Source: Candidatus Poribacteria bacterium (GTDB lineage Bacteria; Poribacteria; WGA-4E; WGA-3G). From it: DNA of 64,000 nt. The notes under the pieces were generated by a model. It worked only from the letters and a program-made list of their open reading frames with translations. It had not been told where the DNA came from and did no database searches. Position 1 is the first letter of the stretch. Each line of letters starts with the position of its first letter. Both the position numbers and the translations under genes were made by a program. Shown one piece after another: positions 1 to 64,000 of the stretch. The DNA is taken from assembly GCA_022827625.1 (NCBI GenBank), contig JAJEIE010000027.1:1-64000 (forward strand), written 5' to 3'.

Positions 1-1922
1 ACAATACTAAATGAGGATGCATCGGCACCACCGAGGGTATAGGTAAGGGTGGTATTCGCATCCACATCTGCCGCAGTGACCGCCGTGCCTATGTTTGTGT
101 TGGCTGCGGTGTTCTCTGCGATGGACCGGGTCGCGGTGCTATCCTCTGTGAAACTCGGTGCCTCGTTGACGTTTGTCACATTGATCGTGACGTCGATGGT
201 GTCTGTGAGTTTGCTATCAGAAACGGTAATCCTCACGGTGTAAGATGACTTCGCTTCGTAATCAAGTGCTCCACTGGTTTGGAGCTGCCCGTTGGTGCTG
301 TCGATACTGAAGGATGCGGCATCCTTGCCACCGAGGGTGTAGGTAAGCGTGTCACCCGTATCGGGATCTGTCGCAGCGACAGCACTCCCGATGTCTTGTC
401 CAGAACCGGTATTCTCAGCCACAGAACGTGTCGTGGTACTGCCATCTGTGAAGGAAGGGGCGCGGTTCTCGTCTACATCCGTGACGTTGATTGTGACATC
501 AATCGTGTCTGTGAGTTCACTATCAGAGACGGTGATTCTCACAGAATAGGAGGACTTCGCTTCATAATCTAACGCCGCACTCGTTTTCAGTTGCCCGGAC
601 GTGGAAACAATGCTAAATGAGGACGCATCCGTGCCACCCAGCGTATACGTTAAGGAATCGTTATCCGCATCCGTCGCAGCAACCGGAGCACCAATGTTTG
701 TATTGGCACTGGTATTTTCGGCGATCGAGCGTGTTATGTTGGCAGCTTCGGTGATGGAGGGGGCTTTACTCGTAGCTTCTGTGAACATAGGCGCGCGGTT
801 CTCTATTTCCTCGATGATTGTCATCGGCAAACTATCGGATTTCGTCAGAGCGTAACCTTGATGATTTGCGGGGAGGCCCGGGAACGTGCCGATATCCACA
901 GTGACCGCATCCGTTGTGCCGGACGTGCGTATCACTGTCAGCGTCTGGCTTTCCACGTTGCCAGCAGGGATTGTAAGCGTAGCGACACCACCCTCGATGC
1001 TACCATTCGCAACCGTGAGGGACAGTGTCATCGGAAATGGTGCACCCGCAGGCGCGGTGGCTTTAAACTGATTCGTACCCACCTTTTCCAATGATACCGT
1101 AAGCGGCAATGGATCCACTGCGTTGTTGTGTAGCCAAAGCCACGTTGATGCATCCATCCCACGAAACACGCCATCTGGGAGTGTAGACATCCGGTTACCA
1201 CTCAGCAGGAGGTATTGCAGCGATGATAGCCCGGAAAACACACCTGCTGGGAAAGTCGTGAATCGGTTGTCTGTCAAGTGGAGAGACTGCAGCGTTGGGG
1301 TTTTCTTGAACAAATCCTGCGGCACGCTCTTCAATTGATTGTTACCCAAGTAGAGTTGTATGAGCGAAGGCACCCCGGAGAATACATCCGATGGCAGACT
1401 CGTCAACTTGTTCGAGTGTGCGTTGATTTGTAGCAGGGATGACAGCCCATCAAATAGTTCTTCTGGCACATTGGTCAGTTGATTGTTATTCAAGTAAAGA
1501 TGTCTCAGAGATGACAACCCGTCAAATAGTTCTTCTGGCACATTGGTCAGTTGATTGTTATCCAGAAAGAGATGTCTGAGGAATGACAGTCCTGAAAATA
1601 TCTCTGTAGGAAGGGTGTGGAGTTGGTTCCCGGTCAGTCGAATTGTTTGTAGTGCCGACAGCCCATCAAAATCGCCTGCCTTGAGTTCTGAAATGCCTTT
1701 CTTGCTTAGATCGAGTTTTTTTATTTTTGCCAGGTGCGCTGCGGTCACATCATCAGCATTGTTAACGTCTGGCACCGCAGCAACGATCACATCCCGCACC
1801 TGTGGCGTGCGATCCTTTACAGGGGTTATATCTGCATAACTTGATATATGTGTGCAACAAACCATTAAAGCGGTCAGGAAAATTGATAGAGTATGTTTTT
1901 TGTTTTTAAATAACAGTTTCAT
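1..1922 (-). CDS. Secreted LRR-cadherin repeat protein, 3' end beyond window
   Basis: Open on the minus strand from ATG at 1922 to the window edge, about 640 codons with no stop, so the C-terminus is missing. AAAGGAG (1929-1935) lies 6 nt before the ATG. By eye the product has a signal peptide (about residues 1-30), then about eight 24-residue leucine-rich repeats (about 67-258; core LxxLxLxxNxLxxLPxxxF), a linker of about 150 residues, and cadherin-like repeats of roughly 100 residues from about 430. Each cadherin-like repeat carries SIAENT, an ATDxD calcium-type motif, SFSI, LDYE and VRITVSDS. LRRs and cadherin repeats typically mediate adhesion or protein binding at the surface, so an extracellular adhesin is the likely role. 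Two neighbouring LRRs (1438-1509 and 1510-1581) are nearly identical at DNA level. It may carry the C-terminal tag seen in other exported proteins here, but that end is not visible. Confidence 0.85.
   Translation of the reverse strand, partial: MKLLFKNKKHTLSIFLTALMVCCTHISSYADITPVKDRTPQVRDVIVAAVPDVNNADDVTAAHLAKIKKLDLSKKGISELKAGDFDGLSALQTIRLTGNQLHTLPTEIFSGLSFLRHLFLDNNQLTNVPEELFDGLSSLRHLYLNNNQLTNVPEELFDGLSSLLQINAHSNKLTSLPSDVFSGVPSLIQLYLGNNQLKSVPQDLFKKTPTLQSLHLTDNRFTTFPAGVFSGLSSLQYLLLSGNRMSTLPDGVFRGMDASTWLWLHNNAVDPLPLTVSLEKVGTNQFKATAPAGAPFPMTLSLTVANGSIEGGVATLTIPAGNVESQTLTVIRTSGTTDAVTVDIGTFPGLPANHQGYALTKSDSLPMTIIEEIENRAPMFTEATSKAPSITEAANITRSIAENTSANTNIGAPVAATDADNDSLTYTLGGTDASSFSIVSTSGQLKTSAALDYEAKSSYSVRITVSDSELTDTIDVTINVTDVDENRAPSFTDGSTTTRSVAENTGSGQDIGSAVAATDPDTGDTLTYTLGGKDAASFSIDSTNGQLQTSGALDYEAKSSYTVRITVSDSKLTDTIDVTINVTNVNEAPSFTEDSTATRSIAENTAANTNIGTAVTAADVDANTTLTYTLGGADASSFSI
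1438..1581 (-). repeat. Recent 72-bp tandem duplication of one LRR unit
   Basis: Positions 1438-1509 and 1510-1581 are two adjacent 72-bp (24-codon) units. They are nearly identical over about 40 bp and diverge only at scattered bases elsewhere, whereas the other LRR units of the same gene are clearly divergent in DNA. The repeat number has therefore changed recently by one unit. Confidence 0.8.
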
Positions 1923-2542
1923 TATAAGCTCCTTTATCGGTATTCAATAGAAAGTGGTAGGGATAAGACGCATTCAGAAAAGTCGAATGCAACAAAAACA
2001 GCCCGCGACGAACGTTCCGGGCAAGACGAAACGCGCGCGGGCACGACAAAGATAGAGAAAATGCTCCTGAAGGCTATACTATCTTGTGAAATATAATACT
2101 TATTATATGTAAAGCGGGGGGGGGGGTAACCTTAGCAATTAACTCTGAGTTAATAATACCCAGAATCAACGAACTTCTTGAGCAGCAGGGCACACTATCA
2201 CTGCACACACCCTCAGTGTGAGACGCAGCGAAAGTCGCTTTTGTAATATTAGTATTGAGACATCTACTTTGCATTATAGACTTACAGCCAGCATGAGTTT
2301 GATAAGAGCATCGAAGACCTCTTATTAAGCTCATATCACTTATTACTAAACTGGTATTACAACCAGCAACTTGGGTTATAATTAGTCAATTTTATTTATG
2401 TTTAAATTATTGAATTATAAAGACTATACCTAACTTATATTATACGATATTTTTAGGAAAAAAGCAAATGATTTAAAAAGACATCTGAAAAGGATTTCTT
2501 AGCACTTGACTTTTTTTCGAGGATGACATATCATAGGGTATT
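1923..2542. other. Divergent intergenic region with a G11 run and AT-rich palindromes
   Basis: This 620-bp spacer separates two divergently transcribed genes. I see no credible gene in it. It holds an AT palindrome (2091-2108, ATATAATA-CT-TATTATAT), a run of eleven G (2116-2126), an inverted repeat TTAACTC-T-GAGTTAA (2139-2153) and a strong plus-strand promoter (2506-2534). A long G run is unusual here and is a possible slippage or sequencing-error site. Confidence 0.6.
2506..2534 (+). promoter_or_regulatory. Sigma70-like promoter of the aldo/keto reductase
   Basis: TTGACT (2506-2511), a 17-bp spacer and TATCAT (2529-2534). The expected start of transcription (about 2541) is within 1-2 nt of the ATG at 2543, so the message would be essentially leaderless. 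No Shine-Dalgarno sequence fits at a usable distance. Confidence 0.7.
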
Positions 2543-3319
2543 ATGAAAAACATTACACTTGCATCAGGACATGAAATGCCGATACTGGGTTTGGGAACCT
2601 GGCAATTAAGAGGCGGACAGTGCGAGCGCGTCGTCAAAGAGGCTATCGCGTTGGGGTACACCCACATTGACACGGCGTGGATGTATCAAAATCAACGCGA
2701 GATTGGAAAAGCACTCCGCGACGTTCGCATTGACCGCGAGGACCTCTTTCTGACCACCAAGATTTGGGGAACGCATCTTAGGCATGCTGAGGTCCTCTCC
2801 CAATTTGAAGAGTGTCTAAGGGATCTGCAGATGGACTACGTAGATCTGTTATTGATTCACCATCCAAACGATTCTGTTCCGTTTGCTGAAACTTTTGGGG
2901 CTTTCCACGAACTCTATGAAGCGGGAAAAGTAAAAAGCATCGGCATCAGTAATTTTAGCATTGCGCAAGTTGATGAGTCGTGCGAAGTTTCCGAACTCCC
3001 GATTTGCACAAACCAGGTGGAATATCATGTGCGCAGAAACCGCTCAGAATTGCGAGATTACTGTCACGCCCGAAATATTGTGATGACAGCGCACCGTCCC
3101 TTGGCTGTTGGAAACCTTGCGGGTGACGCGGTGCTGGGTGAAATTGGTAAAAATCACGGGAAAACTGCGGCGCAGGTGGCGTTACGCTGGCTTATCCAGC
3201 AGGACATCATTACAATTCCGAAATCTGGTTCGGTACCACATTTACGCGAAAATTTGGATGTTTTCGCATGGCAGTTAACAGAGACAGAAATGCAAACGCT
3301 TGATACCTTTAACGATTAA
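2543..3319 (+). CDS. Aldo/keto reductase
   Basis: This 258-residue cytoplasmic NAD(P)H-dependent oxidoreductase has the TIM-barrel fold of the AKR superfamily, which reduces aldehydes and ketones. Visible motifs are the N-terminal MPILGLGTWQL, the Asp and Tyr of HIDTAWMYQNQ, the Lys of LTTKIW, the His of LLLIHHP, GISNF, NQVEYHV and the C-terminal cofactor motif IPKS. All four catalytic residues (Asp, Tyr, Lys, His) are present. The length is slightly short for the family (270-320). The ATG is chosen because the fold starts immediately, and the promoter places the message start almost on it. The last two codons and the stop (AACGATTAA) are the end of a dispersed repeat. The natural substrate cannot be inferred. 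Confidence 0.93.
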   Translation: MKNITLASGHEMPILGLGTWQLRGGQCERVVKEAIALGYTHIDTAWMYQNQREIGKALRDVRIDREDLFLTTKIWGTHLRHAEVLSQFEECLRDLQMDYVDLLLIHHPNDSVPFAETFGAFHELYEAGKVKSIGISNFSIAQVDESCEVSELPICTNQVEYHVRRNRSELRDYCHARNIVMTAHRPLAVGNLAGDAVLGEIGKNHGKTAAQVALRWLIQQDIITIPKSGSVPHLRENLDVFAWQLTETEMQTLDTFND

Positions 3320-3392
3320 CGCTGAGCTGCTGCGTCTGTTGTCCATGCAGTTTTTGAATTCTTAACAATCTTTTCAAACCTTAAACAGAATT
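3311..3392 (+). repeat. Stop-codon repeat (family R1), copy a
   Basis: Starts with AACGATTAA, which is the last two codons and stop of the reductase, and continues with GAGCTGCTGCGTCTGTTGTC and CATGCAG. The core matches copies at 7068-7159 (inverted), 23297-23470 and 25284-25495 (inverted). A small stem-loop CGGCATT/AATGCCG (3410-3416, 3426-3432) follows before the next gene. Confidence 0.75.
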
Positions 3393-3454
3393 CTTTAATG
3401 ATTTTAGATCGGCATTGACGAAGGAAATGCCGACCAGACACAACAATTAAAAAA

Positions 3455-4741
3455 ATGAAATTTGGACTGTTTTACGAACATCAGATCCCGCGTCCGTGGG
3501 ATGAGGGCGCGGAGCATAAACTTTTTCAGGATGCATTAGCGCAAGTAGAACTCGCTGACCGACTCGGATTCGACTATATTTGGGAAGTTGAACACCACTT
3601 TCTTGAGGAGTATTCGCACTCTTCTGCCCCAGAGGTGTTCCTTGCTGCGTGTAGCCAACGGACCCATCAGATTCGGTTAGGACATGGGATCGTACTGATG
3701 CCACCGGGGTATAACCATCCTGCACGTGTTGCTGAGCGTATCGCAACGCTTGACCTTGTATCGAACGGTCGTGTGGAGTGGGGAACTGGTGAGTCTGCTT
3801 CGCACATGGAACTCGGCGGGTTCAACGTCGATCCGAAATGCAAACGCGAGATGTGGGCAGAATGCACACGCGAAACAGCCAAGATGATGGTGCAATCGCC
3901 TTATGCCGGGTATGAAGGACAGTATTTTTCGATGCCGCCGCGGAACGTAGTTCCGAAACCGTTGCAAAGTCCCCACCCACCCCCTTGGGTCGCATGTTCG
4001 AGTCGGGATAGCCTGCGCTACGCCGCGCGATACGGACTCGGTGCCTTAACCTTCGCCTTCGTTGATGCAGAGGAGGCTCAATTTTGGGTTGAGGAATATT
4101 ATGACATCTTTGAGAAAGCGTGTGAACCTTTGACGCAGCGGGTGAACCCAAATATTGCTATGGTATCCGGATTTTCGTGCCATGACGATGAAGAGACGGC
4201 AGTTGCGCGTGGGTTAGATGGCTTACGCTTCTTCCGATTCGGGCTTGCGCACTATTATCACAACGGTTCACAGATACCTGGAGAAACGGATATTTGGCAG
4301 CTTTATAGACAGACCCCGCAGGATCCGGCTGAAGCCAGAGCAGGGATCGGCACGCCGGATCAGATACGTGAACACCTGGAGATAATGGAGCGTGCTGGAG
4401 TTGACCAAGTTGTTTTCATTCAACAGGCGGGGGCAAACCGTCATGAACACATAATTGAATCTCTGGAACTGTTCGCGGAACGGGTACTCCCGGATTTCAA
4501 AGCGCGAGACGCGGCACAGGTTGCAGAAAAAAATGAACGACTCGCCGAAGTGATTGCGGCAGCAGAAAAACGGAAACCGATGCTAACGACTCTCAGTGAA
4601 GTTCCTGTTGTTGATTCTTATCCGGTTCTCAAACGGAAGCTGGAGGAGAAAAAGGAAGCTCCGGACGATACTGAGATGAGCGATGATGGTGAGAAGTTTT
4701 TATTATCAATAGAAGGCGGAAAACGAATTTTTAACGATTAA
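3455..4741 (+). CDS. Luciferase-like flavin-dependent monooxygenase
   Basis: This 428-residue member of the bacterial luciferase-like (LLM) family of FMNH2- or F420-dependent TIM-barrel oxidoreductases begins MKFGLFYEHQIPRPW. It shows LADRLGFDYIWEVEHHF, IRLGHGIVLMPP, NHPARVAERIATLDLVSNGR, GTGES and a C-terminal IGTPDQIREHLEIMERAGVD segment. Residues 1 to about 350 cover the barrel. The tail beyond that is charged and predicted helical, and longer than usual. ATG 3455 fits the family's start, but no Shine-Dalgarno is visible (AATTAAAAAA precedes it). The gene ends in the repeat-derived ND plus stop, like its upstream neighbour. The substrate is unknown. Confidence 0.9.
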   Translation: MKFGLFYEHQIPRPWDEGAEHKLFQDALAQVELADRLGFDYIWEVEHHFLEEYSHSSAPEVFLAACSQRTHQIRLGHGIVLMPPGYNHPARVAERIATLDLVSNGRVEWGTGESASHMELGGFNVDPKCKREMWAECTRETAKMMVQSPYAGYEGQYFSMPPRNVVPKPLQSPHPPPWVACSSRDSLRYAARYGLGALTFAFVDAEEAQFWVEEYYDIFEKACEPLTQRVNPNIAMVSGFSCHDDEETAVARGLDGLRFFRFGLAHYYHNGSQIPGETDIWQLYRQTPQDPAEARAGIGTPDQIREHLEIMERAGVDQVVFIQQAGANRHEHIIESLELFAERVLPDFKARDAAQVAEKNERLAEVIAAAEKRKPMLTTLSEVPVVDSYPVLKRKLEEKKEAPDDTEMSDDGEKFLLSIEGGKRIFND

Positions 4742-4849
4742 CGCAGCTGAAAACCGAAGCCATTAAGAACCTTTCATAATCCAGGGGCGGTTGGACTTAA
4801 CCGAGAATCACCGTGAAACGAAGTGGAACGGTGACCAGATTTAATAGTT
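4733..4849 (+). repeat. Stop-codon repeat (family R1), copy b, with inverted ends
   Basis: AACGATTAA (4733-4741) provides the stop of the monooxygenase, and TTAATAGTT (4841-4849) is its inverted partner with one mismatch, 6 nt before the next ATG. In between are CCTTTCATAA, shared with the 23.3-kb copy, and a CACCGT/ACGGTG stem (4809-4833) also shared with that copy. The inverted ends and about 117-bp length resemble a MITE. Confidence 0.7.
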
Positions 4850-4855
4850 AAAAAG

Positions 4856-6283
4856 ATGAAGAATGTATTGGTAATTGACGACGATGAGAAAATCTGTTGG
4901 GCATTTGAGCAGTTCTTAGAGAGTGAAGGCTATTGCCCGAGTATCGCAAACAGTGCTGAGGAAGGTTTGCGCCGCATCGCAGCCGATAAACCGGATGTCG
5001 TCTTGCTTGATGTGAGATTGCCAGGAATGAGTGGGCTGGAGGCATTGGGTAAAATAAAAGCAGGCTATCCGTGGGTGATTGTAATTATTATCACGGCTTA
5101 TGACGATGTAGAGACGACAATAGAGGCGATGCGCCTACAAGCGTTTGATTTTGTCCCGAAACCGATTGATCTGGACATCGTCAGAAGTGTCCTGGACCGC
5201 GCTTTCCGAACACAATCCGTCCGTAGTACTTTGCCGGCAGATGCAGCACAGGAACCACTGACGACAGGGATTGCGGGACACCGACTGGTTGGAAAAAGCA
5301 GCCAGATGCGCGAGATTTACAAACTCATCGGTGTCATGGCAAGCAATACTGTGACGGTCCTGATTGAAGGAGAAACAGGGACAGGCAAAGACCTCGTTGC
5401 CCGTGCAATCCATGCGGGAAGTGAACGCAAGGATAAACCGTTTATTCCCGTTGACTGTGGTGCGCTGCCCGATGAACTTTTAGAGAGTGAGTTATTTGGT
5501 TACGAAGCGGGGGCGTTCACGGGGGCGAAAACGGAAGGTAAACCCGGAAGATTTGAATTGGCTGATGGCGGCACCCTTTTTCTTGATGAAGTTGGGAATA
5601 TGACCCCGGCTTTACAGGTGAAACTTCTCCGCGCACTACAGACACAAGAAATTGAGCGATTGGGAGGGACCCGGACCCTTAAAGTAGATGTGCGTGTCGT
5701 CGCTGCAACGAATCAAGAACTTGAAGATATGGTGAAACGCGGGCAATTTCGTGAGGATCTCTATTACCGTTTCAAGCGCGTTGCGCTGCATCTTCCACCG
5801 TTGCGTGAACGCCGAGAAGATATTCCGTTGCTGGTTACGCATTTCCTACAGTTGATTCAAGAAGAACTCGGTAAGCCGATCCGTGGTATTTCTGAAGATG
5901 GTATGCAACGCCTACGAGATTACGCATGGCCCGGTAATGTTAGGGAATTAGAGAATTGCCTCAGGAGCGCGGCAGCGCTCTGTCGGGCAGACGTGATTCT
6001 TCCAGAGGATCTACCGATAGAAATCCATGCGGGGGACCTTGCAGATCCTACGGACGTATCGCAACTCGTCACCGCTTTCAAGTCTATTTTGCAGGATGTC
6101 ACGAGAGCGGCTATCGCTGATGAAAAGTCTCGACTTTATGAGGAGGTTGTCGCTACGTTGGATAAGGCGCTCATTGAACTGGTATTAGATGAATTTTCGG
6201 GCAATCATAGCAAGACAGCCGACTTGCTGGGCATGAGTCGAACGACCCTATTAAAGAAAATTAGGCAAGGCGAGACCGAGTAG
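4856..6283 (+). CDS. Sigma54-dependent NtrC-family response regulator
   Basis: This 475-residue transcriptional activator has three domains. The receiver (1 to about 120) carries the acidic pocket DDDE at 8-11, phospho-acceptor Asp52 in LLDVRLPG, a Thr-Ala switch and Lys102 in FVPKP. The AAA+ sigma54-interaction domain (about 145-385) has Walker A GETGTGKD, the GAFTGA loop that contacts sigma54, and Walker [11 protein letters not shown]. The C-terminal Fis-type helix-turn-helix is [21 protein letters not shown]. Phosphorylation should allow it to open sigma54 promoters. No sensor kinase or rpoN lies in the window, so its partner and targets are unknown. ATG 4856 follows directly after the R1 repeat, without a Shine-Dalgarno. 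Confidence 0.95.
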
Positions 6284-6308
6284 CGGATCGCTCTGGAAGG
6301 GAAGCATT

Positions 6309-7025
6309 ATGGGTTCATGGATTCGGATCGCACATCGCGGGGCATCGGGCAACGCGCCAGAAAACACGCTCGCTGCGTTCAAGAAGGCGATCGAAATTGG
6401 TGTTGATGCCGTTGAACTCGACCTGCACGGCAGTGCCGATGGTGAAGTCGTGGTGATACACGACGCGTCCTTGGATCGAACGACCGACCATGGGGGTCCC
6501 GTTAACCAAACCCCCTTAGAAACAATCAAACAAGCTGATGCTGGCGGATGGTTTGCTCCCGAATTTGCCGGTGAACCGGTGCCGACACTCGCCGAAGCAC
6601 TGGAATGTATTGGGAAAGAGACTATTGCCGTTCTGGAAATCAAAGATCCGCTGATAGCCGAAGCGGTCGTGGCAAAGGTTCACGAGACGCAATCCTTAGA
6701 TCTAACCGTTATTATCTCCTTCCATACTTCCGTTTTGCAGACTGTTCGCGCGTTAGCACCTCGTATTCCGACAGGCTGGCTCATCGGAAGCCATAACAAT
6801 CATGCACCTCCTGAACAGTTATGTCAACAGTTAGGCGAACTCGGCAGTCCCCTCTTGAATGTCAATCATCAACTGATCACAGCGGAGTTTGCTTATGAAG
6901 TCCGTCGCCGCGGGATTGCCTTGTGGTGTTGGACAGTCGATGATATTGCTCGCATGCGCGAAATGAAGGCTTTCGGCGTACAGGGTATCACCTCAAACTA
7001 TCCTGAACGTTTCGTCGAAGTTTAG
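6309..7025 (+). CDS. Glycerophosphodiester phosphodiesterase
   Basis: This 238-residue GDPD-family TIM barrel hydrolyses glycerophosphodiesters to glycerol-3-phosphate and an alcohol. Visible motifs are AHRGASGNAPENT (catalytic His and Arg, metal-binding Glu), AVELDLHGSADGEVVVIHD (metal Glu/Asp and second catalytic His), LDRTTDHGG, PTLAEAL, LEIK, and the C-terminal WTVDD and GITSNYP. There is no signal peptide, so it is a cytoplasmic form. GGAAGGGAAG stands 6-10 nt before ATG 6309. It starts 25 nt after the sigma54 regulator and may be cotranscribed with it. Confidence 0.93.
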   Translation: MGSWIRIAHRGASGNAPENTLAAFKKAIEIGVDAVELDLHGSADGEVVVIHDASLDRTTDHGGPVNQTPLETIKQADAGGWFAPEFAGEPVPTLAEALECIGKETIAVLEIKDPLIAEAVVAKVHETQSLDLTVIISFHTSVLQTVRALAPRIPTGWLIGSHNNHAPPEQLCQQLGELGSPLLNVNHQLITAEFAYEVRRRGIALWCWTVDDIARMREMKAFGVQGITSNYPERFVEV

Positions 7026-7067
7026 CCTCTTTTTTTCAAGATTGTCTGTAGAGACTGTCCTTGTTGT

Positions 7068-7159
7068 TGATTGTTAACTAACAGCACTAACGGCTCTGTA
7101 GGAGGTGCTTTAAGGAATATTTGCAAGGACACGTCCGCAGCATCTCAAATTTAATCGTT
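7068..7159 (-). repeat. Stop-codon repeat (family R1), copy c, inverted
   Basis: On the minus strand AACGATTAA (7159-7151) supplies the last codons and stop of the flippase gene, followed by GAGATGCTGCGGACGTGTCC and TTGCA, a diverged copy of the family core. It ends in TTAACAATCAACAACA, similar to the distal part of the 25.3-kb copies. Confidence 0.6.
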
Positions 7160-8494
7160 AGAAAACCAAAACGTAATCGCGATATACGCAAGAATCGGAT
7201 AAGAGAGTAAGGCAGTTGACCAAGCGATCCCCTCTAATCCCCAGTATTGCATGAAGAACCAATTGAGAAATGGGTTCAGGATAAGCCTGATAAGTGTTGC
7301 CGTGAGAACGGTTCGGTGTGCTTGACGTGCGAGATGCGCTCGGATGAGCAATCTACTGATTAAGCGCGGGAGCATCCCGATTAGATAGATGCCGAGCAGT
7401 GAAGCGATATGCGTCTGTCCCGCCTCCGATAATTTCCCGTGCCCATACAACATTGCAACAATGTCTGAACGGAAGAGATAAAACACCACAAGGATCGGCA
7501 CCATCAGGACTAACAAGGTGATAACGCCTTGCCAGACGCTTCGCTGTAGGTGCTGAGCGTTTTCAGAGTCCGATTTAGATGCCGAAATCTTTGACCAATG
7601 CGATAGCAAAATAGGCAGTGTGACACCGATGAGCGTTTCAGGGATTGCACATAGACGGAGGGCGTAATCGAGTTTCGATACCGAACTTGCGCCTAATGTG
7701 CTTCCCATGCCCCTGTCAACAACCGGGTTTAATCCGTCTGAGATTGCCGCACCCATCATCAGTAAACACTGCCGTAGGAACGATTGGGTGTATTGTGTTT
7801 CTTGCCAACCCTCTCTCTTAAACACTACCAAGTCCCGTACGCGTAGGTTCAGCATCGCGCAGCATTTCGGAAACAAGATCAGCACTTGGAAGAGCTCGCC
7901 AAGGATCAGCGCGAGGGGTATGCTAAACCACGCCAGAAAAGGTTGGAACAGGTAGATGGCACCGATAACAAAAGCAGCGCGGATCCCTTGTACAATGACT
8001 GGTAGTTGAAATGCTTGGTAGGTATCTAAGATAGCTTTGAGCAGCCAGCGGATCGCAGAGACAATCGCAAACATGAGAAAGCCGCACACGATACCGATAG
8101 TGGTGGAAGGTGCGAGCCCTGCATTGGGAAAAAAGAGTTGAGAGACCGCATAAGAGATACCGAGTAAAAAACAACAAAGTCCCGGCATTATCGTGAGGTA
8201 CAGAGAAAATATGGATTGTACACAGTGTTGTGCCTCGGTTTCACCTTTTGTACGGGCTTCGGCTAACAACGGAACAAGCACGGAATAGGCGGAAGCGGCA
8301 CTGAGCAGCTCAATTAAGAATACAGCGATCCCCCAGTAGTAGTAGATAAAATCCATCTCTGCTGTATCGCCGAACCCGTTCGCGAGGACGACGTAGATAA
8401 GAAATGTGCCAGCACGCCCGATTAAGCTGAGTGGCGCGACAATAAGGACGTTTTTGAGGATGGAGGCTTCGGTTGGAGAGACAGTGTTGTGCAT
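7151..8494 (-). CDS. MviN/MurJ-like lipid flippase of the MOP superfamily
   Basis: This 447-residue polytopic membrane protein has about 12-14 hydrophobic segments and the MurJ/MviN layout. The first segment pair has the form KNVLIVAPLSLIGRAGTFL...FGDTAEMDFIYYYW, and an internal pair ends in HIASLLGIYLIGMLPRLISR. The family flips undecaprenyl-linked precursors across the inner membrane. The divergent sequence and the polysaccharide-related neighbours suggest an exopolysaccharide or O-antigen flippase rather than the essential peptidoglycan MurJ, which is inference. It starts 18 nt after the sulfatase gene and is probably cotranscribed. The C-terminal SND plus stop comes from the R1 repeat. 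Confidence 0.8.
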   Translation of the reverse strand: MHNTVSPTEASILKNVLIVAPLSLIGRAGTFLIYVVLANGFGDTAEMDFIYYYWGIAVFLIELLSAASAYSVLVPLLAEARTKGETEAQHCVQSIFSLYLTIMPGLCCFLLGISYAVSQLFFPNAGLAPSTTIGIVCGFLMFAIVSAIRWLLKAILDTYQAFQLPVIVQGIRAAFVIGAIYLFQPFLAWFSIPLALILGELFQVLILFPKCCAMLNLRVRDLVVFKREGWQETQYTQSFLRQCLLMMGAAISDGLNPVVDRGMGSTLGASSVSKLDYALRLCAIPETLIGVTLPILLSHWSKISASKSDSENAQHLQRSVWQGVITLLVLMVPILVVFYLFRSDIVAMLYGHGKLSEAGQTHIASLLGIYLIGMLPRLISRLLIRAHLARQAHRTVLTATLIRLILNPFLNWFFMQYWGLEGIAWSTALLSYPILAYIAITFWFSND

Positions 8495-8512
8495 GAAGCG
8501 ACTGAAACCGTG

Positions 8513-9790
8513 CTACGGCTGCCAAGGCACATTGCCCGCTTTCTGCGTTTCCACCTGAAATAGACGACTCATTTCTCTGAAGAGGTCCTGATGTGTTTCC
8601 ATATTGTTTGTCGTTTCCAGCGGATCGCTTGATAAGTCGTAGAGTTCTAAAGGTTGAAAGGGTCTGTTGTGAAGCAGTTTGATGTCGCCGCGTCGGACTG
8701 CGTGTTGGGTTTGACCGAAAAATTGTCCGCCGCCTTCCCTTCGCAACCAATAGAGAATACGTTCAGAGAAATCCTGCTGTTCACCTTGGAGCGTCTGCCA
8801 GATTGAACGTCCTTCAATCTCATTTGGAATCGGTGCGCCTGCCACTTCACATACCGTCGGGAAGAGGTCCATGAGGAGTGCGACCTGATCGGTAACATGC
8901 CCCTCTGGAATGTGTCCGGGCCACATCGCACATGTAGGGACTCGGATGCCGCCCTCGTACATATCGCCTTTCTGTCCACGCAATGGACCGTTGTGTGCGC
9001 CGACCTTCATGTCACCGCCGTTATCAGAGGAGTAGATAACAAGCGTATTAGACAACTGATCTGTCTCGACGAGTGTATCAAGGACTCGTCCGATACCGGC
9101 ATCCATGTGTTCGACGAGGGCAATGTATTTGGCGCGTTGCGGCGAGATATCCGGTTCGCGTTCGCGAACCCGTTCTACCCAATCGTCTGGGGGTTGTATC
9201 GGTGTGTGTGGTGCATTGTAGGCGAGATAGAGGAAAAAAGGGTCAGCGGATTGTGCTTGCGCTTGGATGAATTCTTTGCTCCATTCGGTGAAGAGGTCTG
9301 TGGCGTGTCCGCGCGGGTCGATTGTCTCAAAGCCGTGTCGCATGTAGTTTATATCATGCCGAAGGTGCGTGTAGTAGTCGTCCATCATGTCGCCAAGGAA
9401 GCCGTGAAAGTGGTCAAAGCCTCGCTTGCATGGATGGTTCTCAGGTTCAAGTCCAAGATGCCACTTGCCGATGAGTGCGGTGTTATAATCTTTCTGTTTC
9501 AGGGTTGCGGGAAGTGTGGCTGCGTCCTGTCGAAAGTAGCCCCAACTGTTTTCTGGGTGGGTACGGATGACGCCAGGAACACCAGCACGGTCAGGATAGC
9601 GTCCCGTCATGAGAGAGGCTCTACTCGGAGAACAGACAGAGGAGTTTGCATAGAAGTGCGTAAACCGGGTTCCCTCTGCGGCAATCCGGTCGATGTTTGG
9701 TGTTTGAATTGCGGGTCCATTGTGTGCTGAAATATCGCCGTAGCCGTGGTCATCGGCGAGAATGATAAGTACGTTTGGTGATTTTGCCAT
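8513..9790 (-). CDS. Type I (formylglycine) sulfatase
   Basis: This 425-residue member of the alkaline phosphatase/sulfatase superfamily cleaves sulfate esters from carbohydrates or other organics. It begins with the metal-binding LILADDHGYGD (Asp13, Asp14). CSPSR at Cys53 is the signature converted to formylglycine, followed by ASLMTGRYP. GKWHLG and the second metal motif YSSDNGGD are also clear. Start ATG 9790 is preceded by GGGAGATACTT; an upstream in-frame extension lacks family similarity. I see no signal peptide. The enzyme depends on a formylglycine-generating or anaerobic maturase, not seen in this window. The LamG, flippase and GH32 neighbours point to sulfated polysaccharide use. 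Confidence 0.94.
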   Translation of the reverse strand: MAKSPNVLIILADDHGYGDISAHNGPAIQTPNIDRIAAEGTRFTHFYANSSVCSPSRASLMTGRYPDRAGVPGVIRTHPENSWGYFRQDAATLPATLKQKDYNTALIGKWHLGLEPENHPCKRGFDHFHGFLGDMMDDYYTHLRHDINYMRHGFETIDPRGHATDLFTEWSKEFIQAQAQSADPFFLYLAYNAPHTPIQPPDDWVERVREREPDISPQRAKYIALVEHMDAGIGRVLDTLVETDQLSNTLVIYSSDNGGDMKVGAHNGPLRGQKGDMYEGGIRVPTCAMWPGHIPEGHVTDQVALLMDLFPTVCEVAGAPIPNEIEGRSIWQTLQGEQQDFSERILYWLRREGGGQFFGQTQHAVRRGDIKLLHNRPFQPLELYDLSSDPLETTNNMETHQDLFREMSRLFQVETQKAGNVPWQP

Positions 9791-9884
9791 AAGTATCTCC
9801 CTGTTGTCTGCCTTACAGCAAACATCCAAAAATGAGCGCAGCCGGTTGTTCAGGGAACGCCGCAGCTGCACTCAGTTACTTAAT

Positions 9885-10667
9885 CTATTGCCGGGATTTG
9901 AGACTTGCCCATGTTGTGGCAAGTTTGGCAGCAGGCTCAACGGGGAGCAGGGTCACTAACCCCTCTTCCATCAGTGCTTCTATATCGTCTACTTCCAGGA
10001 CGGAAGCGAAAATTGCGACCTCATAGAGCGTACCGTCAAGTGTCTCTGAGGTATTGTTGGTCCAACCACCGATATTAACGTCAGTGTCATTCCGAGGTGA
10101 AGGTTTACCCATGCCGCCAACAGAGCCGATTTCCACAGCGTTTTCGTAGATCTTAATAGTGTCCTTTGCGTCATAGGTTGCGGTCATGTACAACCAAGTA
10201 TCTTTTTTAACCTGTCCTTGGTTCCATGCGCCTTTCCAGCCGCCGTTCGCAAAGTAAGCTTCCCAACCCGTGCCGGTGCTACTTGTCCTGAAGGCGTAAT
10301 TTGCCACCGTACCCGCCGCGGGTCTTTTGCCGAGGATGTGTCCATAGCCGTTCTCGGATTTATTTACATAAGCCCAAGCAGTGATTGACCATTCCTCTTC
10401 CAGATACATACTATCGGAGTCTGCAATAATAACCCGATCGTTTACGCCGTTTAAACTGAGGGCAGGACCGTCGGGTCCTTTGACCCATTTTCCGCCCTGA
10501 AGTTCACCGTGATTCTCGTTTCCAGAAATATCGTTGATAACATCGCCTTTACCTTCGTCGAGTAGCCAAATTCCTCTTGCGGTTTCAAAATCAATCTCTG
10601 CATAGGTTTGCACTGAGAAAGTCAGGCTGATGGTGATGATCGCTAAGCAAACGATAATGGTTTTCAT
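9885..10667 (-). CDS. Exported LamG (concanavalin-like) protein with C-terminal TTWA tag
   Basis: This 260-residue protein starts at ATG 10667 behind a strong TAGGAGGT. A signal peptide (about 1-24, ending QTYAE) precedes a single LamG/concanavalin-A-like jelly roll (about 25-225) with GIWLLDEGKG, DISGNENHG, WSITAWAYVNKS, W..YMTATYDAKDTIKIYENA and LDGTLYEVAIFASVL. Such domains bind glycans or proteins outside the cell. The last 20 residues, LPVEPAAKLATTWASLKSRQ, match the ends of two other exported proteins in the window (29948-30715 and 53592-54449). It lies between a sulfatase and a mannonate-dehydratase-like gene on the same strand. Confidence 0.88.
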   Translation of the reverse strand: MKTIIVCLAIITISLTFSVQTYAEIDFETARGIWLLDEGKGDVINDISGNENHGELQGGKWVKGPDGPALSLNGVNDRVIIADSDSMYLEEEWSITAWAYVNKSENGYGHILGKRPAAGTVANYAFRTSSTGTGWEAYFANGGWKGAWNQGQVKKDTWLYMTATYDAKDTIKIYENAVEIGSVGGMGKPSPRNDTDVNIGGWTNNTSETLDGTLYEVAIFASVLEVDDIEALMEEGLVTLLPVEPAAKLATTWASLKSRQ

Positions 10668-10748
10668 TTTTACCTCCTAAAGGTTCAATTTACCATTAAT
10701 GGACGTTTTGACTCTAAGACTGTGTCACGCTAACTGAAACCCATCGAG

Positions 10749-11747
10749 TTACTGTTCTGAATTTACCGCTTGAATCAGGGCGATGATGTATCCGAATTGG
10801 AATGCCCACGCTTGTCGGACGCGACCCGAAACACCGGGTGGCGATGGGTCATCTGGATGCCCTGGTGCGTGGTCGGGCATGAGCATGTAGGGATATTCTA
10901 CGTCTCGCAGTGTCTGTGCGACCTTGTGCATGTCCAAGTGTCCCTCGTCGGGCCAGACCTCTTGGAAATCGTGCAGTCCGCCGCGGATATTGCGAAAGTG
11001 GATGTTGAAAAGTTTTTTCTGCTCGCCGAAGTAACGGAGGATTTCGTAGAATTCGGTCGCGGGGTCGTCTAAACCCTCTGAAACCGTCCCGCAACAGAAG
11101 TTGAAACCGTGGTACGGACTATCCACAATTTCAGAGAAACGTTTCAAGCCATCAAAGATTGGGTAATTCCAGCGTTCAACGCCTCTCAGGATAGGGGCGG
11201 GTGGATCGTTTGGGTGACACGCCATTTGGACACGATTTGCCTCGGCAACCGGGATAACGCGCGCAAGGAAATAAGCGATCCGGTCAAACGCCTCTTCACG
11301 ACTCACCTCGCCTGCCTCTGAAAGCGTTTCGTTATCGTACTTGGAGAAATCGAACGTGCTGTAGCGTGAACCGCCGCGTCCGAGCGTGCTTTCTGTTCGC
11401 TGATGGTTCAGGATGCAGAAATTATAGTTCAGTCCTCGTAACCCTGCCGCTGCGGCGTTTTCAATCATCTGGCAGACAGCATCCAGGTCCCTGTCGCGCT
11501 GTGGATCTTGGGCGAGTGTGATGCTCCTGGGGAGCCCGATGTGAATCATTTCAAGGCTGATGCCTGCTTCCGCTGCTGCTGCCTTGTGCCGAATGAGTGT
11601 TTCGGTTTCGGTATCCCCAACGGAGGCATCCATGTGCGTTACACCGTGGCGAACGAGGAATGCCAACTCTTTAGGGGATGTCCCGATGCCTTGAACACCG
11701 ACGTGCATCTCCGCCTTTTTGCGTGGTTGCTGTTCAGTTCTATCCAT
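10749..11747 (-). CDS. Mannonate dehydratase-like TIM-barrel protein
   Basis: This 332-residue member of the UxuA-like branch of the xylose-isomerase-like superfamily shows metal- and substrate-site motifs in family order: ACHPNDPP, FNFCCGTVSEG, FNIHFRNIRGG, DEGHLDMHKV and MLMPDHAPGHPDD. UxuA dehydrates D-mannonate to 2-keto-3-deoxygluconate in hexuronate breakdown. Substitutions in the motifs (FNFCCGT rather than FN.CQGT) leave the exact substrate open. ATG 11747 follows an AAAGGAGAGC-type site. It is probably expressed from the minus-strand promoter at 11813-11841. Confidence 0.8.
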   Translation of the reverse strand: MDRTEQQPRKKAEMHVGVQGIGTSPKELAFLVRHGVTHMDASVGDTETETLIRHKAAAAEAGISLEMIHIGLPRSITLAQDPQRDRDLDAVCQMIENAAAAGLRGLNYNFCILNHQRTESTLGRGGSRYSTFDFSKYDNETLSEAGEVSREEAFDRIAYFLARVIPVAEANRVQMACHPNDPPAPILRGVERWNYPIFDGLKRFSEIVDSPYHGFNFCCGTVSEGLDDPATEFYEILRYFGEQKKLFNIHFRNIRGGLHDFQEVWPDEGHLDMHKVAQTLRDVEYPYMLMPDHAPGHPDDPSPPGVSGRVRQAWAFQFGYIIALIQAVNSEQ

Positions 11748-11812
11748 CGCTTTGCTCTCCTTTGAGGATCAAATGCCTTAATCAACGTGTTAGACTGAAG
11801 AAACGTCCGTGT

Positions 11813-11841
11813 ATTGTAGCAAGCCTTATAAGTTATGTCAA
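11813..11841 (-). promoter_or_regulatory. Sigma70-like promoter of the mannonate-dehydratase-like gene
   Basis: Read on the minus strand: TTGACA (11841-11836), 17-bp spacer, TACAAT (11818-11813). It lies about 65 nt upstream of ATG 11747, giving a leader of roughly 55-60 nt. Confidence 0.75.
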
Positions 11842-11874
11842 TTCAAAATCGGAAAATTGGCACGGAAAATTTCA

Positions 11875-11903
11875 TGGACACGCGCTCGGTACTATGCTAT
11901 CTT
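11875..11903 (+). promoter_or_regulatory. Possible promoter of the GH32 gene
   Basis: TGGACA (11875-11880), 17-bp spacer, TATCTT (11898-11903). A stem TTTCGGC/GCCGAAA (11917-11923, 11935-11941) follows in the putative leader, 45 nt before ATG 11986, and could act as a leader hairpin. The match is weaker than other promoters in this window. Confidence 0.4.
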
Positions 11904-11985
11904 AAGAACCACAGAATTTCGGCACAGCTTGCAAGCCGAAACTTGCTATAAAAAAGTATAAGATTTACGTAAAAGAGGAGACACG

Positions 11986-13545
11986 ATGGAAACCAACGAA
12001 GACTATACTTCGCTTGTCCCGCATTACACCTTCGCGGAGACGTTGGAAGAACAAGAGGCGCAGTTGGAGACGAATCCGTTGATGCAACGGCTCAACGCTT
12101 ATCGGAAAACGTATGAAGGCGATCCGCATCGTCCTATCTATCACTATATTAACCCGGAAGCGATGCTCAATGACCCGAACGGTCTCTGTTTCTGGCAGGG
12201 ACGTTGGCATCTCTTTTATCAGGCATATCCACCCGAAGATACACGGCAGCACTGGGGACACGCCATTAGCGACGACCTCATCCACTGGCGCGATCTGCCG
12301 TATGCGATCTATCCGAACCCTGAGAGATGCTGTTTCTCTGGCGCAACGCTTGTAGAGGAAGATCGCGTGATTGCGATGTATCACGGAACGGTTGTCGGAA
12401 ACATGGTGGCAGTGTCGAGCGACCCGCTGCTTCTGAATTGGGAGAAAGTCTCCGGTAAAGCGGTCATCCCAGCGAAACATGCGGATGGCACAACCCCGGT
12501 TTATCGCGTCTTTGATCCGTGTATCTGGAAGAAAGAGGGTTTGTATTACTCGCTTTCAGGTGGTACACTCCCGCACGGACCGGGTGGCAAACGTGTCCGC
12601 GCCAACTTCTTGCTCCGCTCAGCAGACCTCGCGAATTGGGTCTATCTGCATCCCTTCATTGAAGACGACCAATTCACATTAGTCGGTGATGATGGCGCGT
12701 GTCCGTATTTTTGGCCCATCGGCGACCGACACATGCTCCTCTTTTTTAGTCACATGAGCGGTGGGCAGTACCTGCTCGGTGACTATGACACGGAACGCGA
12801 CAAATTCATCGTGACCGCAGGGGCAAAGAACAATTTTGGCGCAGCATCTCCCGCGGGTGTTCATGCACCTTCGGCGACGCCTGATGGCAAGGGTGGACTC
12901 ATCGTTATCTATAACATGAATCCCGCGAAACCTACCAAAGGCTGGAATCAGATTATGACGCTCCCGCGTCGACTGACCCTCCTCTCCAAAGATGAAGTCG
13001 GCGTTGAGCCTGCCGGTGATATTGCGTCGTTGCGGTATGCGCATCAGCATGTCAACGCGATGACGCTACCCGCAAACGAAGAAGTCGTACTGGACGGTAT
13101 ATCGGGGAATGCGCTGGAGCTTGAACTCGAAATTGATCCGAAATCGGCACCGATGGTTGAATTGAACGTCCTACGTTCACCAGGGAAAGAAGAGTTCACC
13201 CGTATCGCTTTTTTCAGAGAGCGTGGTCTGCGCAATCCGGACATACCTGACCGTGTTCGCGATAGCCTCCTTACAATTGATTCGTCGTATTCATCGACTG
13301 CACCGGATGTCCTTTCACGTGCGCCTGAGACCGGACCGGTTTCCATCGCACAAGACGAGACCCTCAAATTACGGGTGTTCATTGATAAGAGCGTCGTAGA
13401 AGTCTTTGCCAATGGGAAGCAGTGTGTTGCGATGCGTGTCTATCCCGACAGGGAAGATAGCGTTGGTGTGTCATTACGTTCGCAAGGGCAAGCCTGCGAA
13501 CTCAAATCGCTGAATGCTTGGCAGATGAAGAATATTTATGAATAA
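11986..13545 (+). CDS. Glycoside hydrolase family 32-like protein with altered acid/base site
   Basis: This 519-residue protein starts at ATG 11986 behind GAGGAG. The five-bladed propeller region (about 50-360) begins with the GH32 nucleophile motif LNDPNG (Asp63), followed by LFYQ, HWGHAISDDLIHW and FSGA. The RDP motif appears as FDP (Asp177, Arg missing). The EC motif that normally holds the acid/base Glu reads GACP (Ala238-Cys239), so the Glu appears lost. A C-terminal beta-sandwich has LRVFIDKSVVEVFANG, typical of GH32. Canonical members hydrolyse sucrose or fructans. This variant may use a shifted residue or another glycosidic substrate. There is no signal peptide. It overlaps the next gene by 8 nt. 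Confidence 0.85.
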   Translation: METNEDYTSLVPHYTFAETLEEQEAQLETNPLMQRLNAYRKTYEGDPHRPIYHYINPEAMLNDPNGLCFWQGRWHLFYQAYPPEDTRQHWGHAISDDLIHWRDLPYAIYPNPERCCFSGATLVEEDRVIAMYHGTVVGNMVAVSSDPLLLNWEKVSGKAVIPAKHADGTTPVYRVFDPCIWKKEGLYYSLSGGTLPHGPGGKRVRANFLLRSADLANWVYLHPFIEDDQFTLVGDDGACPYFWPIGDRHMLLFFSHMSGGQYLLGDYDTERDKFIVTAGAKNNFGAASPAGVHAPSATPDGKGGLIVIYNMNPAKPTKGWNQIMTLPRRLTLLSKDEVGVEPAGDIASLRYAHQHVNAMTLPANEEVVLDGISGNALELELEIDPKSAPMVELNVLRSPGKEEFTRIAFFRERGLRNPDIPDRVRDSLLTIDSSYSSTAPDVLSRAPETGPVSIAQDETLKLRVFIDKSVVEVFANGKQCVAMRVYPDREDSVGVSLRSQGQACELKSLNAWQMKNIYE

Positions 13546-14224
13546 TCGCGTCGTCTCAGGTACCTCTATCAAATATGCTGCGGACCTTGATAATGTTAGA
13601 GAGGTCACGCTCCACGGCACAGCAGATTTATCGTTCTGGAAAGAGGTGTTGCGCCAGGAAGGTTTCTTTCCATACCAAGAAGCCGATAGGGCGATTCTAT
13701 CGCTCAGTGCAATAGACGCAAGATGGCGGGGATTTAAGTTTCGGGAGTTTGTTATCGCTGTTGGAGTCTGCTATAATGAAAGTGGAACGAGTTTGGATGG
13801 ATATTATCTATCACACGCGTTTAACTCCTCCAAACTGTTAGCTTTTTCGGAGCGGGTGTTTTTTGGGACTCCTTATTCTCAAGCCGACATCCAACTCGAA
13901 AACAAACTTCCGGCTTTTATTAAATTATACGATAGGGTAGAGGTGCTTCTCCACGCAGAAATGGCGATGCCGAATGCAACGCCGACAGTGGAATATCTGG
14001 AGTGGAAGGGACCAATTTTTCTGCCAAATAGGCGTGGTAAATTCTTCGTTATCCTGGCGGGTGAGACGGTCATCTATCCGTTTTTACCCGAAACAGATCG
14101 GTTTGAAATCAAACCGAGATCTCGCTACGAAATTTTTCGGCAGCTGATTGACAGCGATTTCACGGGAAGTGTCTGGAGTCTAAGAAGCAGTGCCCGCCAC
14201 GCAAAGTCGAAGACTTATCAATGA
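13538..14224 (+). CDS. Protein of unknown function, possibly acetoacetate-decarboxylase-like fold
   Basis: This 228-residue soluble protein starts at ATG 13538, 8 nt inside the end of the GH32 gene, so it is translationally coupled to it. I do not firmly recognise it. The arrangement SAIDARWRGFKFREFVIAVGV, GYYLSHAFNSSKLLAFSERVFFGTPY and a later beta-rich half resembles acetoacetate decarboxylase-like proteins. The catalytic Lys of true decarboxylases cannot be assigned by eye. Coupling to GH32 suggests a role in the same sugar pathway, which is inference. Confidence 0.65.
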   Translation: MNNRVVSGTSIKYAADLDNVREVTLHGTADLSFWKEVLRQEGFFPYQEADRAILSLSAIDARWRGFKFREFVIAVGVCYNESGTSLDGYYLSHAFNSSKLLAFSERVFFGTPYSQADIQLENKLPAFIKLYDRVEVLLHAEMAMPNATPTVEYLEWKGPIFLPNRRGKFFVILAGETVIYPFLPETDRFEIKPRSRYEIFRQLIDSDFTGSVWSLRSSARHAKSKTYQ

Positions 14225-14308
14225 GATGCTAAGTAAGGGGCGGTTTAATATGGTAGGGACGTGAGAAAAACTCCGATTGATACATCCCAGCGAAGAAGGA
14301 GGAAAACC

Positions 14309-14614
14309 GTGTCAGTTACAACAAAAAAATGGGTGCTTGATACCGTCGAAGAATTATCCGCTTCTGAGATCGAAGAATTGAAGCGTTACTTGGAATATCT
14401 CGTCTGGAAATCAGAAATTCCAACAGAAAGTTTCGGAAATCCCCAAGATTCATCCAAACTTAAACGAAAAGGGCAACCCGAACGGATCTTAGCAGCCATT
14501 AACAAATCACATCATGTGACACCCGAAGACGCGAAAGCATTGCTGGACTCAATTAAAGAAGGGGAAATCCCAATGCGTTTTGATTCGGTCTTTGACGATT
14601 TGGAAGGCGAGTAG
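14309..14614 (+). CDS. Small acidic protein, possible orphan antitoxin
   Basis: This 101-residue protein starts at GTG 14309, chosen because AAGGAGG (14296-14302) sits 6 nt upstream; an upstream in-frame start lacks a site. The N-terminal half is helical (VLDTVEELSASEIEELKRYLEYLVW), and the C-terminal half has TPEDAKALLDSIKEGEIPMRFDS. Two-part helical and acidic-tail proteins of this size are common antitoxins, but no toxin gene follows within 95 nt, and the function is not established. Confidence 0.6.
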   Translation: MSVTTKKWVLDTVEELSASEIEELKRYLEYLVWKSEIPTESFGNPQDSSKLKRKGQPERILAAINKSHHVTPEDAKALLDSIKEGEIPMRFDSVFDDLEGE

Positions 14615-14709
14615 TTGATGGACTATCTTTTAGAAACATCTACATAAAACGGTTTCTGGTGGTCCTTAAAATTGCGATACAATCCTTGAAGCAGGATGGT
14701 TACTAATCT

Positions 14710-15951
14710 ATGCTTTATTTAACTGTTGTCCTCATGGTTTACGTGCTGTTTTTCTCAATCCAGTTGACTGTAACAGCGCAAAGTGTCAACATCTCTGAAC
14801 CTGTCCCTCCACCGGATGATGTTCACAGAACTTTTAACCTCAACCCGTTTTACAAACAGTGGATTGATGTAGAAGGATTGCCCGTTGTGGCATCAGCAAA
14901 GGTGAATCCGTATGCCGTCAAAGAAGCAGTATGGCTCATTCGGCAGATGATTGGACATCGGCAGGATATATTGCAAGCACTCGCAAAAAATAACGTGCGT
15001 TTTGCTGTGATGGCGCATAACGAACTGACGACCGAAATTCCTGAACACAGCGATCTGCAACCGGACTATTATTGGGACCGGCGGGCACGTGGTTTGGGTT
15101 CGACTCCAGCAAGACCAGCGGTGAGTTGTGGTGAGGAAAATTTGCTTAATTATTCAGGCGATCCGTATTCAACTGAGAATATTCTGGTCCATGAATTCGC
15201 GCATGCGATTCACCAGATGGGCTTGAGGACGGTGGACCCTGGTTTTGATGATCGTCTTAAAACAATATATGATGCTGCGGTCGAAAAAGGGTTGTGGGAG
15301 AACACTTACGCCATTACAAACAGAGCGGAATACTGGGCTGAAGGCACACAATCTTGGTTTGACACGAACCGGGCAAACGATGATCAACACAACCATGTTG
15401 ATACCCGCGACAAGTTGAAAGCATACGACCCAGTACTCGCTGCGCTGCTTGCTGAAGTTTATGGGGATATGGACTGGCGATACACGCAGGCAATAACTCG
15501 TTTGCATCTCTCACATCTCCAAGGATTTAGTCCTGAAGCGTCTCCAGAGTTTGCGTGGCCTCCTGAATTGATCGAATTGACGGAGTTCCATCAGAAACTG
15601 AAAGACCCAGACAGCGATGGTGATGGAAAATGGATTAACTTGGCGGAACAAAATCTAAATTCGCTGCCGTCTCTAAAATCTGGGGACGATGACACGGAAA
15701 CTGCGATCCTCTTTGTGAACGGTACTAAAGCCGAAATTGCTTATTATTGGGTGGATTCTGAGGGTAATGAGAAATTCTATGGCAAGATTGCCCCGGATGC
15801 CTTTGCTAATCAACATACGTATGTAGGGCATGTTTGGCTGATAAAGGATGTGGACGGAAATAACCTTGCCGTGTTTCGCGCTGAGGCGGAAACGGGACGA
15901 GCACTTGTTAGCACAGTGCCACTGCGTAGGCGAGATGGAGGGGACGAGTGA
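14710..15951 (+). CDS. Secreted gluzincin-type metalloprotease with VHL-beta-like C-terminal domain
   Basis: This 413-residue protein has a signal or anchor segment (about 1-24), a zinc-protease region and a small C-terminal beta domain. HEFAHAIH (161-168) is the zinc motif with catalytic Glu; a likely third ligand lies in NRAEYWAEGTQSWF (Glu207 or Glu211). A DxDxDG calcium-type loop (DPDSDGDGKW) follows near 290. The last about 75 residues, with ILFVNGT, YYWVDSEGNEKFYGKI, HTYVGHVWLIKDVDG and LAVF, match the pattern of the von Hippel-Lindau beta domain. The protein is likely periplasmic or extracellular and may degrade or bind hydroxylated or other peptides; the substrate is unknown. The stop overlaps the next start (GTGA). 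Confidence 0.8.
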   Translation: MLYLTVVLMVYVLFFSIQLTVTAQSVNISEPVPPPDDVHRTFNLNPFYKQWIDVEGLPVVASAKVNPYAVKEAVWLIRQMIGHRQDILQALAKNNVRFAVMAHNELTTEIPEHSDLQPDYYWDRRARGLGSTPARPAVSCGEENLLNYSGDPYSTENILVHEFAHAIHQMGLRTVDPGFDDRLKTIYDAAVEKGLWENTYAITNRAEYWAEGTQSWFDTNRANDDQHNHVDTRDKLKAYDPVLAALLAEVYGDMDWRYTQAITRLHLSHLQGFSPEASPEFAWPPELIELTEFHQKLKDPDSDGDGKWINLAEQNLNSLPSLKSGDDDTETAILFVNGTKAEIAYYWVDSEGNEKFYGKIAPDAFANQHTYVGHVWLIKDVDGNNLAVFRAEAETGRALVSTVPLRRRDGGDE

Positions 15952-16577
15952 GTGAAATTGTGCAGAAGGTTACTGCGTTCATAGTGCGCGAAAACAATGG
16001 TGTGAAAGAGTTACTTGTCTTTAAACATCCAACTGCCGGTATTCAAATTCCTGCAGGGACTGTTGAAGCAGATGAAAATATTGAAACTGCCGTAAAAAGA
16101 GAAGCTTATGAGGAAACGGGTTTACGGTTTGTAGAGGTTGAAAGTTATCTGGGTTGCTTTGAAAATGAATTGAAAAATAACCAAAGAATCATAGCAGAAA
16201 CGACGCAGGTTTATATTGAACCCGACTTAACTGCAATTCCCTACAAGCGAAAGCTACCCAAAGGGCTAACCGTTGATTACCTTTCCACACAGAGGGATTT
16301 TACACACATTTCGTACATTGAATATGAATTTAACAAATTTCACAAGCCCATACGTATTGAGTCTAACATTATGGGCTGGGTGCCGAATGAGAACATAAGT
16401 GCGCAGAAGAAAAGACATTTTTTTCACTTATCCACACAAGAGAAAACAGCGGACGCGTGGGAATTAAAGAGCGACCAAGGACACATTTTCAAGCCCTACT
16501 GGACACCGCTTTCGCCGAAACCCAACATTATACCGCCACAAGACAAATGGTTGGATTTCGTCTATGAGAAAATCTGA
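15948..16577 (+). CDS. Nudix hydrolase
   Basis: This 209-residue protein begins at GTG 15948, overlapping the upstream TGA by 2 nt, with GGAGGGG about 10 nt before. The Nudix box (GX5EX7REUXEEXGU) spans residues of GTVEADENIETAVKREAYEE followed by TGL, preceded by LLVFKHPTAGIQIPAG. The family hydrolyses nucleoside diphosphates linked to other moieties. A C-terminal extension of about 90 residues has no clear family and makes it longer than a minimal Nudix domain (about 140). Coupling to a secreted protease is odd functionally and may be positional only. Confidence 0.88.
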   Translation: MSEIVQKVTAFIVRENNGVKELLVFKHPTAGIQIPAGTVEADENIETAVKREAYEETGLRFVEVESYLGCFENELKNNQRIIAETTQVYIEPDLTAIPYKRKLPKGLTVDYLSTQRDFTHISYIEYEFNKFHKPIRIESNIMGWVPNENISAQKKRHFFHLSTQEKTADAWELKSDQGHIFKPYWTPLSPKPNIIPPQDKWLDFVYEKI

Positions 16578-16686
16578 GCTGTGGTAAAATAAAGTATGAG
16601 TAAGGCGAAGTAACCTCGTCCCTATAGTAAACATATCACTACCAAAACTCTTCTCATTTCGTACGACTCTCTTGGAGGGAACATAG

Positions 16687-17790
16687 ATGACAACGTATCG
16701 CGCAGGCGTAATCGGTTTGGGACGTATGGGCAGCACTTTTGATGATGAAATCACGCAAGGCGGTTCGATCTTTTTGCCGTACTGCCACGGTCCCACCTAT
16801 CACGCTGCACCAAATGTAGAACTGGCGGCAGGGGCTGATCTACACACCGAACAGGCAGCGATCTTCGGTGAACGGTGGGGACTGGGTTCTGAGCATATCT
16901 ATAGCGATTATCGTGAGATGCTGGAGAAGGAAGACCTTGACATTGTGAGCGTCTGCACAACGGCACGGATTCGGTCGACTATTGTTCAAGATATAGCGCG
17001 TTCCGGTGCTAAGGCGATCTGGGCAGAGAAACCGATTGCCCTTAGCCTCGCTGAGGCGGATGCGATGGTGGAGACCTGTCAAGCGGAAGGTGTTGCGCTG
17101 GCGATCAATTGCGCCCGACGCTGGAATCCGTTCTTTAGCGAAGCACGCAAACTCATTGATGAAGGCGAGATCGGCGATGTGCTGCAAGTGACGGTCTATG
17201 CACAGTGTGGACTCTCGCATAATGGCAGCCACGCTATTGATATTCTACGCTATATGGCAGGCGGGAATGTAGAGTGGGTTTTCGGTGAGATGCAGTCCGA
17301 CGAAGCCGCTGCGGGTGAAAGTGACCTACAGGGAAACGGCTACCTGGTTTTTGATAACGGTGTGCGTGCGTATCTCCGCAGCACATCTTGTGGCGCGGCA
17401 CCGTGGGAGGTCGATGTCATCGGCACAACCGGGCGCATCCGTTCTGTCAACAACGCTGAAACGTTTGAGTTAATTCGTGTGATTCCGGGGGGTAGACGCG
17501 GACGAGGCGTGCCTGCAAAATGTCCATTTCCGATTCCGGTGCGGATGCAAGGTATGGGGATAACAATCGTTGAAGACCTCATTAACGCCATTGAGAACGG
17601 GACTTCTCCGAAGTGTTCAGGAGAAGATGGGCGTGCTGCGCTGGAAGTAGCCGTCGCACTCCGAGAATCGCATCGCCGTGGTTGTGTAAAGGTTGAACTG
17701 CCGATTGAAGATCGGAGCCTTCGGATTCTCTCGTCAGAAATTCAGAACGACGACACACCCGCCCGAATTCGGCGGTTACAAGCGAGTTAG
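16687..17790 (+). CDS. Gfo/Idh/MocA-family oxidoreductase
   Basis: This 367-residue NAD(P)-dependent dehydrogenase has an N-terminal Rossmann fold (RAGVIGLGRMGS), the signature AEKPIALSLAEAD and the mid-protein INCARRWNPFFSEARKLIDEGEIGDVLQV, followed by the C-terminal alpha/beta domain. GGAGGGAAC lies just upstream of ATG 16687. The family oxidises or reduces sugars, inositols and related polyols. It precedes a PhyH dioxygenase on the same strand (55-nt gap), a pairing consistent with catabolism of a modified sugar or small organic, but the substrate is unknown. Confidence 0.92.
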   Translation: MTTYRAGVIGLGRMGSTFDDEITQGGSIFLPYCHGPTYHAAPNVELAAGADLHTEQAAIFGERWGLGSEHIYSDYREMLEKEDLDIVSVCTTARIRSTIVQDIARSGAKAIWAEKPIALSLAEADAMVETCQAEGVALAINCARRWNPFFSEARKLIDEGEIGDVLQVTVYAQCGLSHNGSHAIDILRYMAGGNVEWVFGEMQSDEAAAGESDLQGNGYLVFDNGVRAYLRSTSCGAAPWEVDVIGTTGRIRSVNNAETFELIRVIPGGRRGRGVPAKCPFPIPVRMQGMGITIVEDLINAIENGTSPKCSGEDGRAALEVAVALRESHRRGCVKVELPIEDRSLRILSSEIQNDDTPARIRRLQAS

Positions 17791-17845
17791 TGGAAATCGC
17801 GGGTACGCTACAAATCCCGCAGAGAATCGAGGCAGGGAGAATTAT

Positions 17846-18664
17846 ATGAAGCCGGCAGATTATGCGTTTTTTAAAGAAAATGGCTACGTCTCACTCGGTA
17901 AGATTCTGAGCGATGCCGAGGTTGCGCATTTTGTTCATGCCTTTGACCGGGATCGCACTGAAGTTCAAGACCATTGGTATCGTATCGGGCATTACCAGAC
18001 CGTGAATTGCGACGCACTTCTGACTGCCCCTGAATTCGACAATGTGATTCGGCATCCGATCGTCATGGATTGCCTATACACGCTGATGGGCAATGCGCCT
18101 TGCTTTTCAGAAATCTGTATCCGACACATGGCACCCTACGATGGGGAACTGAATCGCGGTTGGCATCGAGATGGTCCGAAACACTGGCCTGAACACCCGT
18201 TGCGTATCGGGTTCATACAGTTGATGCTATATCTGACCGATGTTGATGAAACGACGCACTGTTTCTCCTTGTCCCCGGAATCGGTGGACGCTGAGATTCT
18301 CGAAACAGACGCGCAGTTGGAACGTGGTGGCATCGTCGATTTGTATGGACCCGCTGGGACAGCTATACTCTTCAATATCGGTGTTTTACACACCGCTACG
18401 ACCCGTCCGACTCAGGAGGAACGCAAGACGGTGCAAGTCTATTACGGGCATCCGAACCGTCGGTACTTAAGCGAGGATTCGCTCATACCTGTTGAACTTT
18501 GGAGAGACCATCCCGACCCAGAGGTACGTGCCTTTTATAGTGTGCTTAACAACAAGACGCGCGACTATCTCGAACACACGGCTTCAAGCGGTGAACTGTC
18601 GTTTGAGGATACTTTGGCACTCCTTCGCGAACTGGATGTTAAGCACCGTAAGCGACCGATGTGA
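17846..18664 (+). CDS. Phytanoyl-CoA dioxygenase (PhyH) family protein 1
   Basis: This 272-residue Fe(II)/2-oxoglutarate-dependent oxygenase uses a double-stranded beta-helix. Start ATG 17846 is favoured by GGGAGA 6 nt upstream and by the family-typical opening FKENGYVSLGKILSDAEV; an in-frame extension upstream overlaps the preceding gene. Iron ligands are His107 and Asp109 (WHRDG) and distal His182 in GVLHTATTRPT, with a basic residue shortly after for 2-oxoglutarate. PhyH relatives hydroxylate lipids, amino acids, alkaloids or phosphonates. It is probably cotranscribed with the upstream dehydrogenase. Confidence 0.92.
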   Translation: MKPADYAFFKENGYVSLGKILSDAEVAHFVHAFDRDRTEVQDHWYRIGHYQTVNCDALLTAPEFDNVIRHPIVMDCLYTLMGNAPCFSEICIRHMAPYDGELNRGWHRDGPKHWPEHPLRIGFIQLMLYLTDVDETTHCFSLSPESVDAEILETDAQLERGGIVDLYGPAGTAILFNIGVLHTATTRPTQEERKTVQVYYGHPNRRYLSEDSLIPVELWRDHPDPEVRAFYSVLNNKTRDYLEHTASSGELSFEDTLALLRELDVKHRKRPM

Positions 18665-18722
18665 ATTGGCGACGGTCTGCCGTGATTTCTAATGTGAGAT
18701 GACGGGTTGGTCCTGTTATTAT

Positions 18723-19868
18723 CTAAGACGTTGCGCTCCTCAAAATCTCCGCCTGCACTGGATTTGCATAGCACTGATAATGCCGTTCGACATCTGCCTC
18801 CGGTGTAACACCTGCGTGGACGTAGACCCCAAAGCGCAGGCGGAAACGGTCATCTTCCAATTCATCAGGCGGATGGTGGAGGATGCTCATCTGTTCTGGG
18901 ACAGCGATTTCGCCGAAGAAGCCCGGATGTTCAGCGTTTTCTGGGTGATCAAACAACGCGATGCCAGCCACACCATTACCGACTGTGCCTCCTAAATCGC
19001 ACCACCGCGCCCGTTGATGATGCACCGTTGTTCTGCCAATCTGCCCTTCCGAATTTTCAACGTGCCCTTTCTCCGGGATACCCATTGACGGATTCAAACG
19101 CGCGACAAAGAGAAATTGCCGATCTCCGATATCCAGCGGCGGTGTTGTTTCGTGAATAATTTCCAGAAACCGTCGCGTATCGTCCGCATACCAGACCCGA
19201 GCCGTCCGTGTTTCTGTCATAATAACTTCACCATCCCCGTTGACATGGATCAGGTCTTCGACGAATTCAGCGTAGATGTTCCCTTCAGTGATTCGCACAA
19301 AACGTTGGTGCAACATCTTACCGCAAGGTCCATAAGGTGGCTCATCCCAATCAGACCAGATGTTTGCAGACCCACCTTCACCGTGCCCCCCGTAGGCGAG
19401 ATAAAGCCCTGTGTGATGCGGATGGTCGCCACCACCAGCCCCGCGAACCACTGTCCCGTGATGCCCGTTAAGGGGCCAAAAGTAAGGCTTCCAGACCCCG
19501 AGAAAGTTGTATCGTGCGAATAACGCGTCATCAGCAGAGATGAGCAAATGCGCCGGTTTCTGTTCGATTTGATAACGCACTTTTGATGGCGGTTCATTGG
19601 TCCGTCGGATCGCGTAATATGCCGATGTGTCCGCCGGAAGTTCGCCTGTTTGCCATGCAAGCTCACGCACCGTCGGCTCGAATTGACAGGGGACATCCTC
19701 GCCAGAGATATGACCCTCTGCATCCGCTATGGACATCGCAAGCCCGGAGACCCCTTCTTGCCAATCGGGAAAGTAACGTTTCGGCTTGAAACGCAAGCGG
19801 ACGAGGTCATTGTGTCGCTTGACCGAACCCGCCTCAATTTTGATGATTACACTTCGATTTTCTGTCAA
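18723..19868 (-). CDS. DUF6807 (PmoA-like) protein
   Basis: This 381-residue protein has a C-terminal domain with FLGVWKPYFWPLNG, RGAGGGDHPHHTGLYLAYGG, NIWSDW, HQRFVRITEG and FVARLNPSMGI, the His-rich signature of DUF6807, whose members are often annotated methane oxygenase PmoA-like without being membrane oxygenases. The fold is a galactose-mutarotase-like beta-sandwich, so carbohydrate binding is likely. The start is TTG 19868, supported by AGGAG 6 nt upstream; no better ATG exists. It is convergent with the PhyH gene to its left and probably belongs to the same catabolic island. Confidence 0.82.
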   Translation of the reverse strand: MTENRSVIIKIEAGSVKRHNDLVRLRFKPKRYFPDWQEGVSGLAMSIADAEGHISGEDVPCQFEPTVRELAWQTGELPADTSAYYAIRRTNEPPSKVRYQIEQKPAHLLISADDALFARYNFLGVWKPYFWPLNGHHGTVVRGAGGGDHPHHTGLYLAYGGHGEGGSANIWSDWDEPPYGPCGKMLHQRFVRITEGNIYAEFVEDLIHVNGDGEVIMTETRTARVWYADDTRRFLEIIHETTPPLDIGDRQFLFVARLNPSMGIPEKGHVENSEGQIGRTTVHHQRARWCDLGGTVGNGVAGIALFDHPENAEHPGFFGEIAVPEQMSILHHPPDELEDDRFRLRFGVYVHAGVTPEADVERHYQCYANPVQAEILRSATS

Positions 19869-19971
19869 TGGTTAACTCCTGTTCGCTTCAGCGTGAAATT
19901 GTTCAATCTCTCGGTGTAAGTCGCACGCCTCTTGCACGACGGACACATCTGATGAAAGTCGTTCTACGTTT

Positions 19972-21192
19972 CTACCAACTCCGAATGAATTCCTCTACCT
20001 CGAAATTCGCTGGCATCTCTGTCAGTTGATAGCGCATCACACGGGATGTTCTGTCTGGAACAGACTGGGCAATCTCTGCCTCAATTTTCTCGTATAGCGT
20101 CGAGAACCGCTGCCAGATGCTTTCAGCAGCTTCGGCGGAAAAACGATCTGCGAAATCCTCATAAAGATGGAAGTTGAGTCGGTGAGCAGAGATTGCCCCG
20201 ATGCGTTCTTCAATCGAAAGTTTGCTGACTTCAGGGGTCTTAAGTGTGCGGATCTTGTCGGCTAACTTTGAGAGGAATACGACAGCAACCATGCGTTCCT
20301 CTTCACCAGGGTGCAGCTTCGCCAACCCATCTCGAAAATTGTCAGCGTCCTTGTTATGGATGGCATGAAAGGTTGATTCAATCACATCGCACTGTTGCGT
20401 GTGGAGTTGGGAGAAATGTTCAAATCGGGCGCGCGCTTCGGTAGAAAGATGTTTGGTGAATTCCAGATTCCAATAAAAGTGATCGACAATTGGATATGAA
20501 GCACTACCAAAGGCACGGTATCCAAGGTGAACAGTCCGTCGCAATTTCGTGCTATAGTTGCTGCCCCAATGTAGACCCATGTGGCTGTAGACGACGCCAT
20601 CGCCTGCTGAAAGTTCAATCGGTATCCCGCCCGGCATCGGTTCCTGTGGTCGTGTCAATAGATGTTGATGTTCCTCTGGCGTGTTAGGACGACAATAACT
20701 TTTCGGCACGAGCCAAAACACGTTATCGTCATAAAGCGGGATGTTCCATTGGACGTAGCCTGGTCCGTTTTTAACATAATCCATCTGCATCCCCTTGAGG
20801 GGTGCTTGTACTGTTGGATCAATGTCGCGATGCCAACTGGCGGGACCGTGATCTTGTACGGGATTACACATCAGTGCCATCAGCGTTATCGCTGCCTCAG
20901 GTGCTCTCATCAGTTGCTGGCTCACACCGAGCGTATTCTCATGGAGGCAAAATTCGACGGTATTAGCGGTTGCTGCGTCAACGACTTCATCAAAAAACAC
21001 TCTCGGTTGTGCACTGGTTGTCCAAACGCCTCCCGGTCTCTCTTCCGGTTTCCGTTCTCTTGCCCAGACGACTTTTTGTTTCTCAACGAGCGTTTCAAAA
21101 CTTGTTCTCAACGCTTTTAACTGATCATGTGGAACAACTTGCCGTAGCACGATATAGCCATCATCAATGAGTTGTTGTGGGTCTACTTTCAT
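19972..21192 (-). CDS. Phytanoyl-CoA dioxygenase (PhyH) family protein 2
   Basis: This 406-residue protein, longer than typical PhyH (270-320), has the family N-terminus LIDDGYIVLRQVVPHDQLKALR, iron motif WHRDID, the core QWNIPLYDDNVFWLVPKSY, and distal His in YSHMGLHWGSNYS followed by RRTVHLGYRAFG. The C-terminal about 130 residues form an extra helical region of unknown role. GGAGC lies before ATG 21192. It has its own promoter (21278-21306) and is divergent from the next two PhyH genes. The substrate is unknown. Confidence 0.9.
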   Translation of the reverse strand: MKVDPQQLIDDGYIVLRQVVPHDQLKALRTSFETLVEKQKVVWARERKPEERPGGVWTTSAQPRVFFDEVVDAATANTVEFCLHENTLGVSQQLMRAPEAAITLMALMCNPVQDHGPASWHRDIDPTVQAPLKGMQMDYVKNGPGYVQWNIPLYDDNVFWLVPKSYCRPNTPEEHQHLLTRPQEPMPGGIPIELSAGDGVVYSHMGLHWGSNYSTKLRRTVHLGYRAFGSASYPIVDHFYWNLEFTKHLSTEARARFEHFSQLHTQQCDVIESTFHAIHNKDADNFRDGLAKLHPGEEERMVAVVFLSKLADKIRTLKTPEVSKLSIEERIGAISAHRLNFHLYEDFADRFSAEAAESIWQRFSTLYEKIEAEIAQSVPDRTSRVMRYQLTEMPANFEVEEFIRSW

Positions 21193-21277
21193 TGTTAGCT
21201 CCGTTTTACGTTCAGCATATCATTTACGTCGAATTCACCGTATTGCCGGTAACAGAACCTTTCCAGTCACTGCTTAG

Positions 21278-21306
21278 ATTATCTGTTAATTGCGTCTTTA
21301 TGTCAA
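21278..21306 (-). promoter_or_regulatory. Promoter of the minus-strand PhyH gene
   Basis: On the minus strand TTGACA (21306-21301), 17-bp spacer, GATAAT (21283-21278), about 85 nt before ATG 21192. Together with 21353-21381 it forms a divergent promoter pair in the 282-bp spacer. Confidence 0.7.
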
Positions 21307-21352
21307 GAGGTAAGGTTGCCGCTAAAAGCCCTTTTGATTTTGGAAATTTCAG

Positions 21353-21381
21353 TTGACAACGCTTCAGTAAACTAATATAGT
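21353..21381 (+). promoter_or_regulatory. Promoter of the plus-strand PhyH pair
   Basis: TTGACA (21353-21358), 17-bp spacer, TATAGT (21376-21381), about 94 nt before ATG 21475, giving a leader of roughly 87 nt. Confidence 0.75.
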
Positions 21382-21474
21382 TACACTAATTGCGATCCGT
21401 CTCATCCAAGTGAAAGAGGCACTCAGGCAGTTTATCTGCAGTCAAGTCATAGAACAAAATTCTTAGGAGACACT

Positions 21475-22347
21475 ATGCTAATTCGGGGTGAAGACAGTGC
21501 GATTAATCTCCCATCCACACTCACAGAAGAAGAGAAATGGCACTATGATTTGTTTGGTTATTTAGTGCTTCGGCAAGTGGTGTCGCCAGCAGAAGTAGAA
21601 CAGATGCTTGAAATTGCCAACGGGTGGTTTGCGCATCCTGAGACCGCGCCTGAACCGGTGAACGTCACGCAAGACGAATATAGTGGGGTGCTGAATAATG
21701 TCCAGTACGGCGATCGTATTTTCGAGCGGTTATCGCTCAATGAAAAGGTGATGCGGGTTGTGATGGGTTTGATGTGGAACCGTCCCAGACTCTTCAATTG
21801 CGCGCTCGTTTTGCAGAAGCAACGCCCTATCGCTGAGGGTGAAAAGGAGAGACTTCACCGCGATACCAGTGGTTTTGACTTTCCCGATGGCTTCCATAAT
21901 CCACATAACGATTACCAAGCCGGAAACGGACAGATCTATAGCAATTATGTCAACACCGCCATAACACTCGTCGATGTGCCGAAGAACAACGGTTTCATGT
22001 GCATCCCCGGCACGCATAAATCACGGATTAAATTACCAACCACACTCGACATTGATAACGAGTGGGCACCTGCCATCACCTTTGAACTGAAGGCGGGGGA
22101 TTGTCTTGTCTTCTCGTCGAGACTGATGCACGGCGCAAAATTTTGGAAAGTCGATGATCCACGCCGAGTCGTCTTCAATCGGTATCAATTCAGTTTCTAT
22201 TTTAATGAGAACTATAATCTCCCGATAGAAGCGCATCGGGATCGTATCTCTGTAGACCAATACGAATTAGAATCTATCCAACGGAGCGAAAAGGGGTTTG
22301 CGAAACGGATTCTCAAGAAACTCGAGGATGGAGAAGAACTATGCTGA
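21475..22347 (+). CDS. Phytanoyl-CoA dioxygenase (PhyH) family protein 3
   Basis: This 290-residue protein starts at ATG 21475 with AGGAG 5 nt before. It shows the opening LTEEEKWHYDLFGYLVLRQVVSPAEVEQ, an iron-binding LHRDTSGFD, the core ITLVDVPKNNGFMCIPGTHKS, and the distal His in FSSRLMHGAKFW followed by RRVVFNRYQF. It is a paralogue of the immediately downstream gene, which it overlaps by 7 nt, so the two are translationally coupled and may form a heteromeric or sequential oxygenase pair. Confidence 0.92.
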   Translation: MLIRGEDSAINLPSTLTEEEKWHYDLFGYLVLRQVVSPAEVEQMLEIANGWFAHPETAPEPVNVTQDEYSGVLNNVQYGDRIFERLSLNEKVMRVVMGLMWNRPRLFNCALVLQKQRPIAEGEKERLHRDTSGFDFPDGFHNPHNDYQAGNGQIYSNYVNTAITLVDVPKNNGFMCIPGTHKSRIKLPTTLDIDNEWAPAITFELKAGDCLVFSSRLMHGAKFWKVDDPRRVVFNRYQFSFYFNENYNLPIEAHRDRISVDQYELESIQRSEKGFAKRILKKLEDGEELC

Positions 22348-23159
22348 CACAGGAAGAAAAGTGGTACCTTGATTTACTCGGCTATTTTGTGGTACGTGAT
22401 GCGGTGCCGAAAGCGGACGTTGAACTGATGAAGGCGCAGATGTTCGAGTGGTACGAGTGGAATGCGTCAGATTTCAAGCCCCCGATGCGAATCAACGCAC
22501 CGGCGGGAAAACCGTGGTGGGTGTATAACATGCATTACGGGCATGAAGCTTTCCAGCGTCTTATCTTGAATCCAGAGATTTTGCGTGTAGCGACTGCCCT
22601 CACGTGGAATTACCCGCGAGTTTTTGATGTTGTCGCGAATATCTGCTATCCAGATGCAGACGGTTTGGAATTGCACGGTGGACATAAGGGTTGGTTTAGG
22701 AGTCCATATCACCAATACCAAGTTGCCAATGATGAGATCTTCGCGAGTTTCTTTAATCTTTCCGTTTCATTGGTCGATGTGCCGCCCGGCAACGGATTTG
22801 CTTGCATTCCGGGGAGCCATAAGTCGGAGTTCCAATATCCCGAACACATCACGATGGACGATCCGCCGCCGGTGGTCCACAACATTCCAGTGAATGCTGG
22901 CGACTTTATCGTGTTTCTGCCGAACACGCGACATGCCGGCAGACGGTGGAATCATGAGGCGTATCCTCGGATGACGGTGTTCTTACGCTGGCTCTATGCG
23001 AAGCAGTTTCATCATGTTGATGCCACCTTGTGGCCTCCGTTTGATGCCCATAAGGACGAGATTCCGGAGGCACTTCACGATCTTGAGAGCCGCGACCACG
23101 GACAGCGGGATGCGTTGAATGAACTCATAAATCCGTTTAAAGTGGATATTCCCGAATGA
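22341..23159 (+). CDS. Phytanoyl-CoA dioxygenase (PhyH) family protein 4
   Basis: This 272-residue paralogue of the upstream gene shares LTQEEKWYLDLLGYFVVRDAVPKADVE, SVSLVDVPPGNGFACIPGSHKSEF and the distal His in TRHAGRRWN. The first iron-ligand segment reads ELHGGHKGW, so the usual HxD is not obvious: the His is present but the Asp position is not. Either the metal site has shifted, or this is a divergent or non-catalytic partner of protein 3. The start lies inside the upstream gene's end and translation is coupled. Confidence 0.88.
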   Translation: MLTQEEKWYLDLLGYFVVRDAVPKADVELMKAQMFEWYEWNASDFKPPMRINAPAGKPWWVYNMHYGHEAFQRLILNPEILRVATALTWNYPRVFDVVANICYPDADGLELHGGHKGWFRSPYHQYQVANDEIFASFFNLSVSLVDVPPGNGFACIPGSHKSEFQYPEHITMDDPPPVVHNIPVNAGDFIVFLPNTRHAGRRWNHEAYPRMTVFLRWLYAKQFHHVDATLWPPFDAHKDEIPEALHDLESRDHGQRDALNELINPFKVDIPE

Positions 23160-23206
23160 AGGTCTTTTATAGTGAAGCCCATAATTATTTGGATACCCGT
23201 CTGAAC

Positions 23207-23233
23207 GTAGGGGCTGGGGAACCCAGCCCCTAC
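23207..23233. repeat. Perfect 12-bp stem-loop, REP-like
   Basis: GTAGGGGCTGGG, loop GAA, CCCAGCCCCTAC. It stands 48 nt after the last PhyH gene. There is no T-run, so it is more likely a repetitive palindrome or bidirectional 3'-end structure than a classical terminator. Confidence 0.7.
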
Positions 23234-23296
23234 GCGTGGGCAATGTGGTACGGTACCGTTGTCTCGGAATGTCCTCATATTTTTGGATTTTACTAT

Positions 23297-23470
23297 AACG
23301 CTTGCTTCTGAGCTGCTGCGTCCGTTGTCCTTGCAGTTTCTCAGTTGTTAAGAAACCTTTCATAACTTTGAGACGGTCGAAATTAACCAAAAACCACCGT
23401 GAAGCAGATCGCTTATGGGCGAGTACGCCGCAAAACGTAGTGGAACGGTGCCCAGATTTAATAGTTAAAA
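23297..23470 (+). repeat. Stop-codon repeat (family R1), copy d, extended
   Basis: AACG..TTGCTTCTGAGCTGCTGCG and the rest of the core read in the same orientation as copy a. They are followed by TTAAGAAACCTTTCATAAC, a CACCGT/ACGGTG stem and the TTTAATAGTTAAAA end shared with copy b. It fills most of the 394-bp gap before the NuoEF gene. Here it does not abut a stop codon. Confidence 0.75.
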
Positions 23471-23553
23471 ATTTAAAAATATTGACGGGAAGTTCGAGAA
23501 TTGGTAAGATGCACAAAGAGACGATTCTTTGTGTTACAGGACTGGAGCATTAG

Positions 23554-25191
23554 ATGTCAACCCCGACGAACCGCGAAGTGATTGCCCGGTGGCGCGATGC
23601 GCCCGCCCCACTGCTCGCGCTGCTACACGCCTTCCATGACCGAGACGGATTTATTTCGGAGGCAGCCCTTCGCGATATCGCTGTCGGACTTCGGATTCCA
23701 CTCGCCGAACTCTTTGGCACCGTAACGTTTTACCACCATTTTGCCCGTGAAGTCCCAGGACAAAGTGCACCGCGCGTGTGTACAGGTCCAGTTTGTCGGT
23801 TGCAAGGCGGTTTGGAAATCCTTGACGCACTCAAAGACGAGGGTGCGACACCGATGCCGTGTGCTGGGAGATGCGACGATTGCGTGCCGGTATTGAGGGG
23901 ACACGAGGTCTTCGTCGGAAAACAAGCAGATGCGCTTTCTGTGGAACCCACGCCGCTACCCCCACCATATCCGGGCGACGGCGAAGAATGTATTTTCGCT
24001 GAGATTCGGGAACCCGAACGCAACACATTGGCAGGCTACCGACGCACCGGTGGTTATGAAGCGTTGACACGTGCGGTAACAACGCTTAACCCAACGGATG
24101 TGATTGAAACGCTTAAAGAGAGCCAACTCGCTGGTAGGGGTGGTGCGGGATTTCCGACGGGCATGAAGTGGGAATCGGTTTTGAGTGCTTCGGGTGAACC
24201 GAAGACAATCGTCTGTAACGCAGATGAGGGTGAACCGGGATGCTTCAAGGATCGGGTTATCCTCGATTATGACCCGCACGCTGTAATTGAAGGGATGGTA
24301 CTTGCTGCTTACACAACAGGTGCGACGCGTGGCTTTATCTATCTTCGGTATGAATATCCAGAAACATTGAAAATACTCGAACAGGCACTTGCGGAAGCAA
24401 AAGCGGCAGGACTGCTGGGTGATGCTATCCTCGATGCTGACTTTAACTTCCACATCTACATTCGACGGGGTGCCGGTGCTTACGTCTGTGGTGAAGAAGG
24501 GTCGTTGTTAAACAGTTTGGAAGGGAAACATCCGTTTCCGAGGAACCGTCCGCCGTATCCTGTGACCCATGGGTTTGAGAATTTACCGACTGTTGTGAAC
24601 AATGTCGAAACTCTCGCTGCTGCTGTTCAGATTGTCCGGCGCGGTGCGGTGTGGTATAAGAGCCTGAGTTATGACGAGAACTTGGCAGGGACAAAGATTA
24701 TCAGTCTTTCTGGAGACATTGAGAGACCGGGAAATTACGAAGTACCGTTCGGACTTCCGTTAAAGGTGCTTCTCTACGAGTGGGCGGGGGGTGCGCCGGA
24801 AGGACGTGAGATTCAAGCAATTACGACAGCGGGACTCTCTGGTGGATTTATTGCTGCGGATGACCTTGATAGGACGATTGATGAACCGAGTTTCCAAGCG
24901 GTGGGTGCGATGCTCGGGGCGGCGGGAATTATGGTGTTTGATGATACGCGGGATATTCTTGATGTTGCACACAATGCGATGGAATTTTTTGCTGAGGAGT
25001 CTTGTGGAAAATGTTTCCCGTGTCGGATTGGTACGCAACGCTTGACAGAACTTTTGTCTGCCCCGTTGCAACCGGGTTCAGAAGCGTTGATTTCAAGCAT
25101 CGGGGCGGTTATGAAGGCGACAAGTGCGTGTGGACTCGGAACCGCTGCCCCGAATATTACGGACAGTTTGCTGCGTATTTTTAACAATTAA
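23554..25191 (+). CDS. NuoE-NuoF fusion (NADH-dehydrogenase diaphorase module)
   Basis: This 545-residue flavo-iron-sulfur protein joins NuoE and NuoF. Residues 1 to about 115 are NuoE-like with the [2Fe-2S] cysteines Cys76, Cys81, Cys103 and Cys107. Residues about 150-545 are NuoF-like: the glycine-rich NADH/FMN sites GRGGAGFPTGMKW and NADEGEPGCFKDRV, GAYVCGEEGSLLNSLEGK, and the [4Fe-4S] SCGKCFPCRIG plus ACGLG. Such fusions occur as HoxF of NAD-linked hydrogenases and the FdhB of NAD-linked formate dehydrogenases. No NuoG, hydrogenase or formate dehydrogenase subunit is in the window, so its electron partner lies elsewhere. GGAG sits 10 nt before ATG 23554. It ends NN plus stop (AACAATTAA), close to the R1 repeat end. 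Confidence 0.93.
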   Translation: MSTPTNREVIARWRDAPAPLLALLHAFHDRDGFISEAALRDIAVGLRIPLAELFGTVTFYHHFAREVPGQSAPRVCTGPVCRLQGGLEILDALKDEGATPMPCAGRCDDCVPVLRGHEVFVGKQADALSVEPTPLPPPYPGDGEECIFAEIREPERNTLAGYRRTGGYEALTRAVTTLNPTDVIETLKESQLAGRGGAGFPTGMKWESVLSASGEPKTIVCNADEGEPGCFKDRVILDYDPHAVIEGMVLAAYTTGATRGFIYLRYEYPETLKILEQALAEAKAAGLLGDAILDADFNFHIYIRRGAGAYVCGEEGSLLNSLEGKHPFPRNRPPYPVTHGFENLPTVVNNVETLAAAVQIVRRGAVWYKSLSYDENLAGTKIISLSGDIERPGNYEVPFGLPLKVLLYEWAGGAPEGREIQAITTAGLSGGFIAADDLDRTIDEPSFQAVGAMLGAAGIMVFDDTRDILDVAHNAMEFFAEESCGKCFPCRIGTQRLTELLSAPLQPGSEALISSIGAVMKATSACGLGTAAPNITDSLLRIFNN

Positions 25192-25260
25192 ATCTGGGCG
25201 GTGTTTCCGTTGTCAACACCCCGGTTCATGCTATAAGGAAACATGAATACCGTTGATTTG

Positions 25261-25278
25261 GAATGCCGTACGGCATTC
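25261..25278. repeat. Perfect 18-bp palindrome
   Basis: GAATGCCGTACGGCATTC, self-complementary without a loop. A related hairpin with the same GAATGCC stem and the neighbouring sequence AAATCAACGGTAT lies at 39583-39614 in the other orientation, so this is a small repeat family. Confidence 0.75.
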
Positions 25279-25283
25279 ATACT

Positions 25284-25495
25284 GTTGATTCTCTAAAATT
25301 GTTAAGAAACTCACTTTAGGTTATGAAAGGTGTGTTAACGATTGGAAGACTGCAAGGACAACGGACGCAGCAGCTCAGAAGCAATCGTTGTTGATTCTCC
25401 AAAATTGTTAAGAAACTTACTTTAGGTTATGAAAGGTTTGTTAACGATTGGAAGACTGCAAGGACAACGGACGCAGCAGCTCAGAAGCAATCGTT
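25284..25495 (-). repeat. Two tandem 106-bp copies of the R1 repeat
   Basis: Copies at 25284-25389 and 25390-25495 differ at only about three positions. Each contains the core CTGCAAGGACAACGGACGCA followed by GCAGCTCAG (inverse of the 3.3-kb and 23.3-kb copies), CTTTAGGTTATGAAAGGT and the end AATCGTT. The near-identity shows recent tandem duplication. Confidence 0.9.
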
Positions 25496-25501
25496 AAAAG
25501 A

Positions 25502-26692
25502 ATGTGGAGTCGGGGATTTGTTCTTCTTTGCGGTATTGTGTTTGCTGTCGGTCTGGTAACAGGACCGATACAGATGCTGTTTCCGGTCTACGCCGAAAGA
25601 ATTTTGAAAGAGACAGCACTGTTTGCGGCACTGCTCCGTGCACTTCCTATCGGGCTGGGTGGTGTCTCAGCACTGATTGGTGGCACACTCAGCGACCGGT
25701 TCGGACGAAAGCCGACCTTGCTGATTGGGATGACAGGGGCAGTGGTGATAGGTGGGCTTTTCACAACCCAAACGCCTCTGTTTCTTTGGGGTATTCTCTG
25801 TTATGAGGGTATCGCGTCCGGTTTCAAAACCGCAGGTGGACAGAGTTATCTTATCACTGCTGTGCCGCCGAATCGGTTAGGATGGGCGACGGGTTGGTAC
25901 TTTATCAGCATGACCGTCGGGAGTGCGGTCGGGAGTGCAATCGCAGGTGAAGTCATTGACCGGACCGACTATAGTGTTTTCGGCATCGGCGCGGTGATTT
26001 TGGCGGGTGTGCTATTTGTGGGGGCGTGTCTCTTTTTGCCGCGATTGGCGAGACAGCACGCACCAGAGACCGAACGGAAACGCGAGGGTCTATGGAAATC
26101 CGCCCTTAATGTTCCGGCATATCTGCGTTTAAGTCGGCGGCGAGAGATGCGGATGCTAATCGGTTTACGGGTTTTCCCGACCTACTATTGGGGGTCGGTG
26201 AACCTATTGATGCCGATTTTGATTGAGCGTCTCGCTGGGGTAAAAGCGACGGGCTATTACGGTGCGATGAGTCTACTGTTCGCTTTTGGGTGTCAACTGG
26301 CTGTCGGACGGATCTGTGATGTGGTTGGGCACCGTGCGCCTGCGCTCGTCGCAAATGCAATTGTTACGCTCCTCGCTTTTGGGGTGGCGTTCTTTCATGA
26401 TTCGTTAATCGCGCTGGAAGTTTATGGAATACTCGGTGCGGGCGCGGCGTGGGGGTTGTCAACGACTATTCCGCGGTTTATCAACGAGTTTACTGAACCT
26501 CATGAGAAGGGACACGGGGTCGGTCTTACACACTTGGCATGGAGCACTGGGTTTCTGCTCGGTTACGTCGCAAGCGGTTTTTTAATTAATATCTCTATTC
26601 ACGTTCCGTTTATTGTCGCAGGAATTTTCCTGATTTTTTCAACAGGCATCGCCTATAGGCTTTGGTATACGAATATTAGGATCACAAACTAA
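25502..26692 (+). CDS. Major facilitator superfamily transporter
   Basis: This 396-residue, 12-helix membrane protein starts at ATG 25502. An in-frame TTG start at 25448 would place 18 codons inside the repeat and is rejected. The conserved loop after helix 2, GGTLSDRFGRKPTLLIG, is the MFS motif, and a weaker copy (VGRICDVVGHRAPAL) follows helix 8, as expected from internal duplication. The substrate cannot be read from sequence; drug or metabolite export and sugar uptake are both possible. The stop codon lies inside a hairpin (26683-26701). Confidence 0.9.
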   Translation: MWSRGFVLLCGIVFAVGLVTGPIQMLFPVYAERILKETALFAALLRALPIGLGGVSALIGGTLSDRFGRKPTLLIGMTGAVVIGGLFTTQTPLFLWGILCYEGIASGFKTAGGQSYLITAVPPNRLGWATGWYFISMTVGSAVGSAIAGEVIDRTDYSVFGIGAVILAGVLFVGACLFLPRLARQHAPETERKREGLWKSALNVPAYLRLSRRREMRMLIGLRVFPTYYWGSVNLLMPILIERLAGVKATGYYGAMSLLFAFGCQLAVGRICDVVGHRAPALVANAIVTLLAFGVAFFHDSLIALEVYGILGAGAAWGLSTTIPRFINEFTEPHEKGHGVGLTHLAWSTGFLLGYVASGFLINISIHVPFIVAGIFLIFSTGIAYRLWYTNIRITN

Positions 26693-26701
26693 CAGTTTGT
26701 G
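26683..26701 (+). terminator. Stem-loop overlapping the MFS stop codon
   Basis: CACAAACT-AAC-AGTTTGTG, an 8-bp perfect stem with the TAA stop at 26690-26692 at the stem-loop junction. There is no T-run downstream. It is related in sequence to the hairpins at 34109-34168 and may be a repeat-derived 3'-end structure. Confidence 0.5.
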
Positions 26702-26730
26702 GTACGTTCAAGCTGACAAAGGAAGGCATA

Positions 26731-27258
26731 ATGGTTATTGCAGAACTTGATTTAGAAAACGCAGAACATCGTGAACTCACTAATTCCGAATGGCGTTATG
26801 GCGATGGGCTTGTCCCGGGTGAACCGAACGGCGGTTTGGTCGATCAATTGCCGGAAACACCTGCGCGTCTTGCTGACTATGACGACTCGGATTGGCCGAT
26901 TTGTGAGGATATCCAAGAGTTTATCTCGACAGGCTTGTGCTTCGGTTGGTATCGGATCACAGTGACACTGCCAGAGGAAGTGGATGGGACCTCAATCGCT
27001 GGCGCAAAGGTGTGGTTTCATACGTGTATTGACGATTACGGCGAAGTCTGGATTGACGGCGAAATCGACTTGGCTTTCGGAGAGTCAGGGCGCGGGGCTG
27101 CCTCCGGTTTCAATGCCCCGCAACGCGTTGTTGTTACTGAAAGTGCGGAGCCGGGTGCGAAACATGTCATCGCATGCTTGGCGATCAACGGGCCCCTTGC
27201 CAGACCGGGTGGTGGCATTTTTATGCGTTTCGCGAAGTTGGAGTTTGAGCAGGAATAG
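26731..27258 (+). CDS. Beta-sandwich (galactose-binding-like) protein
   Basis: This 175-residue protein starts at ATG 26731 behind AAGGAAGG. No signal peptide is seen. Sequence features of a jelly-roll domain such as the N-terminal domain of GH2 enzymes are visible: ADYDDSDWPICEDIQEF, GWYRITVTLP, AKVWFHTCIDDYGEVWIDGE and AINGPLARPGGGIFMRFAKLEFE. It is likely a carbohydrate-binding or structural single-domain protein, and no catalytic residues can be assigned. It is probably cotranscribed with the transporter upstream. Confidence 0.7.
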   Translation: MVIAELDLENAEHRELTNSEWRYGDGLVPGEPNGGLVDQLPETPARLADYDDSDWPICEDIQEFISTGLCFGWYRITVTLPEEVDGTSIAGAKVWFHTCIDDYGEVWIDGEIDLAFGESGRGAASGFNAPQRVVVTESAEPGAKHVIACLAINGPLARPGGGIFMRFAKLEFEQE

Positions 27259-27393
27259 GAAAATTAAAAAGTGGAAAGTTGTAAAGTGTAGCTAAAGTGA
27301 ACTAAAGTTAGATTGTGGTATCAAACGCAACTTGCTAAACTTAAGGACACTCGCAAACTTGTCAACTTTTCGCTTCTTTTTTTAAGGAAGCCA

Positions 27394-28080
27394 GTGTCTA
27401 AAAAAGCGATTGTCTTACTCAGTGGCGGCTTGGATTCAACGACAACACTCGCCATTGCGCGCGATGAAGGTTACGATACTTATGCAATGAGTTTTCGGTA
27501 CGGTCAACGGCATGCAGTAGAGTTACAATGTGCAAAAAACATCGCGAAAGCGTTCGGTGTGAAACAGCATATAGTTGTTGACATCGACCTACGGACCTTT
27601 GGTGGATCCGCATTAACAGCAAATATTGAAGTTCCAAAGGATAGATCGGATGCGGAAATGGCAGATAGCATCCCGATAACCTACGTCCCCGCCCGAAACA
27701 CAATTTTTCTCTCCTATGCCCTTGCTTACGCGGAGGTTCTCGGTACCGATACTATCTTTATCGGTGTTAACGCCCTCGACTACAGCGGCTACCCTGACTG
27801 CCGTCCGGAGTATATAGAAGCCTACCAGACGATGGCGAACCTAGCGACACAAGTCGGTGTCGAGGGTAAGACGCAATTGACAATCCAAGCCCCATTGATG
27901 TATAAAACAAAAGCTGAAATCATCCAAATTGGCATCGCACTCGGTGTTGACTATAGTCTCACCTTAAGTTGCTACGATCCAGACGCTGAAGGCAGGGCGT
28001 GTGGAAGGTGTGATAGTTGCTTGCTCCGAAAGAAGGGCTTTAAAGAGGTGGGTATTCCGGATCCGACGCGCTATCGCTAA
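27394..28080 (+). CDS. queC: 7-cyano-7-deazaguanine synthase
   Basis: This 228-residue ATP-dependent enzyme converts 7-carboxy-7-deazaguanine to preQ0 in queuosine biosynthesis. The PP-loop [11 protein letters not shown] starts the protein, followed by [26 protein letters not shown] and the zinc site [17 protein letters not shown] with four Cys. GTG 27394 is chosen because AAGGAAG lies just upstream and the length fits QueC (about 225); the earlier in-frame region is AT-rich and unlike the family. No other queuosine gene is in the window. Confidence 0.93.
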
Positions 28081-28138
28081 ACGTGGCAGGCACCACAACC
28101 CTTTTATAGACCCGTTTTGATGTTGCTAATTTTCTCCG

Positions 28139-28168
28139 TTGACAGTTAGCAGCAACTCCTTGTATAAT
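28139..28168 (+). promoter_or_regulatory. Near-consensus sigma70 promoter
   Basis: TTGACA (28139-28144), 18-bp spacer, TATAAT (28163-28168). The expected start at about 28175 gives a leader of about 35 nt to ATG 28210. Both hexamers are perfect, the strongest promoter I see in the window. Confidence 0.85.
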
Positions 28169-28209
28169 ACTTAGACCAAGGTTTGTTTGAACGAATACCG
28201 GAGGAACTT

Positions 28210-28458
28210 ATGCAAGAATCTGCTGTTTTCCAACGCCAACGCGAAAAATTTATTGAGCAAGGTATCGCACAAGGGACCAAAGAGGCCACCCTCAAAAGTC
28301 TGATGACAGTACTTAATGCGAAATTCCACATGGAGGCGGTGCGTGCCCTAACCCCTGCCCTTAAAAATATAGACGATTTGCAACGCCTTGAACAGCTCCT
28401 TCTCACTGCCGTGAATGCGAAAACCCTTGATGCCTTCGCCGAAGCACTCTTTGAATAG
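28210..28458 (+). CDS. Small Rpn/DUF4351-tail-like protein
   Basis: This 82-residue protein starts at ATG 28210 with GGAGG (28200-28204) 5 nt upstream; an in-frame TTG at 28183 lacks a site. The sequence FIEQGIAQGTKEATLKSLM followed by a helical end LQRLEQLLLTAVNAKTLDAFAEAL resembles the C-terminal tail of Rpn/PD-(D/E)XK transposase-like nucleases, without the nuclease domain. It has its own consensus promoter and a hairpin terminator 10 nt after the stop, so it is a complete transcription unit, either a relic or a deliberate stand-alone tail protein. Confidence 0.65.
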   Translation: MQESAVFQRQREKFIEQGIAQGTKEATLKSLMTVLNAKFHMEAVRALTPALKNIDDLQRLEQLLLTAVNAKTLDAFAEALFE

Positions 28459-28467
28459 AATTAGACC

Positions 28468-28491
28468 GCTCCTCTGTCTTTACAGAGGAGC
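28468..28491 (+). terminator. Rho-independent-like terminator
   Basis: GCTCCTCTG, loop TCTTTA, CAGAGGAGC, a perfect 9-bp stem 10 nt after the small gene's stop, followed by ATTCAGTTTTCTTTC. The T-tract is imperfect. Confidence 0.7.
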
Positions 28492-28521
28492 ATTCAGTTT
28501 TCTTTCATAGTAAAATAAAAT

Positions 28522-29217
28522 ATGATAAAAGCGGTTTTCTTTGATTTTTACTATACTTTGGGCGTTTGGGGACAGTCTCTTAAACCGAGAGTCCAAGAAA
28601 TCGCAGCGCGATATGAAGTTGAAATTGACTGGGAACGTTATGCAGCAGCACGCGAAAACCTTTATTCCGATGCGTCGGATTCCGATCCTACTACACATAC
28701 GCTCTTGGGAACGATGCAGGAAATTATTGAGAGTTACTGCGAATTTGTAAGGGAACTTGGCGTTCAAGAACATGTCGGACAGATAACGTGGGAGCTCTTA
28801 CAATCTGAACACTCACTTTTTGCTGCGAATGCTGCGACGCTCTACGACGATACTATTCCGACACTTGAGCATTTACGCGATGCGGGTTTCAAATTGGCAA
28901 TCGTTTCCAATTGGGATACACCATTGAATCCGCTCACGGAACGGTTGGGAATAGCCGACTATTTTGACACAATCACTGCTTCACATGATGAACGCGTCAA
29001 GTCCGCAAAACCCGATCCCCATATCTTCAATTATACACTGGCAAAAGTTGGCGTTTCAGCAGAAGAAACCGTCCATGTCGGGGATACCTACGAAGCGGAT
29101 ATCGTCGGGGCAAGAAACGTAGGGATTCGTCCAATACTCATCGACCGAGACGGCGCACAAACTGGCAGATGGGACGAGACGATTCAGAGTTTGTCTGAGT
29201 TACCAGAACTGCTTTAG
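28522..29217 (+). CDS. HAD-superfamily hydrolase, tandem copy 1
   Basis: This 231-residue phosphatase or dehalogenase-type HAD protein has motif I FFDFYYTLGVWG (nucleophile Asp, with Tyr at +2 as in L-2-haloacid dehalogenases rather than Asp), motif II IVSNWDTPL, motif III Lys in SAKPDPHIF, and motif IV HVGDTYEADIVGARNVGI. The helical cap is inserted after motif I. ATG 28522 has no visible Shine-Dalgarno. It is followed after 7 nt by a close paralogue. The substrate is unknown. Confidence 0.9.
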   Translation: MIKAVFFDFYYTLGVWGQSLKPRVQEIAARYEVEIDWERYAAARENLYSDASDSDPTTHTLLGTMQEIIESYCEFVRELGVQEHVGQITWELLQSEHSLFAANAATLYDDTIPTLEHLRDAGFKLAIVSNWDTPLNPLTERLGIADYFDTITASHDERVKSAKPDPHIFNYTLAKVGVSAEETVHVGDTYEADIVGARNVGIRPILIDRDGAQTGRWDETIQSLSELPELL

Positions 29218-29224
29218 GAGAAGT

Positions 29225-29926
29225 ATGGTAAAAGCTGTTTTCTTTGATTTTTACGAAACATTGTGTTTCCATAGGTATTCACTTGAAGCAAACCTTGAAA
29301 GAATTGCTGATCGGTATGGTGTTGCGGTCGATTGGGAACGCTGTAAAACAGCAATGGAGAACCTCTTTGTCGGTACATCGGCACCCGCCCCGACTACCGA
29401 ATTTTCTTTGCTGGAACTGTCGATGACTGTGATGAAGCGCGAATGCGAATTTATAAGGGAAGTCGGCATTGAGAAGCACGTGGAGCAGATCGCGTGGGAG
29501 CTGTTGCAATCTGGGCACTACCTCTTTGCTGCGAACAGTATTAGGCTTTATGATGATGCTATTCCGACACTTCAGCATTTCCGGGATGAAGGCTTCAAGT
29601 TAGCGATAGTTTCTAATTGGGACACACCGTTGGAGCCGCTTACCGAAAGACTTGGCATTGCTGAGTATTTTGATGCGATTGTCGCTTCGCATGATGGGCG
29701 CGTGAGGTCTGAGAAACCGGATTCGCATATCTTCAACTGCGCGCTCGCAGCGGTCGGTGTTTCGGCAGAAGAAGCCGTTCATGTCGGGGATACCTACGCG
29801 GCGGATATTGTTGGGGCGCGAGGTGTTGGGATTCGTCCGATATTGCTTGACCGCAATGGCACACAAACTGGTAGATGGGATGAGACGATTCAGAGTCTAT
29901 CTGAATTGGCGGAGTTGCTCATTTAG
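29225..29926 (+). CDS. HAD-superfamily hydrolase, tandem copy 2
   Basis: This 233-residue paralogue of the preceding gene starts at ATG 29225 behind AGGAGAAG. The same motifs are present (FFDFYETLCFHR, IVSNWDTPL, RSEKPDSHIF, HVGDTYAADIVGARGVGI). The two proteins align along their full length with few gaps; the core is most similar and the cap domain most different, suggesting duplication followed by specificity drift. It is convergent with the LamG gene, 21 nt away. Confidence 0.9.
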   Translation: MVKAVFFDFYETLCFHRYSLEANLERIADRYGVAVDWERCKTAMENLFVGTSAPAPTTEFSLLELSMTVMKRECEFIREVGIEKHVEQIAWELLQSGHYLFAANSIRLYDDAIPTLQHFRDEGFKLAIVSNWDTPLEPLTERLGIAEYFDAIVASHDGRVRSEKPDSHIFNCALAAVGVSAEEAVHVGDTYAADIVGARGVGIRPILLDRNGTQTGRWDETIQSLSELAELLI

Positions 29927-29947
29927 GTGTCACGGAGAGATAAGGCT

Positions 29948-30715
29948 TCATCTTGCCTTAATGTGTCCCCATGTGGTTGTCGCTTTTCCAGAAGGTTCGA
30001 CCGGTAGGAGCTCTCCATCCATCGATAATTTAATCTCATCTTCGGTGAGGACGGTGCTCCAGATTCTGACCTCATCAATGAGACCGTTCCACGTTTGGGC
30101 GTACCCTTCGTTGAGTGTCCCAATCCATACAGGTTTTTCGCCCTTTCCAACTTCATCTTCAGGGTGATCTACTTCGTTTTCGAGTTCACCGTTGACGTAG
30201 AGCAGTTGCTTCTTTGTGTTGCCGTTATACACGTAAGCCAGATGCATCCATTTTTTGTCTTCCAAGACGGATTCCGATGAAATTTGTTGGCCGTCTTTGG
30301 CGTTCACCCTTGCCCAGAACTTGCTCTCATTCCACGAAAAGAGATTGTAAACATCCGAATTCTGCCATGCTGCGCGTTTAGAGACGATACCTCTTGCAAG
30401 TACATCTGGTCCCAAAGGTTGAACCCAGGCTTCAACCGTTAACTGTTTCATGCCTTCGAGATCGGGACTGTGCGCGACTTCGACAAAATTCGATGCATCT
30501 CCATCAAATTCAAGGGCACCGTTGATTTTGCCCTTGACCCATTTCAAATTCCCTTGAATAGTGGCTTTATTTCCGTTGCCGGAGGCATCTTTGGGACTTT
30601 TCCCTGCACCATCATCAAAGGGCAGATAGAGCAGCAATGCCTCTTCATCGACAGCTTGTGCAGTATAGATACCGACAACAAGTAGGAGCGCAAAAATAAA
30701 AGAAAGTATACGCAT
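29948..30715 (-). CDS. Exported LamG protein with C-terminal TTWG tag
   Basis: This 255-residue protein starts at ATG 30715 behind AAGGAGAAA. A signal peptide (about 1-21, ending AQA) and a LamG/concanavalin-like jelly roll (about 25-225) are visible: LLYLPFDDGAGKSPKDASGNGNKA is the usual opening, then LTVEAWVQP, W.HLAYVYNG, YVNGELEN and NGLIDEVRIWSTVLTEDEI. The end LPVEPSGKATTTWGHIKAR matches the tag of the proteins at 9885-10667 and 53592-54449. It is likely an extracellular glycan- or protein-binding factor. Confidence 0.88.
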   Translation of the reverse strand: MRILSFIFALLLVVGIYTAQAVDEEALLLYLPFDDGAGKSPKDASGNGNKATIQGNLKWVKGKINGALEFDGDASNFVEVAHSPDLEGMKQLTVEAWVQPLGPDVLARGIVSKRAAWQNSDVYNLFSWNESKFWARVNAKDGQQISSESVLEDKKWMHLAYVYNGNTKKQLLYVNGELENEVDHPEDEVGKGEKPVWIGTLNEGYAQTWNGLIDEVRIWSTVLTEDEIKLSMDGELLPVEPSGKATTTWGHIKAR

Positions 30716-30734
30716 GATTGTTTCTCCTTGATCG

Positions 30735-32294
30735 TTATATGGATGGATCTACGTTGATACCCAACATCCGTGGTAAGGGATCAGGGTCAATGTTGGCGAC
30801 ATCGATACCGCTGTCCATGGCTTCCATTGCTGCAAGTCCTGCGATCTGACCCGTCGTCATCCACAACGGTTCCATGCGCAGCACCGACATTGCGACATGA
30901 GTGCTTGACATCGCAACTGGCACGAGTAGGTTGTTCAGGTGCCGAGGCAACATGGCACCATAAGGGATTTGACCGGGTTGAGCGGGTCCCTCGGCTTTTT
31001 TAGGGTACCAGAGGACACCCTCCATAAAACCGTCTACTGCATACCGCCGATCGTGACAGGGATGAACGTCAAACGAATGTTCACCAATAGCGATTGCTTG
31101 GTCAATCTGAGGCGTTCGTCCGGTTTTCGGATTGATCGTGAAGTTATGTTGTGTTACCAGTGCCCTGCCTTCAATACGGCGGCCTTGACGGACATAGATT
31201 TGCCACGGCCAATGTCTGGTATCACTGAATTCGTCCTGATGCAAGCCTGCCTGTCTCCACAGGTTACGCGTGCCCTCTGGGACCCTCGGTTCATTTTGAA
31301 GGAACCAGACGTATCCTGCGGCGTGATCGAGGTGAAATTGGGCAAGCCGTTGCCGGTGATGCCGATGTGCCTCTGGCCAACTCCAACTGATGCCGGGGCA
31401 ATTCAGGCTGGTCAACCGATCAATCGAACCGTTGAGTTGATATTTTTTGTTAGGTAGCGGTGTGCCGAGTCCTAATCTCTGTATGCGTCCAGTTGCGAAA
31501 TCATCAAGTAGCGGTAGAAAATCCTGTAAGTGTTGTTCGTAGGTCGCTGGTTTTTCAATCGGAACGATCTTATCGGGGGCTGTTGTAAAAATACTCCGTG
31601 CACAAAAGGCTTGAATGGCAGGTGATGGTTCACCGGTATCAGGCGTTAGAATCTGTTCTCCTGTCTTCCAGTTCATGTAGTGTATGCCGGCGCGTGATTC
31701 TCCATATTCTTCAATACCTTCGCGTCCAACACGGTAAGGTACACCCGCTGCCGCAGCAAGGTCACCTTCATAGGTGCCGTCGATGAAGGTCTTTGCCGTT
31801 ACACGCTGCTGCGATTCATTCGTAGTTTCCAATTTTACCGTTGTGATGCGATCTGCCTGTACAGCTGCGTCAACCAAATGGTGTCCTCTCAGAAATGCCA
31901 AAGCATCCGCTTCTGCCCCAAGAAGTTGGTCGAAAACATGTTCTGCGACTGACGGTTCATAGAACCATCCATCTTGAATGAGTTTCCAATCGGGAGAGTT
32001 CTCGCCGATGGTTCGCCGATATTCTTCGCGTACACCGTTAATAAACTCGATGACCAGTCCACCGAACACCTCTCGCCGTACAGCGTCCGTTGTTGATAAT
32101 CCACTTGCCATCATTCCGCCAGGATGTTGCTGTGGACACGCGAGAATAACTTTACATCCGCGTCGGGTAGCCTCAATAGCGGCTGCACAACCGCCGGGGG
32201 TTGAGCCGTAGACGAAGACATCGCAAGACAGGAGATGGTTCGTTGTTTCTTGTGAGGTTGTATCTGTGTGAATTGATTCTAACGGATTTGTCAT
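30735..32294 (-). CDS. FAD-dependent oxidoreductase
   Basis: This 519-residue member of the FAD-dependent oxidoreductase family (PF12831-like, often annotated near xanthan lyase) has an N-terminal dinucleotide fold CDVFVYGSTPGGCAAAIEATRRG followed by HPGGMMASGLSTTD, and FIDGTYEGDLAAAAGVPYRVGRE. The C-terminal QIAGLAAMEAMDSG is typical of flavin enclosure. There is no signal peptide. It begins 3 nt after the hicA stop, so it reads as the last gene of a minus-strand group with larA-like and hicBA. The substrate is unknown. Confidence 0.85.
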   Translation of the reverse strand: MTNPLESIHTDTTSQETTNHLLSCDVFVYGSTPGGCAAAIEATRRGCKVILACPQQHPGGMMASGLSTTDAVRREVFGGLVIEFINGVREEYRRTIGENSPDWKLIQDGWFYEPSVAEHVFDQLLGAEADALAFLRGHHLVDAAVQADRITTVKLETTNESQQRVTAKTFIDGTYEGDLAAAAGVPYRVGREGIEEYGESRAGIHYMNWKTGEQILTPDTGEPSPAIQAFCARSIFTTAPDKIVPIEKPATYEQHLQDFLPLLDDFATGRIQRLGLGTPLPNKKYQLNGSIDRLTSLNCPGISWSWPEAHRHHRQRLAQFHLDHAAGYVWFLQNEPRVPEGTRNLWRQAGLHQDEFSDTRHWPWQIYVRQGRRIEGRALVTQHNFTINPKTGRTPQIDQAIAIGEHSFDVHPCHDRRYAVDGFMEGVLWYPKKAEGPAQPGQIPYGAMLPRHLNNLLVPVAMSSTHVAMSVLRMEPLWMTTGQIAGLAAMEAMDSGIDVANIDPDPLPRMLGINVDPSI

Positions 32295-32297
32295 TTT

Positions 32298-32537
32298 TTA
32301 TGTCAGTTTATATGCTTCCAGAAAAGTATTTCTGGAGATTCCAGCCTGCGTGCAAATTCGACGTAAAGTTGATCCTTTGATACGACGGTGATTTGGTAGA
32401 ACCAGCACACTGCGGCTCCCATCTGGATTTTCACGTGCCATACAAATATGGTTCCGTTCACGAATGATACGATATCCTAATCGTTCTAACGCACGGACAA
32501 CTCTGTTTTTTGGGGCATCTGTTGGAAAACGCGGCAT
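32298..32537 (-). CDS. hicA: HicA-family toxin (hicBA module 1)
   Basis: This 79-residue HicA/YcfA-like mRNA interferase has a double-stranded RNA-binding fold: VVRALERLGYRIIRERNHICMA (the His in the GxxH position), ENPDGSRSVLVLPNHRRIKGSTLRRICTQAGISRNTFLE. The ATG (32537) overlaps the TGA of hicB by one base (TGATG), so the two are translationally coupled. HicA cleaves mRNA and is neutralised by HicB. It is also 3 nt upstream of an FAD oxidoreductase gene. Confidence 0.9.
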   Translation of the reverse strand: MPRFPTDAPKNRVVRALERLGYRIIRERNHICMARENPDGSRSVLVLPNHRRIKGSTLRRICTQAGISRNTFLEAYKLT

Positions 32538-32755
32538 CAGACATTTACTTCGGTTACAAAGACATCCAAGGCGGGTTCTTCGATTTCAAGTTCTTCTTTT
32601 CCAAAAGTTTCTATATAAAACCGAATTGCAGAGGTTACATCCGCGATGCTTTCCTCATAGGTGTCGCCTTGCCCTATGACAACACCTTTCAACCCGAGCG
32701 GGTAGGCGACATAGCCATCTGTATGTTTTTCAACGATAATTTTGAAAGGCTGCAT
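32537..32755 (-). CDS. hicB: HicB-family antitoxin (hicBA module 1)
   Basis: This 72-residue HicB/UPF0150 antitoxin has the pattern FKIIVEKHTDGYVAYPLGLKGVVIGQGDTYEESIADVTSAIRFYIE and an acidic end. ATG 32755 is preferred over an in-frame ATG at 32785 because AAGGAG lies 6-7 nt before it. It lacks a C-terminal DNA-binding domain, as many short HicB proteins do, so autoregulation would have to come from another mechanism. It is placed before its toxin, the order seen in hicBA modules. Confidence 0.88.
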   Translation of the reverse strand: MQPFKIIVEKHTDGYVAYPLGLKGVVIGQGDTYEESIADVTSAIRFYIETFGKEELEIEEPALDVFVTEVNV

Positions 32756-32785
32756 GCTACTCTCCTTCTTTCTATGGAAATTCAT

Positions 32786-34063
32786 TTATTCACCAAACCG
32801 CGAGCGTAATGCCCACAACCCTTGTCCGGGTTCGCTGATGTAGAAAAACCCACTGTCATTGAAGCCGTCAGTGAGCGTTTCGGGATTGTATTCAGCGATT
32901 ACTTCGCTCACGGGTGCCCATTGATAGCCGACGGATTCAATCTCTGTTTGCGTGAGATGTTCTGTCGCATAGGTAACCTTGAAACGCCCTTCGGTACTGC
33001 CGTGAATCAGGTGTGCAGCGGCGGAGAGGTTTTCTTGTAGTTCTGGGTTTTCCGAGACGGCTTTGAGCGTTGTGGGTGTGCCGCGATAGCCGTATTTTCG
33101 GATGAGTCGGTCGATCTCTGCGTCCTCACCAAACTCGCGGAGACCGGGTGCGATGATGATTAACTCGCCGTCGTCTGCCATCGCCATCCGTGTGCGGTAA
33201 ATCGCTTTGTTACCGAGCCACGTACTTTTAAACTCTATCGGATCCAAATAGACGACTACTTTTGATAAGGGTTCGTCTAAGAACGTCATATTAACGATTC
33301 TGCTCAATTCCGCAGCGGTCTCGAAGGTCTGGGCATCATCGCCGACGTAAAGTCCACGCATTACGCGTTCACCAGTGGTATCTGCGTCCATGACGCTCAT
33401 GACGTACAGAATGCCGAGCTGCTTCAGGTAGTGGGTATGGGCATAGTTCAAGACTCTCCTGACAGAGGTATCCGTCCGCCCCATCAGGCGTTCCATGCCA
33501 TCTACGGCACCGAGGAAGTGCGATTTGTTAATCATCTCCACGCCGCCTGCGCCGACGAGGATGTTCTTAAATCCGTTGGCGATGCCGATGACTTCGTGGG
33601 GGATGACCTGGCCGACGGAAATAATGAGTTCATAGTCTCCTTCCACGAGATGGCGATTTACAGCAACAGGGATGCTGTAATCGAGTTTGCCACCTGAAAC
33701 CTCCTGCACAAACTCGGATGGGACCTCGCCGAAGTGATAGAGTCCTGTACGCCAGTTATGGACGTGATATGTCGCTTTGGGCAAGTTGCCGTACATCTCG
33801 GCGATCTGTTCTGCTGTCATCGGTGCGTGTGTACCGATAGCAGGGAGGATATCGAAAGTGGTGCCGTTGGCAGCGTCCCATAAGTCGTAGAGAATTTGGG
33901 TGAGCTCGCCGGCGTTTGAGTGGAGGCGCGTTATGTCCGGTGGGATTACCAGAATCTTTTTTGGGATACCGCCTAACTTGAGGAGTGCCTCGTGGAGTCG
34001 CGCGCGTTTCTCTTCGGTTGTGATGACAGTGTCTTTTCCGCCGTGGGCAGTGTAGGTTGGCAT
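32786..34063 (-). CDS. LarA-like (DUF2088) nickel-pincer racemase-family protein
   Basis: This 425-residue member of the lactate racemase LarA family has DITRLHSNAGELTQILYDL, GTHAPMTAEQI (first His), the His-containing SVGQVIPHEVIGIANGFKNILVGAGG (His and a Lys in the cofactor region) and HFLGAVDGMERLMGRTD. LarA racemises lactate using a pyridinium-dithiocarboxylate nickel cofactor made by LarB, LarC and LarE, none of which is in the window. Related enzymes act on malate, hydroxyglutarate and sugar acids, so the substrate is open. ATG 34063 is preceded by a GGAAA-type site at 12 nt. Confidence 0.85.
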   Translation of the reverse strand: MPTYTAHGGKDTVITTEEKRARLHEALLKLGGIPKKILVIPPDITRLHSNAGELTQILYDLWDAANGTTFDILPAIGTHAPMTAEQIAEMYGNLPKATYHVHNWRTGLYHFGEVPSEFVQEVSGGKLDYSIPVAVNRHLVEGDYELIISVGQVIPHEVIGIANGFKNILVGAGGVEMINKSHFLGAVDGMERLMGRTDTSVRRVLNYAHTHYLKQLGILYVMSVMDADTTGERVMRGLYVGDDAQTFETAAELSRIVNMTFLDEPLSKVVVYLDPIEFKSTWLGNKAIYRTRMAMADDGELIIIAPGLREFGEDAEIDRLIRKYGYRGTPTTLKAVSENPELQENLSAAAHLIHGSTEGRFKVTYATEHLTQTEIESVGYQWAPVSEVIAEYNPETLTDGFNDSGFFYISEPGQGLWALRSRFGE

Positions 34064-34108
34064 TTTTTAATTTTCCTTTGCGTATATTTTGCAGAATCGG
34101 TGAGGCTC

Positions 34109-34168
34109 TTGTAGCACAATCTTTTAGATTGTGTCTTATAAGATGCAAACTAAAAGTTTGCGCTACAA
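34109..34168. repeat. Two-hairpin repeat with terminal inverted repeats
   Basis: TTGTAGC (34109-34115) and GCTACAA (34162-34168) bracket two perfect hairpins: CACAATCT-TTT-AGATTGTG (34115-34133) and GCAAACT-AAA-AGTTTGC (34145-34161). The second stem resembles the hairpin at 26683-26701. It lies between the lipoprotein and LarA-like genes on the minus strand. Confidence 0.8.
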
Positions 34169-34230
34169 ATACGGAACCCGCGTTAAACTTCATAAAACTT
34201 CGCCAATGCAAGTTAAAATAGGATCTGAAT

Positions 34231-34881
34231 TTACGCTTTACCTTTGGTTACAAAAGTTACGCTGACATCAAAAGAGTTGCCAGCAGCATCTGAGATTTTA
34301 CCAACGATGACGTAGACGGTTTCGTTGGCGAGCTCTCTACCTTTGACGAGTTCAAGGGTTGCTTTGCTGCCTTCGACTTTGCCAAGCCAACCCACATTAT
34401 TCCCGCCTTCGGTTTGGAGTGTGATGTTACCAAAGACATCTTCACTGAACTGAATCACAATCTTCCCGTCGCTGTTGATAGGTTCGGGATCAACATCTGT
34501 GTCACCGTCTTTGACCGTACCGCCCGTGATAGTCGGCGCGGAGCAGCAAGGCGCGGTAACGGTATAGGTGAGCGTCTGGGTGCCGTCTGCCCAAGTAATC
34601 GTCAGATTCAGAGGACCTGGCGTGAAGGGACCGGCGACGGTCGCCGTTTTGCCTGCAACTGTGACAACACCGGCACTCGCCGTAACATCAGCGGGTTTGT
34701 TGTCGAAGGTCATCGTAATAGTCCCATTTGCGGCAATCTCTGAACCATGTGGCGGGGCTGCGCTGACGAAGTTAGCTGGGATGGGTTCTGCGTCTTCTTC
34801 GTCACTACCACAACCAATTATCGGTGAAAGGGCGAGCAAGCCTGCCAGTAGCAATACTGAGCTTCTAAGCAACTTGGTCAT
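34231..34881 (-). CDS. Lipoprotein with Ig-like domains
   Basis: This 216-residue protein starts at ATG 34881 behind AGGAGTT. A lipobox (PIIGC, Cys24) follows a hydrophobic signal, so it should be lipid-anchored in the outer membrane or periplasm. Two Ig-like beta-sandwich units follow: AAPPHGSEIAANGTITMTFDN (Big_5-like opening) with WADGTQTLTYTVT, and GGTVKDGDTDVDPEPINSDG with IVIQFSEDV. A cluster PCCSAP separates them. It is probably a surface scaffold or binding protein of unknown partner. Confidence 0.85.
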   Translation of the reverse strand: MTKLLRSSVLLLAGLLALSPIIGCGSDEEDAEPIPANFVSAAPPHGSEIAANGTITMTFDNKPADVTASAGVVTVAGKTATVAGPFTPGPLNLTITWADGTQTLTYTVTAPCCSAPTITGGTVKDGDTDVDPEPINSDGKIVIQFSEDVFGNITLQTEGGNNVGWLGKVEGSKATLELVKGRELANETVYVIVGKISDAAGNSFDVSVTFVTKGKA

Positions 34882-34909
34882 TAGCGTTAACTCCTGAATC
34901 TACCCAAAA

Positions 34910-35662
34910 TTACTGTGCCACTACGGGATTCTTCAGCACGCCAATTCCCTCAATCTCAATTTCAACGACATCACCGGCTTTCAGAGCAGTCGTTGTGCCG
35001 GGTGTGCCCGTAAAGATTGCGTCTCCGGGTTCAAGCGTTATCGCTTGTGAAATGAAACTCACAATCGTCGTTACCGGAAAGATAAGGTCTGCAGTGGTCT
35101 GCTTCTGAACGACTTCGCCGTTGATACGCGTCTCCAATTGTGCGTCGGTGTAGTCAAGATCGGTAACGAGGACGGGACCTATGGGTCCAAAGGTGTCGGA
35201 TGCTTTCGCACGCCACCACTGTAGATCGTTGCTCTGCCATGTGCGTGCGCTGACATCGTTTCCGCACGTCACACCCAATATGTTGGCGGCGGCTTCTTCG
35301 GGTGTCGCTTTTCGGGTCTGTTTCTTCATGATGACGACGAGTTCGCCTTCGGCATGGACATCGTCATCACCGTCTGGTAATTCTATATTGCCGCCTGGAT
35401 TGTTGATACAAGAGGGGGTCTTGATGAAGATTTCGGGGTTTGTTGGTTCGGGTGCCCCGTCTAAATGACTCCGATAGTTCAGACCGACGGCTAACACCTT
35501 TGTCGGTGTTGTCGGTGCGAGGAGTTTGACATCCGCTAATGCGACGGTGTCCCCTGTTTCACTATGTTCACCGAACGGGCATCCCGATAAGACATTGAGG
35601 TTGTCTCCTGAAACGGTGCCGTAACCGATTGTGCCATTTAGTTCATATCGTGCAAGTTTCAT
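34910..35662 (-). CDS. Fumarylacetoacetate hydrolase (FAH) family protein
   Basis: This 250-residue member of the FAH/HpaG/YcgM family hydrolyses, decarboxylates or isomerises beta-diketo acids, or hydrates enoates, with a divalent metal. The signature VLAVGLNYRSHLDG is followed by PEIFIKTPSCI, the metal ligands in VHAEGELVVIM (Glu, Glu), GNDVSARTWQ, KASDTFGPIGP and FTGTPGTT. AGGAGA lies before ATG 35662. It has its own promoter at 35801-35829. Aromatic or sugar-acid catabolism is the usual setting. Confidence 0.92.
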   Translation of the reverse strand: MKLARYELNGTIGYGTVSGDNLNVLSGCPFGEHSETGDTVALADVKLLAPTTPTKVLAVGLNYRSHLDGAPEPTNPEIFIKTPSCINNPGGNIELPDGDDDVHAEGELVVIMKKQTRKATPEEAAANILGVTCGNDVSARTWQSNDLQWWRAKASDTFGPIGPVLVTDLDYTDAQLETRINGEVVQKQTTADLIFPVTTIVSFISQAITLEPGDAIFTGTPGTTTALKAGDVVEIEIEGIGVLKNPVVAQ

Positions 35663-35706
35663 AAGTAGTCTCCTTTTTATTTGTTGCTGGTTGTTAGTTG
35701 TCGGTT

Positions 35707-35735
35707 GTTAGTAACCCGTTGTGCGGGTTGCTAAC
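35707..35735. repeat. 12-bp stem-loop
   Basis: GTTAGTAACCCG, loop TTGTG, CGGGTTGCTAAC with one T-G wobble. It lies in the leader of the FAH gene on the minus strand, so it could affect FAH translation, but repeat origin is more likely. Confidence 0.6.
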
Positions 35736-35800
35736 GTCCATAATACCCACAACGATCTTTGGTCGAAAACCTTAACTTTGATAATTGATGACCGATAGCC

Positions 35801-35829
35801 ATTTTACCGTGTATCCGGTGGATTGTCAA
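35801..35829 (-). promoter_or_regulatory. Promoter of the FAH gene
   Basis: On the minus strand TTGACA (35829-35824), 17-bp spacer, TAAAAT (35806-35801). The transcript would start near 35794 and have a leader of about 130 nt that includes the stem at 35707-35735. Confidence 0.75.
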
Positions 35830-35847
35830 TTTATTTCTTGAAATTGG

Positions 35848-35876
35848 CGGTCAGCCATCAGCAGTCAGCGGTCAGT
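35848..35876. repeat. TCAGCAGTCAGC-type short-period repeat
   Basis: A tract of loosely repeated GTCAGC/CAGTCAGC units. Similar tracts lie at 37048-37079, 51787-51810 and 56396-56428, always next to gene ends. Confidence 0.6.
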
Positions 35877-35883
35877 AAGCGTC

Positions 35884-35911
35884 GCGAGTTGGAACTCGCT
35901 CCTACAGAAGA
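35884..35911. repeat. Short hairpin unit with TCCTACAGAAGAA tail
   Basis: GCGAGTT-GG-AACTCGC followed directly by TCCTACAGAAGAA. The unit at 53413-53441 has a different stem but the same GG loop and the same tail, so the two are one repeat type with interchangeable stem sequence. Confidence 0.75.
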
Positions 35912-35924
35912 AGCGGTGGCTAAT

Positions 35925-35953
35925 TTGACTTTTCGCTTAAAATATGGTAAAAT
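35925..35953 (+). promoter_or_regulatory. Promoter of argC
   Basis: TTGACT (35925-35930), 17-bp spacer, TAAAAT (35948-35953), giving a leader of about 40 nt to ATG 36002. Confidence 0.65.
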
Positions 35954-36001
35954 TCCCATACAAAATTAACGCCTTCGTAAAAAATATACGGTAAAATGTA
36001 A

Positions 36002-37045
36002 ATGATAAAAATTGGAATTGTTGGAGCATCCGGATACAGTGGTAGTGAATTGCTGCGATTTCTTGTCAACCATCCTGGAGAACTGCAGGTAACCCTCTGC
36101 ACGTCTGAGACCTACGCTGGGCAATGTATTGATAGCGTTCTGCCGAATCTCCGCGGGTTCCTGTCTGCTAAATTTGAACCGTTAGCTATTGATTCTCTCA
36201 AAGACAGAGTGGATGCTGTTGTGCTTGCTGTCCCACACAAGGTTGCGATGTCATTTGTGCCACAAATTTTGGCGCAAGGTTTACGTATCGTCGATTTCAG
36301 TGCCGACTACCGACTTAAGGATGCCGAGACCTACGAGGCTTGGTATCATGTGGCGCATACAAGCACGGACCTGATACCAAAATCAGTGTATGGTTTACCC
36401 GAACGGTATCGCGATTGTATCCGTTCTGCACAGCTCGTCGCAAATCCTGGGTGTTATCCAACAAGTGCGATACTGGCAGCGATGCCTTTCGTTGCTCAGG
36501 GTGTCGTGGCGTTAGATTCTATCATTGTTGACTCGAAGTCGGGGATTTCCGGTGCCGGTCCAAAGCCGAGTGGAAATACACACTATCCGAATCGAGAGTC
36601 TAACGCTGTTGCTTACAATATCGGTGTACATCGGCATACCCCGGAGATTGAACAGGAGTTAACGGCTGTCGCATCAGAACCGGTTTGTGTAACGTTTACA
36701 CCACACCTTGTCCCGATGACCCGCGGCATTCTCAGCACGGTTTATATGCGTCTCACAGAAGAGATGTCCACCGAAGAAGCCCTTGATATATATGCCACTT
36801 TTTACGAAAACGAGCCGTTCGTTCGGGTGCTACCCTCCGGCATGTATCCAGAGACGAAAGCCGTCCTTGGCAGCAACTATTGCGATGTGGGACTCGAAGT
36901 GGATACGAGAACAGGTCGTATTGTCGCTATGGCAGCGATTGATAACCTTGGTAAAGGCGCAGCGGGTGCTGTCGTTCAGAATCTCAACCTGATGTTCGGT
37001 TTCAAGGAGACTGCTGGGCTGAAAGTGCCGGGGATGATGCCTTAG
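36002..37045 (+). CDS. argC: N-acetyl-gamma-glutamyl-phosphate reductase
   Basis: This 347-residue enzyme is the third step of arginine biosynthesis, reducing N-acetylglutamyl phosphate to the semialdehyde with NADPH. The nucleotide-binding GIVGASGYSGSELLR opens the protein, the catalytic Cys151 is in VANPGCYPTSAILA, and SGISGAGPKPSGNTHYPNRESN plus PHLVPMTRGI are family signatures. It is full length for the long-type ArgC. No other arginine gene is present, so the operon is split in this genome. There is no clear Shine-Dalgarno before ATG 36002. Confidence 0.96.
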   Translation: MIKIGIVGASGYSGSELLRFLVNHPGELQVTLCTSETYAGQCIDSVLPNLRGFLSAKFEPLAIDSLKDRVDAVVLAVPHKVAMSFVPQILAQGLRIVDFSADYRLKDAETYEAWYHVAHTSTDLIPKSVYGLPERYRDCIRSAQLVANPGCYPTSAILAAMPFVAQGVVALDSIIVDSKSGISGAGPKPSGNTHYPNRESNAVAYNIGVHRHTPEIEQELTAVASEPVCVTFTPHLVPMTRGILSTVYMRLTEEMSTEEALDIYATFYENEPFVRVLPSGMYPETKAVLGSNYCDVGLEVDTRTGRIVAMAAIDNLGKGAAGAVVQNLNLMFGFKETAGLKVPGMMP

Positions 37046-37047
37046 GA

Positions 37048-37079
37048 TGGCTGTCAGCAGTCGGCTGTCGGCTGTCAGT
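37048..37079. repeat. TCAGCAGTCGGC-type short-period repeat
   Basis: Loosely repeated GGCTGTCAGCAGTCGGCTGT units starting 3 nt after the argC stop, of the same kind as those at 35848, 51787 and 56396. The segment up to 37170 also contains CCGAAAGCC/CCGAGAACC repeats. Confidence 0.6.
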
Positions 37080-37170
37080 TAAGAGAAACTTGTGGGAGTT
37101 ACAATATTTGTCGATGCCACAAACATCTTTTTACCGAAAGCCGAGAACCGAAAGCCAAACGCCAAAAATT

Positions 37171-38322
37171 ATGGTTGTTGCGGGTGAACCTTCCGGTGAT
37201 CTGCACGCTTCTCACGTTGTTCATCGACTTAAGGCACTTTGTCCGGACGTGAAATTTTTGGGTATGGGCGGCGATCTCTTGGAAAAGGCAGGAGTGAAAC
37301 TGGATTTTCACATCCGAGATTCCGCTGTTATGGGGTTCGCCGATGTTGTCACCGTCCTACCGATGTTTCTTCGGAAACAGGCGCGTCTGAAGCGACGTAT
37401 CCGTGAAGAACGTCCGGATGTGCTACTCCTCGTTGATTTTGCCGAGTTCAATATGCCGTTAGCGAAGTACGCTCGGAACCAAGGCGTTTCGGTGGTCTAC
37501 TATATCCCACCGAAGGCTTGGGCGTGGCGTGCGGGGCGGGCGCGGAAGTTGGCGAAATGGGCTGACGTTGTTGCAGCGATCTTTCCGTTTGAAGCGGAAT
37601 TCTACCGAAGTGCTGGCGCGAATGCCGAATTTGTTGGGCACCCCCTTATCGATTTTGCAAAAACCCCTCTCTCCCTGCACGAAGCAAGAGAACGGCTCGA
37701 TTTAGACGAAACAGCGCAGACGCAGGATGCCCCTGTCATTGGGTTGATGCCCGGGAGTCGGCGTTCCGAGATTCGACACATTTTTCCCGTTATGTTGAGA
37801 GCCGCTGCGAATATCGCTAAGGTCTATCCGAACGCACAGTGGGTCCTCCCTTTAGCCCCAGGAATTTCACACGACCTGATTACGAAGTGTCAGCAGGAAT
37901 TGGTGGATATCGGTGTGCCGCCGATTAAAATTGTGGAGAAACTGACCTATCCAGCGATGCGGGCATCAACGCTGGTGCTGGTTACCTCTGGCACGGCGAC
38001 ACTTGAAGCGGCGTGTATCGGGACACCGATGGTTATCCTTTTTCGCACCTCAACACTCAACTGGAATATTATCAGGTCCTTGTCTCCTTTGAATCGGAGC
38101 GGACTTCCCAATCTGATCGCTGGACGCGACATTGTCCCTGAGCTGCTACAGACGGATCTGACGCCAACGGCACTAACGAAACTGGCTCTGGAATTCTTAG
38201 GGAATCCTGAAAAACGGGAGACGCAACAGAAAGCACTGCAAGCGGTTTATGCGCAACTCGGGACAGCCGGTGCCGCTGAACGTACTGCCGAATTGGTGTT
38301 AGATGCTGTAAAAAGTCTGTAA
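37171..38322 (+). CDS. lpxB: Lipid-A-disaccharide synthase
   Basis: This 383-residue GT19 glycosyltransferase of the inner-membrane face joins UDP-2,3-diacylglucosamine and lipid X. MVVAGEPSGDLHASHVV is the usual opening, with GMGGDLLEKAGV, AVMGFADVV, VDFAEFNMPLAKYA, YYIPPKAWAWR, VGHPLID, LMPGSRRSEI and VTSGTATLEAACIGTPMVI. ATG 37171 gives the standard length. Upstream in-frame codons (37090-37170) encode repeat-like sequence and are likely non-coding, although a start at 37114 cannot be excluded. It is followed by lpxK, so lipid A assembly genes are clustered. Confidence 0.93.
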   Translation: MVVAGEPSGDLHASHVVHRLKALCPDVKFLGMGGDLLEKAGVKLDFHIRDSAVMGFADVVTVLPMFLRKQARLKRRIREERPDVLLLVDFAEFNMPLAKYARNQGVSVVYYIPPKAWAWRAGRARKLAKWADVVAAIFPFEAEFYRSAGANAEFVGHPLIDFAKTPLSLHEARERLDLDETAQTQDAPVIGLMPGSRRSEIRHIFPVMLRAAANIAKVYPNAQWVLPLAPGISHDLITKCQQELVDIGVPPIKIVEKLTYPAMRASTLVLVTSGTATLEAACIGTPMVILFRTSTLNWNIIRSLSPLNRSGLPNLIAGRDIVPELLQTDLTPTALTKLALEFLGNPEKRETQQKALQAVYAQLGTAGAAERTAELVLDAVKSL

Positions 38323-38410
38323 AGTGCTCTAAAGTGCCTAAAGTTGTTAGGAGACTTCTTTCAACTTTACAGACTTCGCGACTTTAGTGCACTTGCAAAC
38401 TTTATTCACT

Positions 38411-39523
38411 ATGAAACTCACCCACTTTTCCGATCTCGCCTCGCTACAACTAAGGCTTCTTGCTACCCCTTTACACGTTCTATTAATTCCATTCAGCTGG
38501 CTCTATGCTACGGGACTTTGGATACGAAATCAGCTCTATGCACTCGGTGTGTTTAGGGCACAGAGACTTCCGTGTGCTGTTATCAGTGTCGGCAATATTG
38601 CTGTGGGTGGGACAGGAAAAACACCTGCTGTTATTGCGATTGCTAAACATCTTCAGAGAGCGGGTTTACGTGTTGCTATCCTACTGCGTGGTTACAAGCG
38701 CAAGGCGCGTGAGGGCATAACGATCGTCTCGGACGGTAAACAGGTATACGCCTCTGCAACGGAGAGTGGAGATGAGGCGTACATGATGGCGCAATGCCTT
38801 AGCGGCATTCCAATTATTGTGGGTAGAGAACGTTATTTGGCAGGGCAGATCGCGCTTGAGCGTTTTAATGTGGATGTTCTGCTCTTGGACGACGCATTTC
38901 AACACCGGCAGCTTGGGCGTGATGTTGATATTCTAACTGTTCCGGCAACGCATCCTTTTGGAAATCCGGCGAGGCTACTACCGGCGGGAACTTTGCGTGA
39001 GCCGCCCTCTGCGCTTCGGCGCGCCGATATTATCCTACTGACACATACGGACACCCCCGAAGTCTCTGTGTACGCTAAGGCGGCAGTGAAACGGTTAGCA
39101 CCCGACGCCCTGGTTTTGGAGAGTGTTCATCAGCCACGGTATCTCTATCCATTGCTCCGAGAGGGTAGCGGAGAACGTCAGGATATAGAGGTACTCAAAG
39201 GAAAACGGCTGCTTGCGGTTTGTGGCATTGGGAATCCAGACGCTTTTGTGGGGACCCTCACCCGATGTTCCCCAACCAGTGTTGAACTGATAGCGTTTCC
39301 TGACCATCACGTCTATGTGGAAGCGGATGCGCAGCGGATAGATACGGCGTTTCAGGCGGCAAAGGCGGATTGGGTCGTTACGACACAGAAAGATGCGCAA
39401 AAATTGGGGTCTGTTATGGGACACCAGGGGCTTCCGATATTTGTTTTGGAAGTTGCGTTGGTTGTTGCAGGAAGGGATGAGGAATTTACTGAGGTTTTGT
39501 TGGCAAGTGTTGGTAAATTGTGA
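38411..39523 (+). CDS. lpxK: Tetraacyldisaccharide 4'-kinase
   Basis: This 370-residue, N-terminally membrane-associated kinase adds the 4'-phosphate to lipid A precursor. The hydrophobic segment near residues 18-40 is followed by VISVGNIAVGGTGKTP (Walker A), LLRGYKR, GDEAYMMA, VGRERY, LLDDAFQHRQLGRDVDIL and a C-terminal DHHVY and WVVTTQKDAQKL. ATG 38411 is chosen over an upstream in-frame start because the family begins with the helix. Its gap to lpxB is 88 nt. With lpxB it shows an LPS-bearing outer membrane. Confidence 0.94.
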   Translation: MKLTHFSDLASLQLRLLATPLHVLLIPFSWLYATGLWIRNQLYALGVFRAQRLPCAVISVGNIAVGGTGKTPAVIAIAKHLQRAGLRVAILLRGYKRKAREGITIVSDGKQVYASATESGDEAYMMAQCLSGIPIIVGRERYLAGQIALERFNVDVLLLDDAFQHRQLGRDVDILTVPATHPFGNPARLLPAGTLREPPSALRRADIILLTHTDTPEVSVYAKAAVKRLAPDALVLESVHQPRYLYPLLREGSGERQDIEVLKGKRLLAVCGIGNPDAFVGTLTRCSPTSVELIAFPDHHVYVEADAQRIDTAFQAAKADWVVTTQKDAQKLGSVMGHQGLPIFVLEVALVVAGRDEEFTEVLLASVGKL

Positions 39524-39596
39524 GGATTGGTTGTCAGGCGTAGTCTTTGGAAGGTCGGGATTTGGAAGGTCGGGATTTGGAAAAAATCAACGGTAT

Positions 39597-39614
39597 GAAT
39601 GCCTTATGGCATTC
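39597..39614. repeat. Stem-loop between convergent genes
   Basis: GAATGCC-TTAT-GGCATTC. It follows a tandem GGTCGGGATTTGGAA direct repeat (39552-39580) and precedes CTCCTACAAGAGAA, a variant of the TCCTACAGAAGAA tail. It could end transcription of both lpxK and the convergent gene. Confidence 0.65.
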
Positions 39615-39633
39615 CCCGCCTCCTACAAGAGAA

Positions 39634-42168
39634 CTAAATCGCCTTGCGTTGTCGGTCGAGCCATTTGACGGAGAAATGCAGTAGATTTTCCATGATTTTA
39701 TCGTTAATTTGTACGTCCTCTTCCGTCTCATTTTTCAAGCTTGTGACGATGTATAGTCCTTTCTGAAAAGGAAGGAGTAGGAGGGGTGATGCGTTTTCAA
39801 AGCCGTTGCTTGGTAATCCTGCAGCAGCGGTATTCGTTTTAGCGAGAGATGTCCATTTTCCGAGCGGATCTAACCACATGTCGTCCAATCGGATCAGGGG
39901 TTGATCCAGCGCATGTTGATTGGTTTGATGGTTTCCGTTCAGTGGGTTCGGGGATTGGAAGATACGCGAACGTTTGCCTTGTAGTGTCGGAAAGAGTTCA
40001 TAGGTTTCTTCGCATTCGATGCCGGTCAGCGGTTCTGGGATCCACCCTGTGCCGCGTCGCTGTTTAGCACTGGCTTTGATATCTTGTCCGGAGACGAGGA
40101 CGATACCGCCTTGACTGACGAAGTTTTTAATCCGGTGTTCGGCATCGATATTCAGACGGTAGCCAGATTTGTAGATTTCTCCGTTGCCGATCCATAAAAT
40201 GTCAGTCTTTGCGAGTTTATCGGTACGCAAGTCTTGGACCTGATCGTAAATTATATGGTGTTCTTGGACGTATTCAAAACGTTCTAAGACAGGGAACTCC
40301 ACAGTCGATGTATTTCCGGTGAATGCCATAAGTTTGAGTGGCATCGCGATTTGAACTTCCGAACGTATTTTACTGGAACTTTTGGTAGTGCCATTTTCTG
40401 GTTTCCAAAGTTTCCCGTTGATAGTTGCGTCTACGTATCCCAAGATTCGATTTCGGGCACGCTGCAAACTCCGTTTTCGCTGTTCGGCTGTGTTTAAGTT
40501 GCGCGTCTGGGGATAAGCGAACGGTCCCAACGCGGCGTGCCGAATGGGGTTATTATGTATCTGCTCAATAATGGTGGTATATGCTGCGATCCGACCTCGG
40601 TTTGTGGGTAGGAGTCTCTTGGACATAGGGAATCCGTGGCGGAGTTTGTTATCGAAGTGGCGAAAGGCGTTCTCAACATTCCACCGTCGGCTGTAGCTTG
40701 CGTCAATCGACCTCAAATCAATCCGTTCCTCGTTGATATTTGTGACGTATCCGTGAACGACATTGATGCCGTGGATAGGTTCGCCGTCTGTATCGGTGAT
40801 GGCGATGTCCTCTGCGTCACGCATGTCCAAGATTGCGTCTGTCAAGCCGGTAAGACTGAAAAGTTCGGGTTGATATTTCTCTGCGCTTTCGACGATTGTG
40901 CAATAACGGCGCGGAAAAATGATGTCGGCGTCGCGGAAGGAGCGGAACTTGAAGAAGATATGTTTATAGTTTCTAATAGCGTGTCGGTGTCGGGTCGCAA
41001 CACGGTCGAACGGTTTTACTTTACGGTTGATGACGATGTCTAAGGGTAGTTTTTGAACGCTAAAAGCGGCGATCTCGTATTCGTACTTATAATCCTTTTC
41101 CCACCTTGGCGCGTCTTCCCACAGGTGGATGCGACCGAGTTGGATGGGATAGGGTGTATTGTTCTCAAAGATAATTGTGTTCCCTTCAGCGCGACACCGC
41201 AAGCCCCGGTCGTCCCGAATGTTAAGTTTATTAAGATCCTTCTTAAATTCGCATGAATATTCCCATTCGTCCTTATAGCCGTTGTTGTCCTTATCCTTGA
41301 CATTCATCAATGCGATATGTTTGTTGTTATAGTCCTTGAGGATAGCCGTATATTCCGTCGCGTCGTCACCAGAGCGGACTCGGACTTTGACGCGTGTGCC
41401 GATGAGGCGTTCGATGAGGCGTTCGTAGCTTTCCTGCTCCAAGTAACTGGTAGATTCATCTTCAAGTTCTTGGAGTCTTTTTTCAAAGTCGCCGCCTGCC
41501 GCGGTTTGGTATGCTTCATTGTATCTTGCCAATCGCGTGTCTGCCCCTCTCCTAAAACTGTTCCACACCATGCTAATGGCTTCGTCGAGTGCTTCCCTGA
41601 GGGCAATGAACATGTTTCGGATTTTCCGTCCGATTTTGTAAAGGAGGGGTGGATGGTAGACGCGCTCAAGTTCCCAAGCACGTTCGCGCAATTCGCTGGT
41701 GTTCATTGAATCGAGATAACGGATGTAAGCAACAATTCCTGCCTCACGCTCCTCGTTGGTGAAGATATAACTTGGGGCATGACCGCGTTGACGCGACTCC
41801 TCAGAGATGATTTCCATGCCTGTGATCTCAAGTCGCATGGTGCCTCGGTACCGCTGTCCGTCCTTCATCTGGAAGACGACGTATTTGTCAAGAAGTTTCT
41901 TGAGGAGTTTGTCTTTCTTAAAAAGTCTAATCAGGTACCCGATACTGCTTATCAGAAAGACGATGATGATAACACCAACGTAGACTTGCGAGTTCGCCCA
42001 CCAGCTGCGTACCTGTTTCTGTGCTTCCTCGACGACGTTTGATTCCTGTCCTATTGCCATGGGTAGGAGGGAAAACAAGATGAAAATTAGGACGAAGAGG
42101 GATGTAATAATATGAGAGAACCGTAGGCGATGTCCTAAAAGGTTTCGTGTTTTTAGGCTTTTAAACAT
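39634..42168 (-). CDS. Large two-helix membrane protein with C-terminal GATase-like region
   Basis: This 844-residue protein is of unknown function. Two hydrophobic segments (about 22-40 and 62-80) place most of the protein on one side of the membrane. The middle is rich in charged helices (KLLKKLLDKY, LQELEDESTSYLEQESYERLIERL) with a short DKDNNGYKD calcium-type loop. The C-terminal third has RTDKLAKTDILWIGNGEI and IKNFVSQGGIVLVSGQDIKA, resembling the ThuA/GATase-like 'band' in DUF4159-type proteins. ATG 42168 is preceded by GAGGAGTGG at 9 nt. It lies head-to-tail with a sugar isomerase gene. Confidence 0.6.
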   Translation of the reverse strand: MFKSLKTRNLLGHRLRFSHIITSLFVLIFILFSLLPMAIGQESNVVEEAQKQVRSWWANSQVYVGVIIIVFLISSIGYLIRLFKKDKLLKKLLDKYVVFQMKDGQRYRGTMRLEITGMEIISEESRQRGHAPSYIFTNEEREAGIVAYIRYLDSMNTSELRERAWELERVYHPPLLYKIGRKIRNMFIALREALDEAISMVWNSFRRGADTRLARYNEAYQTAAGGDFEKRLQELEDESTSYLEQESYERLIERLIGTRVKVRVRSGDDATEYTAILKDYNNKHIALMNVKDKDNNGYKDEWEYSCEFKKDLNKLNIRDDRGLRCRAEGNTIIFENNTPYPIQLGRIHLWEDAPRWEKDYKYEYEIAAFSVQKLPLDIVINRKVKPFDRVATRHRHAIRNYKHIFFKFRSFRDADIIFPRRYCTIVESAEKYQPELFSLTGLTDAILDMRDAEDIAITDTDGEPIHGINVVHGYVTNINEERIDLRSIDASYSRRWNVENAFRHFDNKLRHGFPMSKRLLPTNRGRIAAYTTIIEQIHNNPIRHAALGPFAYPQTRNLNTAEQRKRSLQRARNRILGYVDATINGKLWKPENGTTKSSSKIRSEVQIAMPLKLMAFTGNTSTVEFPVLERFEYVQEHHIIYDQVQDLRTDKLAKTDILWIGNGEIYKSGYRLNIDAEHRIKNFVSQGGIVLVSGQDIKASAKQRRGTGWIPEPLTGIECEETYELFPTLQGKRSRIFQSPNPLNGNHQTNQHALDQPLIRLDDMWLDPLGKWTSLAKTNTAAAGLPSNGFENASPLLLLPFQKGLYIVTSLKNETEEDVQINDKIMENLLHFSVKWLDRQRKAI

Positions 42169-42187
42169 CGGACCACTCCTCGGATCC

Positions 42188-42209
42188 AGCGCGGTTAGGA
42201 AACCGCGCT
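42188..42209. repeat. REP-like stem-loop
   Basis: AGCGCGGTT-AGGA-AACCGCGCT, a 9-bp perfect stem between two minus-strand genes. There is no T-run. Confidence 0.65.
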
Positions 42210-42216
42210 ACCGGAA

Positions 42217-43077
42217 TTAATGGATACGTACTCCGTTTTCGGCGGCGATGCGCCGGACGTTCGCGTTCGCGAGCGGAATCTTCTCTGCGGGGAGGTGTTC
42301 TATGAGTCCATAGCCATCGGGATAAAGTTCATCGAAACGCTTGAGTGCCACGCCGAGTTCCAATTCGCCTTCACCGGGCACCTCTTCATTCAGATGAAGC
42401 ACCAATCCGTTCTGAACGCTAATGTCTTTGATATGCGCCATGGGTGCGACAGGACCCATCACGTCAAAAATATGGTTGAGTCTTGCTTCGCTATTATAAA
42501 CTTGCAGTAGCGTTTGAAAATGGTTGACGAAATCCATAACGATGCGAAGTCTGTCAGAGCCGACACGTTCCACAACTTCTCGGCAGATTTCTGGTGACCC
42601 CATGATTGAAACGGCATGTGTTTCCATCACGAGTGTCAATTCGTGTTGTTCGGCGTATGCTGCGATCGGTTTCAAAGTCTCAATCAGACGTTCCATTGCT
42701 TCTGGAAGATGGTTATCTCGATGAGATGTCCAAGCCCCGTCAGGATTTAGGCTTCCTGGACGAAACAGGTAGTGGTGCGCGTTGAGAGAGACGGCGGTCG
42801 CCATGCCGCGTTGAACGCTTGCAATTGCGGCTTCGCGAACCGGCGCATCTGGATGGAAAAGGCATTCCTCATAAGTTATGCCGAATTGCACGAGATCGAG
42901 GTTCGCGTCCTCTAACATCCGCACGCAGCGGGAACAGGCATCTGGTGGCACAGAAGGAATTTCTGCGCTCCGAAAATGGAAGCTTAAGCCGGTGAATTCG
43001 AGTGCCTTAATTTTTTCGATTTCATCCGATGTAAGTGTACGGAAGTCTCCGCAGAGTCCAACAACACCGAGTCTCAT
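42217..43077 (-). CDS. Sugar phosphate isomerase/epimerase-like TIM barrel
   Basis: This 286-residue xylose-isomerase-like (AP endonuclease 2 family) protein has the four expected metal-site segments: LTLVMETHA (Glu), RIVMDFVNH (Asp), MAHIKDIS (His) and GLIEHLPAEK (Glu). Members isomerise or epimerise sugars or sugar phosphates, or act as inosose dehydratases. The upstream half FHFRSAEIPSVPPDACSRCVRMLE carries no obvious signal. It may belong to the same carbohydrate metabolism as other isomerase-like genes here. Confidence 0.82.
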   Translation of the reverse strand: MRLGVVGLCGDFRTLTSDEIEKIKALEFTGLSFHFRSAEIPSVPPDACSRCVRMLEDANLDLVQFGITYEECLFHPDAPVREAAIASVQRGMATAVSLNAHHYLFRPGSLNPDGAWTSHRDNHLPEAMERLIETLKPIAAYAEQHELTLVMETHAVSIMGSPEICREVVERVGSDRLRIVMDFVNHFQTLLQVYNSEARLNHIFDVMGPVAPMAHIKDISVQNGLVLHLNEEVPGEGELELGVALKRFDELYPDGYGLIEHLPAEKIPLANANVRRIAAENGVRIH

Positions 43078-43156
43078 GATTAATTATACCTCTTTTCTAT
43101 CTTACAACGCAAAGCAAATATGAGTTGATACAAGATTAGCTGACCGTATCGGTTGG

Positions 43157-46100
43157 CTATGACTGTTTTTTAGCTGCCAGCACTTCTAACAGGTTTTTGG
43201 CGCGTTTGAGGTCTTTGGTGTCAAACCCTTCTGTGAACCAAGTATATATCGGTTCCAGCAATACATAAGCGTCTTGGTAGCGGTTTTGTGTCATCCAGAG
43301 TTCGCATAAACTGAGAGCGGCTCGGAGTTCCCAAGATTTCGCGCTTTGTTGCCGTGCGATTGCCAATGCGTTTTGAAAATGGTCTTCCGCCTGCTTTGTG
43401 GTAGTGCTTTCCTCGTTTGAGGTTTTGGTTTTCTTCGAGAGGATGAAACAGAGTTCGCCTTGTTGACGGGAGAGTTCGGCAGCGTGAGTTCGCTCTCCAG
43501 TTTGGTTGACGATAGCGCGTGCGGCATCAAGGGTCTGTAAGGCTAAACTCAGCTGTCCAGCGCGTTGGTATGCCTGTGCGAGGCGGGCGAGAAAGACAGG
43601 TAGTAGCATTTCAGCCCGCGTTTTTTTCCATGCTGCGATGCCTTTGCAAATCATGGCTATCCCTTCTTCTGAACGGTTTTGTTCGGCGAGTGCCCATCCT
43701 TTCATTACCATTGCAACGGCTTCCCATCCAGAAAATCCGTGTTCTTGACATATTGCTAACATTTCTGTTGCGGCGGTATTGACGCTTTCTACATTGCCTT
43801 CGTACTGATAGAGCAAGGTTTTAAAATGAAGCAAAACGGCATCACTGAAAGGATGATTCCTATCTTCACCGATGGCTGTGGCTTCACGAAGTCGAGCTGC
43901 TGCTTGTGTCGGGTAACCGAGGCACCACAAGAGCGGTGCGGAATAAGAAAGCAACGTCATACCGGGATCTGCGACATAGTGCAGAAATGTTGGGACGGGG
44001 TGATGTTGTGGTTGATAGACTTTGATTCCGGCTTCCAAGTGTTCCCGAGCGGTTTGGAATTCACTCAGGTAGTAGAGCGTTGCCCCGAGTGCGCGGCGCG
44101 CCTCGACTTCAAAAGCCGGGTCTCCAACCTGCTTGGCAATGGTGAAGCACTGCTGACCGAGTTCGCGTGCTGAGAGCAACCGTCCCTGTACCAGATGAGA
44201 TAACCATAACCCAAATAGCACGGGGAACCGGAGGTCTTTTACAGTGGTGTTAACCGAGAATTCGGAACTTTCAGGCGAAACGGGTTCTTGGGTTTCAAGT
44301 GTATCTAAGAGTTCACGTGCTCGCGTGTAGGCGGTTTCTACCTCCTCAGAAGCGTAACCGCTTGTTGCGATCAAAGCAGTGCCAAGTGTGGTTTGTAGTT
44401 CCAATTCTAATTGGGCGGTAGCCTCAAGGTCCTGTATACCGGTGTTCTCGGACAATTGTTCGAGTGCTGCAAGTCCTTGCCCGATGTGTCGTGCGCTTTC
44501 GACGTTGGCAGAACGTTCTAAGGCACGGTGTCCGGCATGCTGCCAATAGTGGATTGCTTTTTCGGGGAGCCCAGCTTCTGTGTAGTGATATGCGACCAAT
44601 TCGGGTTGAAACCCGTCGCCAATGTTGCCGCTACCGTCCTGTAACACTTCAGCGATTTGTTGATGATACTGCTGCCGTCTGCTTCTGAGCAGAGATTGGT
44701 AAGCAGTTTCACGAAGGAGTGGGTGTCTGAAGGTGTAGCGGACCTGATTATCGGAAGTCTCGTTGCGATTGAGGATGTATGCGTCTACTAATTCGCTCAA
44801 TTGGCTTTTGAGAGATGTCAGGTCTACAGCAGCGTTGTTCTCCAGATGGATGCCGGAAGCGACTTTATAGAGCAACTCTCCTGTCCATTCCCTTCCGAGT
44901 GTTGCGCCGAGTTGTACAATTTCTTTTGCAGGTCCGAGTTCGTCTAACCGAGCCGTCAGCAGGTCTTGTAGTGTAACGGGAATGTCAGTCGCTTGCGAGC
45001 GTAGCGTGGTCTGGTCAGAGACATCAGCAGTGAGGGAGAGTGCTCCGCCTTCAAGCACCATTTGGGTGAGTTCTTCAACAAATAGTGGGACACCTTCAGT
45101 CATTCCGACGATCCGTTTCAATAAATCGGGCGGCAGCAGCGTGTCGCCAGCGACATGCTGAATCATGGTTTCCGATTCAGTAGGCGTTAGTGCTGATAGG
45201 GGTAGCGTGCTTGCCCATTCAGGACGTAGGAGTTCCTCTAAAGTCTCTCTATCAAGGGCAGCGCCACCGGCATTTCTATCGGGTCCATCTTGAAATTGCT
45301 CGTTGGATCGGAGGGTTTGTACATTAGAACGACAAGACAAGATTGTAAAGATTCGCGAGTTTTCGATTTGAGAGATTAGGCGCGTAAGAAATTCTATGCT
45401 TGACGGATCGATCCAATGCAGGTCTTCAAGGACAAAAAGTATGGGTTTTTGTTCAGCCATCTTTAGGAGTACTTGGACAAGGACTTCTAAAGTTTGCTGG
45501 CGGCGCTGTCTCCCCCCCCAGCCTGAAGGGTATGGATTTTGTTCAATCAGTCTGATGTAGGGTTGGGTGCCTATACTGGTTTCCGTCTGCCAAAGACGCA
45601 CGTTTCCGATGGGACCCAGACCCCAAACGCGTTGGAGGTCTATACCGGTTTCCGTCTGCCTCTGAATCTCGAAAGGTATTTCAAGCAGTTCGGCGAGGAG
45701 CGATAATGTTTGCGTTGTGTTTGCTTGTGCTTCGTTATCTGAATTTTCCGATCCGAGCGTTGGAACATTGTAGTTACGGAGAAGGTTCTCGAGTTTATCA
45801 AGTCGCATCTCTGCGGTGTCGGCATTTGTAAACTGTACGATGTGTTCTTGAAATAGTGAAAGGATAGAATAGAGCGGGCTATTCTGGTAGTAGGGGGAAC
45901 ATCTTCCCTCTATGGTAAGGGCTTCTGGATGCTGGTTGACGTGCTCTTGGATCACCTGTATGCATCGTGATTTTCCGATACCGGCTTCACCCTCAATCAG
46001 GAGTGCTTGTCCTTTAGATGCGAGTGCTTGTGCCCATCCTTGTTTAAGGCGTTCGACCTCCTGATCGCGTCCGATAAACGGGGTCAATCCGCTTTCACTG

Positions 46101-46840
46101 GCAATATCTAATCGGCTTTGCACTGGGATTTCACCGGAGACTTGATAGATATTTACGGGTTGTGAAATCCCACGGAGCGGTGCGGCACCGAGGGGTTCGC
46201 ACTTGAAAAAACCCTCGACCAACTGGTGGGTTGTATCGCCGATGACAATGTTGTTCGGTGCTGCGAGTTTCTGCATTCTGGCTGCGAGGTTTGGCGTTTT
46301 ACCGACGATGTCGATCGCTTCGGGCGATCCTTCGTCAGAGATATGCCAAACGACAACAAGTCCTGTATCAATGCTGAGGCGGACGCTAATCTCTACGCCG
46401 AAGGTGGTGTGGAGATACGGTTTGAGTGTCTCCATAGCGGCAACGATGCCGAGTGCAGCTCTTACGGCGCGGTGTGCAGCGTCTTCATGTACAATTGGAT
46501 ACCCGAAATAGACGAGGATGCCGTCCCCGAAGTATCGCGCGATGTGTCCGTTTTGTGCTAAGACGACTTCCATGACACAGGTCCGATACACCTCCAAAAG
46601 ATTTCGGAGTTCTTCGGGATCGAGTCTTTCAGTAAATGCGGTGGAATCGACAATATCACAGAACAGGACGGTGAGTTGGCGACGTTCGGCACCGTGTGTG
46701 AGGGTTGCCTCTACGGCAGGGGTGTCCACAGCCGAAGTTTGGGATATGGACGGTGCGTCACTGAGGGATGCACCGCATTCACCGCAGAATTTGAAGGACG
46801 GATTTAGAAATCCACAATTTGCGCAGCGTTTGTGCTCCAT
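43157..46840 (-). CDS. Class III nucleotide cyclase-AAA ATPase-TPR protein
   Basis: This 1,227-residue signalling protein has a zinc ribbon (CANCGFLNPSFKFCGECG) and a class III cyclase domain (about 50-225) with both metal aspartates (LFCDIVDST and YFGDGILVYFG). Next comes an AAA/STAND ATPase (about 250-640) with FIGRDQEVERL, Walker A GEAGIGKS and Walker B LFVLEDLHWIDPSS. A long C-terminal region (about 750-1220) is TPR-like. It could make cAMP, with the ATPase and TPR part as sensor. The start is ATG 46840; an in-frame TTG at 46861 is less likely. An unusual in-frame segment (about residues 390-450, 45515-45665) looks like repeat-derived sequence in the ATPase domain. Confidence 0.87.
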   Translation of the reverse strand: MEHKRCANCGFLNPSFKFCGECGASLSDAPSISQTSAVDTPAVEATLTHGAERRQLTVLFCDIVDSTAFTERLDPEELRNLLEVYRTCVMEVVLAQNGHIARYFGDGILVYFGYPIVHEDAAHRAVRAALGIVAAMETLKPYLHTTFGVEISVRLSIDTGLVVVWHISDEGSPEAIDIVGKTPNLAARMQKLAAPNNIVIGDTTHQLVEGFFKCEPLGAAPLRGISQPVNIYQVSGEIPVQSRLDIASESGLTPFIGRDQEVERLKQGWAQALASKGQALLIEGEAGIGKSRCIQVIQEHVNQHPEALTIEGRCSPYYQNSPLYSILSLFQEHIVQFTNADTAEMRLDKLENLLRNYNVPTLGSENSDNEAQANTTQTLSLLAELLEIPFEIQRQTETGIDLQRVWGLGPIGNVRLWQTETSIGTQPYIRLIEQNPYPSGWGGRQRRQQTLEVLVQVLLKMAEQKPILFVLEDLHWIDPSSIEFLTRLISQIENSRIFTILSCRSNVQTLRSNEQFQDGPDRNAGGAALDRETLEELLRPEWASTLPLSALTPTESETMIQHVAGDTLLPPDLLKRIVGMTEGVPLFVEELTQMVLEGGALSLTADVSDQTTLRSQATDIPVTLQDLLTARLDELGPAKEIVQLGATLGREWTGELLYKVASGIHLENNAAVDLTSLKSQLSELVDAYILNRNETSDNQVRYTFRHPLLRETAYQSLLRSRRQQYHQQIAEVLQDGSGNIGDGFQPELVAYHYTEAGLPEKAIHYWQHAGHRALERSANVESARHIGQGLAALEQLSENTGIQDLEATAQLELELQTTLGTALIATSGYASEEVETAYTRARELLDTLETQEPVSPESSEFSVNTTVKDLRFPVLFGLWLSHLVQGRLLSARELGQQCFTIAKQVGDPAFEVEARRALGATLYYLSEFQTAREHLEAGIKVYQPQHHPVPTFLHYVADPGMTLLSYSAPLLWCLGYPTQAAARLREATAIGEDRNHPFSDAVLLHFKTLLYQYEGNVESVNTAATEMLAICQEHGFSGWEAVAMVMKGWALAEQNRSEEGIAMICKGIAAWKKTRAEMLLPVFLARLAQAYQRAGQLSLALQTLDAARAIVNQTGERTHAAELSRQQGELCFILSKKTKTSNEESTTTKQAEDHFQNALAIARQQSAKSWELRAALSLCELWMTQNRYQDAYVLLEPIYTWFTEGFDTKDLKRAKNLLEVLAAKKQS
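45571..45660 (-). repeat. In-frame direct repeat inside the ATPase domain
   Basis: Two 21-bp copies (45571-45591 and 45640-45660), identical at 20 of 21 positions, are 69 bp apart (23 codons, so in frame). They encode RQTETGID and WQTETSIG. A run of eight C on the plus strand (45512-45519) lies just beside. Most relatives have only about 15-20 residues between LLAELLEIP and RRQQTLE; here the gap is about 55-60. Confidence 0.7.
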
Positions 46841-46884
46841 GATATTTTTGTCCTGGCACAAGATCGGTGAAAGATGGTTATCAA

Positions 46885-47601
46885 TTACTTTCTAAACTGA
46901 TTTAGGTATTCTTCAAGTTCGGCATCACGTGGATCTAACTTGTATGCTTCCTGATAATTATCGAGTGCTGTGTCGGTTTTGCCGACTTTCATGTAGAAGG
47001 AACCGAGATTCCGATAGGCGACGCTGTGCGTTGGTTTCAAATCTAAGGCGCGATAATAGTGGTCTCTGGCGCGGAGCATATAGGTTTTTGTTTCTCCGAT
47101 GAGAATGTTGATGGTGATTTCATTTTCCCAGCGTTGTTGATACACTTCGCCACCGAGTTGCCGGGCGTGTTCCGCAATAGCGTTGGCGACTGCAGCCTCT
47201 CGTGTTTTGAACGTGATGACCCCAGAAGTTGTTTTCGCTGTGGCAAGTTTCAGTTCTGCGACTGCTTGGTCGGGTGTTTCCTCTCTGAGTTCTTTTTCCC
47301 ATGAGGGCCAGCTCGGTCCGGCGTATTTGAGACCCTGTTCGTAGTAAACGGTTCCGAGGTCGTTATAGATTTCAGCGTTCTCAGGGCGCATTTTTAACGC
47401 TTCACTGTAAAGTTCAATGGCTTGTTTATATTTTCCGGCATTGAAGGCATCGGTAGCGTGGGTGCGAAGTTGTTTAAATTCCTCACTTTCTAAGTTGACA
47501 GCGATGCCCAATTCTGCCTTGTCTCTGCCGTAGAAATAGATGCCACCAATCAGGAGGATGGCGATGCAAACAGCGATAAGTGTGGGTAGTTGCAGTTTCA
47601 T
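46885..47601 (-). CDS. Membrane-anchored TPR protein
   Basis: This 238-residue protein has an N-terminal hydrophobic helix (about 6-25) that anchors it, probably with the rest periplasmic. TPR motifs follow in two places: FNAGKYKQAIELYSEALKMRPENAEIYNDLGTVYYEQG and the C-terminal RDHYYRALDLKPTHSVAYRNLGSFYMKVGKTDTALDNYQEAYKLDP. The middle, about 60 residues, is not TPR-like. TPRs bind partner proteins, but none is identifiable. It lies 44 nt before the cyclase-ATPase gene on the same strand and may be cotranscribed. Confidence 0.82.
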   Translation of the reverse strand: MKLQLPTLIAVCIAILLIGGIYFYGRDKAELGIAVNLESEEFKQLRTHATDAFNAGKYKQAIELYSEALKMRPENAEIYNDLGTVYYEQGLKYAGPSWPSWEKELREETPDQAVAELKLATAKTTSGVITFKTREAAVANAIAEHARQLGGEVYQQRWENEITINILIGETKTYMLRARDHYYRALDLKPTHSVAYRNLGSFYMKVGKTDTALDNYQEAYKLDPRDAELEEYLNQFRK

Positions 47602-47737
47602 TTTTTTTTACTTTTGCCTCCGGGCGGTTGTGAGTTGTGAGTTATTCGTTGTGAGTTAATGCTTGTGGCAGTGGCGTAATGTGTCAATTCCATAGACGCT
47701 TAACTGTGGACTGTTAACTGACAACTATTAAAAACAC

Positions 47738-49168
47738 TTATCTCCATCGATTGTTTCTATTAAAAGTGACAACAATGGTTTCATCTACACCGTCTCGTTC
47801 AAAGTAGAGTCGCATTCCGTTTTGCGTGCGGATCAGTTCGTCAATAACGATTTTAAGGAATTCGAGCGAGTGAATTTTAATATTGTCAATCTGATAGATG
47901 AAATCCCCGCGCCTGAGCACGTCCCTCAAACCACTGCTTTTCTCAACATTTGAGACGATAACGCCGGGCTGTCGGTATTTGCGCGCCATCACCTTGTCGG
48001 GTTGAGAGAAGGTTAAGCCCCATCCAGCAGGTGCGTAGTACCATTCCAAGGTCTTCAGTGTGAATTCGGATTGTCGTTTTTTACCGCGCCGAATGAGTTC
48101 ACACGCTATGGGTTGATGGAGCGGTAGGAGCCGTGTGATGGCTTTAAAGTCGTCTTCGCTCCTGATGCGGTGTCCTGAAATCCCGATGATCACGTCCCCT
48201 CGTTTAATACCAGCGTCAGCGGCGGGTCCTTGTTTCTCTACCTCGGATACGAGAACGCCGGTATTGTGTGGTATCGACAATTTTTCTGCGAGCTCCTCAG
48301 TCACAGGTTGGATTTCCTTGATGCCGAGGCGCGGTGGGACGACGCTGCCATATTCGAGAATCTGGCGAACGACTTTCCGCGCTTTGTTGGTAGGCACGGC
48401 AAATCCGATGCCCTGCGAGCCGCCGCTTGTTGATTTGATGAAGGTATTTATACCGATAAGTTGTCCGTGTATATTTACGAGCGCACCGCCGCTGTTGCCT
48501 GGGTTAACAGAGGCATCCGTCTGAATCAGGTCTTCATGATAGAGGTCTTCAATAGAGAGTGCCCGTTCGGTGGCACTCACGATACCGATCGTGACCGTGG
48601 GCTGGGCGTTGCCTATGGATAAATTGAACGGGTTTCCAATTGCGACGACCCATTCCCCGATGAGCAGTGCGTCTGAATCGCCCCATTGGATTTCTGGTAG
48701 AACAGTACCTGTATCGACCTCCAAAAGGGCGAGGTCTGAGAGATAGTCAGATCCAATGAGGCGCGCTGCGAATTCTCTCTCGTCCGAGATCGTTACGGTG
48801 ATGCTATCGGCATCTTTGATGACGTGATGGTTCGTTAGGATGTATCCGTTTTTGTCAATAATGATGCCTGAACCGACTTCTCGGAGGGAGCGTCTACGGG
48901 GATAAAAGACATCGTCCCAGAACCACCATTCGTTGACCCGGGTTCGTCTCTCAACGGTACGGATTGCGCTGATATTGACGACTGCAGGACTGGCGTGTGC
49001 TACGGCTGTAACGATTGCTGTCTGTCGTGAGGCTGTAACCGCTTCCTGTGTCCCCTTAGCCCGAAATTCAGCACTGTAAGCACTCCGACAAAGCGGACCT
49101 TCGAGCGTGAAACATGCACACAACGAGATGAATAGGATATAACGATAGCAACGGCGTAAATATATCAT
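47738..49168 (-). CDS. HtrA/DegP-family periplasmic serine protease
   Basis: This 476-residue trypsin-like protease has a signal peptide (about 1-32), the catalytic triad His (LTNHHVIKDAD), Asp (SDLALLEVD) and Ser (NPGNSGGALVN), and two PDZ domains (about 280-370, SEVEKQGPAADAGIKRGDVIIG, and about 385-460, SNVEKSSGLRDVLRRGDFIYQ). The second PDZ is less conserved. HtrA proteins degrade and refold damaged envelope proteins. ATG 49168 lies close to an inverted-repeat region. No sigmaE-type control is visible. Confidence 0.93.
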   Translation of the reverse strand: MIYLRRCYRYILFISLCACFTLEGPLCRSAYSAEFRAKGTQEAVTASRQTAIVTAVAHASPAVVNISAIRTVERRTRVNEWWFWDDVFYPRRRSLREVGSGIIIDKNGYILTNHHVIKDADSITVTISDEREFAARLIGSDYLSDLALLEVDTGTVLPEIQWGDSDALLIGEWVVAIGNPFNLSIGNAQPTVTIGIVSATERALSIEDLYHEDLIQTDASVNPGNSGGALVNIHGQLIGINTFIKSTSGGSQGIGFAVPTNKARKVVRQILEYGSVVPPRLGIKEIQPVTEELAEKLSIPHNTGVLVSEVEKQGPAADAGIKRGDVIIGISGHRIRSEDDFKAITRLLPLHQPIACELIRRGKKRQSEFTLKTLEWYYAPAGWGLTFSQPDKVMARKYRQPGVIVSNVEKSSGLRDVLRRGDFIYQIDNIKIHSLEFLKIVIDELIRTQNGMRLYFERDGVDETIVVTFNRNNRWR

Positions 49169-49250
49169 AGACTTGTTTTCTGCTGCAAGTGTAGTTATTT
49201 GGATATCGCGACCATTTCAAGCAATATTAAGAAACAAATTTTAGGTTTTG

Positions 49251-49331
49251 CGGAAGGATGGAAAACTGGAAGGTTGGAAGAAGTGCTGTCTCTATTATCT
49301 TCCCAACTTCCATACTTCCAAGCTTCCAACT
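49251..49331. repeat. Long imperfect palindrome of GGAAG/CTTCC repeats
   Basis: A left arm GGAAGGATGGAAAACTGG... is answered by ...CTTCCCAACTTCCATACTTCC plus AAGCTTCC, an imperfect 30-bp-class stem. It separates the HtrA start from the M28 peptidase end (both minus strand). Similar TTGGAAGCTTGGAAAATTGG sequence is inside the coding region of the Crp-like gene (51065-51180). Confidence 0.7.
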
Positions 49332-49372
49332 CATCTTGGGGGCAAAAACGTAAATTTTATACTGAAAATTGC

Positions 49373-50752
49373 TTAACGTTTCAGCTTCAGAGAGATACGA
49401 TAACCCTCCAATCCGGGATCGGTATCCACAATTTTCTGGACGGCTTCAGCGGATCGTCGTTTTGCGGGGAAATCATCGGCGTTCGCACATCGGAGTGCTA
49501 CCCGTGCGCCGACTGCGCTGGCGGCACGTAGGTTCTCCAGTTTTACTTTTTCGAGTGTATCATAAGCGGTATGTCCGAAACCTCTGCCTGATGGAGGTGC
49601 TTCAGGATCACCCATGTGGCAGGAAGGCACGCCTTTAAGGAAAAATGGGAAATGATCGGAGTAGGAGTGTACCTTTTGTCCGACCGGCATTTCGGCGTGC
49701 ATCTGCAGGCGTGCGGAGTTAAAGAACGGTTCCAATGCGTCCCAACAATGGAGCACAATACCTTTGCGACTCGTGCCACCTGCTGCGTCCATGTTCAGCA
49801 TGAACCGAATATTGTCTAATTCCGATGTATGCGCATCGACGTAACGAAACGCGCCGGTGAGTCCGATTTCCTCTGTTCCGAAAGCGATGAACCGAACCGT
49901 CCGTTTAAGGGTGCCAGCAGCGTAGGTGGATAGTGCGCGGGCGGCTTCTATGACGGATACCATTCCTGAAGCGGGGTCGTGCGCGCCTTGAGAAATATCG
50001 TGTCCATCGTAGTGGCATCCGAGGATTATCATCTCTTCGCTGTTCTCATGTCCCGGTAGATCGGCGACGACGTTCCATGAAGTACGGGGTTCGTTAATAT
50101 CGGTCGTCTTGAGGTTCAATGTGACGCTACCGGACTCCCGCGCCAGGAGCCGTTTTAAGAATTCGCCGTCTTCTTTACAGACGGATATACCGGGAATGGG
50201 TGCTTCTTGATTGTTTTGAAGGCTCCCTGTTTCGGGACCGACCCCTGGGTGTTCACTAACGAAAATAAATGCGCACGCGCCAGCGAGAAAGGCGCGTTCA
50301 AATTTCTCCTTACGATGTACCCATCTGCCGAGGTCGGGGGGTGAGGCACTTTGTGCCATAACGAATCTGGCGATAGCGGTATCACCGAGTGCTTCATATT
50401 CCGCAGGACTTCCGTATCCAGCGGAGACGAGTTCGGTGGTGATGTCTCCAGCGGGGCAATACGGGAGTGAGATACAGTGGAGTGTTCGGCGAATGGGTTC
50501 AATCACTTCAAGGGTTGCGGGACCGCGCGTCCAACCGGCATAAGGATATTCCTCAAGTTCGACGTTTTTGAGTCCGTAACGTTTGAAGCAGTCGGCGATA
50601 AAGTTTGCGGCTTTATATTCCTCAGGCGTTCCTGCGAACCTTGCGCCGTATTCATCGCAGAGGACTGTCAAATTTTCCATTGATTCTTGCGAGGTGTAGA
50701 TGTCACCGACCATCTGCTGGTCGAGCTGCAAATAGGGGTTCGTTTTGTTCAT
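49373..50752 (-). CDS. M28-family aminopeptidase or carboxypeptidase
   Basis: This 459-residue zinc peptidase has the dinuclear metal-site motifs of family M28: LGCHYDGHDISQGAHDPASG (His, Asp), FGTEEIGLTGAFRYVD (Glu pair), LNMDAAGG (Asp) and the distal His in RGFGHTAYDTLE. A PA-type inserted domain (about 110-230) precedes the catalytic core. No signal peptide is evident at start ATG 50752, so it may be cytoplasmic. That ATG overlaps the upstream Crp-like gene by 50 nt; later in-frame ATGs exist (50713), but the segment MENLTVLCDEYG fits the family opening. It may act on peptides, like carboxypeptidase Q. Confidence 0.88.
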   Translation of the reverse strand: MNKTNPYLQLDQQMVGDIYTSQESMENLTVLCDEYGARFAGTPEEYKAANFIADCFKRYGLKNVELEEYPYAGWTRGPATLEVIEPIRRTLHCISLPYCPAGDITTELVSAGYGSPAEYEALGDTAIARFVMAQSASPPDLGRWVHRKEKFERAFLAGACAFIFVSEHPGVGPETGSLQNNQEAPIPGISVCKEDGEFLKRLLARESGSVTLNLKTTDINEPRTSWNVVADLPGHENSEEMIILGCHYDGHDISQGAHDPASGMVSVIEAARALSTYAAGTLKRTVRFIAFGTEEIGLTGAFRYVDAHTSELDNIRFMLNMDAAGGTSRKGIVLHCWDALEPFFNSARLQMHAEMPVGQKVHSYSDHFPFFLKGVPSCHMGDPEAPPSGRGFGHTAYDTLEKVKLENLRAASAVGARVALRCANADDFPAKRRSAEAVQKIVDTDPGLEGYRISLKLKR

Positions 50753-51638
50753 AAGTTTCGTTCTTCTCTTCCGGGATTTGTGGTATCGTTTCCATTCTTG
50801 CGTTGGCAATCTTTTTGAGCTGCCACGGATCAAATATCTGAATGCGTCGAAACCTTTTTTCGAGGATTCTGTGGTGTTTGAACTGGTTGAGGAGTGTTTC
50901 CGTTTTTTCAACGGAACTGCCGATGCGTCGCGCCAATTTCTTTGTTGAGAGTTTGCGTAGCGTGCACTGCGCTCCACGTCCTGTCAGGGTCTGATTGTAT
51001 TCGGGTGCATCGGCGTAATTGTGTAGCAGGAGCGCGAGCCGTGATGCTGGACTCCGAAAGGCGATGTTTAGAAGCGGGTTGGAAGCTTGGAAAATTGGAA
51101 GCTTGGGAAGCCTATCCTTCCGCCCCTTGATCTTTCTGGTCAAGTCGATCCCTCCCTCCTTCCATCCAAGTCCGCCCGGTTTCCTTCTGATAAAATTTCT
51201 AACGGTTTTCCATCTGTGTATGTACTGCTGGATACGGTGTCTGAAGGTCGTGTGTGATGGCATCGCCAGATGTGGCTTTTGTTTCAGGAAGAACTGGAAA
51301 TTCTTTACCTTGACAACCCCGACAACGGCTTCTGTAAGTGTCTCAGCGATGAGAGTGCGGTGTGTTTTGTCTTCTTCCCATTGGACTGCCCCGAAGATTT
51401 CGCCGGGTTCGAGAAGTTCTAAAGTTACGGGATCCCCTTCAGACGGTGTTTCGTATATCTTGACGCGTCCTTTTTTGAGTAGATAAACGCCTTCAGCGCA
51501 GAGTGGCTCCCCGTTTTTCAGCGATTTAAAGGTTGTAATCTTTGCGAGCGCGTTTGCATCTGCCTCGGTGAGGTCTTGGAAGATGTCTATCTGTTTAACG
51601 GACCAGAACCTTTCTGGGATTTTTTGTTGTGTTACCAT
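50703..51638 (-). CDS. Crp/Fnr-like regulator with an in-frame repeat-derived linker
   Basis: This 311-residue protein has an N-terminal cyclic-nucleotide-binding-like domain (about 10-125; DIFQDLTEADANALAKI, CAEGVYLLKKGRVKIYETP, LELLEPGEIFGAV) and a C-terminal winged helix (about 195-285) with LRKLSTKKLARRIGSSVEKTETLLNQFKHHRILEK. It is likely a transcription regulator, possibly responding to cAMP from the nearby cyclase, which is inference. The linker (about residues 153-190) contains KPGGLGWKEGGIDL...FQASN, whose DNA (51065-51180) is of the intergenic GGAAG-repeat type. The tail is low-complexity acidic. ATG 51638 has no clear Shine-Dalgarno. Confidence 0.78.
   Translation of the reverse strand: MVTQQKIPERFWSVKQIDIFQDLTEADANALAKITTFKSLKNGEPLCAEGVYLLKKGRVKIYETPSEGDPVTLELLEPGEIFGAVQWEEDKTHRTLIAETLTEAVVGVVKVKNFQFFLKQKPHLAMPSHTTFRHRIQQYIHRWKTVRNFIRRKPGGLGWKEGGIDLTRKIKGRKDRLPKLPIFQASNPLLNIAFRSPASRLALLLHNYADAPEYNQTLTGRGAQCTLRKLSTKKLARRIGSSVEKTETLLNQFKHHRILEKRFRRIQIFDPWQLKKIANARMETIPQIPEEKNETYEQNEPLFAARPADGR
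51065..51180 (-). repeat. Intergenic-type repeat inside the Crp-like gene
   Basis: Plus-strand TTGGAAGCTTGG occurs twice in 28 bp (51077-51106), followed by CTTCC-rich sequence, matching the style of the palindrome at 49251-49331. It sits between the two domains of the regulator and keeps the reading frame. Confidence 0.6.
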
Positions 51639-51786
51639 ACGACAATCGTCCCGAGCGTGTCATCTTTTAGTATGATGGACTGTGTTGGTTGTTCGTTAGA
51701 ATTTTTTGGTTTCTATGCCCTTAATTATAGCAGTGTATCGGCAATAAAGCAAACGAAATGTGATTGGTGAGTGGGTGTTGGTGTTT

Positions 51787-51810
51787 AGCGGTCAGCAGTC
51801 AGCGGTCAGT
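51787..51810. repeat. TCAGCAGTCAGC-type short-period repeat
   Basis: GCGGTCAGCAGTCAGCGGTC, followed by two TTATGGGTT-type units (51818-51844). This 244-bp gap upstream of the Crp-like gene holds no gene. Confidence 0.6.
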
Positions 51811-51882
51811 TAAGAGGGTTATGGGTTTTGAGTTATGGGTTGTAAGTGTCAAAGGAAGATAGGACAGACTGTTTCTTCGGTT

Positions 51883-52365
51883 TTACTGTTCGTCTATTTG
51901 ATGGGGGACAAAATGTTCCGGGCGATTTGTTGTTGACATTCGCAACAAATCAGGTTTCTGCGGTAATTGGGCAAACCACCATTCATCAATTTCGGCTTGT
52001 GTAGGGTTGGATCCACATTCATCAAGCAAACGTGCATAATTTTTTATAGCAACCAGACTTCTCTCTTTCGCACATCTCCATTGACCCGTTTCTGAGGTTA
52101 TTCCCATCAACTCGTACCGCATTGTTGGTCTATCGGTACCGCGCCAATGATTATTCCAACTTCCAACTTTATGTTCATCAAGATCAACGGTCAAATGCGG
52201 AAATTTCATATCAGGGGATTTGCTGAAGAAAAGGATATATTCTGAACCGACGTTAAGGCGATCTCCAGACTCAAATTGGGCTTGAACACTTTTGACACCA
52301 CGTCGGACACTAATTACGTTTCTAAAATTTCTCTCTGTAAAAATTTCATCCATTAGCATTTTCAC
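51883..52365 (-). pseudogene. Fragment of a type III (Mod-like) DNA methyltransferase
   Basis: About 160 codons from a GTG at 52365 encode LMDEIFTERNFRNVISVRR and WRGTDRPTMRYELMGITSETGQWRCAKERS, which match the segment after the catalytic motif in site-specific adenine DNA methyltransferases. The DPPY catalytic motif and the SAM-binding FxGxG motif are both missing, and there is an in-frame TGA only five codons before the GTG. It is therefore a truncated remnant rather than a working enzyme. The neighbouring frameshifted hicA suggests an eroded defence region. Confidence 0.7.
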
Positions 52366-52409
52366 TCGAAGGGCGAATCAAACTTTATCGGTATTTTCCC
52401 TTCCCTGAT

Positions 52410-52596
52410 TTACAGACGTGGGATTTCTAATTCTTTACAGATTTCCTTGGCAAGGTCATTGGAGATTTCGGTGTGTCTCGGCACCGCGGCACGGGTGCCC
52501 CGTTCAAAATTGCCCCACCACGAGTGTTTTCTACCTTCTCGAACGAGGTTGCATCCATTTTTTTTTAAGATGCCTGATCAACCGCCTACGTTTCAT
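52410..52596 (-). pseudogene. hicA: HicA-like toxin gene with a +1 frameshift in an A9 tract (hicBA module 2)
   Basis: Minus-strand ATG 52596 (overlapping the hicB TGA as ATGA) opens MKRRRLIRHLKK. It then meets nine A (plus-strand T run 52558-52566) and goes out of frame to an early stop. If one A is removed, the frame continues through NGCNLVREGRKHSWWGNFER and RAAVPRHTEISNDLAKEI to a stop at 52412-52410, a complete HicA of 61 residues. The His after GRK matches the catalytic position of HicA. It is either an inactivated toxin, a phase-variable or slippage-decoded one, or a base-call error in the homopolymer. Confidence 0.75.
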
Positions 52597-53018
52597 ATAG
52601 CGATACTTACTTCCTCAAACCCGCTTTCAGTTTGACGCGACGCTCCTTGGATGCCGAATTCTGAGATGTCAGAAGCTTTTATCTCTTCAACCTCACTTTC
52701 AGTTCGGCGAGACGCTTTCGGCGTGTCAAATTCTAATGCTTCACGAAGCGTGATCTGTAGCGTATCTAACAATTCATTTCTCGTTCTTTCTTGGCACGTA
52801 ACGCCTCGGACTTCCAATATCCACCCAATCCACCATCCCTCGCTCTTTCGGATAAGAGCCGTATAGGTTTGCGTTGCCTCTTTAGGCGTAAATTCACGAG
52901 GCGTTTTTTGGAGAACGCTGAATTCAACCTCAAGCTCCTGTCCTTCGGGCAGATCAATCCTAGCCAATGGTTCAATTACGCCGTTTCTGTATGTTGCTTT
53001 TATCTTTTTTGTTTTCAT
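52593..53018 (-). CDS. hicB: HicB-like antitoxin fused to an N-terminal DUF104-type domain (hicBA module 2)
   Basis: This 141-residue protein starts at ATG 53018 behind GGAGG. Residues 1 to about 30 (IKATYRNGVIEPLARIDLPEGQELEVEF) match the DUF104/AF2212-like antitoxin family. Residues about 48-95 (TALIRKSEGWWIGWILEVRGVTCQERTRNELLDTLQITLREALE) are a HicB/UPF0150 domain. The last about 45 residues hold two near-repeats (ASRRTESEVEEI and ASRQTESGFEEV), perhaps from a short duplication. The TGA overlaps the ATG of the broken hicA. Two antitoxin families in one polypeptide is unusual. Confidence 0.82.
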   Translation of the reverse strand: MKTKKIKATYRNGVIEPLARIDLPEGQELEVEFSVLQKTPREFTPKEATQTYTALIRKSEGWWIGWILEVRGVTCQERTRNELLDTLQITLREALEFDTPKASRRTESEVEEIKASDISEFGIQGASRQTESGFEEVSIAI

Positions 53019-53065
53019 TATCTTTAGCCTCCATCCTTATCTCCTTAGATTCACTTTCAATCCAC

Positions 53066-53077
53066 TGTGAGCTCACA
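53066..53077. promoter_or_regulatory. Palindrome upstream of hicB, possible operator
   Basis: TGTGAGCTCACA is a perfect 12-bp palindrome. Its place 48 nt before the hicB ATG suits an autoregulatory operator of the toxin-antitoxin pair, but this HicB has no recognisable DNA-binding domain. Confidence 0.35.
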
Positions 53078-53412
53078 ATTGTGTTGATTTGTTGTTCACG
53101 GCTGCTATCAGTCGCATCGGGATTGTTCTTAAATTATACTCGCTAACAATCCGCTTGTCAATCTCATAATTAGGGACGGATGTATAAAGTTTTTGACACT
53201 AAATCCTTAACCGTTACCACCAATCGCAAAATTTCACAGTAACCTTCACGGGAGCCCTCCACAAAACCTCTATAAACCCAGTCACCACCTATGCTAACAC
53301 CCTATCACAAAATTTCACAAATTCCCATTTAACTGTGAAAACTGTGAAATTATGTGCTGCCACAACTACATATAGGGCTATTTAGTTTTCGGTTTTTTGT
53401 CGGATAAGAATC

Positions 53413-53441
53413 GGGATTTGGAAATCCCTCCTACAGAAGAA
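53413..53441. repeat. Short hairpin unit with TCCTACAGAAGAA tail
   Basis: GGGATTT-GG-AAATCCC followed by TCCTACAGAAGAA. It has the same architecture as the unit at 35884-35911. Confidence 0.75.
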
Positions 53442-53506
53442 AATCGAGATTCAAGGTTCTGTCTTACAAGGAAACTGAATGACTTAAAACTGGTTGGATG
53501 CACCTT

Positions 53507-53552
53507 GATAAACAGTGTTGACAAGTGTTAATATATAGTCAACGTGTTTATC
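53507..53552. promoter_or_regulatory. Inverted repeat upstream of the ThuA-like exported protein
   Basis: GATAAACA-G-TGTTGAC (53507-53522) and GTCAACG-TGTTTATC (53538-53552) are near-perfect arms around a 15-nt AT-rich loop, 40 nt before ATG 53592. It may be a protein-binding operator or a leader hairpin. Confidence 0.55.
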
Positions 53553-53591
53553 AACTCAGTACAAACTTCTAAACTAAAGGAGCAGAAGACG

Positions 53592-54449
53592 ATGAAATAT
53601 TTGCTAACACCTTATTGCGCGTGCCTAATTCTTCTCGTTTTGGTGTTTGCGGTCGTGCCGGTGTATTCGGTGGACGTAACTGTTGGATTGCTCGCCGGTA
53701 GTAATAAACTCGGTGAGGTAGAGGAGGCGGCTTACGCGTGGGCGGAGGAGCACTTCAAAACGACAACGCTTCTCGTAGATAAAAGCGGTAAATTCAAAAA
53801 CGCCGGTGGCACGGCATTACAACCAGAGGAATTTGCTGTGCTATGGCTCTTCTATACGGAAACGGATACATTACCAGAACCGATCCTCGCTGGCGCAACC
53901 ACGAAAGCGATCCATGGTTATGTAGAGGCAGGCGGAGGTCTGTTTCTCTCGGCATTAGCACTTCGTTATGTCGTTGAACTCGGGGTCGAAGATGGCGGCG
54001 ATCCGCGGGTCTTTATGCCGCTCGGCAAAGATCCACCAGAAATTGGCGTGATACCGACTGCTGATGGCAAAAAACATCCGGTTTTTGAGGGATTTGATAC
54101 CAGTGGGCCAATCTTTCTTACCAGCATGGCGCAAGCTGGGTTTACCTCGGATTTCCATAACTTCGGTGGGGGTCCGGCGGGTACAATCCTCGCAACGAAA
54201 ACACGGGGTGGGGGTGCGGGTGCTGGAGAGCGTCCATTCGTTGAATACGAGATCGGAGACGGTCTAATCATCACGCTTGGACATCACAATGGCGTTTATA
54301 CGGATACAAAATCGGAAGAAGGCGATAACCTGCAGAGACTCACCGAGAATGTGTTGAATTACCTCGCAGAAAACTCAGCATTTCTTGCTGTGGATCCTAA
54401 CGGTAAGTTGGCAACGACGTGGGGGAACCTAAAGGCATTGTCAAAATAG
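53592..54449 (+). CDS. Exported ThuA/GATase-like protein with C-terminal TTWG tag
   Basis: This 285-residue protein starts at ATG 53592 (AAAGGAGC at 53575-53582; an in-frame GTG at 53544 lacks a site). A signal peptide (about 1-26, ending PVYS) precedes a class I glutamine amidotransferase-like or ThuA-type fold: AVLWLFYTETD, IHGYVEAGGGLFLSALALRYVVELGVEDGG, HPVFEGFDTSGPIFLTSMAQ, VEYEIGDGLIITLGHHNGVY and LTENVLNYLAEN. No catalytic Cys is obvious, so it is likely a binding or structural member. The end VDPNGKLATTWGNLKALSK is the tag shared with two LamG proteins in the window. Confidence 0.8.
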   Translation: MKYLLTPYCACLILLVLVFAVVPVYSVDVTVGLLAGSNKLGEVEEAAYAWAEEHFKTTTLLVDKSGKFKNAGGTALQPEEFAVLWLFYTETDTLPEPILAGATTKAIHGYVEAGGGLFLSALALRYVVELGVEDGGDPRVFMPLGKDPPEIGVIPTADGKKHPVFEGFDTSGPIFLTSMAQAGFTSDFHNFGGGPAGTILATKTRGGGAGAGERPFVEYEIGDGLIITLGHHNGVYTDTKSEEGDNLQRLTENVLNYLAENSAFLAVDPNGKLATTWGNLKALSK

Positions 54450-54468
54450 GTGGGTTTCTGGTTTTATA

Positions 54469-55185
54469 TCACGCCCAGAAGCGGTGATAAAAGAGGGTTG
54501 TGAGTATTTTGTAGCCTGCTTTGAGGGTGCCGATGAGAGTACCGGTGATTTTGGAGGTGCCGATGCGTTTTCGGTAACGGACGGGGACCTCGCACACAGG
54601 GATGGACTGTTTCGCGGCTTTGAGTTGCATCTCTACTGTCCATCCGAAGGTTTTGTCTTGCATGTTCAGGGACAGGAGTTGGGGGTATCGGATCGCTCGG
54701 AAGGGACCTAAATCTGTATAACGTACGCCGAAGAAACGGTGTATTAAGAGACACGCAAGCCAGTTGCCGAATCGCGCTTGGGGTAATAAAGCGTCTCGTG
54801 CGTTGTCTGCCTTCCTTGCGCCGATGACGAGGGCGGCGCTGCCTTCAAAGATAGGGTGAAGCAGCCTCGGCATATCTGTGGGATAGTCGCTATAGTCGCC
54901 ATCGAGAAAAACAACGATGTCTGGGGTTGTTTCCGCAAGTGCCGTGATACCCGCCAAACAGGCGTACCCGTAGCCTCTCCGCCTTTCGTTCACGACGCGT
55001 GTGCCGTTCTGCGCAGCGACTGCAGCCGTGTTATCCGTAGAGCCGTTGTCAACGACGATAATCTCTTGGACGATTCCACCGGTGTGTCCGTCAGGTAAGC
55101 AGACGGTTTTGGGTATATCGGCGATAACTTTGGCGATGGCGTTTTCTTCGTTAAGTGCTGGAATAACGACAGAAATCGTTTGCAT
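54469..55185 (-). CDS. Family 2 glycosyltransferase (dolichyl-phosphate-like)
   Basis: This 238-residue GT2-family enzyme has the opening ISVVIPALNEENAIAKVI, EIIVVDNGSTDNTAAVA, GYGYACLAGI and the metal-binding VVFLDGDYSDYP (DxD-like). The C-terminal VEMQLKAAKQSIPVCEVPVRYRKRIGTSKI is typical of the DPM1/GtrB-like subgroup that transfers a sugar to a polyprenyl phosphate. It lacks the two C-terminal transmembrane helices of GtrB. It is 5 nt downstream of the MoxR ATPase gene, so the pair is cotranscribed. Confidence 0.9.
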   Translation of the reverse strand: MQTISVVIPALNEENAIAKVIADIPKTVCLPDGHTGGIVQEIIVVDNGSTDNTAAVAAQNGTRVVNERRRGYGYACLAGITALAETTPDIVVFLDGDYSDYPTDMPRLLHPIFEGSAALVIGARKADNARDALLPQARFGNWLACLLIHRFFGVRYTDLGPFRAIRYPQLLSLNMQDKTFGWTVEMQLKAAKQSIPVCEVPVRYRKRIGTSKITGTLIGTLKAGYKILTTLFYHRFWA

Positions 55186-55190
55186 GCCAC

Positions 55191-56198
55191 CTACAACCTC
55201 GCGGCGGGTTCCTGCACTGTGTCAATCAGCCGTTGGACGACGGTATCGGAATCGACCCCCTCTGCCTCGGCGTGGAAGTTGGTTAAAATCCGATGCCGTA
55301 ACACTGCCGGTGCGACGGATTTAACGTCTTCACAAGAGGCGTTGTATCTACCGCGTAGAATCGCTCGGGCTTTCGCACCTAAGATGAGATACTGACCGGC
55401 GCGGGGACCTGCACCCCAACGTATCCATTCTTTGATGAAATCGGGGGCGTCTTCCATTTTTGGACGCGTTGCGCGTGCGATTTTCACGGCGTATTGAACA
55501 ACGTTGTCGGCGGCGGGTACGCGCCTGACAATATTATGCAGTGCTACGATCGTGTGTCCAGAAAGTGTTGTTTCAAGTTCAGGGATCTCCGCCCCAGTTG
55601 TTGTTGAAACGATGTCTGTCTCCTCGGCTTCTGTCGGATAGTCTATGACGATTTTGAACATGAACCGATCCAACTGTGCCTCGGGGAGTGGGTAGGTCCC
55701 TTCTTGCTCGATTGGATTTTGTGTGGCAAGCACGAAGAAGGGGCGTTCCAATTCAAATTCGTTGCCACCGGCGGTGACGTGATATTCCTGCATCGCTTCT
55801 AAGAGGGCGGCTTGTGTTTTCGGGGGTGTCCTGTTAATCTCATCGGCGAGGAGGATGTTGGCGAAGATGGGTCCCTGAATAAACCGGATGGTGCGGTGCC
55901 CTGTCGTCCGGTCTTCTTCGAGGACATCGGTGCCGGTAATGTCAGCAGGCATCAGATCTGGCGTGAATTGGATTCGCTTGAATTTGAGATTCAGGATTTG
56001 TGCCAAAGTCCGAATCATGAGCGTTTTGGCGAGACCTGGCACGCCTTCTAATAGACAATGCCCCCCGGCAAAAAGTGCCATCAACATCTGATTAATGACT
56101 TCCTCTTGCCCGACGATAATCTTTTTCAGTTGTGCCAAAATGAGTTCTTGGCTTTTCATCAACTCTTCTATGGCTTGAACTTCTTCTGTTGCTGGCAT
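55191..56198 (-). CDS. MoxR-family AAA+ ATPase
   Basis: This 335-residue ATPase has Walker [11 protein letters not shown], Walker [23 protein letters not shown], sensor [25 protein letters not shown] (MoxR signature) and the C-terminal lid. ATG 56198 is used; an in-frame TTG at 56249 would add 17 residues, and the nearest AGGAGG is 14 nt away. MoxR ATPases usually pair with von Willebrand-type (VWA) proteins to mature metal enzymes. No VWA gene follows here, and the downstream partner is a glycosyltransferase. Confidence 0.92.
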
Positions 56199-56395
56199 CT
56201 TTTTAGTTATGTCCTCCTGGGCTGCCCTCCAAATGTAAAGCAAAGACAAATTCCTCGCTAATCACTCGGAATTTCATTTCGGGCAGGTTTTTGGTCAATT
56301 TCAACTGGGATTGGGATCTGGACAGTAAATCTTCACAATAAGCAGATTACATCTCAAAGACATGAATACTGTCAATCAACCCACCCGCAATCAAT

Positions 56396-56428
56396 AACTG
56401 ACTGCTGATAGCCGACTGCTGACGGCTA
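56396..56428. repeat. TCAGCAGTCGGC-type short-period repeat at a stop codon
   Basis: On the minus strand the large gene's stop TAG (56428-56426) is the start of a TAGCCGTCAGCAGTCGGC-type tract that continues to about 56396. As with family R1, a repeat edge supplies a stop codon. Confidence 0.6.
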
Positions 56429-59389
56429 TTGTGTTAGTATAAATCGTTTTGTGCCTCGATTTGAAGCGGCTCTGACGATCTCTTTGAGATGTTCGATTGT
56501 GTTCGATTTTACTATTGGTGTTAAGAAACGAACAATCTGATGCATCTCGGCTTTGCGTTTAGATTGGGTGTATCGGAGTTGGATCTCGGCAATCTCGTTT
56601 TTTAGCGTCTGTTCTTCAGGGACGGTATCTATCCGAAAAGGTGCTTCCGTACTGACGCTGACTTTGTCTTCAAGTGATAACGCCTTGCCGATGATAGCCG
56701 AATACATTCGACTTTCCTCGCTCAACAGCTCTGCATACGGATGTTTAACGATCGGTAACTCAAGCACAAATTGGCTGCCAATAGCATACAAATATCCTTC
56801 GCATGTCCAAGTGACTTCAACTTTCAATTCCTTTTCGAGTCGAAAAAGATTGGAAGATTTGAATTCAATTATTTTGGCGCGGTCGTCCAATTCTAATGCT
56901 TTGTGCATGAATTCAGCCCGCGCTTCGTTCGTGTCAAGACTGGCGAGTTGACTCCGCAGCCTTATGTTAAAACTTCCAGTGACCGTCAATTCTTGACGAA
57001 CGGTGACGCTCATATCTTTCTTGACCTGTACATCGGTGTGAACGCGTTTCAGATTGGATGTCGCGTCTAAAGAGGGACTCTTCTGAAAAAGGTAGAGTCT
57101 GTTCTGTAGGTCCCGGGCGTTTTTGGAGGCGAGGTCCTCTGAACTGTCTGTTTTATTTTCTGTTAGAAACCGCGGGTTGATAATGAGCGTCCATCTATTT
57201 TGGTCGCCCGCCGGAAAATCACCGAAAGCACACGTTTCGGATGTTGGGTCGAGCCAGATAAGTTCATCGTCTTTGTTCCCTTCAACAGCGAGAATCATGT
57301 GATTGAAATAGGCTAACGACGGCACCGCCTTGACTTCCGAACCGCCGTCTGGAAGGTGGGCATTAATGCCGCGTGTATCACCAGCGGAGATGAGGACAGG
57401 ATAGGCGTTAATACCGGCGGATGCAAGCATTGTGGACAGGAGCGTCGTTTTGTCCTTACAGTCGCCTCTACCGTCTTTCAGCACGAGGTTCGCCGGACGG
57501 GGTTTAATCGCCCAAATTCCGAGTTCATAACCGAGATATTGGATGTTCGTTGCAACGTATTCATAGAGCCTTTTCACCTTCTCCTGCCGTGTCCAAGCCC
57601 CTTTAAGGAGCTGCTCCGTCTTTTTGGCAATTTCTGGTGTGAGGGTATCCTGTTCTCGAATCAGTGTAGCGTACCACGTCACGAGTTTGTCCCAAGAATC
57701 GATTGAGGAGATGCTAATGCTATAAGCGAGGTCTTGCGGGGCGGGCATCAGATATTCCTCTTTCAAGGGTGGCACATCCGTCACCTCAAAGGTATAGGTT
57801 CGGGCGTAGTTGCTCTCAGCGATTTCGGGTTGAATAGAGAGAAATTGATCCGTTTGAGAGGCTGCGGGTGCCCCTGAAATCTGGTAATAGAGCTGCTTTT
57901 TCTTCGGAATATGCACAGTCAGTCGATAGTATTGCACCGGCTGTGGTGCTTGGAAATAGACTTTCCGCCAAAATTCGCCTTGCATGACGTGTCCGGCGTT
58001 GTTTGTAGAATAGGCGTAATCAATGATACATCCGTCGGTAACGCCTGGGAGCGAGAAGTACATCAAACGTGCGTCAACGTACAACCCGGCATCTACAGCA
58101 CTCGGTGGGACGAGATCGGTGATCACTTCGTTTACGTCGAGTTCAATAACATTGCCGTCCGAGGTCAGTGTTCGTGCGTGATGGATCGTGACATCGTCTC
58201 TTCCACGCATGTAAGGGATACTCACTTCAGCGAGATCCTTACCGTTTTCATTGAAAATTTTGACGACCCGACGTGTGGAGTAGATGTATCGACTCTTTTC
58301 ATCGATATCCACATCGACACTTTCCCAAAGCACGGCGGCACCGTCGTCTGGATACGTTTTTTGAGAGGGCGCGTTGCGAATGGCTTCTTGAATAGTGTTT
58401 TCATCTGCTTCAGTGATGAAGTCGTACGGGAGCGCGGATCTACCGCCTCGGTAAGTGTTGGCATTGTCGATCTCCGAATCCTCTTGTGCCTCCACTTCGG
58501 TCGGTGATGCGTCGGCGAGAACTTCTGATTCCGACGGTGGTGGTTCCGGTAATGCCGAACGCCGTTTACCCAGAAACGTTTTCTCAGCGAGGGTACCATC
58601 GTTCGCACCTTCTTCGGATGCAAGTGCGGTCATTAGGTTTCGAGAAGCGTTCCCGTCGCCATTGTCATCAAGGTGTGGGTGTTCGGATTGAATCGTACCA
58701 GAATCTGCGTACCACTTTTTCGTCCGCTCCTCTACAGATAGGAACGCTTCTAAGAGCGAGATTGCGCCATCGCTATTTGTATCGGCGGTTGCTGTGGAAA
58801 AGGCATCGACGAAAACATCGCCGAATCCTGCTTGCAATGAATACCCCTCATTCGGTGAACTTGAGGTCAGAATTATACGTTCGGGTGCGCTGAGTTGGGG
58901 TGCCAGCCGCCCGCTGTAAGGGAAACCGAAGATTAATATCTGCGTCTCGGCGGAGATGCCGTTGATAAGCGTTACATATTCTGCTTCGCTGATGTCTCGC
59001 CCCATTAAATTAAACTTCGGCGTGCCTCTACCGATCCGGGATGCGTGCCCGAGCATGAAGAGTAGAAATCGGTCTGAGGGTTGGATTTTCTCAGTGAGTT
59101 GTGCGAACGCCGTTAAGACCGGCTCACGTCTCGATTCAGCGTCGACGAGTCCGGGTTTTTCCGGGTCTCCCATATCTTCAAAGAGGAAGGTAATTTGCGC
59201 TGGGTCGTAGCCGTATTCGTCGGTGAGCAATTGATGGAACCGAGAGGTGGCGCTCCAGAATGCATCGTAAAAAGATTTTTCACCGGCAGCACCCCCAATA
59301 ATCAGGACGTAATCCGCTGCAAAAGAGATCGGTGCAAACATTAAACAGACGACGAGAATTATGAGAATTTTAGTTAATGATTGATGCAT
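56426..59389 (-). CDS. Exported pseudo-caspase/DUF3857/transglutaminase fusion
   Basis: This 987-residue protein has a signal peptide (about 1-25) and a caspase-like (C13/legumain-type) domain (about 26-270). His115 is in MLGHASR, but the Cys of the usual DACYSG is replaced: FGFPYSG, Pro157. EF-hand-like calcium loops follow (203-214, DTNSDGAISLLE, and 241-249). After a linker, a DUF3857 domain (about 350-560) precedes a transglutaminase-like domain with intact Cys644 (GRGDCKDKTTLL), His697 (YFNHMI) and Asp714 (WLDPTSE), and a C-terminal beta domain. The transglutaminase-like part may cut or link peptides; the caspase-like part is probably a non-catalytic binder. It is transcribed on its own strand group. 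Confidence 0.85.
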   Translation of the reverse strand: MHQSLTKILIILVVCLMFAPISFAADYVLIIGGAAGEKSFYDAFWSATSRFHQLLTDEYGYDPAQITFLFEDMGDPEKPGLVDAESRREPVLTAFAQLTEKIQPSDRFLLFMLGHASRIGRGTPKFNLMGRDISEAEYVTLINGISAETQILIFGFPYSGRLAPQLSAPERIILTSSSPNEGYSLQAGFGDVFVDAFSTATADTNSDGAISLLEAFLSVEERTKKWYADSGTIQSEHPHLDDNGDGNASRNLMTALASEEGANDGTLAEKTFLGKRRSALPEPPPSESEVLADASPTEVEAQEDSEIDNANTYRGGRSALPYDFITEADENTIQEAIRNAPSQKTYPDDGAAVLWESVDVDIDEKSRYIYSTRRVVKIFNENGKDLAEVSIPYMRGRDDVTIHHARTLTSDGNVIELDVNEVITDLVPPSAVDAGLYVDARLMYFSLPGVTDGCIIDYAYSTNNAGHVMQGEFWRKVYFQAPQPVQYYRLTVHIPKKKQLYYQISGAPAASQTDQFLSIQPEIAESNYARTYTFEVTDVPPLKEEYLMPAPQDLAYSISISSIDSWDKLVTWYATLIREQDTLTPEIAKKTEQLLKGAWTRQEKVKRLYEYVATNIQYLGYELGIWAIKPRPANLVLKDGRGDCKDKTTLLSTMLASAGINAYPVLISAGDTRGINAHLPDGGSEVKAVPSLAYFNHMILAVEGNKDDELIWLDPTSETCAFGDFPAGDQNRWTLIINPRFLTENKTDSSEDLASKNARDLQNRLYLFQKSPSLDATSNLKRVHTDVQVKKDMSVTVRQELTVTGSFNIRLRSQLASLDTNEARAEFMHKALELDDRAKIIEFKSSNLFRLEKELKVEVTWTCEGYLYAIGSQFVLELPIVKHPYAELLSEESRMYSAIIGKALSLEDKVSVSTEAPFRIDTVPEEQTLKNEIAEIQLRYTQSKRKAEMHQIVRFLTPIVKSNTIEHLKEIVRAASNRGTKRFILTQ

Positions 59390-59425
59390 TTTCTTTCCAA
59401 CCTCCTAATCCGTTCTCTGGGGGAA

Positions 59426-59914
59426 TTATGTATCGAGAGTCGCAATAAAATCACCACTTTTGCCACCTGTTTTTTTCACAAGTCTGACATCAGCGATGAC
59501 CATTTCCCTATCTACCGCTTTACACATATCGTAGACAGTCAATGCCGCGACTGATACAGCGGTGAGTGCTTCCATCTCTACACCTGTGCGTCCGACCGTC
59601 TGGACTTCTGCTTGAATCTCAATCCGTGGTGTATCGGCTGGTATGACGAGTTCAACGCGAATCGAAGTCAATGCGAGCGGATGGCAGAGGGGAATGAGTT
59701 CACCCGTCCGCTTTGCCGCCATGATACCAGCAAGGCGTGCCACCTCTAAAACATCGCCCTTCTTCATTTTTTGCTCGGCGATTAATCGAAGTGTTTCAGG
59801 ACGGGCGGTTATGTGTCCGCGGGCAATCGCGACGCGTACCGTTTCTGGCTTGCCACCGACATCTACCATCCGCGTGTTGCCTTTTTCGTCAAAGTGTGTG
59901 AGTTGTTGGTTCAT
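59426..59914 (-). CDS. moaC: Cyclic pyranopterin monophosphate synthase
   Basis: This 162-residue enzyme of molybdenum cofactor biosynthesis converts the GTP-derived 3',8-cyclo-dihydro-GTP to cyclic pyranopterin monophosphate. [67 protein letters not shown] and KTGGKSGDF are family signatures. ATG 59914 gives standard length; an extension upstream lacks similarity. MoaA is not in the window. The genome therefore makes Moco, consistent with redox enzymes that need it. Confidence 0.96.
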
Positions 59915-60040
59915 TTTTGTATTCTGATTTTGTTTGTAGTAGGGAAACCATTTATTGCCCATCGTTGCTTTTGGACGTGCGATGAATCGCACTACTACGA
60001 ACTGATTCTTAAATTCAAAATGGATGAAGCACGACGTTTG

Positions 60041-61675
60041 TTATACCGGATGTTTTGCTATAATCTGTTCGTATTTTTCACGGAACCGTTGGAGATATTT
60101 CCCTTCACCGTGATATGCATCAACATCTGCGGAATTGGGTTGAATGGCTTCCCTGCGTTTCAAAACTGCAGCACTGAACGCCTCAATATCAAAGGATTGG
60201 TTTTCTGTGTTAACGTCTGCCTCAAGAAATGCTTTCACACCTGCGACAGCGGCGCCAAGCGCTGCGCCCCCTTTTTCCACTGCGAGCGTAGGTCTATTCC
60301 AAATCCCTGCGACACGCCGCATGATTTCCGGGCTATCCGTTGCGCCACCGGTTACAAACAGGGGTGCTTGCGTCTGTTTTGTGAAGATGGCGGAATAGAT
60401 GTAAAGGGCAGCAAGGCTCGTCTCAATAATACCCGTATAGTCTGCCGCTAACGTCTGCTCTGGCGCGGTGCGTATCAGTTCAAAGGCACCGGAAACTGGA
60501 AAAGATTCGGTTTTGGGTTGCCAAAAGGTCATAAACTGCCCCGGTGCGACTGTTTGCAACGCTGCCTCTGCGGGTGCGTATTCTTCTTTTGTGAAACCGT
60601 AATTGGCTCTTACGGCATCCCAGACCATCGCGCCGTTGGTGCGGCACCCGAACATGAAGGGTCGGTTGATGCCGTCGTACATGGCGTTGGCGAATCCTTC
60701 TGGGTCGAGTGTGTCACCGTCCGTTGAAACCATATTGACAAAACTGGTGCCAAGACTCAGTAGGTCTCCAGCAACGGGGACTTTTGCCTGCGGGTTATCA
60801 CCGGAACCTGCTATAACGGTGCATCCAGGATCAAAGCCGTATTTCTCAACGTAATACGCAGCGAGGCTGCCGACAACGGAATCAGGGGGTGCGAGCGTTG
60901 GCAGTTTCGATTGGAATTCTGCCACACCCCCCGGTAAACCGTCCGCCGCTGCTTCTAACAGTGTGTCATCCCATACCTTTTGCTTGTAGTTCATGAGCGA
61001 CATCCCGCAGGCGTTGCCGTAGTCGATAGGGACGTTTGCATTGCCCGTAAGCACGGCTGGAATGAAACTGCTAATCAGTTGGATTTTTGTTGTTGCTTCA
61101 TAGCGTTCAGGGAATTGTTCTCCAACGCGCCGCATCACAGTCCCTGTGAACCGGAGCGGTGCATCTGAACCCGAGCGGGCAATCATCTCCGCTTTTCCGC
61201 CGACGCCGTTTCGGACAGCATCGGTTTGGGCGACAGTGTTAGCGGTCATCCAGATGGGGGCAGTGGGGTACGCGAAAGCGTTCGCCAATAGCACTTTTAA
61301 TTTAGCGGCATTGCTTTCTGACTTTTGCAGGTTGGAGAATATATTCGCGGCGTTTCGGTTCAGATAAACGTGTCCGTGCTGTTGTCCGGATGTGTTGATG
61401 GCAACAATATCCTTTAAGGCGACACCTGCCGCTCGCATATCAGCGAACAAGGCGTCGAGTGAGGCGAGATACATCAACGGCGGCTGCTCGGCTTCGCCTT
61501 CTTCTCTCGGCGGTAAGATGTAATCCTCACCGATACCGAATTGGTTGAGTCGTTCATCGGCTCGGTAGTCGAGTGCGTGTTCAAAGCATTTTTCCGCGCT
61601 GTCTATATCAATGACGACAGCAGATAGGCTTTGTGTGCTGGAATCTAAACCGAGGGCGAGTCTTGTTTTTGGCAC
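60041..61675 (-). CDS. Xylulokinase-like FGGY sugar kinase
   Basis: This 544-residue FGGY-family kinase has the opening LALGLDSSTQSLSAVVIDID, GQQHGHVYLNRN and the ATP-site GSGDNPQAK with catalytic Asp, and C-terminal FVTGGATDSPEIMRRVAG. The long N-terminal half resembles eukaryotic-type xylulokinases. It phosphorylates D-xylulose or a related ketose to feed the pentose phosphate route. It starts 11 nt after the thioredoxin reductase gene and is likely cotranscribed with it. Confidence 0.88.
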   Translation of the reverse strand: MPKTRLALGLDSSTQSLSAVVIDIDSAEKCFEHALDYRADERLNQFGIGEDYILPPREEGEAEQPPLMYLASLDALFADMRAAGVALKDIVAINTSGQQHGHVYLNRNAANIFSNLQKSESNAAKLKVLLANAFAYPTAPIWMTANTVAQTDAVRNGVGGKAEMIARSGSDAPLRFTGTVMRRVGEQFPERYEATTKIQLISSFIPAVLTGNANVPIDYGNACGMSLMNYKQKVWDDTLLEAAADGLPGGVAEFQSKLPTLAPPDSVVGSLAAYYVEKYGFDPGCTVIAGSGDNPQAKVPVAGDLLSLGTSFVNMVSTDGDTLDPEGFANAMYDGINRPFMFGCRTNGAMVWDAVRANYGFTKEEYAPAEAALQTVAPGQFMTFWQPKTESFPVSGAFELIRTAPEQTLAADYTGIIETSLAALYIYSAIFTKQTQAPLFVTGGATDSPEIMRRVAGIWNRPTLAVEKGGAALGAAVAGVKAFLEADVNTENQSFDIEAFSAAVLKRREAIQPNSADVDAYHGEGKYLQRFREKYEQIIAKHPV

Positions 61676-61686
61676 GAGTTCCTCCG

Positions 61687-62649
61687 TTAATTCCCTGGAT
61701 AGGCGCGGTTCTCCAATTCAGCGACGAACTTTTCAGCGGCGATCGCGGCTGCAGCACCGGCACCGGCGGCGGTAATTGCTTGACGAAATACATGGTCATG
61801 CACATCACCTGCGGCGTAGACCCCATTTATGTTTGTGCGCTGCATATCGTCCACGATAATATACCCCTGTTCGTCCATAGTTATGACATCTGTGAAGAGT
61901 TCTGTGTTCGGGATATGTCCTATGAAGATAAACACACCGTCAATCGGAAAGCGTTGCGTTTCTCCGGTTTTAACGTTTTTGAGAGTCGCGCCGGTCACTT
62001 TTTCCGTATCGCCGTTGATCTCTTCAACAACAGTGTCCCAGATGAACTTGATTTTGTCGTTTTTGAAGGCACGTTCCTGCATAATCTGGCTTGCCCGAAG
62101 TTGATCGCGCCGATGGACGATGTATACCTCCGAAGCGTATTTGGTAAGAAAGATGCCTTCTTCTAACGCTGCATCACCACCGCCGACGACGATAAGCCGT
62201 TGGTCTTGAAAGAAAAACCCGTCGCACGTAGCGCAGTAGGAGACACCGCGTCCGCCGTATGCCTCTTCACCGGGAACATTGAGGGTCCGGGGAGAAGCAC
62301 CTGTGGCTATAATCACAGACTTGGCGCGGTATTCTTTCTCGTAGGTCGTAAGGGTAAACGGGTGTTGCGAAAAATCAACGGCTGTTACGGTATCGAATTT
62401 GACTTCGGTGCCGAACCGTTCTGCCTGTTCTTGCATGCCTTGTATGAATATACCGGCTTCGTTGCCGAAGAAACCGGGATAGTTTTCCAAATCAAGGGTT
62501 AGAGAGAGTTGACCGCCGAGCGCATCGCCTGTGATGAGAACAGGTTCAAGCATTGCGCGGGAGGTATAGATACCCGCAGCAAAACCGGCGGTGCCACCGC
62601 CAATAATCACGATATTTCGATCTTCTATGTTGTTTGTGTTGGTTTCCAT
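61687..62649 (-). CDS. trxB: Thioredoxin reductase
   Basis: This 320-residue flavoenzyme reduces thioredoxin with NADPH. FAD motif IIGGGTAGFAAGIYTSRA, redox-active CATC (Cys139, Cys142) and NADPH motif VVGGGDAALEEGIFLTKYA are present, with GVYAAGDVHD near the end. It is full length for the low-molecular-weight TrxB type. The ATG at 62649 lies after AAGGAAATT. It may form an operon with the sugar kinase. Confidence 0.95.
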   Translation of the reverse strand: METNTNNIEDRNIVIIGGGTAGFAAGIYTSRAMLEPVLITGDALGGQLSLTLDLENYPGFFGNEAGIFIQGMQEQAERFGTEVKFDTVTAVDFSQHPFTLTTYEKEYRAKSVIIATGASPRTLNVPGEEAYGGRGVSYCATCDGFFFQDQRLIVVGGGDAALEEGIFLTKYASEVYIVHRRDQLRASQIMQERAFKNDKIKFIWDTVVEEINGDTEKVTGATLKNVKTGETQRFPIDGVFIFIGHIPNTELFTDVITMDEQGYIIVDDMQRTNINGVYAAGDVHDHVFRQAITAAGAGAAAAIAAEKFVAELENRAYPGN

Positions 62650-62700
62650 TCTATTTTTTTAATTTCCTTTAGAAAGCTTTGAAGATAGCACCGATGGCAT

Positions 62701-63522
62701 TTATAAACACAACCGAGGAATCCCGTCGATAATTGGGTAACATCGCTTGCACATTTTGCAGTAGAGACTTTGCTCTTCACTTATGATTTCGCCTTTACAC
62801 TGCGGACAGACGAGAATTTCCTGTAGCGTTTTTCTCTGACGGGTTCGGTTTCCTCTTGCTAAGAGCGATTTGGTGCGGGAAACGATGCTCCGTGGCACTG
62901 TGCTTTTAAGCAACGGTAGCCATTGACTTTGTGCCGAAGTTTCTCTGCCTGCTGCGATAAACTTCTCAAGTGTCTCTGGACATTCCAGCTTCAACGGAGA
63001 TTTTTGTTCTTGTCGTATCTCGTAATCTATTGCGCCTTCCCATTCATATTGGACGAGGAAGAGGCTATGATGCGTAATGTGAAACCGCTTCCAGTACTTG
63101 TCTTTCGCCGCCAATATGTGAAAGAGTTGTCCAAATTGGGGACTCGTGTTGTTCTTTTGTAGTATCAAACGGTTGTCGATTAGGTTGATGATCCAGTTGT
63201 GATAGTGCCATCCGTAAATCCGCTCACCGATTTCAGACGGCGTTTCAATATAGCCGCGGTTCGCTACGCGCATCAATTCGGCGATGAGTTGTCTCGGATC
63301 TTCAACGTGTTCCAAGACATGCGAGCAGATAACATAGTCGAATGCGTTGTCTGCAAAAGGGAGAAACTGTCCATCGGCTTCTACCATCGGGCGATCGGCG
63401 ATGATTTTCCCGCCGCGTTGCTCATCGTCTTCTATGAATTTGTCGCACAAGACATCGGAACGTGTTTTTGGATTGTGACCGCTTCCTATCTCTAAGACAA
63501 AATCGTCGGTGCGAATGTTCAT
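62701..63522 (-). CDS. SAM-dependent methyltransferase with a C-terminal Trm112-like zinc ribbon
   Basis: This 273-residue class I methyltransferase has motif I VLEIGSGHNPKT, FDYVICSHVLEHVEDPRQLI and a C-terminal zinc ribbon LVCPQCKGEIISEEQSLYCKMCKRCYPIIDGIPRL, whose two CxxC pairs resemble Trm112. In eukaryotes and archaea Trm112 is a separate subunit that activates methyltransferases, so the fusion suggests a built-in stabiliser. The ATG overlaps the upstream stop (ATGA). The substrate is unknown; glycan or small-molecule methylation is likely given the pairing with another methyltransferase. Confidence 0.88.
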   Translation of the reverse strand: MNIRTDDFVLEIGSGHNPKTRSDVLCDKFIEDDEQRGGKIIADRPMVEADGQFLPFADNAFDYVICSHVLEHVEDPRQLIAELMRVANRGYIETPSEIGERIYGWHYHNWIINLIDNRLILQKNNTSPQFGQLFHILAAKDKYWKRFHITHHSLFLVQYEWEGAIDYEIRQEQKSPLKLECPETLEKFIAAGRETSAQSQWLPLLKSTVPRSIVSRTKSLLARGNRTRQRKTLQEILVCPQCKGEIISEEQSLYCKMCKRCYPIIDGIPRLCL

Positions 63523-64000
63523 TTTTGGACGACCATAGTGATATAAGGACTCAGATACGGGAAAGCACCGGCGATGATTCTGCCTTTTATACCGAACCCG
63601 ACAGCCTTCTTGACGACGGTGAACCCGTTCAATCGGAAAAATTGGGAAAGATCAATAGGATTGGCGTAATACGCGCTGTCAGCGTCGCCGCCGATGGCAT
63701 CTGCCTGCAAATCGGGTTCACGGTAAATAAAGTTCGGTGATTTCGTGAAGAATCGCTTCCTTATGTGAAGCCTACAGTTCCGTATAAATTGTTTCAGTGC
63801 TTGCTGCTTTGTTTCACCCCAAACGGGTCTGCCGGATTTGCCAGACATCAAAGATAGCCAATCAAATAGCGGGATTAAGGGGGAACAGAGATTCGGTCCA
63901 GAGAGCACGATCCTTCCACCCTTGCGAACGACCCGTATCATTTCCGTTAGTGCTGTTTCTACGTCGGGCAGGTGTTCAATCAGTTCGTTAGAACAGATAA
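63519..64000 (-). CDS. SAM-dependent methyltransferase (type 11), 5' end beyond window
   Basis: The reading frame is open from the window edge to TGA 63519. Its first visible residues, CSNELIEHLPDVETALTEM, are the central part of a Methyltransf_11 domain (acidic loop and post-IV region), followed by IRVVRKGGRIVLSGPN, the last strand region. The SAM-binding motif I lies outside the window. It is translationally coupled to the next methyltransferase by an ATGA overlap. Confidence 0.85.
   Translation of the reverse strand, partial: ICSNELIEHLPDVETALTEMIRVVRKGGRIVLSGPNLCSPLIPLFDWLSLMSGKSGRPVWGETKQQALKQFIRNCRLHIRKRFFTKSPNFIYREPDLQADAIGGDADSAYYANPIDLSQFFRLNGFTVVKKAVGFGIKGRIIAGAFPYLSPYITMVVQK

Follow-up and report, generated by a model that had tools for sequence, protein, structure and literature searches.

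A short C-terminal tag on many exported proteins of Poribacteria, with a type IX-like apparatus as its candidate reader

Three tagged proteins of the window and the tag they share

The window, by which we mean the whole stretch of 64,000 nucleotides that was analysed (C30:1-64000), belongs to a 5.02-Mb genome in 41 contigs from Poribacteria, uncultured bacteria that are best known from sponges, where they are dominant symbionts; to our knowledge, no member has been cultured. Three genes for exported proteins in the window encode similar C-terminal tails (Table 1). An earlier note on this DNA had pointed to this likeness, and all three tails are present in the sequence as it quoted them; its coordinates for the two LamG genes were also right, with the minus strand left out. 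The same note had ascribed signal peptides to all three proteins, and signal-peptide-like segments are indeed seen at each N-terminus (3/3). Its further statement that the bodies differ in fold holds for the DUF4960/ThuA-like protein compared with the LamG proteins and does not hold between the latter: because both minus-strand proteins are LamG (Laminin_G_3), the tagged bodies of the window represent two folds rather than three.

Table 1. Tag-bearing genes of the window and the positions of their tags
Feature	Position	Strand	Evidence
DUF4960/ThuA-like exported protein, 285 aa, tag-bearing	53592..54449	+	translation; Pfam DUF4960 28 bits, just below the cut-off of 29.2
C-terminal tag FLAVDPNGKLATTWGNLK of the DUF4960/ThuA-like protein	54381..54434	+	profile match E 2.1e-10; alignment
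LamG exported protein, 255 aa, tag-bearing	29948..30715	-	translation; Laminin_G_3 95.8 bits; AlphaFold model
C-terminal tag LLPVEPSGKATTTWGHIK of the 255-aa LamG protein	29957..30010	-	translation; profile match, itself a profile seed
LamG exported protein, 260 aa, tag-bearing	9885..10667	-	translation; Laminin_G_3 62.8 bits
C-terminal tag LLPVEPAAKLATTWASLK of the 260-aa LamG protein	9897..9950	-	translation; profile match, itself a profile seed

When the DUF4960/ThuA-like protein was aligned with 14 relatives from other Poribacteria, the tag was invariant in all of them. The AlphaFold model of this protein was poor (pLDDT 45) and was left out of our reasoning. For the 255-aa LamG protein, the model (pLDDT 80) has a confident LamG body, and tag residues 238-255 lie below 50. 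In this model the tag appears unpacked on the LamG body, which fits a free peptide recognised in trans, low pLDDT being weak evidence in this respect. By fold, the LamG body matches jelly-roll lectin domains; kinship with the top matches, which are clostridial toxin binding domains, was rejected, as the 12-17% identity reflects a shared fold only.

We used a profile of the three tails to search the source genome and obtained at least 149 matches (149 of the 150 best candidates scored). The 1.9 Mb around profile matches were then read frame by frame, and the counts of tails and bodies given here are based on these frames. Within them, W[GAS]x[LIVM]K near the stop codon ends 143 proteins, and the consensus of their tails is L[AP]V[ED][PA]x[GD]KL[AT]TTW[GA]x[LI]K, 18 residues that are usually followed by one to four more. 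All 143 tails have the W and the last K, 137 have [GA] and 129 have [LI] between them. Upstream, the two T residues before the W occur in 106 and 108 tails, L at column -4 in 119, K at -5 in 129, V at -10 in 130 and L at -12 in 75, and columns -6, -8, -9 and -11 hold [GD], [PA], [ED] and [AP], respectively.

A second profile, made from the 143 tails, was run over the open reading frames of the 1.9 Mb at a threshold of 12 bits. Of its 154 matches, 153 lay no more than 14 residues from the stop, and the reversed frames gave none at the same threshold. The stop-proximal position and the reversed control are independent evidence for the tag; the bit scores are not, because this genome itself supplied the profile. 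At the nucleotide level, the conserved T, V, P, L and G residues are encoded by every one of their synonymous codons, so selection acts on the peptide, and origin of the tag as a DNA repeat or mobile element is ruled out by this diversity.

Signal-peptide-like N-termini, called by a simple hydrophobicity heuristic rather than SignalP, were found in 132 of 147 tagged genes (90%) compared with 478 of the 1408 other genes read (34%). Lipoprotein sorting was rejected for the tagged proteins, just 2 of 143 having a lipobox-like Cys, and so was stop-codon readthrough into a type IX C-terminal domain (CTD), none being encoded just past the stops of the window genes. A PDB search with the tag profile returned short partial or repetitive matches only.

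Tagged genes with unrelated bodies are mixed in tandem arrays at two places, with eight tags in 8 kb at C33:42418-50708 and four tags in 5 kb at C31:4852-9577. Tags are also found in open frames of 32-51 aa without a start (C24:12678, C25:90211, C29:106476 and C33:42418), which are pseudogenes or assembly frameshifts.

Variety of the tagged bodies and spread of the tag over the phylum

With signal peptide and tail removed, the tagged bodies formed 33 single-linkage clusters, of which about 30 are usable; a few are not valid tag bodies (a pair of CTD proteins makes up one, and a fragment of 85 aa another), and distant relatives may be split across clusters. LamG is the largest cluster (n = 71), and Pfam finds LamG in 75 of 142 tagged proteins, about half. 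The other Pfam bodies are Kelch propellers, PD40 propellers, 3-keto-disaccharide hydrolase-like proteins, CBM9, CBM4_9, F5/8 and DUF4960, the tagged proteins with a lamin-tail domain are about 900 aa long, and several clusters have no Pfam family at all. Judged from their sequences, the tagged bodies include predicted adhesin- or lectin-like folds. The tail itself was matched by no Pfam family and by no NCBIfam model among the leading matches listed.

Among the sampled genes, 73 of 74 LamG relatives carry the tag. Both the AlphaFold model and the existence of other body clusters rule out that the tag is simply a part of the LamG domain. More generally, the earlier note had named two outcomes that would speak against a sorting signal, namely a motif confined to a few homologous proteins or one belonging to a longer domain shared by all; the tag instead spans about 30 body clusters, is followed by the stop or, in a minority of proteins, by a separate CTD, and is unpacked in the LamG model. 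Most PD40-propeller proteins end in a spacer variant, LPVSPQPELLTTxWGxxK (L068, L069, L088, L093 and L096; cluster 3), which the main profile missed or scored low, so the true number of tags is higher than the number counted.

A 653-aa protein (L135:1620-3578, minus strand) joins an ECF sigma factor, a hydrophobic segment, a Kelch propeller and a weak tag in one chain. This arrangement suggests a sigma factor held in the inner membrane whose sensor faces outwards, and it hints that the tag may work in the periplasm for at least one protein. Because of its internal membrane segment, the fusion protein could not cross the outer membrane; its tag, as stated, is weak.

Profile matches are present in all 85 Poribacteria genomes searched, with 24 to at least 108 per genome, and in one complete genome 147 of the best 150 candidates scored were matches. 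These genomes sample ten families and 22 genera of the phylum. A search of 84,980 species with a strict DNA pattern of [ED]PxGKLATTWGxLK returned 50 stretches, each of them from Poribacteria, and the strict form of the tag is specific to this phylum. The profile of the three ends thus finds, in the source genome and in related ones, what the earlier note had expected of a sorting signal, i.e. tens of signal-peptide proteins with varied domains that carry the tag at their C-terminus. With about 150 proteins, about 30 body clusters and 85 of 85 genomes, its reading of the tail as a sorting or anchoring signal is supported.

A type IX-like apparatus and the junction of tag and CTD

We searched the same 85 genomes for components of type IX secretion. 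CTDs of the TIGR04183 family were found in all 85, SprA-like proteins in 84 (E <= 0.001), C25 peptidases above the cut-off in 84 and the PorV/PorQ family above the cut-off in all 85, the last with 6-23 matches per genome and typically about 15. GldM was represented in one of the 85 genomes by a 16.7-bit fragment and was otherwise undetected. A translocon and protease set, which the earlier note had named as the expected companion of a sorting signal, therefore does co-occur with the tag, but this co-occurrence counts as one event because all parts are universal within one phylum.

The SprA-like protein of the source genome (2257 aa) reaches 145 bits against TIGR04189 in four stretches, the curated cut-off being 200 bits. 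Given this score and the failure to find GldM, the apparatus may differ in function. The divergent sprA gene (L118:1912-8682, minus strand, contig C31) has a tagged LamG gene directly upstream and a second tagged gene in divergent orientation, and secD and secF lie about 7 kb beyond the locus. A complete genome from the same genus (G080) likewise encodes a tag just upstream of sprA, and no tagged gene was seen beside sprA in a genome of another family (G023).

Three C25 proteins of the source genome score 333-385 bits against the PorU model (cut-off 420). These PorU-like peptidases (L229:8953-16373 region, minus strand; L233:11760-16820, plus strand; L235:13664-19321, minus strand) each end in a FlgD-Ig/CTD-like domain. 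In the first region, the PorU-like gene (L229:10104-16373, minus strand) is followed by an adjacent PorV-family gene (8953-9969, minus strand), and this contig also holds sprA, about 30 kb away. In passages of a 2014 single-cell study, Por-type sorting domains are reported for Poribacteria together with an absence of Por structural genes (PMC3909097); as far as these passages go, the near-universal divergent SprA, PorU-like and PorV-family genes update that statement.

Tag and CTD meet in some proteins. In two proteins of the source genome, the tag or a close variant stands immediately before a CTD, VAVEPHGKRSITWGKIKAAEVFQ being followed by NYPNPFNPETWIPY and FSVDPTSKTLTTFGHIKQTTIFQ by NYPNPFNPETW. 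A DNA pattern of this junction is present in 58 of 85 Poribacteria genomes, and its reversed control gave 0 matches. As its flanks show, the junction is not limited to a single protein family, and the tag is conserved there; one match (L215, in genome G054), which has a stop codon between the tag and a CTD-like motif, is probably spurious. In addition, a domain of one small tagged family is found again within large CTD-ended proteins. At L060:5360-7957 (minus strand), a tag-only gene lies directly upstream of an FG-GAP/ASPIC-UnbV gene that has both tag and CTD.

Known cargo is cut by PorU in the linker ahead of the CTD (PMC11969387, PMC4804311), and the end of the tag-only proteins is the point where a CTD would start. 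The tag thus sits at the expected PorU cut, and tag-only proteins may have the C-terminus of processed CTD cargo. We also considered whether the tag is a homologue of the last CTD hairpin. The ungapped match by eye was good, but 45 of 60 column shuffles scored at least as high as the profile-profile comparison, and this candidate was rejected. Without profile similarity to the CTD tail, the tag is not a shortened CTD by homology.

Possible readers of the tag and comparison with known systems

There is good support for the tail as a functional module for C-terminal targeting or anchoring. The tag-CTD junction, the shared domains and the co-occurrence in one phylum point to the type IX-like apparatus as its putative reader, a claim to which we give even odds or slightly less. 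For the explanation as a whole, a sorting or anchoring tag with the type IX-like apparatus as candidate reader, we estimate a probability of about 0.5. A link of the tag to the type IX-like system, which goes beyond the reading of the earlier note, is plausible; the neighbouring PorU-like and PorV-family genes and the tagged genes next to sprA in the source genome also speak for it.

An ordinary Sec signal peptide would first take the tagged proteins into the periplasm. A dedicated receptor would then recognise the flexible peptide L[AP]V[ED]PxGKLATTWGxLK-x(1-4)-COOH in trans and deliver the protein to, or fix it at, the outer membrane or cell surface. The best candidate for this reader is the SprA-like translocon with the PorU-like C25 sortases and the shuttle-like proteins of the PorV family (about 15 per genome), without detectable GldM. 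One PorV-family paralogue may read the tag as a targeting signal; such a paralogue would be the obvious choice, given that different signals are read by different shuttles in Flavobacterium (PMC12618676). Tag-only proteins may be born with the C-terminus that tag-CTD cargo gains on processing. In its most specific form, the proposal would be a new unstructured sorting signal of 18 residues on more than 100 proteins per genome, read by one of the roughly 15 PorV-family shuttles of a motor-less type IX-like translocon and running parallel to the CTD route with a common end point. In this form we regard it as speculative.

Alternatively, the tag might be a docking peptide for a periplasmic or surface scaffold (an S-layer, or an outer-membrane or matrix receptor), with the type IX-like apparatus merely coexisting. 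This would suit a tag without CTD homology that stands at the extreme C-terminus, is a free peptide in the model and is conserved even ahead of a CTD, and it would also suit the one tagged protein that is anchored in the inner membrane. Nevertheless, it would then be a coincidence that tag and CTD meet in the region of PorU cleavage, and likewise that tag-ended and CTD-ended proteins have a domain in common, and we consider scaffold docking possible but rather unlikely.

We think it improbable that small proteins carry the tag as a minimal stand-in for the CTD, with the type IX-like translocon using it directly as the signal for export across the outer membrane. Tag-bearing proteins are indeed small (median 278 aa) and CTD-bearing ones large (median about 900 aa), with both classes present in every genome, and type IX export can work with about 20 residues (PMC3120885); GFP was brought to the surface by the final 22 residues of one CTD (PMC3120885, PMC4804311). 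However, the tag has no likeness to CTD motif D/E, and it is still conserved in proteins that also have a CTD, which would be redundant if the tag alone were the export signal, a point that also weighs against the type IX link. Least credible of all is a tail without function in trans, either a linker left by CTD loss or a LamG end copied by duplication. Although the tail occupies the linker position ahead of the CTD in some proteins and is nearly constant in the sampled LamG relatives, the W and K are invariant in 143 tails over about 30 body clusters, synonymous codons are freely chosen, the tail is present in all ten sampled families of the phylum, and it is not packed on the LamG domain in the model.

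Returning to the tag as a sorting or anchoring signal, its nearest comparison is with the type IX CTD (type A; TIGR04183/PF18962). Both are C-terminal on Sec-exported, varied and mostly beta-rich bodies, and Poribacteria also have type IX CTD cargo and SprA-like, PorU-like and PorV-family proteins. In contrast to the 40-90 residues of the CTD, the tag has 18, lacks the beta-sandwich and motif D/E, and can stand ahead of a CTD; among the leading NCBIfam hits listed, tag proteins had no match to TIGR04183. The tails of PEP-CTERM, GlyGly-CTERM and LPXTG proteins are likewise short homologous tags at the C-terminus of many otherwise unrelated exported proteins, but the column counts of the tag leave no hydrophobic membrane segment of the kind these tails have. 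A PEP-CTERM tail is tripartite, with a hydrophobic membrane helix and a basic end. The tag lacks such a helix, and 82 of 85 Poribacteria genomes, the source genome included, have no exosortase, so that PEP-CTERM-like systems are out; with no CTD similarity either, the opinion of the earlier note that the tag is neither PEP-CTERM nor a type IX CTD stands.

In Flavobacterium johnsoniae, distinct C-terminal signals go to distinct PorV/PorP-type shuttles (PMC12618676). The signals for such shuttles in Bacteroidota are folded domains, whereas the tag of Poribacteria is an 18-residue peptide whose candidate shuttles are about 15 PorV-family paralogues. The Por-type sorting domains described in passages of the 2014 study (PMC3909097) resemble the tag in belonging to the same phylum and in the C-terminal sorting of eukaryote-like repeat proteins; these passages cover TIGR04183 domains only and do not mention the tag. 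Our literature search, which mostly covered papers outside subscription, turned up no paper that describes the tag or type IX secretion in Poribacteria. The tag probably serves as a hitherto undescribed address label, with a sorting machine akin to type IX in the outer membrane reading it. Much of the exported proteome of Poribacteria bears the tag (about 150 proteins per genome), and with its help exported proteins could be listed from sequence alone. If this reading is true, a type IX-like system that has no detectable GldM and uses a much shorter signal besides the CTD would bear on how such systems are powered and how they choose their cargo.
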